Origin: Heliocybe sulcata
Lineage: Eukaryota; Basidiomycota; Agaricomycetes; Gloeophyllales; Gloeophyllaceae
Direction of reading: 5' to 3'
Assembly (NCBI GenBank): GCA_004369045.1
Contig: ML213503.1
Location: forward strand, 3,017,697 to 3,081,696
Length of the DNA stretch: 64,000 nt
Notes under the pieces: model-generated
The model's input: only the letters and a program-made list of their open reading frames with translations
What the model was told of the DNA's origin: nothing
Database searches by the model: none
Translations under genes and position numbers: made by a program
In this document: positions 1-64,000 of the stretch, in pieces
Layout: each line of letters begins with the position of its first letter
How positions within the stretch are numbered: the first letter of the stretch is position 1

Positions 1-355
1 TTGTACGATAGATCCAAGGCACAGTCGGGCCCGAAGACGATGAAGACGGGTACATTGGCGTGGCTGCTGTGGCGCTCGGCGTATTTCACCATGACCTTGA
101 GCGTAAGGAACAAGTGCGTGTATCGAGTGTGATGTCTGCAGCCGATGTCTGACATGTTGAATGTCAGGGTGTTGATACCGACTTACTGGTGAGTACGAAA
201 GTCTTCCCGCGACCGGTAATGAACCTGAAACTCCGTTGCTCGTGCGGTATAGGTTCTTGAACTGTGAGTGTATTTCTTGGAACGTCGTCGTACTTCCGTA
301 TAACCGTACATTGCAGGGCTTCTTGGGCGAGATCTCTCAAGATTCTAAATGACAA
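1..355 (-). CDS. Partial uncharacterised gene cut by the left edge
   Basis: Minus-strand coding-like sequence runs off the left edge. After a probable intron around 124-190, the frame reads through FLTLKVMVKYAERH and then NVPVFIVFGPDCALDL. The alternation of a hydrophobic strand (VPVFIVFGP) after a basic helix resembles the core of secreted SGNH/GDSL-type esterases, but no catalytic Ser, Asp or His block is visible in the part present, so no family is assigned. The 164-355 part (containing RSFRFITGRGKTF) would be an upstream exon. Start codon not identified. Confidence 0.3.
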
Positions 356-850
356 CCAGACACAGCCAAATGGACTTCTAGCATTAATTTATGAACTCAA
401 GCATCGGACGCCACCCCCACTTAGACAGCATAACCTTAATCCACAATACAGCAGTACTAAATTCCCCAGGTTCCATACAAGCACAAAATCAGGCATCTGA
501 TTATGATCGCATTCGTTTCCCCAGCACCATGTAAACAAACGTGAGTAGCAGACGTAGTACATCGCATGTGCGTTACAACAATTTCCAAGGTATACGCCGT
601 AATCCTAGTCAGAAAACCCAGAGAGAAGAATAGTCCCGAACTGCCCTGTCAAAAGATTGGGCTTCGGAGAGCACTTAGCTAATAAATATCGTGATGGTAC
701 GTATGGGTGTCACTTGCATCCACAGACGTCCCAATAAATAGAATAAATATGAGGCAGAAAAGATCGTGGAACGCTCGAAAAATGGTTAAATGAACGTAAA
801 GAGCGGGAGCCCGCCTTGGACGGTTTACGTACTGTGACTCAATGACAGCC
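356..850. other. Intergenic stretch, nothing recognised
   Basis: AT-rich sequence with no long ORF on either strand and no RNA gene signature seen. It holds the 3' flank of the GH30 gene and the upstream side of the truncated left-edge gene. Confidence 0.5.
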
Positions 851-3098
851 TCAAGACGAGGCGTACCACCATAGGGTTGTGACCCCGACAGGGAAAGTGT
901 ATGTAGCCTTGCACGGATTTCAATGCGACGTTATGCAGATGCGAGGGAAGGGACACACCTGCTTGCCCTGGAACTCAATTGTGGCTTTCACCGGAACCGG
1001 CTTGAACGTAGTGCTGGAGCTGTCATCCCTGGATACCGGGATGAGTAAGAAAGCAATGGGACTTTTTCTGCGACGACACTTACCAGTTGAGGACCACGAG
1101 GCTGTACCGTGGCCAGGCACTGGAGCTCACGCGACCAGTCCTGTACGCGCCTACGACCAAAGCCCAGTTCATACCACCGTTGACGGTTACCCCGATCCTT
1201 TTCCCAAAGGGCCCTCCAGAATCCTTGGGAAGGATTGCCCTGGAGGCTTGCGCGATCGCGTAGACTAACAGAAACGCTGATATTAATAATTGCAAGGGGA
1301 AATCAACAGCCACCTCACATTCTTGGTTGGGAACCCATGTTCCGTCACTGTTGATAGTGATTACTCCGCGGCAGGCGGTTTTGCAGCTATCGGATCCGGG
1401 CAGAACAGGCCCTCCACTACTGTCTAATGCAAGATTCCACATCGCGGCAACTGCAGCATTGTTAGTGACAGCCCCGATGAAGCTGATCAGCTGCTAGTTA
1501 GCGACGGGTGCAAAGCCATCATGGCGTGGTCTTACAGCTGATTCGTATACCACTGAAATTATCGTCAGGTTCAACTGGAGCCCAATACTATGCACTGAAT
1601 ATACCTTGATATCACCCCACCAATCAGTACCCATCTGACCAGTGCACTCGGTCTCGTATATCTCTTTGTTGGAATATGCGCTATGGAATGTGTTCTGATC
1701 GGAGACCGCGCCCTGGTAACAGTGGAATGACACGCCAGCAAAGTCGCTCCCGGCAGATGCCATCTGTGCAGAGACACCGAACGTGAGTAACGGGACCCCA
1801 CATATTGCATTATTTGAGGCACTCACGAGCTGCTCAGGATACGCGCCCGCGTCGATCCAGTTGTGCTCATAACCGACGATCTTGACGCTGGAAAACCCGT
1901 TGTTGTTCATCAATGTCCGCAGTGATGTCGCGACACCCGCTTCCGTAGAGACAGGCATGTTACAGCTCGGGTACGACGTATCACTGTTCTCGGGTTCGTT
2001 CTAGTACAGACCTGAGAGCTGAGACTATCGGTAGACACATGCTAATAACGTACTTGGATACTGATACCCCAGGCGTTGACGCCTTTATTCTTGAACCCTT
2101 GCAGGGATTTAAGCAGATAGTTCGCGTCTCCGGATCCGAGATAAGCAAGCGTAACTGATATGTAAGCATGCCACTATACGTACAGGCATCGATGTTCGAC
2201 GTGCTGAGGGACCCGCCCTTCATGGTCTTGCTACCTTTCATCCAGGCAGGCTGTAAACGCGAAATGAGCATCGTCGTCGACTCAGGTATCACAAGACGTA
2301 CAGGAGACCAAGGCACCAGATGAACATGAATTATCGAATTGAGTCCCAGGATGTCCGTCAGCGTTGAGAAAACATATGACGGGGCATTGTTGATATTGAA
2401 ACTTTTCAGAGATGTGTCACCGCTGACGTCGTCAAAGCTATAGACTTTATAAGGGTTAGAAGCGGATCTGCTGTGCCCTACCGACTGATTTCTTACCAGT
2501 GTCGGAGAAATCAGAGGCACCGATGGGAACGCGGAGATAGGTGATTCCTGCGCTTTCCTTGCCATCGGTGGCTACATTGCCTTTCAGCATATGGCAGCAG
2601 CGCAGCGCAGCGGGACTCACGATCGAACAAATAGCCCAGAAGTGACCAGTAATTGTCTGCGTTCTTTGACTGGGCAGAAGAATGGCATGTTAGCTGCTGC
2701 TAAGAACGGTACGATTGACGCCTGTACCTTCAGTTGACTCAAGAGTTTTGCAGAAGAATCAGCTGCACATGCATGAGTATTGCAACTGTGAATATGACAC
2801 GATTCCTTACTTAGAGTAGCACCAAATCCATACACGGTCTGGTAGACTTGCTTGTCATTTACGACAATGTCAGCTGAAGCAGCTGTTCCGGGCGTCACAA
2901 AATCGATGACAGGTGATGGTGTGCTGTAAGTAAAGAGGCTCGACCGATCCCATGTCGTAGTAAACTATACAACGAGTATTAGTATCGCAGACATTCCTCG
3001 GGCGAACCAGTTCCACTTACAACGTCAAAAATTTGCTGCGATACTGCAGGGGAAATGAGCGACAAATATCCAATCACCGCAACCGTGAGTCGCGTCAT
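851..3098 (-). CDS. Secreted glycoside hydrolase family 30 enzyme (probable beta-1,6-glucanase type)
   Basis: Retaining glycosidase of family GH30, expected to be secreted and to act on beta-linked glucan or galactan; the substrate cannot be fixed by reading. The ATG at 3098 opens a signal peptide (MTRLTVAVIGYLSLISPAVS). Many short introns join into the family landmarks in order: VYQTVYGFGATLSDSSA; ITYLRVPIGASDFS; HLVPWSPPAWMKGSKTM; GISIQ-NEPENSD, with the acid/base Glu in NEP formed across an intron; IYETECTG, with the nucleophile Glu; then DSGGPFGKRIGV and the C-terminal beta-domain ending VGVTTLWWYASS before TGA at 851. Both catalytic carboxylates are present and every join keeps frame, so the gene looks intact despite its fragmented ORF appearance. 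It is followed downstream only by the unassigned left-edge gene. Confidence 0.85.
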
Positions 3099-3144
3099 TA
3101 TAAAAGATCTAGAAGGACGCACGGCGTCGAGTCCTGAATACCAG

Positions 3145-3900
3145 CTATCGTGACACAGAGGGGTCTTTATATGCGAGAGACGCTCCGCAAGAGCACGACC
3201 CTAATACGGCCAGCACGTCGGTAAGCACATCTTGCGTAACCATATGGTCCTGCGCATGCGTTGTGATGGGCCTTGAATCCGTCCATTCAGTCGCGATACG
3301 CGCCCATAACCGTCGATAACGTTGATGTCCCAGAAACCCGGAACCGGTGGGCCCGAGCCGCTCCAGTCGGCCTCGAATAACTTCTACTTCTCGAGTGTAC
3401 CGATAAAGCCCAAAGACGTTAATATTGTGACGCGTACGTCGACGGTCCAAGGTAGTAAACAACCCACTGAAGATGATCGGAGTAACTTGCTGCTGAGGCA
3501 TGACTTGTTGTCAACGCGAGGTAGGATAGAGCACACTTAGCGACAGACCCGCGCAACTAGAGAAGGCCGCGGAGATGTAGATGTAGAGTATTATACCAAC
3601 ACCGACAGGTATTGCACTTTCGTCGTTGTCTGCTGAGAAGTGTGCCTGAAAAGAACAGATGCAGCACCCAGCGCAGAAGCGACGCCCGTGATTGATCAAG
3701 TTCGCCGACATAATCAATCAAAAGTCGTATTATGTCCTTGATGTCGGAGCTGACGATTGGTCCGGCCAGTTCTCCTGGCAAATCAAGCACCTTTATGGTT
3801 AGGTTCAGACGATCGTACAAGTAAGGCGGCGCCTATGGGGTTCATAGAGTGTGTAGTTTAAGGCTGGAACCGCGGCACCTCTCGGATCAACTGTGATCCC
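3145..3900 (-). CDS. Uncharacterised multi-exon candidate with one hydrophobic segment
   Basis: Minus-strand sequence between the GH30 and beta-lactamase genes has several overlapping short open stretches. A plausible chain is LNLTIKVLDLPGELAG... DYVGELDQSRASLLRW, an intron ending TTTTCAG near 3643, then a hydrophobic segment VGVGIILYIYISAAF. The stretch at 3145-3501 (RLERLGPTGSGF) may be another exon. I recognise no family, could not settle a start codon, and the exon order is tentative. It may equally be a decayed gene. Confidence 0.25.
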
Positions 3901-4058
3901 CAGAGCACGGCTGGAAACATTGAGTTAGCCATGCTGCAGCTGCAGGGGCACTGACTGTCATTGATGTAACCTTAGGGACGTGAGAAGGATATCAGATCAT
4001 GTGTACGTTTGTGAAGTTTGTTCTCCTACACTCTAACGCATGATTGCACGCACCGAGA

Positions 4059-6155
4059 TTATACCACTCTCGTGAACCAAGCTTCGGCCCTCTGCTGGAT
4101 ACTGCCTCCCGCTCTATCCCGCTCTGTCTCTTCACCGATCAAGCCAAACAGGCCAAACCCGATGACCTTTCCATTCTCAACAACGAATTCGGCCCGGGCT
4201 TGTCCTTCCCCAGTTTCGGTCGTCTCAAAAGGTGTCGAGTCTGGTCCATACCCTCTTGGGAACAAGGCGGTAAATATCACTTCGAACTCGTTGTCTTTCT
4301 GGCGAACGAAACGTAGGTGGGTAGACCAGATGCGAGGCCACCCGGCATATAATTGTGCTTCGGTGGCTCTCTTGCTAACGGAGTCCACCGCAGAGAAATC
4401 TGTCAGGACTTCGGAACAATACTGCGATGTACTGGACGGGTCACATATAGTGAATGCACCATAACCCGGATTGCTGTATGTTCCAGACAGACTTGTGAGC
4501 TCAATCGACCCATTGGAGGTCCCCTTGTACGGGGGCGGCTTGACCGTATGGTCATTGGAATGAGCCTTGGCGCGCGAATCCCTGAGAAAGAAGCTGACAG
4601 TCTCTGACGAGGCGAAAACTATGACACCTACCAATGACTGGAATGATCTGTTTCGGAGATATTCAGGAAGCTATCCATAATCTTGAAAGACAACTTCCTG
4701 TGGACAGAAGCCTTCTCATCCACGTTCAAAAAGAGAACCATACCGAGACCATCAGAGGGCATGAAAACCGTCCGCGTCGAGAATCCTGGTATTGCGCCCG
4801 AATGATAAGCAAACTGCGATAAGGTCGATTCTTCAATCAGGATCAGATGATATGCAGCCGGACGCACCTCGTGGCCTCTGTAGGATTGACGCCACCAGCC
4901 CATACCATAGCCTGCTACAGAAAGGTTCGGGTTTGGGGCTTTTCCATCCGTCACAACGTGAGCTGTCGTTATTTCGTTGAACGCCGAGGGAGATATCAAG
5001 GTCTCATTTGTTTCCGGGTGCAGGCCTCCGCTGAGCAGAAAGGCTAGCCATCTCGTCTATAACGTATGAGAGATTTGAGCCGCCGCCTCTAACCCAGTAC
5101 CGCAATATCGACCGACCATGTCTTCTGCGCTGGATGTGACACCTCCGGCACCAGCCTGCAACTCAATAGTATCTTCGGTAAACCAGAACGGTATGCGGCG
5201 CCCTGTATGGGTCCAGGTGACCGTGAGCTTGCCCGACGCAATGGCCTCCTCTGGCGAGAAGGTCGTGGAAGTCATGTTCAATGGCTTGAAGATCCGTTCT
5301 TTGACGAAGGTCATGTATGGTCCGGCGTACTTGGAGATAATGTAGGACGCCGTCACGTACATCTGGAAGCCTTGAATACAATCTGTGATTTATGAAGACG
5401 AGAGTGAATGACAATACCTGGTTATTATAATGCCAGTGTTCTCGCAATTCGTAGGCAGGGCGTAGATGCTTCATATGCGTGACAATATCCTGTGGAGAGT
5501 CGTAGGGTCCGTAGGAGTAGTCATGCCTTCCTCGCAGAGTCTGTCGTAAGCAACGCAAATGGGACACACAGATGTACACACCTCGGCAGGCCCGATACAT
5601 GCGATAGAATGTCACGGATATTGGCCTTCTCGCTCGCCCACTCATCCATGATCTGCCACTCGCCCGGAAGTATATCCTTCACCTTGGTGTTCCATGTGAA
5701 CTCCTTCAACCCAGGTGGCAGGGGAGTGGAGTTCTTCCCCGACGCATAGTCATCCATAAGGATTCCGATGGACGCAGCGGTGAATGCTTTGGAGCATGAC
5801 GCCAAGTTGAACAAGGTCTAGCAAAGCCTCAGTGGCAGACACATAAGGAGGGGATATCAATGAAAACCCGACTCACATCGGAGGTCATAGCATCTCCCTC
5901 GTCCGTCTTGATCCCCCATGTCTTCAGCTCTGTCTCTCCATTGGGTTTAACAAGGCCTACAGACAAACCAGAGACATTCTGCGCCTTCAGTATGTCCTGG
6001 ATGGTCGAATACAGCTCCGGCGTGATGACCTCGCCAATCGTTTGGCCATGAGCAGCGAATTCGGTCGCATCCAAGGGGAACTGTCCTCCCTCGACGACTT
6101 GTGCATATATTCCTCGAGCCAGACCGACGCCCAGCAGAACTTGGGCTAAACGCAT
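4059..6155 (-). CDS. Secreted beta-lactamase-fold serine hydrolase
   Basis: Member of the beta-lactamase-related (class C / penicillin-binding-protein-like) serine hydrolases that fungi commonly secrete; in fungi these act on esters, lactones or amides of unknown identity. ATG at 6155 gives a signal peptide (MRLAQVLLGVGLARGIYA); an upstream in-frame ATG at 6182 would put nine residues before it. Joined exons show the three active-site motifs: SCSK (Ser-x-x-Lys) in FNLASCSKAFTAAS, YNN (Tyr-x-Asn) in HWHYNNQ, and HSG in YHSGAIPGFSTRTV. DILSHVSGLPR and LQAGAGGVTSSAEDM are also typical. After the catalytic domain comes a roughly 190-residue C-terminal beta-rich domain starting near LTSLSGTYSNPGYG, as in many fungal members. 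The gene looks intact; introns are about 50 nt. Confidence 0.85.
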
Positions 6156-6557
6156 GGTGGCCTGCAAACAGGGTAGGATCAAGAGGCGTCCCGTTGTTCC
6201 TGAGATACGGTTGCTGCATATTTAGAGTGATCATCTGTCGCGCAGGTTAACGTTATAAAGGCAGTCGGTGACTCGGAGTCGGAGGCTTTAACCAAGGATC
6301 GTTGTACGCAAATCTGGGACGAGGTTCAGATTATGATATTACAGCGATGCCGGGGATTTGGGTACAATACAGACATGGACATGACGAGACAGAGTACTAC
6401 AAATGCAATGGAAGTCCGTCCAGACTGAACGACGCCTGTATAATGAGGGACGCATACAGTCGGATCGGAAGACTTTGATATCGTACAAGCGAGGCATTAC
6501 CAGAGACCCATGGACCGCAAAGAAACATGCAACGAAATCGTGAATGCCATACGCTCG
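6156..6557. other. Intergenic region between the hydrolase start and the CDK stop
   Basis: About 400 nt holding the upstream region of the serine hydrolase gene and the 3' flank of the CDK gene, both on the minus strand. No additional gene or RNA was seen. Confidence 0.5.
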
Positions 6558-8005
6558 TCAGCGGTGGTAGTTCTGCTGCTGATAGTAGGCAGGAGGAACC
6601 TGTCCCTGCTGCGCCGCCTGCGCTTGCGCCTGCTGCATAGCATACACTTGCGCCTGCTGCTGAGCATATGCCGCTTGCTGCTGCTGCTGCTGCGTCTGCG
6701 CATGCTGTTGGTACTGCTGTTGTTGCTGCTGTTGCTGGGCATGGGGGTTGGGGTAGTTGTATGCAGGGAGCTGCATTGCGCCGGCGGAGGGCATGTAGGT
6801 CATGTTGACAGTTCCAGTGAAGTATGGGTGATTGAGGGCATCGGCGGCTGTCAGACGTTTCGAGGGGTCGAATTGCAGGAGTTTCTCCAGTAAATCCAGA
6901 GCTGAGAAATGATCATGAGACATGAGCTCGCAGGAGCCTACATTCGCGTATCTCACCTTGGGCAGATGCTTTCGGTAATACCTGCGAGAACGGTATCTTA
7001 GGATACCGAGGGTACTGTTTGAGTTGGATTTCAGGCTATAAAGAGTGTCAGAGATCGGAGGTTCCATAGATACATGATCTTTATACTCACAGACTCTGTA
7101 GCAATTTTCCTCAGGACGCGATCTTCCGGAGTCCCAACGATCCTCATGATGTGTAGCAGCTGGTCCTGGTTGTCTCTGCCCCGAAATAGAGGGACACCGG
7201 ATATCATTTCGGCGAAGATGCAGCCGCAGGACCAGATATCAATAGAAGTGCTGTAGGTGCGAGAGCCCAGAAGAACATCCGGCGCTCGGTACCACAGAGT
7301 CACCACCTATGATTCCGTCATGAGACAAGGGGGGACGGTAAACCAAGAGATAAACGGTTTCATACCTCGTTTGAGAAGGTATTTACGGGTACACCGAATG
7401 CACGAGCCAGACCGAAGTCTCCAACCTTCAGCTCGCCCTTCTTGTTGATGAGCAGATTTTGTGGCTTGAGGTCGCGATGCAGAACTCTATTATCGTGGCA
7501 AAAGGCGATGCCTTTTAAAAGTTGGTACATGAAGCTTCGTACTGTCATTGGGTCGAGGGCACATCGGTCGCCATGGGCATCCATATACCTCTTGAGATCT
7601 TGTTCGCAGTATTCGAATATGAGGACCAGCTTCGTCTCCGTGTGGATGACGTCGTATAGGCGGACGATATTGACATGCTTGAGCTCCTTCATCAAGGAGA
7701 TCTCACGTATTGCTGTCGATGGCGTGCCTTCCTCTGCGTCCAGATGTATCTCCTTCAACGCCACAATCTCGTTCGTGGTCCTCGAACGACCCTAAGGAGA
7801 AATGAGATCCGCGAAGATCACGTAGAGAATAGAGTGGTAAGAGAATACCTTGTAGACGGTCGCATAAGTCCCCTCTCCTGTTTCTCCTGTCAGAACGCAT
7901 GCAAATGGCATAGATTATTGTACTTGCCAAGTTTCTCGAGCTGTACCCATACGTCAGCGCGCGGCGTTTCCAAACTTTGAGACAACTCGCCTGAACATAA
8001 TTCAT
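6558..8005 (-). CDS. PHO85: Pho85-type cyclin-dependent kinase with Gln-rich tail
   Basis: Cyclin-dependent Ser/Thr kinase of the Pho85/CDK5 group, acting with cyclins in phosphate, nutrient and morphogenesis signalling. Spliced N-terminus reads [20 protein letters not shown] (Gly-rich loop), then IVALKEIHL (ATP Lys), [14 protein letters not shown] (PSTAIRE helix), [24 protein letters not shown] (catalytic loop), [25 protein letters not shown] and [20 protein letters not shown]. After PYFTGTVN comes a roughly 70-residue extension very rich in Gln, absent from yeast Pho85. The first three coding exons are 15, 13 and 29 nt; the first two introns (7941-7990 and 7878-7927) appear to be GC-AG introns, the only joins found that restore the conserved Gly-rich loop. 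It is divergent from UTP5, start codons 257 nt apart. Confidence 0.93.
6580..6760 (-). repeat. Gln-codon repeat tract in the CDK gene
   Basis: Minus-strand CAG/CAA-rich tract encoding runs of 8 and 6 glutamines plus interspersed Ala and Tyr ([16 protein letters not shown]). The mixture of CAG and CAA codons and the maintained frame suggest selection for Gln rather than an expanding pure triplet. Confidence 0.8.
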
Positions 8006-8262
8006 TCTTGTCCGATGAGTATGAGAGGAAGAATGTGTAGATATGTGATATGGCCCCGGTTGAGTTTGGGCGATGTTGGTGGTTGTGGCCAGGATGATTC
8101 ACGCGTCGGAGTCAGTCACAGCCCCTCGATTAGATCGTTGTTAGCGTGCGAATCCAAACATTGATTATACCGGGAAAGGAAGGCTACGAAACTTTTCGCG
8201 GCCGTTCTTCTGCTTGGCCGGTTCTGTGGCAAACATTCCTGGTGCGCCTCTCTGCAGTTGCT
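8006..8262. promoter_or_regulatory. Shared divergent promoter region of the CDK gene and UTP5
   Basis: 257 nt between two divergent start codons; both genes must initiate here. No clear TATA box; no specific factor site can be asserted. Confidence 0.5.
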
Positions 8263-10729
8263 ATGTCTAATTCTCCAACAAAATCCAAAAGGACGAAGGT
8301 CAAACCGCCAAAATCCAGGCCCGTGGGCACCTCTGCCATATCTCAGCCCGTCGTAGAGGACGCTTCGACCTTGACGGCTCTTTCATGTTACTCTCCCAAA
8401 GGCGATCTGTTCGCCCTACTGGCATTATCGGTTGACAAGCACCGCCTTCGAATTTACAACACTACAACTGGAGTAGCTACTGCTGAGACAGTAGTCGAGA
8501 CCTCTAGGGTCACAGCACTAAGCTGGTGTTCTTACTCGCAAACCGGGGAGCAGCCACCGGAGGACTCGGAAACCCACCCTCCCAATAAGAAACGACGGAA
8601 GAAGCGTGCAAGTAAAGCCGCTGCAGGTGACATAGCAGGATCACCAGGCGAGCAGGTAGTGGTCTTAGGTCTCTTGAATGGCACGCTTCAGTTGTTTTCA
8701 CCGAAGCATGCACGGGTTGTACGGACGTTGTCACATCCCACAAGCTCCAGCGCTATACTATACATTGCCTCAAATGAAGAGGACGGGTCACTATGGACTT
8801 CTAGCACCGACGGTAATATCCGTTTATGGGACGCACAGCGGGGTACCTTAACATCCCGCTACGCCTACGATGATCGAACGCCGTATTCATGTTTAGCGGT
8901 TAGGCCTGCAAGCTCTGAAGATGATGAAGCACATCTTCTAGCTGCCAACCATGGCATCCATCTACTGTCTGCTCCCACCGGCGCCTCAGACGATGATCTA
9001 TCTGGTGGACGCAGTACAAGGCAACTTGCTTCCTTCACGGGTCACGCATCTCCCGTTTCCTGCATGCAGTGGGACTCATCACATCGCTTTGTTTCTATGG
9101 CTCAGACAGACCGGCATGTGTACGTCTGGGACGTTCCCCCATCCGAAGGGGCCTCAAGTTCCGGAAAGCTTGCGGCTTCAGTGCCTTTGGACTCCGATGC
9201 ACGGGTTATTGCCTTGTCTACCTTGAACCAGCATGCACAAACCCGCGCACTGCTCACTCTCTCCGCTTCTGGGAAAATATCCATGTTCTCGATACCTGGC
9301 CAAATCTCGGCTGGTTCTAATAGCAAGCAGAGAGTGCCGACCCTGGAACCACTGGTGGACATCTCGGTCAAGTCATCGGATACCACAACTTCCGCAGAGA
9401 CAATCAACGTCTCATTCATCCCTGGAGAAGAAGGGAAATTGCGCATGGTACGCTTGATCGGTGGCCTCCGACCCGTCTTCTCTGTCATCGTGAGTGTCCT
9501 CCCGCAAGCAGATGAAGTAGTCTCATGGACAGAAATAGGAATATGTGGATGGCGATAGCTTCAAAAAGGGTGTACAAATCAAGACCAACGATGTCCTCAT
9601 CGAGGCTGAAGCTCAGGCGGCAGCGAACGTAGGTCGCCTTCCCGAGGCATCAGCCACTAAAGCTAATCGCGCCGACAGGGTGCCATCAATAAACGATACA
9701 ATGAGCCGTCGCGCCTCGCTGTTTCCTCAGGCGTCGAGTTGGGCCAGGATGCATCTATGGACGACCTGCCCATGCGAGATATCGACGGCGTCCTGGACGT
9801 GAACCTCGCAGAAATGAGTCTCGGGCAGCGCCTAACCGCCATGAACGGCGGAGAGGGCCCCAGCGGCTCCGACAGCGAGAACGCATCTCCTGAAAAACAA
9901 AAGAAGGGGAAGAACAGAGACGATGTCTTCCATATCGTACCCGCCAATTCCCTTACGCGGACGTTGATCCAAGCGCTGCATTCGTCAGATTCACGGTTAT
10001 TGGAGACGTGTCTCGCACACTCGGATAGTACGTTAATACGCAATACTGTGCAAAGGCTGCCTCCTCAGCTGGCTGTGCCTCTATTGAATGCGTGTGTCGA
10101 GCGTCTCAGCCGAGGGCCGCGAGCTAACAATATGAAGGGCGGAGGGGGTGGCGCTAGCTCGCAGCGGGGAACGGCGCTCATTACATGGGTGAAGGCTGTG
10201 CTGACTATTCACAGTGGTCACCTTATGACAGTGAGTGTGTCTTCACTTCGATTGACCTGAGTATCTTAAACGCTCTTAGATGCCGGACCTCGTGGCAAGA
10301 TTATCTGGCCTGCATGCGACCCTCACTACGCGCCTCACCTTGCATGAGAGCCTGCTGTCGCTAAATGGCCGGCTCGACATGGTGCTCTCTCAAATCGAGA
10401 TGCGCTCATCTGCAGCACCGGCACCTGTAGCGGCGCGGCGGAAAGGTAGAGGTGCCGCTCAAGGAGCGGAGAAGGAGGTGACGCGGTATGTGGAGGGGGA
10501 GAGTGAAGAGGAGGCGGATGACCAGATGGAGGTCGAGGTGGAGAGTGGCGACGATGCTGGGAGTGTCGAGGATGTGGAGTTGGGAGGGGAGAGTGAGGAA
10601 GACGAGGATGATGAAGATGAGGAGGAGGAGAGCGATGATGAAGAGGGCGGACCGGCACTGAATGGGTTCGTTGACGATGAAGCGGAGGAAGACTATGATG
10701 AGGATGAAGAGGAAGACTATAGCGAGTAA
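8263..10729 (+). CDS. UTP5: U3 snoRNP-associated WD40 protein Utp5/WDR43 (t-Utp subcomplex)
   Basis: Component of the t-UTP/UtpA part of the small-subunit processome, acting in the nucleolus in pre-18S rRNA transcription and processing. ATG at 8263 (MSNSPTKSKRTKVKP) is preferred over the upstream in-frame non-ATG extension. The N-terminal half is a WD40 propeller (repeats ending in LRIYN, IRLWD, VYVWD). After introns near 9490, 9631 and 10231 comes an Utp12 domain beginning IVPANSLTRTLIQALHSSD with LITWVKAVLTIHSGHLMT and LHESLLSLNGRLDMVLSQ. It ends in a roughly 75-residue run of Glu and Asp (EESEDEE-like), common in nucleolar proteins. The 3' end converges on the DNA glycosylase gene, leaving about 160 nt. 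Confidence 0.9.
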
Positions 10730-10887
10730 TAATTACTCCGCCGCGTATCTCACAAGGTGGCGCAAAATGGCCTCGATGCAACAGGGATGGATCCCGACAT
10801 CATTCGCCCACTATCATGATGCTTTCGCTCGTCTCTTGGATCCGCGAGTGCGGCTACTGCTTGGCTTGGCCTAGGGATGCTCGTGAA

Positions 10888-12394
10888 CTATGCCTTTACT
10901 GCGCAGCAAAAGTACCGTACCTTACGTTTCTTGCCGACTGTGGCAATAATGGTGGCTTCGTCTGACAGCGGAGTTAGATCACTATCTGCCGGCTCGTCAT
11001 CCTATATATCGAACATCAGCTGGTATGTCAAAAAGCTCGCAGCTGAGCAGACCTCTTGTGCATCATCTCCTTTCAGGCGGGGCGTGAGCTTCTGAAGCTC
11101 TACCACATATGCTGAGGTACGCCCTCCGACTGTGATCCACCTAATTGTCGCCGGTTCTCCGGATGGCTGGGCAGAGATGAAGTCAGTCGTCTGAGAAAAT
11201 CGATATCCTTCCACAAAGATTACCAGCTTCAAAGTGTGCTTTTCTTTCTTGCCTTTGCCCTGTGGCTTCAATTAGTCCCAGCTATCCAAGCGTGACTCGG
11301 TACCCACCCAGCGATGCTTGAATAGCCAGTTTTCAGGGAACTTGGAGTCATCTGCGTGCGCTTCCACGGCTGTTTGACAAACAAGCTGTATCTGTTTGTG
11401 CAATTCGAAAAGCTGATCGGGCATGAGGGTGGCACATCGTTGCTCGGGGTGGATCCGGGCGTGATAAAGTACTTCGTCTATGATCATGCTAAACACGTAT
11501 GGGAGGAAGCTGGTATCTGAGAAGGCTTACCTGCTACCCAGTTGCCGATGCCCGCGCTGAAAGTCTGGTCTAGGAGCAAGGCTTTGATCGGACACTTGCG
11601 CTTAATGACCATGGGCGTAAACTCGTCTAGAGAAGGCATGGACAATATGGGATCGAAGCCTAATGTGGATATTGGTGGATCATTCATAGGCGATGCACAT
11701 AGTCGGATGCGGCCCAGACGTCGAGGGTCGAGAAACGCTAGTTGTGCAACAGTGTCTGTTTCATCGCTCAGATGTAGGACGAACTTCACGGGTCAATGAT
11801 CGCAAAACATCCTCCTCTGCCTATCTCACCTTCATAAATTTTGGAGGCCACTCGGTGGATGCTTTCCTCTTACCCTCCTTATAAAATATTGGAGGAACAC
11901 CCTTCACCTGTCGGAAAGTCGGTCCTCAAACACGCTCCGTGTGGCATGGATGGGTAGGTGCTTACTTGAACCGCGCCTGTCATGCCTAGATGTAGTACTG
12001 GCACTCGGCCAGCACCATCCAACTCTATGTAGAATACTTTCCCTGTCAGGGAGCAGTTTAGCTGCTTGTTTCCTCGCGCGGAAGGAGGGATGATTGGGTG
12101 CTACCATATCTGCCGACGTTCACCACCTTCCTGCCTGTAATCTCCTTGGCCTAAGCGCAATATACGAGTTATTTGGCGTGCGTAAATGAGGAACGGGGAG
12201 AGACGAACGAATTCCTCATGTGTTACGTCTGAGAAGACTATCGCGTCTTCCGCTGTTTCAACTGACTGGATGGATTTCCCAAGCGCCGTAGTCCGCACCA
12301 TTCGAGCTGTCTCTTCCACTTCTAAATGCAAGGACTCGCATTACTCTATGAAACTGTCGAACTAAAACCGAGTCCTACCAGGTAATTCGGGCAT
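10888..12394 (-). CDS. Formamidopyrimidine-DNA glycosylase (Fpg/Nei family)
   Basis: Base-excision repair glycosylase and AP lyase removing oxidised bases. The first exon reads ATG CCC GAA TTA CCT G and joins after a 49-nt intron to give MPELPEVEETARMV, the family start where Pro2 is the catalytic nucleophile and Glu3 the acid. Further landmarks: GKVFYIELDGAGRVPVLHLG, FLDPRRLGRIRL, ALLLDQTFSAGIGNWVAGE-type helix with IDEVLYHARIHPEQ. This is the fungal/plant type: no C-terminal zinc finger is seen, and the tail (KLTPRLKGDDAQE then DDEPADSDLTPLSDEA and KKRK) is acidic then basic, a possible nuclear signal. If the last intron is not used the protein stops at 11002 instead; I favour 10888 but am unsure. 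Divergent from the MFS gene. Confidence 0.88.
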
Positions 12395-12746
12395 GACTAT
12401 GCATTCAAATGATGAGGCTACGGGAAAGGTTTGGACCAAGAGTCAGCCACACTTAACGTGTACAGCCACAACTATAGAGGGGCCATTGGGTTTCCTTAAC
12501 TTGCTCACGATTCCAGACATCTTTTGTGCGTAGCATACCTATGGCATACAGTAATTGGTATAAACAGGCTGGTTACAACGCTAATCTTCAGGAACACAGA
12601 TATCATTGGTGATGCGCGTGTGGCTCCGGATTAGCTTGGCGATGGCACCACACCCGTGCCGGCGGCTCTCATTATAAAGTGTGCATGATCATTCACCTTA
12701 TATTGATGCGGAATCGCTTTGAGGCCTATGCATGCTTTCGCCAACG
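12395..12746. promoter_or_regulatory. Divergent intergenic region between the DNA glycosylase and MFS genes
   Basis: 352 nt between two divergent starts; contains the promoters of both. No recognisable operator seen. Confidence 0.45.
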
Positions 12747-15086
12747 ATGGGGGTGTTCAAGTTACGCCGAGTTCCATCGCAGCCTAATGAAGCCAACCGT
12801 CCTTGGGGCCTCGCTTGGAGGTCGTCAATATGGTTTTCGACTCTAGGTAGGTCGCTGCATGCTCATAACTCTATCGGACCGTAATTGAAAATGCCTCATG
12901 GAAATCAGTCGTAGGCTTTGGTGCGTGGTTTTGCAGTGTATTGCTTGCTTTGCGCTCATGCAGGGATATAGGAGTCTGTACAGATCTCATCGTCTACTCA
13001 GTGGTCATCCCAGTTCTTCCTTTCCGGCTTGAAGGACTTGGATATACCGGTGTGTCTGCCTTAGTCGGTTATATTCTATTTGCATACGTTAGTGAAAAGA
13101 TCCCTAATCATAAGTCAAAATAATCGATACTGAATGATAATTTCTGTCTAGTCGGGAGGGCTAGTCATTTGTGCGTACAGTAACATAACTTCTGGCCCTC
13201 TCTAACAAGTAGAAACTAGCCACGCCTCCAATCGTCATGCTCTGCGAACGGTACAATACCCGACAGATGCCATTTGTCCTCGGGATGCTTTTTCTTATAG
13301 GATCGCAGGTCCTATTAATGGAGGCACCAACGTACTGGGTGATGTGCCTGGCCCGTATCATCCAAGGTATAGTGGATAACCTGTCGTACCGACGACGTCA
13401 TCTAACCGTACACGGGAGGCGTGAGCTCCTCTGTGGTATGGGTGGTTGGCTTGGCATTGCTGTGAGTAACCACTTTATACCATACTACTATTATTCACTG
13501 GACGAAATTCATACTAGATGTGAGAATGTCCCCGAAGAAGTCGTAGGGCGTACGTGATTTTCTGTTCTAGGCGGTGATCGGCCCTCATCCCTGTATCACA
13601 GGGCAACTGGGTCTGGCAATGTCCGGACTCTCGCTTGGGTAAGTCCTCAGATTCATCTGATATTCGTACTATAACCTTCCGCTTCTCCAGCATTCTCGTG
13701 GGCCCGCCCGTAGGAGGCGGACTCTACAACGCATTTGGTTATCGAGGGCCATTTATATTCGGCATAATCATTAGTGTCATTGATCTAATAGGCCGGCTGC
13801 TAATTATCGAACGCAAGGACGCTCTGCTCTGGGGAGTCGATACTGCTGCATCGCAGGGCAAAGATGTGGAGCAGCCGCCAGCTGGATCCGACGAAAAGAA
13901 AGAGAAGAGAGTGGAGACTGACGACACGCAGAAGGATGCACAAATTCGGGCTTCCCAAGAACCTGATGACGCTGGGCCCTCCAGAGCAGATGGCCAAGTG
14001 GACGTGCCGAAGTCGAATACTGAAGGCGCCCAAGAGACTCAGACCGCTGCTGAATTGCACGAGGCCGGAAAGAAACGCATCTCCGTCTTTCGTGTTGTCG
14101 GCCAGCTGGGTAGGTCGCCGCGAGCGCTCACGGCTTTCATTATTACGATTGCTTACGGGTACGTATTGATGCTGCCTTGGAAGCAGCCCCGGGCACATCC
14201 TGACTGGCTATCAGCTTAGTATATGCCAGTCAAGAACCTACAATCCCCTTACACCTGCAAGCGCAATGGGGATACGATTCGACGAAAGTGGGCTTGGTAT
14301 TCATTGCGTCAGTCGTGCCAACATTAATCTGTAAGTGAAGCCCAAATCCGTCTCACTGTCTTGCGATGCGTTTGCGTCCTGATTACTCGAACCAGCCTCT
14401 CCTATCGCCGGGTGGTTAGCAGATAAATGTGGGGCGGAATGGGTAACCGCACCTATGCTGATCCTGTCCATCCCATGGTGGTTGATCGTCATCATAAACG
14501 GCCACGTCGCGCTCTTTATAGTAGCTTTCGCCATACAGAGTACGCGACGCTCCTCACTCATTGCGGACATCCGTTGTGCTGATCAGATATGACTAGGCCT
14601 TTTCACCGCTGGCGCTTTGGCGCCCATTACCGCCGAATTAGCCGCTGTGGCACGCACTTTCGACGAGATTGGCTGTAAGTGCTCGACTATGGTTAATTTC
14701 CAAATGTCCACAAACAGCTTATCGATACTTATAAGACGCCCACGTTTATGGTGCCTTTAATCTCGCATACGGCGTCGGGTCTGCAGGTTCGTCTCCGCCC
14801 CGATTTTATGCCAACATCGCGTGCTAAGCCGTATCCACTACAGTTGGTCCACTTATCGGCGGACAGGTAAATGCTCGACTTTCCACTGCGAGCGAGACGA
14901 TTTCTCTGAATGCCTTCCTCCTAGATCTATGACCACACATCCCGCGGTTGGTTAGCAGTATGCGTGCTTGCAGCTGGATTGGTTCTCATATCGGCAGTCC
15001 TCGGCTTCATTTACACGGGTGAGACCAGTCTACTAAAGAGGATATTACCGTTCCTTGGAAGAAGGAAAATGAACGGAAACGCATAA
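12747..15086 (+). CDS. MFS transporter, DHA1 / vesicular-amine-transporter-like
   Basis: Twelve-helix major facilitator, predicted proton-coupled drug or metabolite exporter in the plasma or vacuolar membrane; substrate unknown. ATG at 12747 reads MGVFKLRRVPSQPNEANRPW. At least ten short introns join to give DLIVYSVVIPVLPFRLEGLGY (TM1), IVMLCERYNTRQMPFVLGM (loop 2-3 and TM3), YWVMCLARIIQG, SSSVVWVVGLALL, GLSLGILVGPPVGGGLYNAFGYRGPF (TM5, motif C-like), a long charged central loop of about 90 residues (Lys/Glu/Asp rich, codons near 13810-14080), then the second half with TAGALAPITAELAAVARTF, VYGAFNLAYGVGSAVGPLIGGQIYD and SAVLGFIYTGETSLL. All joins I tried stay in frame, so it is probably functional although it looks broken on ORF inspection. 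Confidence 0.85.
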
Positions 15087-15513
15087 GCAGGTCATAAATG
15101 TCATTTGACGACCTATGTAGACACCGGGAGTTATCATAGACCATTACGAGATTAAAGTTATTGCTTCCGAGGACTGGTCTGACACAGCCACACCGCACGT
15201 ACGGGCATCATCGTACTCGTCGCTCAGCATGCGGAAACTCGGACTGCTTGTATTCTTGTAACTTATTGGGCGCACCACACAAGACTGTTTATCGCTTGCT
15301 TGCGCGTTGCGGTCGACTCGAACCACTGCATCCCTCACACTTGGCTGGAAACGCGGAATCCAACATACCAGAAGTCTCAAAAGCTTTCGCATGGGAAGAC
15401 CTCTCTTCGGCGCGGAACCATCACGTTAGACACTTTTTGGATCAATCCGTCAAACACTAACGATATACTTCAAAGGCCTGCGTCACGGCGATCTTTGCAG
15501 CTGTATTATTTGC
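15087..15513. other. Intergenic region, nothing recognised
   Basis: About 430 nt between the MFS stop and the next plus-strand start. Short ORFs on both strands have no coding character. It presumably contains the 5' region of the gene at 15514. Confidence 0.45.
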
Positions 15514-17489
15514 ATGCCGCTTCCGCTTGACGCGCATACGTCGAGTGCTACTGCACCATCTATGACCCCTACGCGCCCCAATGGTTCAACAAGCGACTTA
15601 GAAGTCCCTCCAGGAGCACCGACTTCTACTACAACATCAAATAATGACGTGTATACGCAGACGAGGGATAGCTTGCGGCTAGCATCTACAGCTCTGGATG
15701 CCGCGTATACACGACTTCGTGAATTACGGATTGCTATACGTGGACTTTCAGCTGCATCGGATGGCATGAACCCAGGGCATGCAGCTATTGTCCTTCCAGG
15801 AGGAAATAGTGCAACCGCGGAGAACGCGACGGCAGACTCATCGCAAGGCGAAACAGAGCCTCTCCGGATCCCAAGTCTTTCGTCGGTTAGCCGCGACATA
15901 GTCCGTGAACCGTTGTCTAGTAATCCCACCTCCTTGTTCCATCTACCCGAACTCCCTCCTCTCGAACCTGCACGTTCGCCTGGGCCTTCCCCGATAGCAT
16001 CAACGGACTCGAGCAATCCAGGAGGGCAGGGGAGGCTGCGGCAACTGAGAAGTCGGAGGTCACTTCTGGAAGACCACTTGCGTATCAGGCGAGAGGACAT
16101 GGTGGGAGCTATCGGACGGCGTGCCGCTGCTCGGGCTGCAGCTGAGGCTGTATCTGCTACAGGCTCTCGCACCGAGGACACGCAATCGTTGTATGACAGG
16201 TCTATCCAGATCGCGAACGAACTCGAACAGACCATTGATCGGTATTTAGCCAATCGCAGGTCTCTGTCCAATGCTTTGGCGACTGCTCAGAGGACGATCG
16301 CTCCGGCTCGCCCGGATGAAGCGTCAAGATCTCAGCGCAACAATGCTACGACGGAAGGGACAGGTTTGTTAAATTCGACAGAACAGACTACATCTCCAAG
16401 GTCGCGAGTACTGCCGGCTCCTAGGCGCGTTGCCTCACACACCCCGAGATTTAGCTTGGGACTGAGAGCCCTGGATGTTTTCCAGCGACATCATCCAAAC
16501 TGTTGAGTAACCATGCTCTTGCTTTACTGTTGAGACTTACCCGATCGATCGCAGCCACGGATAGTCTGCACAATCCAAGTCTAGGAATACCCTTTCCATC
16601 TTCTGAAAGATCGCTCCGAGACTGTTGAGTAATTTGCCTCCTTGTCTTAGTGTTGGGTACTCACGCGATCGTTCGCAGCCACGGATAGCCTGGACGATTT
16701 GGCCCCAGGCCGGCCTTCTGAAAGATCATTTCGAGATAGCGATGCAGGCACTATGGAGGACCTTGAGGACGCCATGAGTCGGATGATGCGGCCTGGGGAC
16801 GATTACCGCTTCCTTCCAAGCAATCGGGATTCTGTCAGACAGCCTCTTCGTGCAAGAGATACCACGTCAAGCTTGGACTGGGCTCCTGATAGAGACCATC
16901 CGTTTACCGCTGCTCTTCCATCCCGAACAGGACGTCGCCGCTGGGGTCAGTATTTTTTCGCATCTTTTTTGCCACAAAAGAGTCTTACGGACATCTCTGC
17001 AGCTCTTCTCGACGAGGATGGCGATGAGATAGCGAGTACTCCACGAGATATCACCGACCACATGCGTTCAGAAGTACATATTCCGCTCGCCAACAAGTCG
17101 ACCAAATATTCACGTAATTTTGCAGAATTCACTGATACCGACCACGCAAACTTCAATCTTTCATGACAGTGATGATGAAATTCGCATTGCCCGCGTCCGT
17201 CTGAATAATCATCGACGTGTGTATCCATGTTCATCTCTTGTCTTCTCAATGACCAATTTGGCTCAAACCCCGTCTGGCAGTGCAATTGGTTCTCGACATG
17301 AACAGTGATCCCACCGCGGCCGCCCAGCATCCCATCACATTCGGCTCCCCGATACCCTACCGCGTTGACCCCTTACCCGTGCCTATCGAACGGATGATGC
17401 GTCCAAGCCCTGCTCGGGTGAAAGCGACAGGAAAGGAGAGACGAATTGTTACACGTAAGCCTTCCCTGACGACTGGAATTGGCCGATAA
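15514..17489 (+). CDS. Uncharacterised Ser/Arg-rich protein with coiled-coil segments and a duplicated exon
   Basis: No family recognised. ATG at 15514 (MPLPLDAHTSSATAPS). Exon 1 encodes about 330 residues, low-complexity (Ser, Pro, Thr, Arg) with helical, probably coiled-coil parts around SLRLASTALDAAYTRLREL and GRLRQLRSRRSLLEDHLRI and IANELEQTIDRYLAN. Two small exons follow that are copies of each other (STDSLHNPSLG...SERSLRD and STDSLDDLAPG...SERSFRD). Introns at about 16937, 17066 and 17216 then lead to FHDSDDEIRIARVRLNNH, LQLVLDMNSDPTAAAQHPI and a basic C-terminus (KATGKERRIVTRKPS). Joins were chosen because each keeps phase. Possibly a nuclear or scaffold protein restricted to basidiomycetes; that is inference. 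Confidence 0.65.
16502..16737 (+). repeat. Tandem duplication of one intron plus one exon
   Basis: Two consecutive units, 16502-16623 and 16624 to about 16737. Each starts with the intron donor context CTGTTGAGTAA, carries a 53-55 nt intron ending in TCGCAGCCACGGATAG, and then an exon containing TCTGAAAGATC. The exons are in the same phase, so the copy adds 23 residues without shifting the frame; unit 2 has a 9-nt deletion relative to unit 1. Confidence 0.85.
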
Positions 17490-17824
17490 GAAATGCATTA
17501 CACATCCACGTTGAAAGTATGAATGAGCTTCCTAGCCATGGGCCACGAGCTTGACTTCGTAGACGTGTACGCATCAGGCTTCAGGACTTGGCTTGAAGAT
17601 GACGAGGTCGCGGTCCTCTTACGGTAGTTTTGCTTGGTTGTAGTATAGGGAAATGACATGGACGGAATGTGCTCATTCACAATCACTATGCCGTGCTGAT
17701 TGCAGTACAGTGCAAAGAATAGGTCTGCCAAACTGAAGTGTAACAGACGAAGAGCCTAGAGTAACAATAAACAATAAAGAGGAATAATCGACACGAGAGG
17801 GTGGAAAGAATTAACGAAGTTGTA
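17490..17824. other. Convergent 3' region
   Basis: 335 nt between two convergent stop codons. Contains AATAAA-like motifs (around 17766-17780) compatible with polyadenylation; no other gene seen. Confidence 0.5.
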
Positions 17825-20240
17825 TCACCGTGCAGTTGACGGATACGAGTACAACTGCTGATAAGACGGAGTGCCCGTAGCAGGCTGGGGGGTTGTAGGT
17901 GCAGGGCTCGTAGCCTGATTGCCAGTAGTCCGTAGGTGCGCAGGTAGAGTGGGCACGGTGTACCCAGGTGTACTTGGTGTCAAGGTGGGCTGCTGGTGAG
18001 GCTTCGCCACGGTGTTCGCAACTGCTCGCTGCGCTTGCGGCGTTTGTGCAGTCGGATTCGCGCCGTAATAGCCGGGGTAGGCACCAGCAGTCGCCGCCGC
18101 TTGGCCAGTAGTACCCGACTGTTGCCCAGCTGCTCCATATCCGTACCACCCTGCATATGAATATTGCGCTTGCTGACCGTATTGGCCGTAGTACGCAGAG
18201 CCGTTTGCTTGGCCCTGAGCACCGGCGTACGCGGTAGGATAGTAGGCCCCCGTTTGCCCGGTAGGATATGTGTAACCAGCTCGGTATGGATAATATCCAG
18301 GGTAGGCAGAGGCAGGTGTATTGGGAGCGCTGGCTTTGTTGGCACCAGATGTAGCAGGCGTAGTCGCTGAAGGTACCGAGGCGCCGGCTTTGATTTGTAG
18401 AGAGGTGTCATCCCGCACTGCTGAGGACCGTGCGGGTTGCAGCGTGCCATACCAGCCTTGCGACGGGTTGATGGGCAATGTCCGGTGTAATCTCTGAAGT
18501 ACGGCTTCCGACGGTATGAGGGGTACATCCGGGGAGTTCGATGTTCGAGGGCGGAGAGAGGCCAGGGCGGACAGCGTTTCCATAATCGCTTGAGCTGTGA
18601 TAACACAGGCATTAGTCCGAAAGCTAGACAAATCCACAGGAATCAAACTCACCAGTCTCCCATTCTTCGGAACCCGCTTCCACCTGAGCGAACGCGCCGT
18701 CCTCGGCACCAAGCCGCTCCTTCTGAAGCTCCTCCAGCCGCTGCAACGCACGAGCATTCCGGTGCAGGAGCTCCTGGACGGCCTTCTCCAGCTCCAAGGT
18801 ATTCACGAACGACTTGACGCCGTCCACCTCACTTGAGTCAAGTAAACTCTTGAGAGCTGCCTCGATGTCCTCCGACGGCCGAGTTTCCTTGGGGGCTTCC
18901 TCTACTTCCATGGCATCCGGTTCATGCTCTGCATTACCTCCAGGTTGTGATTCTGACTCTGGAAGGACGGCCGCGCGGGCCCTAGCCTCCTGCTCCAATC
19001 GTGCCAGCAACGCTTTCTGCCTCGCCTTCAATCTCCGCTTAACCTCCCGATTCCATAACACCTGTCCCATTGCGTCTCGCCCTACCTCGGATCCATCCTG
19101 GTCAAAACTCGGAGCGAAACTCGCGTAGGGCCCATAGTCAAGGAAACTGCCAGTCGTGACATATCTCGGTCCTGGAGGTAGTTGCTTCGGTCCAGGCGGC
19201 TTTCTCGGGAACAGAGTCCCTATCGTAGGATGTCGTAATGACAGGTCCGAAGTCGAGGTTGAGGGTGCATAGGTAGTGGATGGCGTTGGCAAGATGGCGA
19301 CTAGTTCAGCATGCGCTGTCGCAAGGTCCTTGAGCTCTTTGCCGTCTTGAGGGGCTGCGAAGTCCGAATCCAACGAGGTCCACCAGTCGCCTGTAGGTAG
19401 TCGCTGCAGGAGAGCGTATTTGCGCTTGCGGGAGGGTGATTTTGGGCGAGTGGCGACTGTCGACAATTTCGTGGGTTTCGACTCGTCATGAACCTGAGCT
19501 GCGTCGGATGTTTCTGATTCTTGGGGAAAGATGGTCTCTATGTCTAGCGGTATTGATACGGAATGGCAAGAGGCTTGGTTGAGAAGATCTAGGGCGCGGT
19601 TGCAAAAACGGAGTTGTTGCGCAGCCGGTGTTGACGGTCGCCCTCGAGCATGTGATGAGATAGGGAACAAGTGTTGAATGGCGGTCTGAAATGGACATTA
19701 GCGACTGCGAGCTGCCAAACCGAGAATAGCTCACCCGTAATACCCGCAGTGGATGCTTAGATGACTCCTTCAAAAGAGCCCGTAAAGAGTACGAGAGTGA
19801 TGATGAAGACGTAGATGGTTCTGTAGAGTCGGAGGGTAGGGGGAACACTCGATCTAGGAGGCCTTGCGTATCCACCCTTGAACGAGCAATTGTTCGTGAG
19901 CAGGGGTAATCATGAGATAGTCGGATGCGACATACATTTCGAGGATATCTAGTATCTTCTCAGCATCTCCGGGATCCAGTGGAACGTCGCCAACAAACGG
20001 TAACTCCTTGTCTTCTCTGCCTGTAATGATTTCAGTTGCAAGCGACTCCTCTTCGCCGTCAACAGCATTCTCGGTTTTGGGCTGCTTCGCAGCAGGTTGT
20101 CCCTCCTCTTGGCCAGCGACACCTGGTGCTCGTTTGCGCTTCTTCGCAGCCTGTTTCGATTTAGTAGTTGTGGGGACAGGCGGAGGTGCTTCCGGGACCA
20201 GTTCTGTTTGCTGCACCGAAGAGCGGGTTGCACGGGCCAT
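17825..20240 (-). CDS. Uncharacterised protein with NLS-like N-terminus and Tyr/Gly-rich prion-like C-terminus
   Basis: Not assigned to a family. ATG at 20240 opens MARATRSSVQQTELVPEA, followed by a bipartite-like basic stretch (KQAAKKRKRAPG). A first folded segment reads LDPGDAEKILDILEMYVASDY; then a Ser-rich part, SRKRKYALLQRLPTGDWWTSLDSDF (another basic cluster), a helical charged region (LWNREVKRRLKARQKALLARLEQEARARA), ALKSLLDSSEVDGVKSFVNTLELEKAVQELLHRNARALQRLEEL, and IMETLSALASLRPR. The last roughly 180 residues are low complexity, with repeated YPGYYPYRAGYTYPTG, YYGQYGQQ and YGYGAAGQQ, like the Tyr/Gly-rich disordered regions of RNA-binding or transcription co-regulators. A nuclear role is likely from composition only. 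Divergent from the mL43 gene. Confidence 0.7.
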
Positions 20241-20575
20241 TACAACGGCAAAGACCAGGCCAAAGGGGCAAAAATGAAGATAGAAGGGTGGTAAGAGGTA
20301 AGAGACGACGCGGTTGTGGCGAAATGGACGGATTGGGTGCGCGCGTAGCAGTTACGAAACGCGTCGGACGCGTCGATACTTTGGATCCGTGACCAGATGT
20401 CGTTGCCCTCTGCACGCTTCACTCTCAGCGCAGACACAACAACTCTAGCATTTGGATCTCCGACGCAATATTTATAGTGGCTGTCTAATCCCATTAACAC
20501 TCCGACAAGCATACATCTATACTCCGCTTGTAGTCCAATCACGTCGGAAGTATATACTCAGGCTGCCTTCAGGCC
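20241..20575. promoter_or_regulatory. Divergent promoter region, unknown nuclear protein / mL43
   Basis: 335 nt between two start codons facing away from each other. No distinct regulatory motif seen. Confidence 0.45.
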
Positions 20576-21074
20576 ATGTCCTTCAAACTACCTCCGCCGA
20601 TAAAGCCCATCTTCCGAGGTCAGCTCGCCTCCCGGCCTGCTAATGGACACACGGCCTTTATTCCTCAATGCCGCAAACTGGTGTTCCGGTACTGCGAGAA
20701 ATGGCCGTCATCGTCTAGGACACGCACCTACCTTCAAAACCATCTGGAGGAGATGGCTCGGGCAAATCCCCATGTTGAGATTGTTATACAACAGCAGAAT
20801 CAGAAGGAACCCATTGTGCGAGGCTTCTACTGTAAGCCATCCCCGAGAGTCTGTCGTATTGCTTCTATTCACTTGGTGTCCAGTGAATGGGCGGGATAAG
20901 GTCATCTCGCTCAAGGAGTCTGAAGTTACCCAGATCCAGCAAAAGGTCCAACTGCTTTTGGACTCCTCTGGAGCCAAGATTAAGCCTCTCAAGAGGCGCG
21001 TTATCGAGAGTACGATGGAGTCAGCGAGAGGCATCTGGAGCGGGCTTCATGTTCCCGAGCTGTACAAAATTTGA
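20576..21074 (+). CDS. MRPL51: Mitochondrial large-subunit ribosomal protein mL43
   Basis: Mitoribosome protein of the L51/S25/CI-B8 thioredoxin-like domain family (yeast Mrpl51, human MRPL43). ATG at 20576 (MSFKLPPPIKPIFRG). Landmarks: CRKLVFRYCEKWPSSSRTRTYL, then MARANPHVEIVIQQQNQKEP, then, after a 51-nt intron (20832-20882), FYLNGRDKVISLKESEVTQI and VQLLLDSSGAKIKPLKRRV. The length of about 148 residues fits the family. No separate targeting extension is obvious, as in yeast Mrpl51. Confidence 0.9.
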
Positions 21075-22279
21075 TGGATACGGCTCTTCCATTACTGGGT
21101 AGCTCTGGTGCTCGGGGACGTATCAAGACTTGTATAGTACCAAACGTAAGTCCCTGTGATGTCCCCCGATCGTGTACTGATACTTAGGTCCGTAGGATAT
21201 GTGATGTCATGCGCCACATCGGATGTCCTACTTAATGGATGCAAGAGGTGTATTAAGGCCTTGGGGCCCTTGGAAGTGATGTAGGCTCTCATAAGCATGC
21301 TTGTCGAGCCATCGGGTCTTGCGCCCGCCAGTCTCTGACGCACCACTGGTCCGCATTCGCTCTACGGACTCTACGCTCCAGTCCTAGCCTATCTAGAATT
21401 TACACTGAAGGCTGCTCCGTGTCCATGCGACGCTGTCAGCCTTCTGTTGAAGTTCTATCTACAGCGCTAGCACTAGGGTAAGGGTCCTGCGTGAATATCG
21501 TGACTATATCGGCCCTCTGTCAGCAATTCAAGCTCAAGCGTAGACTTCATTATGATCATTATCGCAATCTGGTCTGCTGTCCCACGAGAGCTTCAGTTCT
21601 TCCGTCTCCAAACTATTGTTGACATCCTGATAATAGAAGTCCCAGCCACAAGGGCAATGAAGGCCTACGGCGGATCTACCGCTATTTGTGAAATGCTTGC
21701 CGGCTTCTGGTGAAAGAGTCTTCATCACCTCAAGTACTTGCATGCTGCTACCCGCAGACATGAACAGGATAAGGTGTCCTCCCGATTGCCGGCTAACGTC
21801 GAGCTGCACTTTCCGTCTCTCGCGTCGCGAAAGCAAACATTGTAGCTTGGCCCAACGTGGCTTCGCTTGCAATTGGGAGGCAGGGATCCGGAAGTCAGGA
21901 CCGGTCCATTGGGCCCTGGCTTTATGGACTCCGTTTAGACGCTCGTTTCTCTGGTCCTCTTCGTATGATGAATGTGATTACGGCCTACAGAACCAAAGGC
22001 TGTACACTGACGTACGCAGCGACGTACGGGCCCACTAGTCGGAGAGCACACTGGGCCAAACTCAGCGGCAACATTCGTCTCCGGGGGAAAGCAAATAGCG
22101 TAAAGAAACACGAGGCGAGAGCATGTTTCGCCGCCCTGTGCCATGATATACTTTCGCCGTGCCTACTTACATACACGTGCCGGTATGAGGTATATATTCT
22201 CAGACTCTGAAAGGCCGGTTCTCCTCTGGTGTTGCCCGACTGCCAAATTCCGCTTGCGCTACCACCGTCCCGCCCAGCG
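21075..22279. other. 1.2-kb stretch without a confident gene
   Basis: A minus-strand open stretch at 21534-21872 (GGHLILFMSAGSSMQVLEV, then HCPCGWDFYYQDVNN) has some coding character but no ATG, no family and no convincing upstream exon. It could be the end of a small gene or a relic. The rest shows nothing recognisable apart from the upstream region of the gene starting at 22280. Confidence 0.4.
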
Positions 22280-23523
22280 ATGTACCATCCTGTCGAGAGA
22301 GTCGTAAGTGGCGTTTCCACTTCTAATGCATGGGGGGTTGGGGTGATTGACACGGATCTTAGGCCGCCATAGAGCACTGCAGTACTAGCAGGCGAGCTTC
22401 CATTATCCCCTTCGACGACCAAGTCTTCCGAGATTGGCTGGCCTCCGAAGCGGTGGCGGCGGTGAGTTCGCCCAATCTGTCGATGTGCCGTCTGTTCCTG
22501 ATCAATGGGGATCTATATATCCAGTCCCTCAGGGGCAGTACTCCCAGTACGCTCTTTGACGACTCGGTACGTGACAGATACGCTGGTGCGGGGCAATCGA
22601 CTCACGCAGAGCCGTGTAGGATGCCGTATCCATGGATGACCTGAACGATATCGACGACCTCATGCCTACCTCACGATGTACCGAAGTGAGTGCTGGAGCA
22701 ATATTGTCGTCTGATTCCGGTCTGATGATCTGGTGTTGCCCATTAGACGCCTCCAACCCGCCGTTCCCATCATAGGAACGCTTCAGAGTCCTCGGAACTG
22801 TCCTCTTCCTCGGACACGGACGTGAACGAATCCTCTGTTGAGGACTCCCCTTCCCATTATACCACCTATTCTTCAATGCGTTACGAGCGAGGCCAGCTTA
22901 GCCCTCATGACGAGACGGAGGAAGATGACGAGCGGAGATTCTGGTCGACCGCGGTCAAAGGAGTCTGGCCAAAGGGCTCGCGGGAGCCCAAGAATGTTGC
23001 CATCTTCGGGAATACGCACCGAGTGCAGCTGCCGCCAAGACAGCGGCGACGGAGCTCTTCTTCTACGTCCTCCGCATCTACCGCACTCACCAAAACCTCT
23101 GTCGGCCCCAAGTCTATCCTCACGCGCACGCCTTCCGACGCGACCAGCACTCTGGCCGGCCCTCCCAAACGAAGATATGCCTCTTCCATCAAGTCCACAA
23201 AGTCGGTGAAATTTGTTGACGAACCTACCGTATACCCGGAGCGACCCTGCCGAATATCACCAGTGTCTTCGCAGCTTCCTTCTCCCCTGCCAGAGGATCC
23301 TGGAATGGTCAAGAGAATCCGGCGCTCCCTGAGCAAGACTCAGATGCAGGAGCAGCCGGAGCGACCGATGATATCTGGGCCGTTCCCGCTGTGGGAGGCG
23401 CCAGTGTTGGCGGACCGGGCGAGTGTCAGGAGTGGTAGGAGCAGTGTACGGTCGGCAAAATCAACGAGCAGTAGTAGGCTGCGGATGTTCTGGGAGAGGA
23501 TCACAGCAGTTGTTGTCCGATAA
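22280..23523 (+). CDS. Uncharacterised Ser/Arg-rich protein
   Basis: No family recognised. ATG at 22280 begins a short exon (MYHPVERV) that joins through four short introns, all phase-consistent, to AAIEHCSTSRRASIIPFDDQ, VFRDWLASEAVAA, SLRGSTPSTLFDDS, DAVSMDDLNDIDDLMPTSRC and a long last exon (from TPPTRRSHHRN). The last exon contains EDDERRFWSTAVKGVWPKGS, KSILTRTPSDATSTL, SIKSTKSVKFVDEPTVYPE and ends RLRMFWERITAVVVR. It is mostly disordered, rich in Ser-Pro and Arg-x-x-Ser sites suggesting phosphorylation, with a hydrophobic C-terminal end. KSILT and SVKFVDE loosely resemble PP1-docking SILK/RVxF motifs, but this is weak. Confidence 0.65.
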
Positions 23524-24231
23524 CGCAGGCGTTAGGCTTGTTCATCAGTGAGTTCAGAGCTTCCCCCGTGAAGATTCGACCGCTTAAGAAGGTTCCTGTG
23601 ATAGAACATCTCCTCTCCCATGCCTCACCTCCTTCTCCGCCTCGTTGACGAGAGCATGCACTCCTGGCCTTACCGATGTTGTTGACTCGACGCGCCATCC
23701 CTGTATTCTTCATCAGAACGGACTTCCCTGAGACCCGCGGACGGTCTATATCATCCCCTAATGATGTGCCAAGTAGCGTGTTGCATGCCGGTCGTGTACT
23801 CGCGGGCTTCCGCATGTCCGTGGCCCGACAATTATGATAGTTGTAGTCGTAGCTGGTTTGTGATGTGGTGGTGGTGTTGCTGAAATGGAAGAGCTCATGT
23901 TGAGAGACAGGCTTTGGCCGTGTCTCCTACTTCAGCGTCGCAAGCGTTCTCGAAGATTTTCCGAAGCAACAACAGAGAGACGCATGTAGCGAGTAAATGG
24001 TAGACACTCATAGCAGCGTGGACGGTATGTCTTGCGGAGACATTTCGGACGGCGTACTTTCGGTTCACGATCCGGCAATTACCGGTCCGGCTCTCTTCCA
24101 ACGAATACTCTCGGCCGTCGAGGATGCAGGACTAGAGCTCTGATTTCAGTAGCAACTCTGTTACTTGTGAGTATGCGGATACCAGGAAGTCCGTAGTGAT
24201 ACCACAGCCCGCGCTAGACGGACAGCTCGCC
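23524..24231. other. Intergenic region, nothing confident
   Basis: About 700 nt with short minus-strand ORFs (23501-23815 and 23895-24101) lacking recognisable domains. The right end is the upstream region of the first Ugo1-like gene. Confidence 0.4.
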
Positions 24232-25467
24232 ATGGAATCACCATTTCCGAGTGCTGATTCCGTCCGCAAGTTCTACTCCTCGTCTCTCTCGGACCTCCAA
24301 GGAGTCCCAGGGCGACTCATCACAGAAGACAACCTCTCTTCTTTGGAGACCTCGTATAATTGGGCAGCCCCTGCCTTGGATGACGCCCTGGCGCGAGTAT
24401 CCTCCGATCAATCCCAGGGGAACTGGATCGACGTACTGAAAGCACTCGCTACATGGGGCTGCCTCGAGTACACCTCAGCTCTTATTGTGAGCCCCTTCGA
24501 AGTCGCGACGGCACTGCTGCAGGTGCAGTGGGTTCCGAAGGATTTGGACAGGCCCACAGTTGTTGGTGTCCAGAGTGGTGGGTTGGTTATTGCTCCCCAT
24601 GCGATACGTGCTGGGAGTGCGGGGAGCATTTGGGGAATGATGAGGAAGCTCGCTTCGCATGAAGGGTTCACGGCGTTGTTCAAAGGTATGTCGAGGGCCC
24701 AGTCTGCCGAGTAACATGAGTCTCTAACGGTGTTCGTAGGATCTACGGCGTCGTGCCTCGTCGAGATCCTTTCGACGGTATCGCAGCCGATCATCTTTGG
24801 TCTGCTCGATTTTGTGTGCGAGGTTGCAGGAGCTCCCGTTGGCAACCCGTCTGTCGATGTCGCCTTGAATGTCGCCTCGCACGTTTTGACAGGGCTCCTG
24901 CTCTCTCCACTAGAGCTCGTCCGCACGCGTCTGATCGTGTACTCTTCCGATCCGCAACTGCAACCCTCGTCGGGCTTGCTAGATGAGTTCTCGCAAATAC
25001 TGCGATACGAGGGCGGCTGGAAAGGGATGCACTTCCACCCCCATCTCCTCATACCTGCACTGCTCGACAATACGCTCCGATCAGTGGCATCTGTTGCAAT
25101 CCCCTTGGCTATCAAGACCTACGTCCCCAGGGGACTTATGTCCAAAGTCCTTTGCGGTAGCGTCACATTGCTCGTCACGCTACCCTTCGAGACAGCGCGG
25201 AGGAGACTGCAGCTGCAAGTCCGAGGTCCTGGGAGGTCCATCGCGACCTCTGTGCAGGTGCGGCCGGTGCCTTACAACGGTGTCGTTGACACCTTGTGGC
25301 ATATTGGAACGGAGGAGAGAGCTGATCTCCCCCTCCCTCCTTCCGGGCCAGAGGGAGAGACTGTGAGGCCCTACAGCGGCAGTACCCAATTTCAGAATCG
25401 TTTTCCAGGCTTTGGTCAGCTCTACCGTGGCTGGGGGCTTTCATTACTTGCGAGCATTGTGTATTAG
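24232..25467 (+). CDS. Ugo1-like mitochondrial carrier-family protein, copy A
   Basis: Member of the modified mitochondrial carrier group that includes yeast Ugo1, an outer-membrane protein linked to fusion. ATG at 24232 (MESPFPSADSVRKFYSSSL); the longer frame upstream starts with GTG. One intron (24687-24738) separates the halves. Landmarks: IVSPFEVATALLQVQWVPKD, GSIWGMMRKLASHEGFTALF, LLSPLELVRTRLIVYSSDP, LRYEGGWKGMHFHPHLLIPAL, LVTLPFETARRRLQLQVRG, and GFGQLYRGWGLSLLASI. Carrier P-x-[DE]-x-x-[RK] signatures occur as SPLELVRTR and LPFETARRR. Compared with copy B the protein stops after LASIVY, without the last hydrophobic segment; that segment (VLVFVLLYI) is encoded just downstream in the +1 frame, so the C-terminus may be truncated by a frameshift. 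Confidence 0.8.
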
Positions 25468-25719
25468 TATTCGTTCTGCTATATATTGTGCGTGTACCAG
25501 TACAAGCTGCGTGATGACTCGGGCGTTTGGTGGGTTCCGAGAAGACGCACGTGTTGCCACTCCGGAGACGCGTCTCGGCTGCTTCAGCACTTTGTTACTC
25601 TACTGCGCAACGTTGTCTGTGTTCCTTCTCCTTGCTCTCGGTCAACGATATCGGTAATTAAGTGCCCTTTACGTGCCGTTCGAGGGCAAACCCGGTCATA
25701 AAAGTCTGGCGCTAATGAC

Positions 25720-27295
25720 ATGACCTCTCCTCCTTCATTACGAGACTTGTATTCTTCATCTCTTCCTGCCTGGTCCTTTGTGCCCGCCCAGCAAGGGCCA
25801 AGCACTTCGAATGGGACACCATCAGCTGCCGAGCCCCATGTCTACCAGTATCAATGGTCCCGCCCACCCACAAATTCCATCCTGGATCTCTCGCCCTCTT
25901 TGACTGATCCATCCGGCGTAAATGTTACACTATTCCTCAAGGCCCTCGTTGCCTCCGCCTTCCTAAAATACACCAGCTTTGCTATTGCGATCCCTTGGGA
26001 CGTCGGGCGGACTCTGCTCCAAGTGCAATGGGTCCCGCGGGACATAGGCCAGATCGAGCCTCCCCATGAACGTATCGAGGAAGTGGAGGAGGAGGAAGTG
26101 GTACGCAGTCACAATGTCCTGCGTGCAGAGTGATGGGCTCTATTGATGCGCAGACCCCCGTAGCTGAGCAATTCCTCGTCAGATGAGCAGGATTCGTATT
26201 TTGCTGACCCGACAAACTCGGCGCCGGCCTCGCGATACCGTGCGCCGAGAGAGAGCGGGTATGTGGTTAGGAGGTCTGTGATTGAGGAGGCGACTAGGCC
26301 AGAATATATTATACCGGTGGGGAGTGCTGGAGGTGTGTGGGGGACGATGAGACGCGTCGCGCGATTTAAAGGAGAGGGGTGGTTGGCGCTGTGGAAGGGT
26401 AAGCTCGGCATCCATGCTCCAGCGTTGACTTCTACAAGCATGCTTCTATATAGGCACTCTGACGTCCTGCGTCATGGACCTCCTTTCCTCGACAATCCAA
26501 CCCACGATTCTCGGTCTCCTTCAAGCAATGTTTGCACCCAATCTCTCACCATTCCAGCAACCACCACTCATTCTACCCGTCATTTCGCACGTTATTACGG
26601 GCTTCATCGTCTCACCGCTGGACCTTGTACGAACGCGTCTCATGATCCAGACATCAATGGCGCGCCACCGCAGATACACCGGCCCTATCGACGCCGTGTC
26701 CCAGATCATCCGAGAAGAAGGCGGCCTCCGGGGGGTCTACCTCCACCCTCACCTCCTCATCCCAACCCTGCTCGACAACGCCCTCCGCGCAATCATCCCG
26801 CTCGCTCTCCCCAACATCATCGCCTCCCACATCAGCCCGAACCTGACCGAGGAGACGCACCCCATCGCCTGGAGCTTCGCCGAGCTCGCAGGCGACTGCG
26901 CCAGTCTCCTCATCACCCTCCCCTTCGAGACCGTGCGGAGACGACTGCAAGCCCAGGTGCGCGGGTCCGCGAAGCCGATCAAAGCGTGCGTCGAATTAAG
27001 ACCTGCACCGTATAACGGCGTGATCGACGCGATGTGGCACATTGTGTCGGAGGAACGGTCGGACTTGCCGCTGGAGAGGCGGAGGACGCGCAGGCCGAGC
27101 AGGAGTGGGGATAAGGGCAAGGGTCGGGAAGAGGCGGAGGTTGAGGAGGAGGTTATTGAGGAAGGCTGGTCTAAGAATACTGGGATCGGCCAGCTCTATA
27201 GAGGGCTTGGCATGCGGTTCAGTGCGAGTATTATCATGTTTGTGCTGGGTCTGCTCAGCGGTGAGGAGCGGGACTCGGGATGGACGGAGTTATAG
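25720..27295 (+). CDS. Ugo1-like mitochondrial carrier-family protein, copy B
   Basis: Tandem paralogue of copy A, 252 nt downstream, same strand. ATG at 25720 (MTSPPSLRDLYSSSLPAW; compare SVRKFYSSSL in A). Two introns (about 26101-26163 and 26400-26454) join KYTSFAIAIPWDVGRTLLQ and VQWVPRDIGQIEPPHERIEE to a Ser/Asp-rich linker, then EYIIPVGSAGGVWGTMRR, TLTSCVMDLLSSTIQPTILG, FIVSPLDLVRTRLMIQTSM, GGLRGVYLHPHLLIPTLLDN, LLITLPFETVRRRLQAQVRG, a charged insert (Arg/Glu rich), IGQLYRGLGMRFSASIIMFV and a short tail to TAG at 27295. Copy B keeps the final membrane segment and is the better candidate for the ancestral function (outer mitochondrial membrane, fusion or protein biogenesis). Confidence 0.82.
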
Positions 27296-27465
27296 TGTTA
27301 CCATTCCAGTGTGGTTGTAGCATCCATGATATATCCCTTTCTATTCTCACGATTGATTGAACTGTCCCAACTCTCCGGATGCAAAGGTCAATGGAAGCAT
27401 AGCCCTTTCTCCCATTCCTAATGCGATAATGCTCTGGCTACCCTCGGAGAACTGGGCAAAATGCG

Positions 27466-27553
27466 AGGCCTTGCCAGGACTCGAACCTGGGTTATCGGAA
27501 ATCGCCAGAATGAGTCAGAATCCGATGTGATAAGACCGCTACACTACAAGGCC
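27466..27553 (-). tRNA. tRNA-Gln (anticodon CTG) with a 14-nt intron
   Basis: On the minus strand the gene begins GGCCTTG and ends CAAGGCC plus discriminator T, giving a 7-bp acceptor stem. A box TAGTGTAGCGG and B box GGTTCGAGTCC match RNA polymerase III promoters. The anticodon stem pairs TCGGA with TCCGA; the 21 nt between them are a 7-nt loop with anticodon CTG plus a 14-nt intron just 3' of the anticodon. The T-arm is CCAGG-TTCGAGT-CCTGG. A TTTT terminator follows a few bases downstream. No CCA is encoded, as expected in a eukaryote. Confidence 0.9.
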
Positions 27554-28495
27554 ATGTCGATAGCGACCCTCGTTAGGAATTAGACCAGGTGCCTATCTTC
27601 GATCACAACTTCAGTGGGTATGTCAGCATCATGCATGCCCCATCTATAATATAATATGACCTGCGTATGTTGGAAGGCTGGACAATTCTTAGGAAAAAGG
27701 TTTTAAGAGTATGTTGTCAGAGAAAAGCATTGACGTCAGAGCTACATAGAGCAATTCGAAGAGCTGATCTCGGGCGACTTGCACGGAGCTATTGATATCA
27801 TTCACATATTTGGTTTTAGAGGAACAAGGATCATACTAACATTGTTAGATTGCAGTATGGAGCAAATATACACTCTCCACGCTGGCGGAATGTTGTGGGT
27901 CCATCGCAGACGTACATAGCACTGTGCCAAGCACAGCCTCAGCTGTCTGGCCTGACATGTCCGGATCGCTGAAGACCCCACAGGACAGATTACATGGCCA
28001 AGGTTGTGGAGCATAGCGTGCAGTGACACAAGCACCGAGATGGCCGCCTCGTGTCGCCAATGAAATGGAATTCTATGCAAAACGCGAAGGGCACACTCTC
28101 GGAAAGCGTCGAGACCCTGTCGGTACGTAAGTTCTTCAAGAACCGAGTTCGCTTGAGGATACCGCAGTCGAGCTCAGCAACGGCAGAGAAAAGACTTGCA
28201 CGCACATCTCACAGACAAGGTTTGAGGGCATCTCGCAGTAAGCAATCAGAAGATGAAATGCGGTGCCGCGAGCAGGGGCGCGTTGTCCGTAAAGGGCAGT
28301 TTATTTATATAACCACACCAAAAATAGAAGACTCGGACCGAAGCTGTGGGCAGAAGGCCGCAGGCCTTGCAAGAGCTATGTGACATCAGCGCAGGCACCG
28401 ACTTGAATTGCAACACCCAGCGCACACGTAAATTAGACTAGCTCCTTCCCTTCCCCACCATTCTCCTTACTTTGTACTCGTCCTCGTCGTCGTGC
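27554..28495. other. Intergenic region upstream of the tricalbin gene
   Basis: About 940 nt with only short, non-coding-looking ORFs (for example plus 28051-28383). Presumably holds the tricalbin promoter; pyrimidine-rich sequence lies just before its start (28441-28490). Confidence 0.4.
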
Positions 28496-31400
28496 ATGGC
28501 GGCGCTCAACGGTTCCGCCCAGCCAATGGCCGAGGCAAATGACATTGTCCAGAAAGACGCCGACAAGGCAGGCGTCGCCGTACATAGCTTCGATCCCGAC
28601 GCGTCACCCGAAGAGAAGGCTGCTGCAGCTGGAAAGGCGCGCGACCAGCTTAAATCTGTCTCGCAGAAAGACCCTGGCGCTGGTGGTAAAGGTATGTAGT
28701 CTCCGCTTCCATGGATGCATGCAGAGTTCATATGTTCGTCCCAAATATAGAGCTCGCCATCGACGCTGGCGCCTCCAATATCGTCCCTACCATAACCATC
28801 GAAGATGCTGATACTGAACTAATGTCTGATGGCCAGACGGCTCCCCAGCCCGAGATGCCGGGAGGTATGCCTGCCGGGCCAGCGCCAGCTATTCCGGACT
28901 GGTACAAGGTCGGGTGGCGTGCGGCGGGTGGAATCGACGAGCCTGAACTCCCCGAAGGCGAGGAGAAAGACAGACAGGTTCTCGACTTGTTTATATCCGA
29001 GCAGTACTACGGCGACTGGTACCACAATGCGACTATTATCTTTTTCGTGCGTTGTTCGCTGCCGTATGACATCAGGAGTCTGACGTGAAGCGTCTACAGG
29101 CCGTGTTCATGAGCCACTTTCTTACACGCTTCAACTTTGGCTGGGGATGGCTATTCATCATCCTTGCAATCTGCAGCACCTACTATTCCACGTCGCTGCG
29201 GCGCACGCGCAGACGAGCGCGGGACGATATCCAGCGCGAACTCGTCAAAACGCGTCTAGCATCCGAACATGAATCCGCGGACTGGCTAAATAACTTCATG
29301 GACCGCTTTTGGCTGATCTACGAGCCTGTGCTCTCGGCCACCATTGTCTCGTCCGTAGATCAGGTTCTCAGCGTCAGCGCCCCTGCGTTCCTGGACTCCC
29401 TGCGTCTCTCGACATTCACCCTCGGCACGAAAGCCCCTCGTATTGACAAGGTCCGGACGTTCCCGAAGACCGCTGAAGATATCGTCATGATGGACTGGGG
29501 CATCTCGTTCACTCCGACGGACGACACCGACATGACTAAGCGGCAAGCCAAGCTCAAGGTGAACCCGAAGATTGTGCTGTCCGTGCGCGTGGGCAAGGGT
29601 ATTGCTGGGGTGACTATGCCCGTCCTGCTCGAAGACCTCACCTTTACCGGCCTCATGAGGATCAGGATGAAGTTGATGACGAACTTCCCGCATGTGCAGC
29701 TCGTCGATATATCGTTCTTAGAGAAGCCCGTCTTTGACTACGTCTTGAAGCCTATTGGAGGCGCGCATGGGTTTGACATCAACGATGTAAGTGTGCATTC
29801 AGATTTTGGGCTGTGGCGTGGACTTATTACGCCGTGGTTACAGATTCCTGGGCTGTCTTCGTTTATTCGGGATACGGTGCATTCGATTCTCGGACCGATG
29901 ATGTACGACCCGAACGTGTTCACTTTGAATCTGGAGCAATTGCTCTCTGGTGCACCCTTGGATGCGGCCATTGGTGTATTACAGGTTACTGTCCACTCTG
30001 GACGTAGCCTAAAGGGGAGCAAGATTGGTGGCGGTACTCCTGATCCATTTGTCAGTCTCAGCATCAGCAACCGTGGCGAGCTGGCCAGGACTAAGTACAA
30101 GAACAGCACGTATGTATCGGTATCCTTTCTCTAATGGCCGAGGTGTCTTACTCTTTTTCAGGTACAACCCGTCGTGGAATGAGACGAAATTCTTGCTTGT
30201 CAACTCACTAACTGATGCCCTTGTGTTCACCGTTTTCGACTACAATGACCACCGCAAGAATACGGAGATGGGCTCTGCTACCTTCGATCTGACCAAGTTG
30301 CAGGAGGACGCGACGCTGGAGAACTTGGAGGCTGAGGTTCTGAAGGACGGGAAGGAGAAGGGTACTCTCAGGTTCGATTTGTCATTCTATCCTGTATTGA
30401 AGCCAGAGATGGTGGATGGGAAGGAGGAGTTGCCCGATACCTGTGCGTGGTTTGATTTTCAGCGTTGACTGACATGAGATTAACCCTGCGCAGCTGTGGG
30501 TATTGTTCGCCTGACGCTTCACCAAGCCAAGGACCTCGACCCCTCCAAGTCGATGACCGGCGACCTGAACCCCTTCGCGAAGGTCTTCCTTGGAGACAGC
30601 AAGAGCCCCATCCACTCTACGACCAAGTTCAAGCACACCCTCTCGCCCGTGTGGGAGTCGTCTACGGAGTTCCTCTGCTCTGACAAGCATGCATCGATAA
30701 TCACGGTCAAGATTATCGACGACAGGGACTTTATGAAAGACCCGGTCGTGGGGTACATGCGCGTGCGGTTGGAGGATCTGTTGGAGTCGAAGAAGGAGGT
30801 GGGGAAGGACTGGTGGCCGTTGAGTGGGTGTATGAGTGGGCGGGTGAGGATGTCGGCGGAGTGGAAGCCGTTGAATTTGGCGGGGAGCTTGCATGGTGCG
30901 GAGCAGTATACGCCGCCTATCGGCGTGGTGAGGCTGTGGTTGGATAGGGCGACGGATGTGAAGTGAGTGGATGGTTTGTTTGTTTGGGTGGATTTGTGTT
31001 GATGGGCGTACAGGAATGTGGAGGCTGCTTTGGGTGGCAAGGTACGCTGTTTCAGATGATGCATTATTTGGTTTTACTGAAACGCGCGTTTAGAGTGACC
31101 CGTATGTCCGGGTTCAGATCAATAACGTCACCCAAGGCAGGACGGAGGTTGTCAACAACAGTGAGTGTCGACTGACATGCGCGCCGTGATCTTTTGCTGA
31201 CGTCTTCATAGACCTCAATCCTGTATGGGATCAGATTATCTACATTCCAGGTAAGTGGCGTGTCTCTAAACTTATCGTATTCTAATTGAGCGGGTATCTA
31301 GTGCATTCCGTCAGAGAAGTCAGTACTCTTGTCGTGCGTGCTAGGCCTACTTCTTACATTCTATTCAGACCATGCTGCTCGAGTGTATGGACTATCAGCA

Positions 31401-33821
31401 TCTCACCAAGGTGAACCTGAGCCTTGACAGTCTTGAATGAGCACGTAACCCTAACCCAACTTTCAGGACCGATCGCTGGGTACGGTTGAGCTGCGTGTCT
31501 CGGACCTCGCAGAAGAGTCAACGGAGGATCCCCAGTATCGTCACAAGAGCACTGGTAAGAAGGAGGTCCAGGACCCTATCAAGCTTGATCGTGGCAATTC
31601 GTACAAGGGGCGCCTTCACTACACGGCGGAGTTCATCCCGACTATGGCGCTGAGGTGGAACGGCTTCTCTACTGGACCTAACGAGCTGCAACGTGCTGCG
31701 CAGAACGCTGGAGGGGACGAGGACGGTGGCGTCGTGACTGACGATGACGGATCCTCCATGTCCAGCTCCGATGTTGAGGTCCAGGATGTGCCAGAAGGGA
31801 TCACTGCTACTAGTCCGGTGGATTCGATGTTCGCCAAGGGTCATAGGAAGGGCGTCAAGTCCACGGATACCGTGAAGTCGACCGCTACTGGCATGTCGGC
31901 AGCCACAAACCAGACTAATGGATCGGCTGCTCCTTATGATGCCGGCGGGCAAGCTCCAGAGTCGAATGGGCAGGCGCCGAGTGGAAAGTCACCGAAGAAA
32001 CCGCCCCAGCCGAAGGAGCCTGAGGGTATTGTAATGTCCAAAGATGAGGTTCTGCGTCAACGTGAGTGAGATCGTTGCCAGCTTCAGATGTGCGACTAAT
32101 GAGGATTACAGAGTCTGGCGTCGTGATCATGAACGTCATCTCCGGTCAATTAGCGAAGAAGGCGAGACTCGAGGTGCTGCTTGATGATGGCTATTGGCCT
32201 GCGTTCACCACGGTCAAGGCCCGGAGTACACATGCGCAGTGGGAGCATGTCGGAGAGGGATTCGTCAAGGAGCTTGACTTTGGTCGGGTGTGGCTGAGAT
32301 TGAACGAGGCTGATGAGGGCGACAAGGATGATGTGATCGCGGAGTGGAAGGGTGCTGCAAAGGCTTTCTTGGAACAGACCTTCGTGGGTTGCAATTTGGC
32401 GTTGCGTATTATACCGCTGTTGCTGACTGAAGGTTACTTGCAGGATGGTCCAACCAAGTTCACGCTGTCTGACAACGACGGGAAGGCGCACTCTGTTATC
32501 GAACTGGAGTCGCGCTACGTTCCAGTTCCAGTAAAGTTGGAGCCGCGTGAGAGTGTCAACAACCAGGGTTCTATCCAAGTGACGCTCCTTGATGGTCGTG
32601 ACATTCACGGGGTCGACCGTGGAGGCAAGTCGGATCCTTTTGCCGTGTTTAACCTCAACGGCGCCCGAGTCTACAAGTCGCAGACAAAGAAGAAGACCCT
32701 CAATCCTGAGTGGAACGAGTCTTTCATTGTCCAGGTGGCATCCCGCGTTGGCTCCGACTTCGAGGTGGAGGTGTTTGACTGGAATCAAATCGAGCAGGCA
32801 AAGAAGCTAGGGTCGGGTCAGATTGACTTGGCAGAGCTTGAGCCTTTCGAAGCGGTTGAGAAGGTCATCCCTCTGTCGCATCAGAAGCACGGTGATAAGG
32901 GGGAGATTCGGATTCGGATGGTCTTCCAGCCGGAGATCATCACTAAGACTCGCAAAGCCACTTCGACGTTCTCTTCCGCAGGTCGTGCTATGACCCAGAT
33001 TGGCCACATGCCTGTAGGTGCGGGCAAGGGTGTAATCCATGGAGTCGGATCAGTGTTCAAGAGCAAAGACCATGTGAAGCAGAATGGCGGCGGCATTGAA
33101 GGGGTTGATATGCCGAACGAGCCCGCGCCGGGACAAGCTTCGCAACCTATCGGTGCATCAGCTTCCTCGGAGCTGAGTTCTGGTAGTCCTCAGACCTTCC
33201 CTTCCAACCCTTCTATGAGCAGCTTGGATGCCAACGGAGGACTTGGGACTCTGAAGGTCACCGTCTTGGATGCCAAAGATCTGTCTGCTGGTGGAGATAC
33301 TCCGAAGCCTTACTGCGTAGTCAGGGTTGCGGACAAGGAGTACAAGACAAAACATGTGGGCAAGACCTTGGCTCCAGAATGGTGCGCTGTCATGAGTTCT
33401 CGACAATTGTACATGATTCACTGACTAATATAACAGGAACGAGACCCTAACATTCAGCGCTGGCCCTGTGACACCCAAGCTGTACGCTTGGATCCACGAT
33501 CATAAAACGATCGGCAAGGACAGATTATTGGGTTCTGGTGAAATCGATGTATGATGAAACTTTATATTCGTTGTGATGTCCATAGCTGACCCCTGTTCGC
33601 AGATCTGGCGCCATATCCAAACCAACGGAGTGACCTCAGCCGAAGTCCTGGCTGAACTACGGGAAGGACAAGGCCTCCTACGGCTACGTTTGGAATACGA
33701 CGCCGATCCCAGCCTGGCACTCGGACGGAGATCAAGCAACTCGAGCAATCATCGCACCTCGTCCTTCTCATCACCGTCGAGATTCAGCTTGAGTCGGAAA
33801 CGGCACCCGTCTGATGATTGA
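28496..33821 (+). CDS. Tricalbin-like ER-plasma membrane tether (SMP plus five C2 domains)
   Basis: Extended-synaptotagmin/tricalbin homologue: ER-anchored protein that tethers cortical ER to the plasma membrane and moves lipid through its SMP domain. ATG at 28496 (MAALNGSAQPMAEAND). A disordered N-terminus leads to YGDWYHNATIIFFAVFMSHF and a membrane hairpin (NFGWGWLFIILAICSTYYST), then the SMP domain (SADWLNNFMDRFWLIYEPVL to about FDINDVS). C2 domains start near VLQVTVHSGRSLKGSK, GIVRLTLHQAKDLDPSKSM, GVVRLWLDRATDVKNVE, GSIQVTLLDGRDIHGVDRGG and GTLKVTVLDAKDLSAGGDT. Typical Ca2+-loop Asp residues are visible in GGKSDPFAVF, less so in the last C2 (GDTPKPYCVV). Introns cluster between 30100 and 32110 and again near 33385-33600. 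The Ser-rich tail ends SRKRHPSDD. Confidence 0.92.
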
Positions 33822-34208
33822 GTCGGACAAGGTGCCAGATGACGATGCTCACAAAATACCCTAGCGGATGGACTTCAGTTATATGCTATGATACCTTATA
33901 TTCCCCTCGCCTCCGCGGCCCTATATCACTAATTATAATTTCTTCCACGTCGCATGGACTATCTGTATTCTTCAACCTTTGTAGTTGTATCCGGTTCTTC
34001 ATGATATATAAGAGTTTTGCTTCTCATTACTAGGCATATGCATGTTGGAGGGCTTCCTACCCTGCAGTGACGCGTGACGCGTAACGTCCTGAGGCCTGGC
34101 TGCTGCATTGTCCTGCTCTTTGCTCTTTGACCTTCTTTGACTCAGTCAACTGTATGTGCTTAGGGTGTTCACGAATCACGAACCCGAACGGAGTCGACCG
34201 TCCGCGCC
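33822..34208. other. Intergenic region
   Basis: 387 nt between tricalbin and the F-box-like gene; AT-rich 3' flank then a short promoter region. Nothing else seen. Confidence 0.45.
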
Positions 34209-35828
34209 ATGCCCCTCCCGGTAGAGTTGAAGAACCAGATATGTATCGAGCTAAGCAAGCAAATTTGCTCTCAGGTCGAAGAAGGGGTCGACCACTCGCT
34301 TGAAACACGCTCCTTGGTGGCTCTCGCATGCGCTTGTCGTGCATGGCACGATCCAGCGTTGGATGCTCTTTGGAGGCGAATGGACTCCATTATGCCTCTT
34401 CTCAAGCTCCTTCAACCAGCGATTGTTCTGCGGCGTCCGCTCAACATGCACAACGAAGGGGAGGACGAATACAGCCGAGATGGAGAAGGCTACTTTGTAG
34501 GTTCCATACCCTGTTCACTTGATGCCCCACTTAACCGCTGAACTTTTAGATGATTAAAAGGCCACTGAAACCTGACGAAATCCGTCGGTTCGAACGATAC
34601 AATGCTCGCATCCATGCAATGACCATCCGATACTTGCCCATGACACCTGCTGCGGTTGTACCTTCTTTGCGACAGGATGTCTTTGCAATTGCTACCCAAC
34701 CTGGATACATTGACCTGGCATTCGAGTGTCGCTGGAATCGAATCGATCTCTTATTTCATCCACGAGCCCCTGAAGGAGTTGATATTTGAGACTCGTATGA
34801 TTGTTACGGAGGACCATCAATCCGAATGCATTGAGTCAGCTCTTGCATGTCTTGTGAATCGATGCCCTGGCCTGCGACGACTCTACGCGCACGATTTCCC
34901 TCCGAAAATTCTTGCAAATCTCGGCTCGCGACTTGAATTCCTTTCTTTTGCAGTGAGACGGCCAGGCTTCTTTAGCGCTCTCTCAAGCTTTCAAAACTTG
35001 ACCAGACTTGATTTGGAGTCTTCCTTCTCGACCGAGATTCTCTCCTCGATCATATTCGACGAAGAGGATGTCACCGTCTGGCCGACACTACCGAAACTGA
35101 GGTCGTTATCCGTCAAGTGCTTCACCTTGCGCGCTGCCGCGGCTATGCTCGGTGGACTCGAGACCAACGAATTATCTCGGTTCCAATTTTCCCAACCACA
35201 CAATGCCATCCGCGGTGCATGGACTGCAGAGAGCGTCCATCTCCTTTGTGCGGCTCTCGCGCGGTTCAGCAAGAGCTTGACGTGGTTGCAGATCTTCTGC
35301 TTTGGTGGAGGGCCTGGCAATGTCGGGTCTGCGGCCATAGAGCCGCTCTTGGAACTGCACCATCTCACCGAGGTTTCGCTCCGATGGCCTAGGGGAACCA
35401 TCATCCTGGATGATGCTAGAGCGTCAAGGCTCCTTCGTTCGTTCTCGAAGGCTAGAGTCATGCACTTGAGCGTTCACGGGCACTCCGTCCGGACGATGCA
35501 CCTGCTGGCGACTCTCTGTCCCGAAGTAAAAGAGGTGGACTTCGGCGATGTGGATGCTTCGTCTTGCGAACAGGACCTTCTGAGTATCGGAGAGGTTGAC
35601 GCTCGACACACGCAACTCAAGCACCTTACTGCCTATTTTGCTCATCTCGACTCTAAAGCTATCAATCCTCTGATAAATTTCATCGCAGATATCTTTCCCA
35701 ACCTTGAAAGTATCTCGATCCATCCAGACATTGTCGACACAGCGCTGAATGACAGGTATGCCGCAGTCCGAGGCCGGCGACTTGGCGGTCTTCTATTCCT
35801 TGCCACTGACGTCCATAACCGGTGGTGA
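34209..35828 (+). CDS. F-box/leucine-rich-repeat-like protein
   Basis: Resembles the large agaricomycete family of F-box-type proteins with degenerate leucine-rich repeats, putative SCF ubiquitin-ligase adaptors. ATG at 34209. The first exon holds a loose F-box (MPLPVELKNQICIEL ... LACACRAWHDPALDALWRRM), followed by LLKLLQPAIVLRRPL. After an intron (about 34498-34549) exon 2 has RPLKPDEIRRFERYNARIHA. The main part (from LQLLPNLDTLTWHSS) shows repeats such as LVNRCPGLRRLYAHDFP, FQNLTRLDLESSFS, ELHHLTEVSLRWPRG and FPNLESISIHPDIV. Between RYLPMTPAAVVPSLRQD and LQLLPNL the frame changes by one; either a 91-nt intron (GTTCGA...GACAG) is removed or the gene carries a frameshift. Confidence 0.65.
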
Positions 35829-36200
35829 TGCATGATGCATGATGGTCCCATTCTATCTCAGGGGTGCTGCGTGTGACTTGTAATGCTGACCGCTGTCAGT
35901 TCGGGTACAGAGCTCCTCTGGACTCAAATTTCGACTAGTGCACCCTCGCGGTGTCAATTGCCAGACATTTCCCAGGAGGGCAACTATTTAGCCGTGTTTG
36001 GCACCGAGATCCTGACATCATAGTCTCCCCACATCTATTTCTGGTACAACTCAATCTCCTTACTTCTGGTAGAACTCAATCTCCTGCATGCGAGTCAATC
36101 AACGCCACTGCAACGGTCGTACAAATTCTTGTGGAGCTGCTGATACCCTATATCACTTAACTCAATTTCTAGTCTCTCCCGACCTTCATTCACGCACTAG
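35829..36200. other. Intergenic region with a short direct repeat
   Basis: Upstream region of the first UCH gene. It contains two near-identical copies of a roughly 20-nt unit, CTGGTACAACTCAATCTCCT and CTGGTAGAACTCAATCTCCT (about 36040-36085). No gene seen. Confidence 0.5.
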
Positions 36201-36997
36201 ATGGCGAATTCGACATCAACCGATTGCAAGCATTTCATTCCCCTCGAGTCCAACCCGATTGTTTTCACGGATCTCATCCACAAACTCGGGGTGTCTCAGT
36301 CTCTCGCGTTCAGCGACGTCCTCTCTCTCGAAGACCCAGAGCTGTTAGCTTTCGTACCCCGTCCTGTACACGCCCTGGTCCTCGTCTTCCCTACCTCCAC
36401 CGCATATGAGGCCCGGAAAGCTGAGAGCGAGGCTGCGCGAGTCGAGTACACGGGGAGTGGCGCCGAGCAAGACGTGATTTGGTTCAAGCAAACCATTCAT
36501 AACGCCTGCGGGCTGTATGCCATCCTTCATGCTGTCTGCAATGGCGAGGCACGGCGGTACATCCGTTAGTATCACCTTTGCTTTGCTTCATTGCGAGATG
36601 TCTGTACTGTTTTCCAGGTGAGAGGTCCATACTCTCGAGGTTCCTGAGAGAGATTGTTCCTCTGGCACCTGGGCCTCGGGCGCGTGCGTTAGAGGAGGCG
36701 GAAGAGTTGGAGAAGGCGTATACTGCTGCTGCGATGCGGGGTGACTCTATTGCCCCCGATAGTCCCGAAGCAGAGGTTGACTTCCACTTCATCTGCCTTG
36801 TGAAGTCAGCGAAGAACGGGCATTTGTACCACATGGATGGGGACTCCAAGGGGCCTATAGACCTTGGGCGTGAAGGAGACGAGGGAGAGGATTTGCTCAG
36901 CGACGGCTCGCTCGGTGTTATCAAGGAATATGTTGCTTTGGAGAAGAGCGAGAGTGTGTACTTCAGTCTTATGGCTCTGTGTCCGAACGAAGAATAG
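36201..36997 (+). CDS. Ubiquitin C-terminal hydrolase (UCH, peptidase C12), active copy
   Basis: Cysteine protease that removes small adducts from the ubiquitin C-terminus; family of yeast Yuh1 and human UCH-L1/L3. ATG at 36201. One intron (about 36568-36617) after CNGEARRYI. Catalytic residues are all present: oxyanion Gln97 in WFKQTIHNACGLYA, nucleophile Cys103 in NACG, His in VDFHFICLV, and Asp in GHLYHMDGDSKGPID. HFIPLESNPIVFTDLIHKLG at the N-terminus and VIKEYVALEKSESVYFSLMA at the C-terminus fit the family; the length of about 246 residues is normal. A paralogue follows 224 nt downstream. Confidence 0.92.
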
Positions 36998-37221
36998 AGG
37001 ATCCAGGAGTGTTATTCCTGGTATGCACTACTTCTGGAATGTATCATTATTGTTCGGAGCGCCTCGCGCACGGCGCTGTCTTACCTGCGCCGGATCTCCT
37101 TCTAATCCAGCGCCTTCGGGTGTTGTGACCGTCACATTAAATGCATCCGCTGGTCCGATGACCATGCACTGACGCGTACTCCCACTGAGCAGTCCACTAA
37201 CTAACCTAGCACACTGAACTC

Positions 37222-38019
37222 ATGTCAGGCGCACCTGAAGCCAAGAAAGCCTTTATTCCTCTCGAGTCCAACCCGGAAGTTTTCACAGAACTCCTACACA
37301 ACCTTGGCATTTCAAGATCCCTAGCCTTCACAGACGTTCTCTCGCTCGACGACCCTGAGCTCATTGCTTTAGTGCCGCGCCCCGTCCTTGGACTGGTGTT
37401 TATATTCCCCGGACAGGATGTATCCGAGGCGTATAAAAAGGCAAGAGACGAGCAGGAGGCAGGGAGGGAGGAGTATACCGGGAGTGGACCGGACGAGGAC
37501 GTGGTTTGGTTCAAGCAGACGATTGGGAATGCTTGTGGGTTGCACGCTCTGTTGCATTGTGTGACGAATGGCCCTGCGAGGGAGTATATCGGTAAGCTAT
37601 TATCCAACCACGTTGAAATGGGCTAATCGGATCGTCCTCGGACAGAGCAAGACTCGATCCTCTCCCGCCTTCTCGACAAATCCATTCCTCTAACGCCCAA
37701 CGCCCGCGCTAGAGAATTCGAAGACAACGCGGAGATCGAAGCAGCGCATGCAGCAGCGGCACATAAGGGTGACTCTGCTGTTCCCCCGGATCCGCACGTT
37801 GAAGCGCCCTTCGCGTACATTGCGTTCGTGAAGTCGCATAAGAATGGGCACCTGTATCAGATGGCTGGGTACTATAAGGGTCCGATTGATATGGGCCCAA
37901 TTGGTGGGGAGGATTTGTTGGGCGAGAGAGCGGTGAATGTGGTTAAGGAGTTTGTTGCGAGAGAAAAGGGGGAAAACGTGAATTTTGGTTTACTGGCGTT
38001 GGCTCCTGTTCAGAACTGA
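37222..38019 (+). CDS. UCH-family paralogue lacking catalytic His and Asp (probable pseudoenzyme)
   Basis: Tandem paralogue of the preceding UCH. ATG at 37222; the intron lies at the equivalent position after TNGPAREYI. The first half is strongly conserved (KAFIPLESNPEVFTELLHNL, LGISRSLAFTDVLSLDDPEL), and Gln99 and Cys105 remain (WFKQTIGNACGLHAL). In the second half the block aligned to VDFHFICLV reads APFAYIAFV, so the catalytic His is Ala, and the block aligned to GHLYHMDGDSKGPID reads GHLYQMAGYYKGPID, so the catalytic Asp is Ala. The reading frame and all other landmarks are intact, so this is not simple decay. By family knowledge it should be unable to hydrolyse but might still bind ubiquitin or a ubiquitin-like protein. 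Confidence 0.88.
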
Positions 38020-38297
38020 ATGACTTCCACTGTTATATCCTCACATCGAAATGCAAAGCAAATGCTACTCATTTCTGCGAAATACAGGAACCTGTGCACG
38101 CTCAACAGACAGAGTGGCTGTCGAAATTGAGGCGCGTCTAGGACGCGCCAATTAACGCGATGCCCATATGTCACGTGCTCTGTCCCAGGCGCTGCCCAAA
38201 GCGGAAGTACAATGCGATCCTGCAGCGTTGGCACACGTTTGACTCTTACCCAGCGTACACAAAACTTTTTCTCTGTCTCAAGGGCGCAGACACGAGT

Positions 38298-40164
38298 ATG
38301 GCGTCTCCGACGCACCACCTCGTCTTCACGAGCATATGCATCCTCGTCCTCCGCGAGCTGAACGGCATCGTAACGAAGCCGTACATGGTATGTCCTTCGG
38401 CGGAGATATTGGGCGTTCAAGGAAGGAGTTAAATGAACGGTTCCTCGCAGGATGAACCGTTTCATGTTCCGCAGGCGCAGGCGTACTGCGACGGACGCTT
38501 TGACTACTGGGATCCGAAGATTACGACGCCTCCGGGACTGTGAGTGCCGATCGCTGGGTCTGGTGTACGAAGTACATCCTGGATTGATAATTTGTTTATG
38601 CTACAGATACGTCTTCAGCTTGCTGCTTAAGAGAATATTCATGTTTAAGTGCAACCTTCAAATGCTCCGCCTCACACCCATGTTCTCGCTTGTCGCCCTC
38701 CCGATTGCTCTGACATATCTACTATCGTACCACCAACGTGTCCGGCCACCCGCTTCCTTGCTTACGCCGACGCTCGAGTCTGTGGTAGTTGCGGGCTTTC
38801 CGATCGCGTGGTTCTTCGGGTTTTTGTATTACACGGAGGTGCCAAGCTTGCTAAGCGTTGTCTGCACGGTTGTGGCAGCATCGCAGGGGAGGCATTGGCG
38901 CGCTGGCATGGTAAGTGGATATAAACTTCTTGTGGTCGCTTCATCCTTTGTGCACACCTTCATTCGATGTTAGCAGCAAGGTGGAGTGAGATTAACTGAC
39001 TAATTAGAAGGACGCTAGTTTGGCTTGATTAGCTGCACGTTCCGCCAGACGAACGTCGTATGGGTCCTGTATGCCTACGCTTCGAGTCAGCTGATGTATC
39101 TCCGCTTCCGCCGTAGAACGACAAATGAGGGGGAGACTGCGAAGCTGCACGATCCTTCCGCATTAAAGGCGGGTCCAGGTGTGTCAGGAAGGCTTGTGTA
39201 TTGGCAGCATCATGAACTATCTGTTTCAGATGACCTAGTGAAGGCCGTTATGAGTGCTCCGAAGGTTTTGCCCGATATCCTACAGAACTTTGTTCCGTAT
39301 GGCGTTGTGGTAGCATTGTTCGCGGTGTTTGTGGTCTTGAACGGGGGAATCGTCTTAGGTAGGCTAGTACTCTACCTCGAAGCTCGTGCGCGAGATGACC
39401 TTTACAGGGGACAAGTCCAATCACATCCCTGCCTTTCATATCCCACAGGTCTACTACTTTGTCGGCTTTACAACTATTATCGGGTGGCCGGTCTTGATCA
39501 GCACACCAGGGGGAGTATGGCCGTTGATCAAGGAAGTCCGCTACAGGATGGTTGGGACGCTATGGTAGCTATCTTTGTCTCATCTGCGGTTCCGTAAGTG
39601 ACATGCCCTTGACAGGCGTTCGTTGGCGACTGCGGTCGTTTCTGCGTCGATGGCGTTCACGATATACAAATTCACGTTAGTTGCTTTTGATATCGTCCTC
39701 TATTGTCGCTCACATCTCTGCAGAATACACCACCCATTCCTTCTCTCTGATAATCGGCACTATACCTTCTACGTTTGGAGGAGAGTATTTCTTCTACATC
39801 CAGTCGTCCCTTATCTCCTGATACCCGGATACATCGCCTGCGCATGGGCGTGGTACCTGCGTGTTGGTACGTTCATGCACGCTAGCTTCCGAGGTGCTTC
39901 GTAAACTCAGTTATTGCAGGCCGAGACCAAACTCTACTCCAAAACCTCCTGCTGCCAGTGTTTGTGCTGCCCACCCTGCTTCCGACGCCCCTGCTGGAGC
40001 CTAGATACTTCCTCATTCCATACATCCTGTTGCGCGCGCAGGTTCCAGATGCCCCGAGATGGGGTGTGCTCCTCGAAGGGGCGTGGTACGCAGCTATCAA
40101 CGCCGCAACAATGTGGGTGTTCCTGTACAGAGAACGAGAAGGCGTTGGGCGCTTCATGTGGTAG
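38298..40164 (+). CDS. ALG10: Alpha-1,2-glucosyltransferase ALG10 (DIE2 family)
   Basis: ER membrane enzyme that transfers the third and last glucose from dolichyl-phosphate glucose to the lipid-linked oligosaccharide before N-glycosylation. ATG at 38298 ([20 protein letters not shown]). Exon joins give [19 protein letters not shown] and [20 protein letters not shown], the conserved luminal loop with the DExFH motif typical of these C-superfamily transferases. Further landmarks: [50 protein letters not shown] and [17 protein letters not shown] near the C-terminus. Multiple hydrophobic segments are seen. All joins keep frame; TAG at 40162. Confidence 0.9.
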
Positions 40165-40413
40165 CTAGCTGGGTGTGTGCCCAATTCTTATCGGACCCTG
40201 TTGCCACCATTACTACCGCATTCGGATGTCTGCTTCCATATCGGGCGGCTTGATCTGCGGCACGTGGCCGGCATCAGATGTCGCTTGTTACCCGAAGTTC
40301 GAGTTGTGGCTGCTTGAACCCTCATCGCCCCGACTGCGACACGCTCCTTTGCCTTTGACCGCGACGTTTTCTATTCCATTCTATCGCAGACGCCATCATA
40401 ACCAACTGACAGG

Positions 40414-42585
40414 ATGCCACCGGACGCAGTAGCGGCGCCCTCTGCGCTCCCAACCACCACTCGCGTTACCAGGTCGGGCATTCGACACTCGCTTAGCCTA
40501 GCGTCGGTTGGCAAGGCCCTCGCAGACGTGATGAACATGTCCGACCCCAAAGGCGGAGGCGGCGACGAGCGCTCGACGAAGAGGCCCAAGGAGAAAGAGG
40601 GGGCCTCGAAGCGCGGGAGCGGGCTCGCGATGGGCACGGTGAAAGGCAAGGAGGCCCCCAAGCCTGTCTTTGCGGAGAAGGCAGCCAGGAACACGCCGTC
40701 GCCAGAGGTAAAGACCATCGCGAGGAGGACGCGCTCAGCATCGGCTACTAGCAAGACTGGGTCGTCGTCGTCCGAGGAGCAAAGTGGGAGTGACGTCAAG
40801 AAGAGCGGACTGACCCCGCCCGGTATCGCGCCCGTTACGCGCACTTCGTCGCTTAGGGCGAAGAGGGCGCCGGCGTCGACAGCACTACCCAAGTACCAAC
40901 CGAAGGGTAGGCTTGAGACCATCAAGGAGCCACCGTCCCCTCCCCGCAAGGCTGCTCGGAAGAGGGCCAACAGCAGTACTGACGATGATAAGGAGGCACC
41001 CAAATCTGCTGGCCTCGAGCCTCCCGAGCCGTTGGAGAGGCCTGAGAGAGCTATCAGCCCCCTCCCCAAGCGCGCCGCGTTCAACCTCTCCAGTGCTATG
41101 AGGGTCACTCCGAGACCCTCGACCCCTACAAAGAAAACAGTCAAGGGGACTGCTCCATCTCGTCCGACTCCGACTCCGAAGGAGTCTCCACGGTCTCTGA
41201 GGGTTAAGAGCGAGGACACCGCTCCGAAGAAACCCGCCGATCGACCGACTTCAGCCGCATCTTCCGCTAGCTCTGTACGTATGCGCACACCAACTACTCC
41301 CCCTTCCACCTTCCGCTCAGCCTTCGGCTTGGGCAAAGCCAAGTCATCGCAACCAGGGAGCCCGTTGCGTAAAGTTGCTAAGGAGTCATCCGCGACCGCA
41401 TCCCCCACCAAACCTACTAAAACCGCTAGCACCAAAACCGTTTTGAGCAAGAAGGATGCTAATCCCACACCCGCTAACACAGTTAACCTCGGAGATACCA
41501 GCACGGACAGCATGGATGCAGACGACGTCGAGTATATGCTCTCCCAGTCTGTCATCTCGCGCACCGCTCCGACCCCGGCGATGCCACGCTTCCGTCCACG
41601 TCCCACCGCCCGCGCTCCCAACGCGAGGAGCATCTTCCCCGAGACCCCAGCTCGCGCAGCAGGCCGCTCGGACGCGTTCCTGGCCCCGCCCGGCGCCAAA
41701 GACGACTCGCCCCTGTTCCCCCGCGTATCCAACATCTCCGCCCAGAACCGCCAGTCCATCCTTTCCTGGGAGCAGCTAGCTGCCTCCGGCAATCAGTCGC
41801 TCGGAGAGGAGGAAATCGGGCACATGCTGTCGGAGGTGCAGGCGCCCTTCAACGCGTCGTCGATGCCAAGCCCCATGGCGAGCCCCATGCGCCTTAACCT
41901 CGAGCTGCCCGACAGCCCGATGCTGAGCGCGCTGCCGTCGCCCGGCGGGTTCACGTCCATCTCGCAGGTGCTTCTCCCGACAGGCGGTACGCCGTCGCCT
42001 GCGATGCACACCACGCAGCTGTATGAGAATATAGGCCTCGTGCCGGAGATGCCGGAGATGCCTGCGGTGGACGGGGCAATCCTTACCCTCCTCCGGCTGC
42101 AGCTGGCCAGTGCGGAGCAGCAGGCGCAGGAGCGCGCTGCGCGTATTGGGGAGCTGGAGAGTCAGCTACGAGAGGCGCAGGAGTTGAGAGTGCGCGAGGA
42201 GGAGGCGGTCGCGCGGCAGATGAGCCAGCTGGAGGAGCAGCTCAGGACGTCCCTTTCTGTCCGCGATAAGGCGAATGAGGAGAAGGAGGCGTACATTAAT
42301 ACGCTGCACGAGCAGCTTAGTCAGGTGGAGGCCGCCCGCGAGCAGGCCGTTCAGGAAGCCGTGGGGGAAACTCAGGCAAGCGCCAAGGCTTCGTACACCG
42401 CAGCACTCTCGTCCCACAAGAAGCAGTGTGAACTCATCAGCCTTGCAACGGGCATTACTGCTCGATGGGTCAATGTTGTGGACGTCGCAGAAGGCGAGCT
42501 TGAGTTTGTGCGTTCTTCAAAGGAGACACTATCTACTCTCTTGGCTGGCCTGGCTGCCACCCAGAAGCACTTACGATCTCTGTGA
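40414..42585 (+). CDS. Uncharacterised 723-residue disordered/coiled-coil protein
   Basis: Single uninterrupted ORF, unusual beside intron-rich neighbours. ATG at 40414 (MPPDAVAAPSALPTTTRVTR). Residues 1 to about 530 are low-complexity, rich in Ser, Thr, Pro, Lys and Arg with many Ser-Pro/Thr-Pro sites (for example TPTKKTVKGTAPSRPTPTPK), suggesting CDK-type phosphorylation. Short conserved-looking pieces include DADDVEYMLSQSVISRTAP, RQSILSWEQLAASGNQSLG and GEEEIGHMLSEVQAPF. From about residue 555 a long coiled coil begins (LTLLRLQLASAEQQAQERAA, RIGELESQLREAQELRVREE) and continues to the end. Composition and position next to SPC7 hint at a cytoskeletal or mitotic role, but no family is recognised. 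Confidence 0.8.
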   Translation: MPPDAVAAPSALPTTTRVTRSGIRHSLSLASVGKALADVMNMSDPKGGGGDERSTKRPKEKEGASKRGSGLAMGTVKGKEAPKPVFAEKAARNTPSPEVKTIARRTRSASATSKTGSSSSEEQSGSDVKKSGLTPPGIAPVTRTSSLRAKRAPASTALPKYQPKGRLETIKEPPSPPRKAARKRANSSTDDDKEAPKSAGLEPPEPLERPERAISPLPKRAAFNLSSAMRVTPRPSTPTKKTVKGTAPSRPTPTPKESPRSLRVKSEDTAPKKPADRPTSAASSASSVRMRTPTTPPSTFRSAFGLGKAKSSQPGSPLRKVAKESSATASPTKPTKTASTKTVLSKKDANPTPANTVNLGDTSTDSMDADDVEYMLSQSVISRTAPTPAMPRFRPRPTARAPNARSIFPETPARAAGRSDAFLAPPGAKDDSPLFPRVSNISAQNRQSILSWEQLAASGNQSLGEEEIGHMLSEVQAPFNASSMPSPMASPMRLNLELPDSPMLSALPSPGGFTSISQVLLPTGGTPSPAMHTTQLYENIGLVPEMPEMPAVDGAILTLLRLQLASAEQQAQERAARIGELESQLREAQELRVREEEAVARQMSQLEEQLRTSLSVRDKANEEKEAYINTLHEQLSQVEAAREQAVQEAVGETQASAKASYTAALSSHKKQCELISLATGITARWVNVVDVAEGELEFVRSSKETLSTLLAGLAATQKHLRSL

Positions 42586-42910
42586 TGAAGTTGACGATTA
42601 TTGTTATGCGTGATTTATGTGGGTTCGTCTCTGTCCTGGCAGTGTCCTGCTTCTGATAGAATCGCTCTTTAAGGGACACTGCTTTTTAATATCTTCGACT
42701 TTGTGACGTTCCATGCTCGGGGTATTATGAATCTTCATCTCCTGTATCTCGCGCGCTACTCAGACTCATCTGTATAATCAACCATCTACATCTGATATTT
42801 GTGCATGTAATTATTGTATCCAAGTTGTACATACAAGGAGGAATCGAAACATACACAAAACATAGCACAAAACAAGACACAATGAACATGAAAGCATAGT
42901 TTAATTCAGA
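42586..42910. other. Convergent 3' region
   Basis: 325 nt between the stop of the coiled-coil gene and the stop of SPC7; AT-rich, consistent with two polyadenylation regions. Nothing else seen. Confidence 0.5.
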
Positions 42911-45900
42911 TCAGTCGTACTGTTCCAAGCCCAATATGCAAGCGTCGAGTAAACATCCATGATTGTCAGCCTGGGTGGCCTTGGCAAGTCGGCCGCGGAC
43001 AGCCTCTAGAACGGGTGCTGATCTGTCGTGAACCATGAGTCTCAGGGTCTTCAAAAGGTGCTAGAAGAACCTACTCAATAGATCCATAAGCGACTTCCAC
43101 GCTGCACTCAAGCGATGCAACGTTGCTCGGCCACGATGCGAAGGTATCCACGTTAAGGACAAACTTGACGAGGGCTTTGGCACGTTTGCCCGGGTAGAGG
43201 ATCGTGGCGACAACATTCAACTCTGGAGGCTTGTCGCCTTCGTTTGGTCCGATGAAGACGGTAGTCGGGAATTTGATCCCAACAAACGTGAGCTGCTGTC
43301 TGAGCTGAGCGCAAGCTGCCCATGTATCGCTCAGGCGGTGCGCGATCTGAGCACGCAATATCGGTTAGTATTGGTCCCTGCATAGAATGAATGTTCTCCC
43401 TTACCTGTCGCACGTTCACCATCTTGTCCGTCATGACCTGATGCATCCCGACTTTGAAGGAATACTCGGTGAGTTTGGGAAAGTCGTCGCGCCGCCTTGT
43501 GGACGGGTCCGTCAGACGTGTGACAATTAAATCCTTCGTCCTCGGTCTGAACTTGGTGCAAGGGATAGAAACAAGATAACGAGAGTCGTATATCAGCTCC
43601 ACCAGATCCGGACCTAATTTGGAAGCGCGCCAGAAATGCAAACTCTGGATTGACTCAAGTTCATCTGCAAATGCCTCGCTCAAAGACTTCTCCAGGGAAG
43701 CTGCACACCGGGTACGCACCTCGCAACTTGAATACTTCCGCCTTCGTGCTATTTTTCTGGACGAGAGCCATCCGCTCCGCATCCGCAATAGCTTGTAACG
43801 ATTCTTTCTTCTGCTGCTCAATCTCTTCTAGCTTTTCTTCCAAGTTGGTGACTTTCGCCTTGTTCTCTGATATCTCCGTCCGATACGATTCCAGAGCAAG
43901 CCTATACAGATATGAGCGTTGATCCGCAGAGCCAACTGTAATACCTACTCTTGTTCAGCAATATTCGCCTTGAGCACATTCAGCTGCGACTGGTCGCTCC
44001 GCTCGAGCTCATCCACTTCCGCCTGTTCTTGCTCGAGCTCCTTTATTGCATTCTCGTATTCCTCTCGTAAAGAGGGCAGGATATCTTGCACTTGACGAGT
44101 AAGCGACTCCAACACTTTGGCATCCTAGGAAGCGCCCTGAGTACACTCCAAACGAGTAAGGCAAGCAGATGGCTCACCCCCTCAAGATCATCAAACCCTT
44201 CATCCGCACTCTCCTGCAACTGCTTGATCCACTCCAGCTTCCACTCATACCACTTGCTCTTCGCCTGGTCATGTGCATGGCTCTTTATCAACTTCAGACT
44301 CTGCTGGAAATCTGGCCGGTCCTCCTCACTACACCTCGAATACTCCCTAAACAGCTCCGGCGTCACCTTCGCACACTCCACCTCTGCCTGCTTAAAGTTC
44401 TCCTTGCTATGCTGGATCCACATCTGCAGATCCCGTGCAACATGCGAGTACAGCTCCAGCTGCGGCAGGTCCACCGCCATCGCCACAATATACTCTGCCA
44501 GGGGAATTGCACTAGCAGTCTCGCTGTCCCCACCGGCCTCGGAGGTGGCTGAGTCCCGCCGGCCGCGAGGGGTGAAGCCAGCACGGTGGAAGTTAGACCG
44601 GCGAGGAACAGTGAGCTCGTCCATGAATTTGATCCCAGTCATCGAGAAGAACTGTTCAATCGATATCGGCGGCTGTCCCACACGCACATATCAGCACACA
44701 CATAAGAAAAAGATCAGAATACCCTACCTCGTCATCCTCCTCAAAACTCCCCGCATCTTGCACATCCTTCACCCATGCCTCCGTCGGGTTCCCAAGCATA
44801 TCGTCCTCCCCATATGTAACATCAACGATCTCAGGCTGCTCTTCTCTCGCTGGACTACCTTGAGGGAGAGAGACAGGGCTGTCCTTAGCACGAGAGGCAG
44901 GACTATCCCTAGGCAGAGGCGGATACAGAGATCCTGGCCCTGGGGATGCAGGCTTCGCAGACGCTCTGTCCCCAACAGCAGGACTTCCCTGCCTGTTCCC
45001 AGGCAGCGTCGGGTAGATTGACGGCGGATACGCGTGGCTCTCGACCGACACGGCCACAGGCGACGCACGCGTGGCTGGAGATGCGTCCCTAGGTGCCGGT
45101 AACGCAGGCCTTTCGACCTGACTTTCCTGCGCGCTGGGCTCGACCGCCACCCCCATACTTATTCTTCCAGCACCCATACTCCTCCTCTGTGCCAACCACC
45201 CTGGAGGCCTCCTCATGCCCGCCCCTACACTGGCCCTCCTCCCAGCCTCCCCGTCCCCGCTAGCAGCAGCAGCAGGAGGGTCGGCCTGACTTCCATCCGC
45301 CCGCTGCGGATTCGGACTCTCAAACCTCGCCTTCTTGCTCGGCGACAGCTTCCCCACCGCCCTGGCAGGGCTCGCACTCACCCTGCCCGGACTCTGGAAC
45401 ACAGGCACCTTGAGCTTCTTCGCCGGGCTCGGTCTATCCTCCTCATCGACAGTTTGGAGGTTCTCGGAGGACCTCGCCCTGGGCAACTTGCGAGCGCTAG
45501 GCGGGGCGAAGGCCGCTGTGTACTTGGGGGTTGTAGGTTTAGTGGCAGAGGTAGGTGGATGCTGCGCAGCGGTTCTAGAGGCGGAGTGTGGCACGGGGAT
45601 CTTAGATTTTCCTGGAGAGCCCGGGGTGCGCGGGGGAGGCTTGGGGGTGCTGGGCGGAGGGGCAGAGGCCGAGGTCGACGCGGGTGGCGGTCGTGGTTCT
45701 GGCTCAGGAGTAGCAGACGGTGTCGGGAAAGGCTTGGAGAACACGAAGGACTTGCTAGGGACGGTTACCGTGGCAGGGCTAGAGGTGGATCGCGAGGGCT
45801 TGAAAGGCGACGGCGCGGAAAATATCTTGCCGGCGCCAGTGGTGGGCGGCTTGAATATCGCGTCGCTAGCTTCTCGTACGCGCTCCGGCTGCTCATTTTC

Positions 45901-47368
45901 TTTCCCAGCTGCTGGCTCCTCCCTCTCCTCGGCATCAGCAGACATCCCGATATCTACCTCACCCATACTTGCTCTCCTCAACAATCCCGTCAGGTTCAGC
46001 GTCTGGTCACCCAGATCCCCGTCACCCTCTCCCCCCTCGACATCACTGCTAAACGCATCGTCATCCTCCGGCACCCACTCTTCCTGGCTTTGTGTGCCCC
46101 CTCCCACAACCTCCCCTCCTCCTAAAGACTCGCGCACGACCTGCAACCTCTGAATCGCATCCGTCAGCTCCATCGCATCGCTCCCCTCCATCTCTGGCTC
46201 CAATTCCTCGCTCTCCCGCTCGTCCCAATATTTCCCGTCCAGCCCTCCTCCCTCGCCTGAACCTTCTTTGCGCACATACAAATCCCCATCATCCGAGCTT
46301 GGGAACTCTTCCTCGAGCGAGTTTTCCGGGTTGTGCGTCATCGCGCGGAGAGCGAGGAAGGCATCAGAGGGCGGCCGTTTACCACGGACGGGTTGGGCAA
46401 GGGGAACGGTGTATTCCATGGGCTCGGAGGTGCCAGAGGCACCTTCTTCCGAGACGAAGGATTGAGTATTATTTTCGTCGCCTTCACCAGAGTAAGAGGG
46501 TAAGGATTGACCGGAGGCTTCCTCTTCGTACGATACATTAGATACATCGACATCTTGAGAGGATTGACTGGGTTCTTGTGGTGGTTGTTCGGCGAGCGGC
46601 TGGCGTGCAAGGGAGGAGCGGCGAGCAGAGGAGCGGCGGCGGATATTGTTCGCGATGACTTCTGTCACCTCCATGTCTTCGCCGTCGTCAAACTCGTCTT
46701 CGTCGTCGTCCCACACCTCGTTGTCGTAGTCGCCGACACCAAAGTCGTCTTCGGATTGCCCTATGAATGCAGACGGGCCGTCCGCGCCAAAATCTAGGTC
46801 CATATCCGATGAAGCCATTTCTCCTGCCTCGCCGAGCGAGCGACGGCTGGCTGAGACGCGCCGGTGCGATGGAGGCTTGGCACCGGGGTAATCGTTCTCA
46901 TCGTTCACTCTGGGCGGGTCTTGTTGCTCCTCTTGCTGAGGCGAGCTGCCTTCCTTAGTCGGAGAAGACGAGGGCTGGCGAATGTCGCGCTCAAAGACTT
47001 TGACGTAGGCATGCTGGGCGAAGCTGACGCGCCGTCCGAGGGATTTGCGTGGGCCACTGCGGTAGTCCTGCGTGAAGTCGAGCGTCTGAGTAAAGTCGTC
47101 GCCGTCGACGACGTTGATAGTAGACTTGAGGATGCTTTTGCGGGGTTTCTGGAGTGAATAAGATAGGATTCAGAGAGATGCGAGGATGTGATTCGATAAT
47201 GAGGAGACGAACGAGGACCCGCCTTGCCAAGGCCCGTGGACTGAGGACGGTGTCCCCTGGAGCGATGCTGTGAGGGCGCTTCCGCTGGAAAATGGGTTTC
47301 TTCTGTGCAGAAGTGGGTACTGCAATGGATTTGCGTCTGCTCTTTGGTGATTCCTTACCCTTGGCCAT
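42911..47368 (-). CDS. SPC7: Outer kinetochore protein Spc7/KNL1
   Basis: Scaffold of the KMN network: binds Mis12 complex, recruits PP1 and, when MELT motifs are phosphorylated, Bub1-Bub3. ATG at 47368 (MAKGKESPKSRRKS). After an intron the N-terminus shows both PP1-docking motifs, KSILK (residues 54-58) and RRVSF (89-93). MELT-like motifs MEVT, MEYT and MELT follow. A long Ser/Pro-rich disordered region lies in the 44656-46908 exon. The Spc7 domain begins PISIEQFFSMTGIKFMDELT, with AMAVDLPQLELYSHVARDL and KSKWYEWKLEWIKQL, then a coiled coil (EEKLEEIEQQKKESLQAIAD) and a C-terminal RWD-type part (LRQQLTFVGIKFPTTVF, ALVKFVLNVDTFASWP). The last exon, after an intron at about 43023-43072, ends ADNHGCLLDACILGLEQYD. 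Divergent from the kinesin-6 gene. Confidence 0.92.
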
Positions 47369-48154
47369 GTTATTATGATTCAGTGCTGTCCCAGTCGTCA
47401 CAGCTAGTATGCGGATATATCCAGATATTCAACCAAATGTCGGGCAGATTATAAGTCAAGAAATGCCAGAGACTTGAACCCCCAGAAAGACAGCGAAAGG
47501 GCGGGAGGCAAGTAGCGGTAGCGCCGCGTCTGCGAATCAGCGGGACGCGAAACGCTCACGCGAGTTACGATCACGTGATACGGCGCGTCCTGATACAAGT
47601 ACTTATGCATTGTACCATCAAGAGGGTCAACAATGTATGTCTCCTTGGTGTAATGATCAAGGCATGAGCAGTCTGTGGTAATGTTTATAGTGTTTGACTT
47701 TCGCGACGCGTAGTTTTGAAAGCCTTTTGCTGATTATTCTCATTGTCAGTGGATTTTAGATTTCCGTATCCTCTAGTGGCCTCATGCTAGCACCGCCTGC
47801 TCAGCCTCCCTCCGAAGATCTTCGAGAGACTTTCCTGCCATGTGTTCCTCGTCAGCATTACGGACCTTACATGTTTCCTCAGTACAAGAACGTGCTGTTT
47901 CATAGACGGTAATTCTCACTCACCCCGTGGAAAGGAATATTGATAGACAGAGTCCTCCGTCATTCATTGTAAGATATATCAAAAACGGTTTTCTTAGCAT
48001 ATACAGCGAGCGACGCGCGTGGCTCCGCTCGTGGCACCGTGCGACGTTACCGTAACGTGACTCTTTGACACGTGCGTGATGAGACGCGTCTGAGCGGAAT
48101 CCGAACTTGGCCCCTCTCATTACCCTTACGTTACCTTCCTCCTCGACAGCCGCG
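47369..48154. promoter_or_regulatory. Divergent promoter region between SPC7 and the kinesin-6 gene
   Basis: 786 nt between two mitotic genes transcribed away from each other. ACGCGT-like sites, the MluI cell-cycle box of yeasts (recognised by MBF), or close variants (GACGCGT, CACGCG), occur several times (for example near 47708, 48012 and 48081), suggestive of shared G1/S-type control. That is inference only. Confidence 0.4.
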
Positions 48155-51100
48155 ATGGCGAGTAGAACGCCATCGACGCGTGCAGCGCGTACTAAACCTG
48201 CGCCAACGACGACAACCCGCACTACGCGTGCCGCAGCTACAAAGAATGCAACCGCAACCGCGGCAGCACCAACGACTGAAAAGAAGACGGCGGCCAGGAA
48301 GCCCCCGCTTAACAGGAAGGTCTCGCCTGAAGGCGCGACTGCTGCAAAGAAAGCAGCCGCTAAGAAGCCCAAGTTGACCCCTAGCAACAACGCAAGGCCA
48401 AACGTGGATAGGGAGCCGATAAAAGTGCGTTTTGATGCGAAACTACCAGAGGATCTCACTGACTTTGTCTCAGGCATATCTTCGCATCCGTCCCCAGCAC
48501 GGTGACGACACATCTACCTCGTCTCCCTATCTCCAGCCCCTCTCCGACACTTCTGTGCGCATGACTGACCCCTCCCCGGCCTCCCACCGTCTCTCCACCG
48601 CGCCACCCTCCTCCATCTACACTTTCTCTCGCATCTTTCCCACCACTACTCCCCAGTCTGAGTTCTTCACCTATACCACCCTCCCCTTGGTGCAGGACCT
48701 GCTGGACGGGCAGAACGGTCTCCTGTTCGCGTATGGGGTGACTAACTCGGGGAAGACGTATACTGTTCAGGGAGGGAGTGAGGAGGGGAGTGCGGGGATA
48801 TTGCCTAGGACGTTGGATGTCGTGTTCAATAGTATAGAGGGGTTACACGCTGAGCATCGGGTAATTAGAAAGTATATGACTGTTTGTGTCCATAAACTGA
48901 TATTCGTTTAGTACCGCCCCGTTCGCCTGCAAGGCGTTGAAGATGCTCCGACCTCCCTCGCCTCCTCCACGCCCCGCTCAACTCCTGCATCATCCAACGC
49001 ACCCGCCCTCGCTGATATCCTCGCTGAACATTTCGAAGAGCCCACAGAACTGGACGTCGACCCCACCGTCCTCCCCGTAGACCGCAATCACGAATACTCG
49101 ATCTGGCTCTCCTACGCTGAGGTTTACAATGAAAAAGTCTACGACCTCCTGCACACCGTCAATTGCGACGATACCGACGCCAAGACGATCAGACCATCCT
49201 TCATCACTGCGCTGTCTGGTGGCAGGGGGGATTCGCTCTTGTTGACGAGGAAGGCGTTGCCCGTCAAGCCTGAACCGGCGAGCGACGGTGGGACAGGCAA
49301 GTACGTCGCGGGCCTGCGCCAGATCCGCGTCCACTCCGCCGCGGAAGCGAAAGCGCTCCTGAAACTCGGTCAGCTGCACCGCCGCGTCTTCGGAACGCTC
49401 GCGAACAGCCAGAGCAGCCGGAGCCATGGGGTCGTGACGATTAAAGTGCTGCGGAACCATAAAGGGGAAAGGGAGGATGCGAGTGCGTATCAGACTGCAA
49501 GGCTCACGCTGGTGGATCTGGCGGGAAGCGAAAGGACGCGAAATACGCAGACAAGTGGGGAGAGGCTAAGAGAAGCGGGAAATATCAACAAGTCCTTGAT
49601 GGTTCTGGGCCAGTGTATGGAAGTTCTCCGATCTAATCAACGGCGCCTCGCCCAGTCCCTCTCCCAGCCAGGAAGGGGAGACACGAGGGATGTGAGGAGG
49701 GGATTGAGGGTTGTACCGTTTCGGCATTCGAAGTTGACGGAGGTGTTGATGGATTATTTTGCGGAGGGAGGTGGCGGGGGAAGGGTGGGGATGATTGTGA
49801 ATGTGAACCCGTATGATACGGGGTACGAGGAGAATGGGCATGTGATGAGATTTGCCGCAGTAGCGAGGGAGGTTGCGGTGCAGAGAGCGGGATCGCCGGT
49901 GAAGAGAGCTATGTCGCCGACGAAGAAAAGTCAGCAGCAGGAGAGTGTCGGTTTGGGATTTGCGCCCAACAGGAGGAAGGTGATGTTGTCATCTTTGGGT
50001 GCGAATAGGAAAGTTAGTCAGACACAGGTAGAGATTGTGGAAGGTACGTCCTGGCTCCAATCAGGAAGTTTGCATGCACTCACCTGAGCACTTAGAGGAC
50101 GAAGAAACCGCGGAACAGGGCTCTGATGACGACCCAGAGCTTATCGACCCCATGGTCGACGCTCTCTTTGAAGAGATCGATATTCTCAGGTTGCAGGTGC
50201 GTAGGACACGCTTACCATCCGATGGGGGCTAACTTCTGATGTATTTGTAGCTCGTGGAATCCCAGCTACGGTGTGCTATGATTGAAGCGGAGACGAGGGA
50301 GGAGGTTATGAAGGAGATGGATGAGAGGATGCGGAGTATGGAGGGGATGTTCCAAAGGAGGTTGATGAATGAGGTGCGCCGGATACAGCTACCGAACCCG
50401 CATGGACGCAGGTGATCCAGGCATAACTAACTCTCCCGACTAGATTGCAAGCAATGAGATGAAGACGAATGCGAAGATTGATATGCTACATCGAGCAGGG
50501 GCATTTGGAAAGTCTAGTCCTCCTCAGTCCCAGATCGAATCCAGTGCGCCGAAGAAGGAAGAGATTGAGGATAGTGAGGGGGACACGAGTGAGATGGAGG
50601 ATATTGAGACGAGCTTGGTGAGTAACAGCTCCCGCCTCTTCTGCCCGGGCTGACACGCCGTACTTAGGTCATGGAGGACGAGGATGAGGATGAATCTTCG
50701 GTTGCGTCGTCCTCCCACCATGATCGGCAGCGCAAGCAGTCTATTGTTCAGCGCGTGCCGGATGGCCCTGAGGCTCTGCCGCTCCCTTCGGAAGACGAAG
50801 ATGGGGCCACGGAGGTCACGGAGGTCACGGAAGATAGGTCCGAAAGCGAAGAAGACGGGGAGGAAGAGGGGGAGGATGGGGAAGACAATGAGGAAGAAAG
50901 TGACAATTACAACGACGAAGAAGCATATACGGAGACCGATGACGACCAGGAGTGGGAACCCGAGTTCAAGGATGCCAAGAAGGCGAGGAAATCCGCAGAG
51001 TCGTCGACTTCACAGTCTACTGCGGCCTCTAGGAAGAAGCCCAGGATGTCGGATTTCGACGAGGAGAGCTCCGAGGATGAGATTTCTATGCTGCCGAAGT

Positions 51101-51464
51101 CTCCGATGAAGAAGGGTGGGCGCATGGCGAAACCTAAGCTGGTGATCTCGAGCTCGGATGAGGAGGAGGAAGATATTACGATGCCGACTCCCAAACCTCT
51201 GAAGAAGTCCACGGGGTTGGAGAGGAAGATGAGGAGTCTGGAGTTGAGCGACGATGAGGACGAGCTTGTGGAAGTGGACCAAGGGAAGAAGAAGAAAAGG
51301 TGAGATGGTACCTTCAAGCTAATGAGCCAGCACGGTATTAATCTTGAGGTAGGACATTCAACAAGAAGGCTGTGGTGACGGAGGACCAGATCGAGAAGAT
51401 AGCTGCTGAGCAGGTCCCAGCGGGAACGACGAGGAGGGTTACCCGGGGTACCAGGCGGTCGTGA
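48155..51464 (+). CDS. Kinesin-6 family motor (MKLP/KIF20-like)
   Basis: Microtubule motor of the kinesin-6 group, which in fungi and animals works at the spindle midzone and cytokinesis. ATG at 48155; a roughly 90-residue basic Ala/Lys/Thr-rich N-terminal extension precedes the motor. Spliced motor reads PIKAYLRIRPQ, SIYTFSRIFPTTTPQSEFF, FAYGVTNSGKTYTVQGG (P-loop; TNSGKT is typical of kinesin-6), SIWLSYAEVYNEKVYDLL, LANSQSSRSHGVVTIK (switch I), LTLVDLAGSERTRNTQTSGE (switch II) and FRHSKLTEVLMDYF. An insert in the motor (about 48930-49080, Ser/Thr/Pro/Ala rich, then acidic) is a kinesin-6 trait. The tail has short helical parts and a very acidic region (50750-50960), then basic KKKKR and TRRVTRGTRRS at the end. 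Confidence 0.9.
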
Positions 51465-51649
51465 AGCGCGTGTATATGCGCGACTATGATGAAGGATTGT
51501 GATATATCGCTATGGGTTTGTAGCATATGTATTCCCCTGTTTCCGTGCTGTGTACTTGTGCTAATGCGAAGAGTATATTGAGCTGTTGTCCTTGCTTTCG
51601 CCTGTATCAATCGGGATTGTACCGGGATTTCATGATTTTTAATGATATT

Positions 51650-52646
51650 CTATTGGTCTGAAGATCCACGAAAAATTTTGATAACGAATAGATGTTCCCC
51701 TCCTGCACGTCGGTGAAGGACGACCTGATGTTGTGATGTGATCTACCTTCGTCCAGGCGTTGCGGTGAGATGGGTTGACGTACCTCACTGTGTAGGCCGT
51801 ACTCCTGAAGCATCTTCGCCTGTATGCCAGGCACGTTATTTTGTTTCACCGCTACTAGGTAGAAACAACCATTTGATGATAGTAAAGACTTCAAAGGGCA
51901 TCATGAGCATAGTCGCTATGACAGGATAACATAACGCACCTCTACCATGTCTAGTAATCGGTTGGTGACTTGCATGCCGTCCTCCCCGCCGGCCCATGCG
52001 CCCTGGATATCCGCGCTTGACTGAGCTTCAGTGGCTTCCTCTCCGATGGTCGGGACGTAAGGCGGGTTGAACAGTAACACGTCGACGGAACCCCTTAGCC
52101 GAGCGTTCAGTGGGTCGGCAAAGGACGCGAGCACCGCGTTCAGTTCTACCTAGGCGAAAAGGTGAGTATATACTTTTCGTATATAACCTGCTATTATTCG
52201 GCGGGACCTTATTCTGCTTTCCTGTCCGTACAGTACATTGCGTTGCGTGTGGATTAATATCCGTGCATAGGTACACTGCATACACTCTCAGAGCCTTGAC
52301 GAGATAGCAGCTAAAGCCCCACTCACATGAGCATGTCCCGCCAAGGACGGTGCCTAAGAAAGAAGAGACACAGCCAGAGCCAGAGCTATTGCATGATTAT
52401 GCACGTCTCTGCTTCGCGGGCAGAAATGCAGTGCTGACCCAATCTCGAGGCAGATTTTAGGTCGGACGCTTCTCAGATATTCGGCATCCTGTTCTAAAGC
52501 ATCCAACAGGATGAAAGTGTCTTCTACAATTATCATTACGATGAGTGAAATCGGGCTTATTGGGAATTGGACAACTCGCCTGCGGGCTCATACACATGTT
52601 CATAATCTTTTCGGGTTAGATGGGACAGATCCGGCGTAGGAATCAT
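51650..52646 (-). CDS. MTQ2: eRF1 methyltransferase catalytic subunit Mtq2 (HemK2-like)
   Basis: SAM-dependent N5-glutamine methyltransferase that modifies the GGQ motif of translation release factor eRF1, normally with Trm112. ATG at 52646 gives MIPTPDLSHLTRKDYEHVYE. A GC-AG intron (52524-52579) follows, joining to PAEDTFILLDALE. Later joins give LEIGSGSGCVSSFLGTVLGG (SAM motif I, formed across an intron), LYLCTDINPHAT (acidic motif), VDVLLFNPPYVPTIGEEATE (NPPY catalytic motif), IQGAWAGGEDGMQVTNRLLD and SSNGCFYLVAVKQNN. After a last intron the end reads VVLHRRAGGEHLFVIKIFR. All conserved elements are recovered, so the gene is intact. Its start is 172 nt from that of the divergent TIP20/RINT1 gene. 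Confidence 0.93.
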
Positions 52647-52818
52647 TGGACAAGAAGACGAGCCGACCGACAGTCTGCGAATATTTCCGGAGGATTAGAA
52701 AGCCTCTCTATATATGCCGTTTAAAGAGGAAGGTAAGTAAGAACCGTGGGTGGTGGCTGTGCCAATATGTGGCTATAGCTGCCTTCACTCATCCACGCGT
52801 TTACCGCTTTGCGCTTCA
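52647..52818. promoter_or_regulatory. Compact divergent promoter between MTQ2 and TIP20/RINT1
   Basis: Only 172 nt separate two divergent start codons. It contains a TATATA-like stretch near 52709-52714. Both genes must be initiated within or across this segment. Confidence 0.45.
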
Positions 52819-55801
52819 ATGGCTTCAGCAGACATCGCCATATACTTGTCTCCTGCGGACCGGCAAACTGCAGTATCTAGAGCAAGCGCGTTTCTAGACT
52901 CCAAGTTTGCTACGTGGGACGATGTCCAAGCTTCTGACGATTTAGAGGCTCTGGTCGAGGGTAGCGGTCGCTCGAGCGGGGAGCTAAAGTCCAGAGTGCG
53001 TTATGCGATAGCAGGAACATACATTTCTTGTCTCAGACGTGTGTCGTAGCTCAGCTGTCTGTCTCTGAGGCGAATATCCAAGAACGCATAGCGGAGACGC
53101 GCTCGTCGGTGGAGGCGCATCTGCATAAGGCCCAGGAGCTGTCACTGCTTCGACACTCTTTGGCGGATGAGCTGTCGTACTTGTCCAATGAGCTTGTATC
53201 TGCTCTGTCAGATGAAGAGAATCAAGCGACTCTGCTGGAAGAGGTTGAGACCCTTCATCGCAGTCTGAAGGAGGTCGAGACGGTCAAGGGCTATGTGCAA
53301 GTCATTGAACGCAGTCTACACCTGAGGTGTGCAGGGCTTCAATTGCATATATTGGCTTAGATGCGTATACTCTTCTAGCGAGGCCTCTGTTCAAGAAGTG
53401 ACGTCCTCATCGGCACATACGTCCATCTCTCGATCCTCGCTGAGCAACTATCAGAAGCTGCAAGAATTCGTGGCATCTATCTCCGATGCCTGTGGCTCGA
53501 TTGAGGATGGTATTGGTCCCCAGAAGCTGCGTCTGGTTAGCTATGTGGAGTCCGTCCGAGAAAATGCCTGGAATAATATCAGGTATACACTATCAGCGTA
53601 AGCAGCACCTGACCGTGCTACAGAACGTACTTGACGACGTGGGTTGCCGTAGACCTTTGCTTGCCGCTTCTGAGGCTCTCGGATGGCCCATGCGGGTTGA
53701 CTATACTCAAGCGAGCCTTAAGGACAGAACTAACTTTGAGGGCTCCTTCCTGAATCTCCTAACCCTCCAGTCCATGTGGGTGGATATACTTTTGGTTAGC
53801 AGTATCAGATTCTTACTTGAATAATCCGTACAGAGGAAAGGAAGTACATGGTACCTCCCCTTCGTCTGCAGCGCCTCGGACAGGTTTATACCCGGTCCAG
53901 GCACTCGTGCAGCCTGTATCCCTGCGATTTAAGTATCACTTTGAATCATCGCGACAGACGAATAGGTTAGACAAGGTCAGTATCCGCGATGCAAAGGTGT
54001 TAGAACACTACTCACTGGCACTCTGTCCACATTCTTTCCATAGCCCGAATGGTACTTCACCCACGTCCTCAACGTCACAACCGAACAACGCGCATTTATG
54101 GATGTCGTGGTCCAGCGGCTAATCGACTCCACTTCCTATAAAGGCATAAATGCCTGGCGGGAACTAGTGCTTCTTCTGCTCGCCCTTCCGACACGCAAGC
54201 TTCTGCGCACAATACCACCGCTCCTGGCGCATCCATCATTGCTTGCGCATACCATATATCAGGCGCTGGCGTTTGATGCTGCGTTGAGGGAGGCGGGCTT
54301 CGGGCTTGCTGGGACTTCTGCCAGTAAGAAGTCCCAGGGGTCACAGAAATCGAGTCTCCTGGATGATGAGGATCATTGGTGTGGGGTAAGCGATGTGATC
54401 CTTGGAAGGAGCGAGTGGTTCGAGGCTTGGCTGGAGGGCGAGAGAAAGTGTAGGTTGTCCGCAGGTATCATATGAGCCTGACTGACAATTTATCTCAGTT
54501 GCAGAAGACCAGTATAATGAGATTATTAGCTCGTCTGATGCATGGTTAATCTCTGAAGACCATGGAGACGAGGATGGCCCTATTGACCTCTCCCTACGGC
54601 CAACCAATTCCGCGCGGCGATTGAAAGCATTGATCGAGCAGGTCACAGGTATGTTACGTCTGCCAGACAGCGGCCATTCCAGTCTCACGAACCCCTTGTA
54701 ACCAGACCGCTACACACCTCTACCTTCGTACGGCCATCGCTTTGCCTTCCTAACCTCCATCCAGCTCCCGCTTCTCTCTACCTACCACTCGCGAATCTCG
54801 GCGTCACTGGATGCTTTTGAGACCCTTTCCTCCGCTTTCGTACGTGCTGTTCCTGGTGCAATTACTGTTGGTGGCGGCGACACTGGAGCGGGAGTTAGCA
54901 TCGGAGACACCCGGAGACTGACCAACGGCCCTGAGGGTACGCTGAGGCTCGTGAAGGCGCTAGTTAGTGCGCGGTATGTGGAACGCACCATGGTGGATTG
55001 GGGCGAGGATACGAGCTTCCTTGAGCTGTGGACGGAGATCAACCGAGAAGAGTCCCTCCGTAAGGCAGCGAAAACGAATCAATTATTGCCGGCGGTCGAG
55101 TATCGACCTAGGGACACTCCTGACGGGACGGTATTTGACGAGCTTGTGGCGCAGTATCGCAGGCTAGGCAGCAGGGCTGAGGATATGATTGCTCAGCAGG
55201 TGTGTGGCGAGGTCGAGAGCGGGTTGAAGGCCCACTGGGCGATGATGACTTCGTAAGCGTGATCACGCCGTTCTTCAGCATCTGTACTCAAGGCATTTCG
55301 CACAGGCCTGATCCCAATATCGAAGTACCCGATGGTGTCACCGTCGCGCCCACTCTTCTTGCGCCGGTGGCTTTACTGTCATCGCATCTCCGTTTCCTTC
55401 AGACATCGTTGCCGGAGACGACCTATACTGTTCTCTACCGGCGCATCGCTTCCCGGCTCTGCACCCATATATTGCAGCGTGCCGTGCTGTACCGCGGGCG
55501 CCGGAGGTTGACGCTGCAAGAGGGACAGACCGTGCAAAGAGAGTGTGGACTGTGGATCGATGCATGCCGGATTGGTCCTATCGCTCAGGCAAGGGTCGAG
55601 GCGCCCTGGAGGAAGCTCGTCATGGCATCAAGGTTGATAGGAGGTGAGGGTGAGCGGTGGGAGCGAGTGTGTGATGCCACGTTTGGGACCAAAGTGCAGG
55701 CGGATTGGGAGGAAGTTATGGCAGAGACTGTCGGGTATTGTGAGCTTGCAAGGGAAGAGGCCATGCAGATTCTGCGTTTGAGGCAGGATTTTGCTCAGTA
55801 A
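52819..55801 (+). CDS. RINT1/Tip20 family vesicle-tethering protein (Dsl1/NRZ complex)
   Basis: Subunit of the Dsl1-type tethering complex that receives Golgi-derived COPI vesicles at the ER. ATG at 52819 (MASADIAIYLSPADRQTAVS). N-terminal half is helical and coiled coil (NIQERIAETRSSVEAHLHKA, LSLLRHSLADELSYLSNELV, EEVETLHRSLKEVETVKGYV). The C-terminal half carries the RINT1/TIP20 domain: KYHFESSRQTNRLDK, PEWYFTHVLNVTTEQRAF, LVLLLLALPTRKLLRTIPPL, DRYTPLPSYGHRFAFLTSIQ, LPLLSTYHSRISASLDAFET and YVERTMVDWGEDTSFLELW. At least eight introns of about 50 nt, all consistent in frame. The stop lies at 55799-55801. Confidence 0.88.
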
Positions 55802-55879
55802 GATACGCAGCCGAGTACCTCACGATGGTCACTCGAGATAGTATTACTGCCCTCTCTGAGCTCTCCTGTGCATAAGATT

Positions 55880-56076
55880 GTGCTTTGAGAATGTGCAATT
55901 TCATTCACTCCATTATGGATACACAGATGCAAGAAAACGCAGTACAATGCAAAACGATAACAATACAGGATCCAAAATAAGGCAGGAGAAAGTCGATAGC
56001 AAGAATTTGCCGCGCCGTGATCAGTATACGATGCTGTCACTCAGCGCTCAGCATCAGCTCACTGACATCCGTCATT
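55880..56076. repeat. Diverged direct copy of the MCM3 3' end
   Basis: About 200 nt matching 58026-58226 in the same orientation, including the shared run AATAAGGCAGGAGAAAGTCG and GATGCTGTCACTCAGC. On the minus strand it includes a remnant of the last MCM3 codons (MTDVSELMLS versus MTDANELMLSDSIVYKI in the gene). It lacks a roughly 20-nt piece present in the other copy (near 58160). Confidence 0.85.
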
Positions 56077-56475
56077 AACTGAGAGCTTCACTCTGGTTCG
56101 GAGTCTGAGTTTTTCGAGTCCTATCTCCAGTACAAGTTTATAAGGAGAACACGATCACGGACAAAACGAGACCAGTCCGTCGGAGGGAAGACAGCACAAA
56201 ACAATACGCCAGGATCACAAGAACAGTAAGGGATCACATCTATTGGCCTAAGGCTGGGAGCTTCGGAATACCTAAAAGTCCTTGTCATCCGCGGCCATAG
56301 GTGCCATATTCTTCAGAACCGTCGATGTGGTTAGATCCCAGTGCTTATACATGGCCCTCCATCCTCTTGACGAACAAAGTAACGTGTCCCACATCGCGGC
56401 CTCTTTCTCGCTGGTGACAGCAAGAACATCTGAGGTGAGACCAGTAAGCCATATATCATAAGACCTGAACTTTCC

Positions 56476-56543
56476 CTGCCAGTGCTTCTGAGTGTACACG
56501 AAGCGAAACTATTCACTTCGTGTACACTCAGAAGCACTGGCAG
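56476..56543. repeat. Perfect 28-bp inverted repeat with 12-nt loop
   Basis: Left arm 56476-56503 begins CTGCCAGTGCTTCTGAGTGT; right arm 56516-56543 is its exact reverse complement; loop CGAAACTATTCA. On the minus strand, one arm codes the exon end LLPVLLS and most of the rest is a candidate intron. Confidence 0.95.
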
Positions 56544-56993
56544 CAGGGTCTTGGCTCCCAAAGCGAAGACAATTCGTATATTCGGTGTTTCGAGCTGGTC
56601 ATCAGGGCCAATGAAACCCATCGCTACGGGATCCATGCTGTTGAAAAGTGAAACGTCGACGGTAAAAGCGTATTCGTCGTCATTCTTAAACTGCCTGATA
56701 ATCAAACCTTGCGTGCTGTGAGACACCATCGGCGCTCTCCCCTGGATGGTAGGCAACACTGCGTCGAATCCGGGTTGGCTGTTGGCACCTATTACCACTG
56801 CACACCGGGCGATGAACGCCTGCATCATCCTCTGATCAAGCTTGTTCTGCTGTTGCCGCTTCACGAAGTGATTGAAGTGAAGGTCGATGTCGAGTCTTGC
56901 TGAACTCATCCACAGTTTTCGACTTTTCTGTGCCGGTTAACTGGACGATGGCATGGTGAGGCGCATGGGAATTAGTAATCGTCGTCCGATAGT

Positions 56994-57045
56994 GAAGGAT
57001 ATGGTTTTTCAGTGCTACATTGACCACTGAAAAACCATATCCTTC
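56994..57045. repeat. Perfect 21-bp inverted repeat with 10-nt loop
   Basis: Left arm 56994-57014 begins GAAGGATATGGTTTTTCAGT; right arm 57025-57045 is its exact reverse complement; loop CTACATTGAC. It lies about 450 bp from the other hairpin in the same fragmentary gene. Confidence 0.95.
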
Positions 57046-57762
57046 AGGGCATAGCCTACGAAGTCTTGCCTCCAGGAGTCCTCCGTAGCTATACACAACC
57101 TGTCATTAGCCACGTGGAAACATAGGAGCAGGACCGTCACCGACCTTTTATGCACGCCTCATATCACTAAGTGGTTCGCCAGGCCTGCCTTGGACATCCG
57201 ACAAACTGCGGCTGTTTCTGCCGGGATTGAGAAGCCCTACAACTCTCTGAGTTACATCGACGACGGCGTGAGCGATTACTTGGGTCGTAGTATTCGCTTA
57301 AGCATCGTATATTCTTGAACCCGCTCTTCGTGACCCATGCCTCATTCACCGGATTGCCCAGCTGAGGATGTTGTTTTATCAAATTTCTTGCCTTTTCAAC
57401 GTTGAGTCCTAGGCTGAGGCAACAGCCGTGTCACGTATTGCGGTCAGGACGTACGCAGTAGTAGTATCAGGAAGAGGCTCTGTGATGTGAATGGCTTCGA
57501 CACCCAGCAGTGCTTCGAGGACAGGCACTGTCAGGACATCGATGCATCAGCATCCAGCTGTTCATGCTTAGCATCGGTGAGGCCTAGGGTGGACTCGATC
57601 TGTGAAAAATCAGTCGAAGTCCGAAGCCTGGGAGGACAGCGAGTGACGTCGCTAGATAGTGTCGCGAACGCTGACATCAAAGACATTTTGAAGATGTCGA
57701 TGAAGACTGAAGATGAAGAATGGGACAACGTTGGAGAATATTACTCCTATAATACCAGGTGA

Positions 57763-58171
57763 ATTCATTTATGTTTGCAATTGGCTCTGTCTCCTATTTA
57801 CGAAACATTGCAATATTAATCTACTACATCACGACTAACGTCGCACATGCTGCTTGTTGTTCTTGGTCAATCTGTTGTGCCTTCTACATGACAGGATACT
57901 ATATTCGCGATATCGCGGAATGGCGTCGTGCGGTAGCTAGAGGAGTTCTATGAAAGGGAGACAGGGCTTAGGTCTACTCGCTTGGTACGTGACGCATTTA
58001 TCATTCTACGTGACAATATCTATTTTTGCTTTAGAATACGCAAATTCATCCACGGATACATAGGTGCAAGAAAACATAGTACAGTGCAAGACGATAACAA
58101 TACAGAATCCAAAATAAGGCAGGAGAAAGTCGATAGCAAGGATCTGCCGCGCCGTCATCACGGTCCGAGCT
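57763..58171. other. Intergenic region downstream of MCM3
   Basis: Includes a plus-strand short hydrophobic ORF (57759-57953) with no recognised family and the 3' flank of MCM3. No confident gene. Confidence 0.4.
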
Positions 58172-60928
<2,757 letters not shown>

Positions 60929-63355
60929 GGCAAGGCAAGGCAGATGGTGGTAGTCGCGTAGTAAGAATGAAATTAACATCCGACGCGTCCATATACGCGT
61001 ATGAGCCTGCCCTAAGTCTTACGTAACCTGCTCTGGCGCCTAGGCGTCTAAGCGCCCGTAGTTCAAGTCTCTCCTTCACCTCTTCCTGAGTCCTGACTTC
61101 TGCTTCGGGCCCTGCGCTAGTCCTTGTCCCGTATAGAACTTAATCTTAGTACTGTCTGGGCAAGAAGCTCTCGGGTCCGTCTACTAGGTCATTTTGAACT
61201 CTACTCGGGACATATCCTCCTACTGGCACTGCACTTTCCTGAACACTACCTTCTCCGGCTATCATGTTCCGTATAGCTGTGCCAGCTCAACTTTTCTGAT
61301 GAAACCGTGTGCTTGTGGCTCTATAAACAGATTCTGGTCTACCTGCCAATCGGGCCGTAATGGAATGGTCCGCACTTCCTGCATTTATCGCCCTGATTAA
61401 CACTTCACGTCCTTTCTTGACGAACGTGCTAGAGGGGCTATCATTGTTGGGCCACTTCCCATCCATGTGTCTTGTCCTCGCTGGCTTAATGGCCTCCAAT
61501 CGCAAGGGTCTCGGTTCCAAAAGTACATGCGCGAAAATACATTCCAGAGCGCAATACTGCTGCCGATGTTCCGTTCTGCATCGCTAGGGACATCATCCAC
61601 TCAAGTCTGGTCATCGCAATACCGTGTATGCTCCTAGGCGTGCTTCTCGCTTACGTCGGTGCTGTATTCTTATATGCGCAAGGGTCTGGGCGATCTCAGT
61701 CGGTTGTTATCAGCCATTCCTTATCGTTCTGACAGGTCCCTCAAACGAGACAGTCTTTCTAGGGCTCGGGCAGGGACGTGAGTGTGGTGTTTCGTTTGTC
61801 AGCCAGACGCCAGAAATACTTGAGGTACCTTCAAACTTTGTGTCGGTCCTTCGGATCCAGCGCCACATTGATAATCTATGATCGTAGCCGGCCCTGTTCT
61901 CAACAAGCACACGACACTCTCAGCTAACCCGTATGGAGACTTCTACTCCATGCGGGACTTGTTTGGATCCCAAAATACAGCGAATGACGCGACGGTATGC
62001 CAGCAGACAATTAATCAAACCGCTCCCTTGGTCTCCCACCATTGCCATCCTTCTTCATCTCGGCGCGGTAGCACTTCGGCGATGAAAGCTTCATGTTCTT
62101 GTGAATTCTCCCCCCTGGCGACCGCATGCTTGTTTAGCATGCGAGCGCGACGGGTCAGCGTTCTACGCTTGGGATACAAACTTTGCGGACCCAATCAAGA
62201 AGCATCTCCCTGCCTCCTTAACTCCCGCTGCTCGTCCCGTGGTGGCAGATGATGCGGGACTTGATATGATTGGAGTGCGTCTCCCTTGCCTAACTGGACC
62301 GGAGGATGCTCGAAACTTTGCGGAGCAAGGTTGATTGGCTGCTCCCGCCGGTACAGTGCCTTCTCTTCTTCTGTTACGTTCGAAGCGTCCTGTCAGAGGT
62401 ATCCAAAGCACCAATACCCATGGCGCCTATTCGAGGCGGCCTGATCTGACATTGGTTCAACCCTGCTGGGGGTGGTCTAGTTTTCTCCGATGATGTAGTG
62501 GCTTGCGTTGGCGTGAGTATATCGACGTTTCCTGATCCTCTCTATTGGCGCATGCGGCCATGGCTATTCATATGCAGTTATTTTGGGTACGCCCGCCACC
62601 ATTGGTACTGCCCGCAGAGCATTCACATCCATACTCTCCGACCAACACGGATGGACGAGTAGAACGTCCTGGAAAGCAGCGATGTTGCCTGAGTGGGGTA
62701 TGCCCGTGGCCGCCCCACCGAGGTGCGCGACGCGACGCGATCGAACCAGTCAGGGCATCGTCTCCACGAAGGCGGTCGGGCAGGCACAAGAAGCGCAGAG
62801 ATACCCTTCGGCAGATCTTTCAAATTCATCTGGATTATAGAAAACGGGGTAAAGAGGACACCATATACATTCATCTAGAGCTGTCCTCGGCGATAGTGCC
62901 AGGAAAGTGGATTGCAGATGGTAGTACATTGGAAGGATATAAAGGAAAAATAACTACTAACTAATGGCAACACTAACACCGATAACTACTAGGTGAAGAA
63001 GATACTCGAACAATCCAGCGCTGTACACCAATCCTGAACGTGAAGCCACAGATCGCAATGGTAAGGTAGCGGATGGGGCAATAGAAGAGGGGATGGGGTA
63101 GGATGGATAGGGTGATTTGAAAGAATGTGCGGGTGCCTAAACACTTGGACAATCTCTGAGGAGATCGCCACGAAACAGGACCAGAATCCGGGATAAGGGT
63201 GCCTCCATGAGCAAGAGGAGAGGCCTTTGTAAGATGTGAGTCCGATCAGCATTCATAGCAGTTGTCTATAAACGCCGAACCTTATGGTTAGAGGCATTGA
63301 CCATGAGGCACAAGGCACACTCTCACCTGCTGAAGCCTGGCTCGTCGACAACCAA
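60929..63355. other. 2.4-kb stretch of decayed or unresolved coding-like sequence
   Basis: No clean gene found. Plus-strand islands with coding flavour appear in changing frames: SLVIAIPCMLLGVLLAYVGA (hydrophobic, near 61610), SANPYGDFYSMRDLFGSQNT (61920), ACERDGSAFYAWDTNF (62125) and FNPAGGGLVFSDDVVACVG (62460). They may be exons of one intron-rich plus-strand gene or pieces of a relic; I could not connect them and recognise no family. Nothing here looks like a UstYa-type (DUF3328) oxidase. The right end is the 3' flank of the repeat-precursor gene. Confidence 0.35.
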
Positions 63356-63893
63356 TTACCAATCCGTACCGGGGGCGGGCTCGCGCTTCCAGTCCGTCCC
63401 GCGCCTCCAGTCGGTACCAGGCGCAGGCTCCCGACGCCAGTCGGTGCCCCGCTTCCAGTCCGTCCCCCGCTTCCAGTCGGTACCAGGCTCAGGCTCGCGC
63501 TTCCAGTCGGTGCCGGGCTCGGGCTCCCGACGCCAGTCGGTGCCGCGCTTCCAGTCGGTCCCCCGCTTCCAGTCAGTGCCAGGCTCGGGCTCACGTCTCC
63601 AGTCGGTGCCAGGTTCTGGCTCGCGTTTCCAGTCAGTGCCACGCTTCCAGTCGGTGCCTCGCTTCCAGTCGGTACCCCGCTCCTCCTGCAAGAGTATACA
63701 GGTAAGAAATGATGACCGGACAGCACAAGAGAAGCACGTACAATCACAGCAGATGCATCAGCCTCTGGCGTCTGTATTTTTACGTCAGAACGGCGTGCAG
63801 ATTATGGTCAGCGGCAGGACGTACGGGTAGGCCGTTGGCCAGGACGGCAAAGAGAAGGAAAAGTAGGGTGAGGTAGGTCTTTGAGAGGAACAT
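63356..63893 (-). CDS. Secreted KEX2-processed repeat precursor (14 GTDW units), RiPP-like
   Basis: Predicted 142-residue secreted precursor. Exon 1 (63825-63893) encodes a signal peptide [19 protein letters not shown] then NGLP; exon 2 (63742-63771) encodes [10 protein letters not shown]; exon 3 (63356-63685) encodes EER then fourteen GTDW cores. Introns 63772-63824 and 63686-63741 are canonical GTACGT...CAG. Cores are separated by KR (nine) or RR (four), dibasic sites for Kex2-type proteases. Eight units are bare GTDW; six carry EPEP (four) or EPAP (two) before GTDW; the last ends at Trp and the stop. No Cys, no CaaX box. This is the architecture of fungal KEX2-processed repeat proteins, including dikaritin precursors such as UstA; in those families cores are excised and may be cyclised. 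No tailoring gene is visible here; the window ends 107 nt upstream of the ATG. Confidence 0.85.
63359..63679 (-). repeat. Coding minisatellite of 18-nt and 30-nt units
   Basis: Fourteen in-frame repeats of GGNACNGACTGG-type units (Gly-Thr-Asp-Trp), 18 nt (GTDWKR) or 30 nt (EPxPGTDWKR). Third-position differences between units show that the peptide, not only the DNA, has been kept. Confidence 0.9.
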
Positions 63894-64000
63894 GTTTGGG
63901 TAGCCGAAGCAGTTGGAGATTGGATTAAAGAGCGACGAGGGTGAGCAATTTTAAATGAGCCGAGGTGGAGATAGATGAGAGCGCACCTGCCGCAGTGTCC
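63894..64000 (-). promoter_or_regulatory. Upstream region of the repeat-precursor gene
   Basis: 107 nt up to the window edge. On the minus strand there is a TTTAAAAT element about 60 nt before the ATG and a pyrimidine-rich stretch after it, compatible with a short promoter and 5' UTR. Confidence 0.4.

Follow-up and report, generated by a model that had tools for sequence, protein, structure and literature searches.

The minus strand of the window (the whole 64,000-nucleotide stretch of DNA analysed here) carries a real gene, apparently unannotated and of an already known kind, for a precursor protein in which the tetrapeptide GTDW is repeated fourteen times. We consider it likely that this precursor belongs to the Kex2-processed repeat proteins (KEPs), and among them to the alpha-factor-like type with a Ste13 signature; it would release linear GTDW, most likely as an extracellular signal.

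Gene architecture and coding strand

The GTDW precursor gene is predicted to comprise three exons (Table 1). The highest sampled Kyte-Doolittle mean in its leader is 2.63 (residues 10-20), and on hydropathy the N-terminal signal peptide expected of a KEP is predicted. KEPs also carry three or more similar units split by KR or RR, and here there are 14 units with 13 dibasic junctions. The initial annotation had described a signal peptide, a pro-segment, 14 GTDW cores with KR or RR between pairs and a stop after the final Trp, and all of these were recovered on the minus strand (the signal peptide by hydropathy).

Table 1. Features of the GTDW precursor gene, in positions of the window
Feature	Position	Strand	Basis
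GTDW precursor gene, three predicted exons, 142 aa	63356-63893	minus	
Exon 1: ATG at 63893, hydrophobic leader (~residues 1-21) and LP (23 residues)	63825..63893	minus	sequence, hydropathy
Intron 1: 53 nt, GT..AG, phase 0	63772..63824	minus	predicted from sequence; by eye, same site in the C11 gene
Exon 2: 10-codon pro-segment	63742..63771	minus	
Intron 2: 56 nt, GT..AG, phase 0	63686..63741	minus	predicted from sequence; by eye, same site in the C11 gene
Exon 3: EER, then core array, then TAA stop at 63356-63358	63356..63685	minus	
Array: 14 GTDW cores and 13 KR/RR junctions, 6 followed by an EPEP or EPAP spacer	63359..63676	minus	

The junctions between cores are KR in nine cases and RR in four; by type, seven are plain, four carry EPEP and two carry EPAP. 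Before the first core there is one Arg and no dibasic site, and the stop codon directly follows the Trp of the last. Proline occupies every second position in all six spacers, and the Ste13 signature (X-P or X-A after a dibasic site) is found at 6 of the 13 junctions, as well as in 6 of 15 pieces of a paralogous gene on contig C11 described below. EPEP was at first taken for length variation of the core. EPEP and EPAP are probably X-Pro spacers cleared by a Ste13-type dipeptidyl peptidase rather than parts of longer cores, in which case all 14 units would yield GTDW. The array is no chance product: the window has 12 GAYTGGARRMG sites where 0.81 would be expected (maximum of 3 over 100 shuffles), and 11 of these sites lie inside the array. 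Compared with Pfam, the precursor gave one match, Trypan_PARP, at 19.4 bits where the cut-off is 100; apart from this sub-cutoff match Pfam recognised no pheromone domain, and no NCBIfam family was found.

Variation among the 14 cores is confined to the third positions of the Gly, Thr and Asp codons. Pairwise comparison gives 125 synonymous and no non-synonymous differences, counts that are not independent because the units are related by duplication; the odds that three variable core sites would hit precisely those synonymous positions are 1 in 220. Such synonymous-only variation speaks against a drifting minisatellite. The initial annotation saw in it selection on the peptide, and the part of this claim that stands is support for coding. 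The choice of strand does not follow from it, since an antisense frame scores equally well: over 13 units of 18 nt, pN/pS is 0.13 in the antisense frame and 0.17 in the GTDW frame, and the antisense changes are likewise mostly synonymous because, by the code table, the third codon positions of the two frames coincide. This antisense frame (window 63297-63830, plus strand, 177 aa) reads 'QSVP...' and is probably incidental.

That the coding frame is something other than GTDW, with the array being a non-coding minisatellite or part of a plus-strand gene with a QSVP-type repeat, is a reading to which we give very little credence, even though the plus-strand frame is open for 177 aa and its units vary mostly synonymously. 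We chose the minus strand because of its leader, introns, stop position, C11 paralog and annotated relatives. The minus frame combines a leader, two predicted introns and a Trp-stop end in a layout that recurs in the C11 gene; its units are always spaced by 18 or 30 nt, with core variation at third positions; and the relatives found in the protein database are translated in the DWKR frame, an N-terminal hydrophobic leader being visible by eye in 13 of the 21. According to excerpts of one study, -DW peptides of relatives have been detected by mass spectrometry (PMC9769878).

A paralog in the genome and relatives in other fungi

The genome searched comprises 31.6 Mb on 51 contigs, with the GTDW gene on contig C1. 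A paralogous precursor lies on the minus strand of C11 (~378.43-379.03 kb; L006 4833-5431) and has three exons in phase 0, laid out by eye as in the GTDW gene. Its 15 cores are ASDW (six), GSDW (three) and GGPDW (six), its end is again Trp-stop, and one junction, KREEEKR, falls outside the X-P/X-A rule. A gapped DNA pattern for repeated DW-[KR]R matched the genome 26 times (10 on C1, 11 on C11 and 5 isolated) and its reversed control 6 times; the repeated pattern is confined to two loci, C1 and C11 (21 of 26 matches). We also scanned for further repeat precursors, counting as such any single open frame in which three or more four-residue core ends are identical. The two known genes served as positive controls, and no further precursor was found in eight UstYa and eight STE3 loci (L009-L024, ~3.3 kb each) or in L004, L005, L007 and L008.

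Searching a protein database with the spliced GTDW precursor returned seven proteins at E values up to 10. A profile search, with scoring limited to the 8000 candidates that had most words in common, gave 20 proteins: 6 that the profile already contained and 14 that it did not, 10 of those 14 at E < 1e-3. The search for fungal proteins with repeated GTDW-like cores suggested by the initial annotation thus recovered -DW relatives, one of them from an ascomycete and others from mushrooms. Their cores include NTDW/GTDW in Rickenella, GTDW in Auriscalpium, NAPDW in Lentinula and QADW in Leucocoprinus, all four Agaricomycetes; the ascomycete, Rhizodiscina lignyota, has GQTDW. The Rhizodiscina repeat protein (P0014) is encoded on a 1.3-Mb contig and closely resembles the mushroom proteins. 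A DW-stop C-terminus is present in 8 of the 23 proteins compared, that is, the GTDW and C11 precursors and 21 relatives (P0001-P0021, which include P0007, a probable chance match at E 2.7); as it was words in common, DWKR for example, that brought the relatives into the set, DW itself is no independent evidence. Neither spliced protein was returned as a self match in the protein-database searches, so both are probably unannotated in that database. Elsewhere in the window, the protein encoded at 40414-42582 aligns over 99% of its length, at 71% identity, with a protein from Neolentinus lepideus (Gloeophyllales), while its remaining long-stretch matches reach at most 43% identity.

Proposed processing and alternative readings

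By the rules for such sites and by comparison with the relatives, the leader would route the precursor into the secretory pathway, Kex2 would cleave after each KR or RR, Kex1 would strip the basic residues to leave a free C-terminal Trp, and a Ste13-type dipeptidyl aminopeptidase would take off EP-EP or EP-AP, giving up to fourteen copies of the linear tetrapeptide GTDW per precursor. The calculated [M+H]+ values are 478.193 for GTDW, 930.384 for EPEPGTDW and 872.379 for EPAPGTDW; the ASDW of the paralog would be isobaric with GTDW but differ in its y3 ion (407.156, as opposed to 421.172 for GTDW). Our grounds for proposing the Kex2 and Kex1 steps are the dibasic sites and the last core, which finishes in Trp-stop; neither in the GTDW gene nor in the C11 gene is that core followed by KR, and it ends as Kex1 would leave it. 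The earlier proposal that the gene encodes a repeat precursor cut by Kex2 into short cores ending in Trp accordingly finds support, at the level of sequence, in the dibasic junctions, the Trp-stop end and the C11 paralog, and by analogy with known systems the predicted processing is well supported. One match to the kexin P-domain (C3) and one DPPIV_N locus (C17) were found in the genome, each indicating presence of the family rather than orthology. Excerpts of PMC9769878 put the number of kex2 genes in C. cinerea and further agaricomycetes at three, so our kexin search was probably incomplete, and report that an XA/XP motif was removed from one Coprinopsis precursor when expressed in Pichia. 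GTDW itself is most likely a linear secreted signal, acting on the fungus itself or on other organisms. The same source reports no phenotype on knockout of six kep genes in Coprinopsis (PMC9769878), which weakens the case for an essential self-signal.

A different fate of the core had been suggested by the initial annotation, which linked the gene to dikaritins (ustiloxin, phomopsin, asperipin) and UstYa. The GTDW precursor does share a leader and Kex2-separated repeats with these, and as a dikaritin-like RiPP its units would be cross-linked or cyclised by UstYa-type oxidases. The genome contains at least 18 UstYa exon matches (PF11807), and such enzymes might act unlinked to their precursor. 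According to excerpts of the KEP survey, 76 KEPs show homology to six putative basidiomycete pheromones, and 17 of them have a UstYa-type gene within 15 genes, as do 103 of 1680 KEPs of all Basidiomycota (PMC7329392); some members of the class may therefore be modified. None of the at least 18 matches is on C1, however, and the one on C11 is ~620 kb from the paralog. The core, unlike those of dikaritins, has no Tyr; UstYa-linked KEP types may carry HH, or W with P, instead (excerpts of Umemura 2020, PMC7329392). The peptides of the -AADW relatives are described as linear (PMC9769878). With no RiPP tailoring enzyme among the flanking ORFs tested either, the dikaritin link is not supported, and we regard it as very unlikely.

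The neighbourhood was assessed by running Pfam on 27 selected flanking ORFs of C1, a part of all ORFs there. No RiPP tailoring enzyme was identified among 7 ORFs on the left (to ~9 kb) or 15 on the right (to ~18 kb), the latter being the side beyond the window end on which the initial annotation had suggested looking for such genes. The left side has genes for an MCM helicase and a RINT1/TIP1-like protein. On the right, no Pfam family was recognised in 6 tested ORFs of the first ~10 kb, beyond which WD40, Myb and SGTA-like genes follow, together with a Prp19-type WD40 match below cut-off; an OPT transporter, a TauD-like dioxygenase and a weak, below-cut-off MFS match lie at ~19-26 kb. The OPT oligopeptide transporter gene (L005 982-3172; C1 ~3.1007-3.1029 Mb) is ~19-21 kb from the precursor, with unrelated-looking genes between. 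OPT transporters carry tetra- and pentapeptides. Ten ORFs tested around the C11 paralog included an FMN oxidoreductase ~0.7 kb off its 3′ end and a FAD-binding match ~14 kb away. As a separate observation, UstYa matches form groups on C2 (322-332 kb), C6 (1030-1038 kb), C10 (843-848 and 1016-1018 kb), C22 (29-34 kb) and C5 (554-556 kb), candidate dikaritin-like clusters unlinked to the GTDW gene; within ~3.3 kb around eight of the 18 matches no repeat precursor was found.

The leader, KR sites and X-P/X-A spacers are shared with alpha-factor precursors, and the ascomycete alpha-pheromones follow the same Kex2, Kex1 and Ste13-spacer logic. We nevertheless regard an alpha-factor-type mating pheromone as highly improbable: the core is unrelated, and mating pheromones of basidiomycetes are a-type (excerpts of PMC6339444 and PMC9769878). 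Receptor matches of STE3 type occur on C11 and C16, while no STE2 match was found in a search run without a positive control; the GTDW gene is on C1, and its paralog lies ~420 kb from the STE3 group of C11. Neither that STE2 search nor the position relative to the candidate mating locus lent support to a mating reading. The several STE3-type matches (C11 798-837 kb and C16 132-133 kb) mark a candidate mating-type region and fit a basidiomycete. It is likewise most improbable that GTDW is a self-assembling or structural surface peptide such as those that Ustilago maydis makes from Rep1. This protein, too, contains repeats and is processed by Kex2 (PMC7329392, PMC9769878), but excerpts of PMC6339444 describe it as missing the Ste13 signature, and four residues would be very short for assembly of this kind.

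Relation to known systems and implications

Our preferred reading of the GTDW gene, as a Ste13-signature KEP, places it beside published basidiomycete precursors. The initial annotation called basidiomycete examples of dikaritin-like precursors poorly described, which overstated the novelty, as basidiomycete Ste13-signature repeat precursors, and -SDW and -AADW cores, have been published (PMC6339444, PMC9769878). Conserved basidiomycete KEPs with XSDW repeats have been reported, and Ste13-signature KEPs have been argued to be candidate hormones (excerpts of Le Marquer et al. 2019, PMC6339444). The XSDW group resembles the GTDW precursor in its Kex2-separated tetrapeptide ending in DW, and occurs in one ectomycorrhizal species and in saprotrophs. 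Compared by the described motif, all 14 GTDW cores fall outside the group, having T in place of S, whereas 9 of 15 cores of the C11 paralog (the ASDW and GSDW units) match it and the other 6 are GGPDW. The linear peptides SGVAADW, MSGVAADW, LSGVAADW and SGTGEASAADW were identified by mass spectrometry in fruiting bodies of Lentinula and Pleurotus (excerpts of Vogt et al. 2022, PMC9769878). These KEPs of Lentinula edodes and Pleurotus share the C-terminal DW and Kex2 sites, with Ste13 motifs in the Pleurotus precursors, but the detected cores have 7 to 11 residues and GTDW, predicted from its gene, has 4.

We found no literature report of a fungal GTDW core among the matches listed. MiSSP8 of Laccaria bicolor, reportedly a DW-type repeat, can be likened to the GTDW precursor by description rather than by sequence; it is a symbiotic effector, whereas the host of the GTDW gene looks related to Gloeophyllales, which cause wood decay. 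MiSSP8 likewise has a Kex2-processed repetitive precursor, its knockdown strongly impairs mycorrhiza formation (PMC7329392), its importance for mycorrhiza is noted repeatedly (PMC7329392, PMC7105643, PMC8708209), and its repetitive motif is present in saprotrophs too (PMC7105643). We also considered the most widespread KEP type of Umemura, G-1/P-2, which is represented in Gloeophyllum, Heliocybe and Neolentinus; its repeats are described as Tyr-rich (excerpts of PMC7329392), and GTDW therefore probably lies outside it.

One broader hypothesis, which we put forward tentatively and consider rather unlikely as it stands, is that GTDW belongs to a widespread set of minimal secreted mushroom hormones with a free C-terminal Asp-Trp. 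The residues before DW (GTDW, ASDW, GGPDW, NADW, QADW, GQTDW and others) would then diverge between paralogs and species as specificity codes for a receptor, and the set would reach at least one ascomycete lineage (Rhizodiscina).

Genes for -DW precursors can be missed, given that neither of our two returned a self match and that the KEP survey left out proteins whose repeats were all shorter than 8 residues (excerpts of Umemura 2020, PMC7329392); the longer units of the GTDW gene reach 10 residues with KR, so this gene might have passed the limit. With a four-residue core that is the same in each of the 14 units, the gene lets one predict the exact mature product and synthesise it. Two paralogs with differing cores in one genome would allow a direct test of -DW signalling and of the specificity of the residues before DW.
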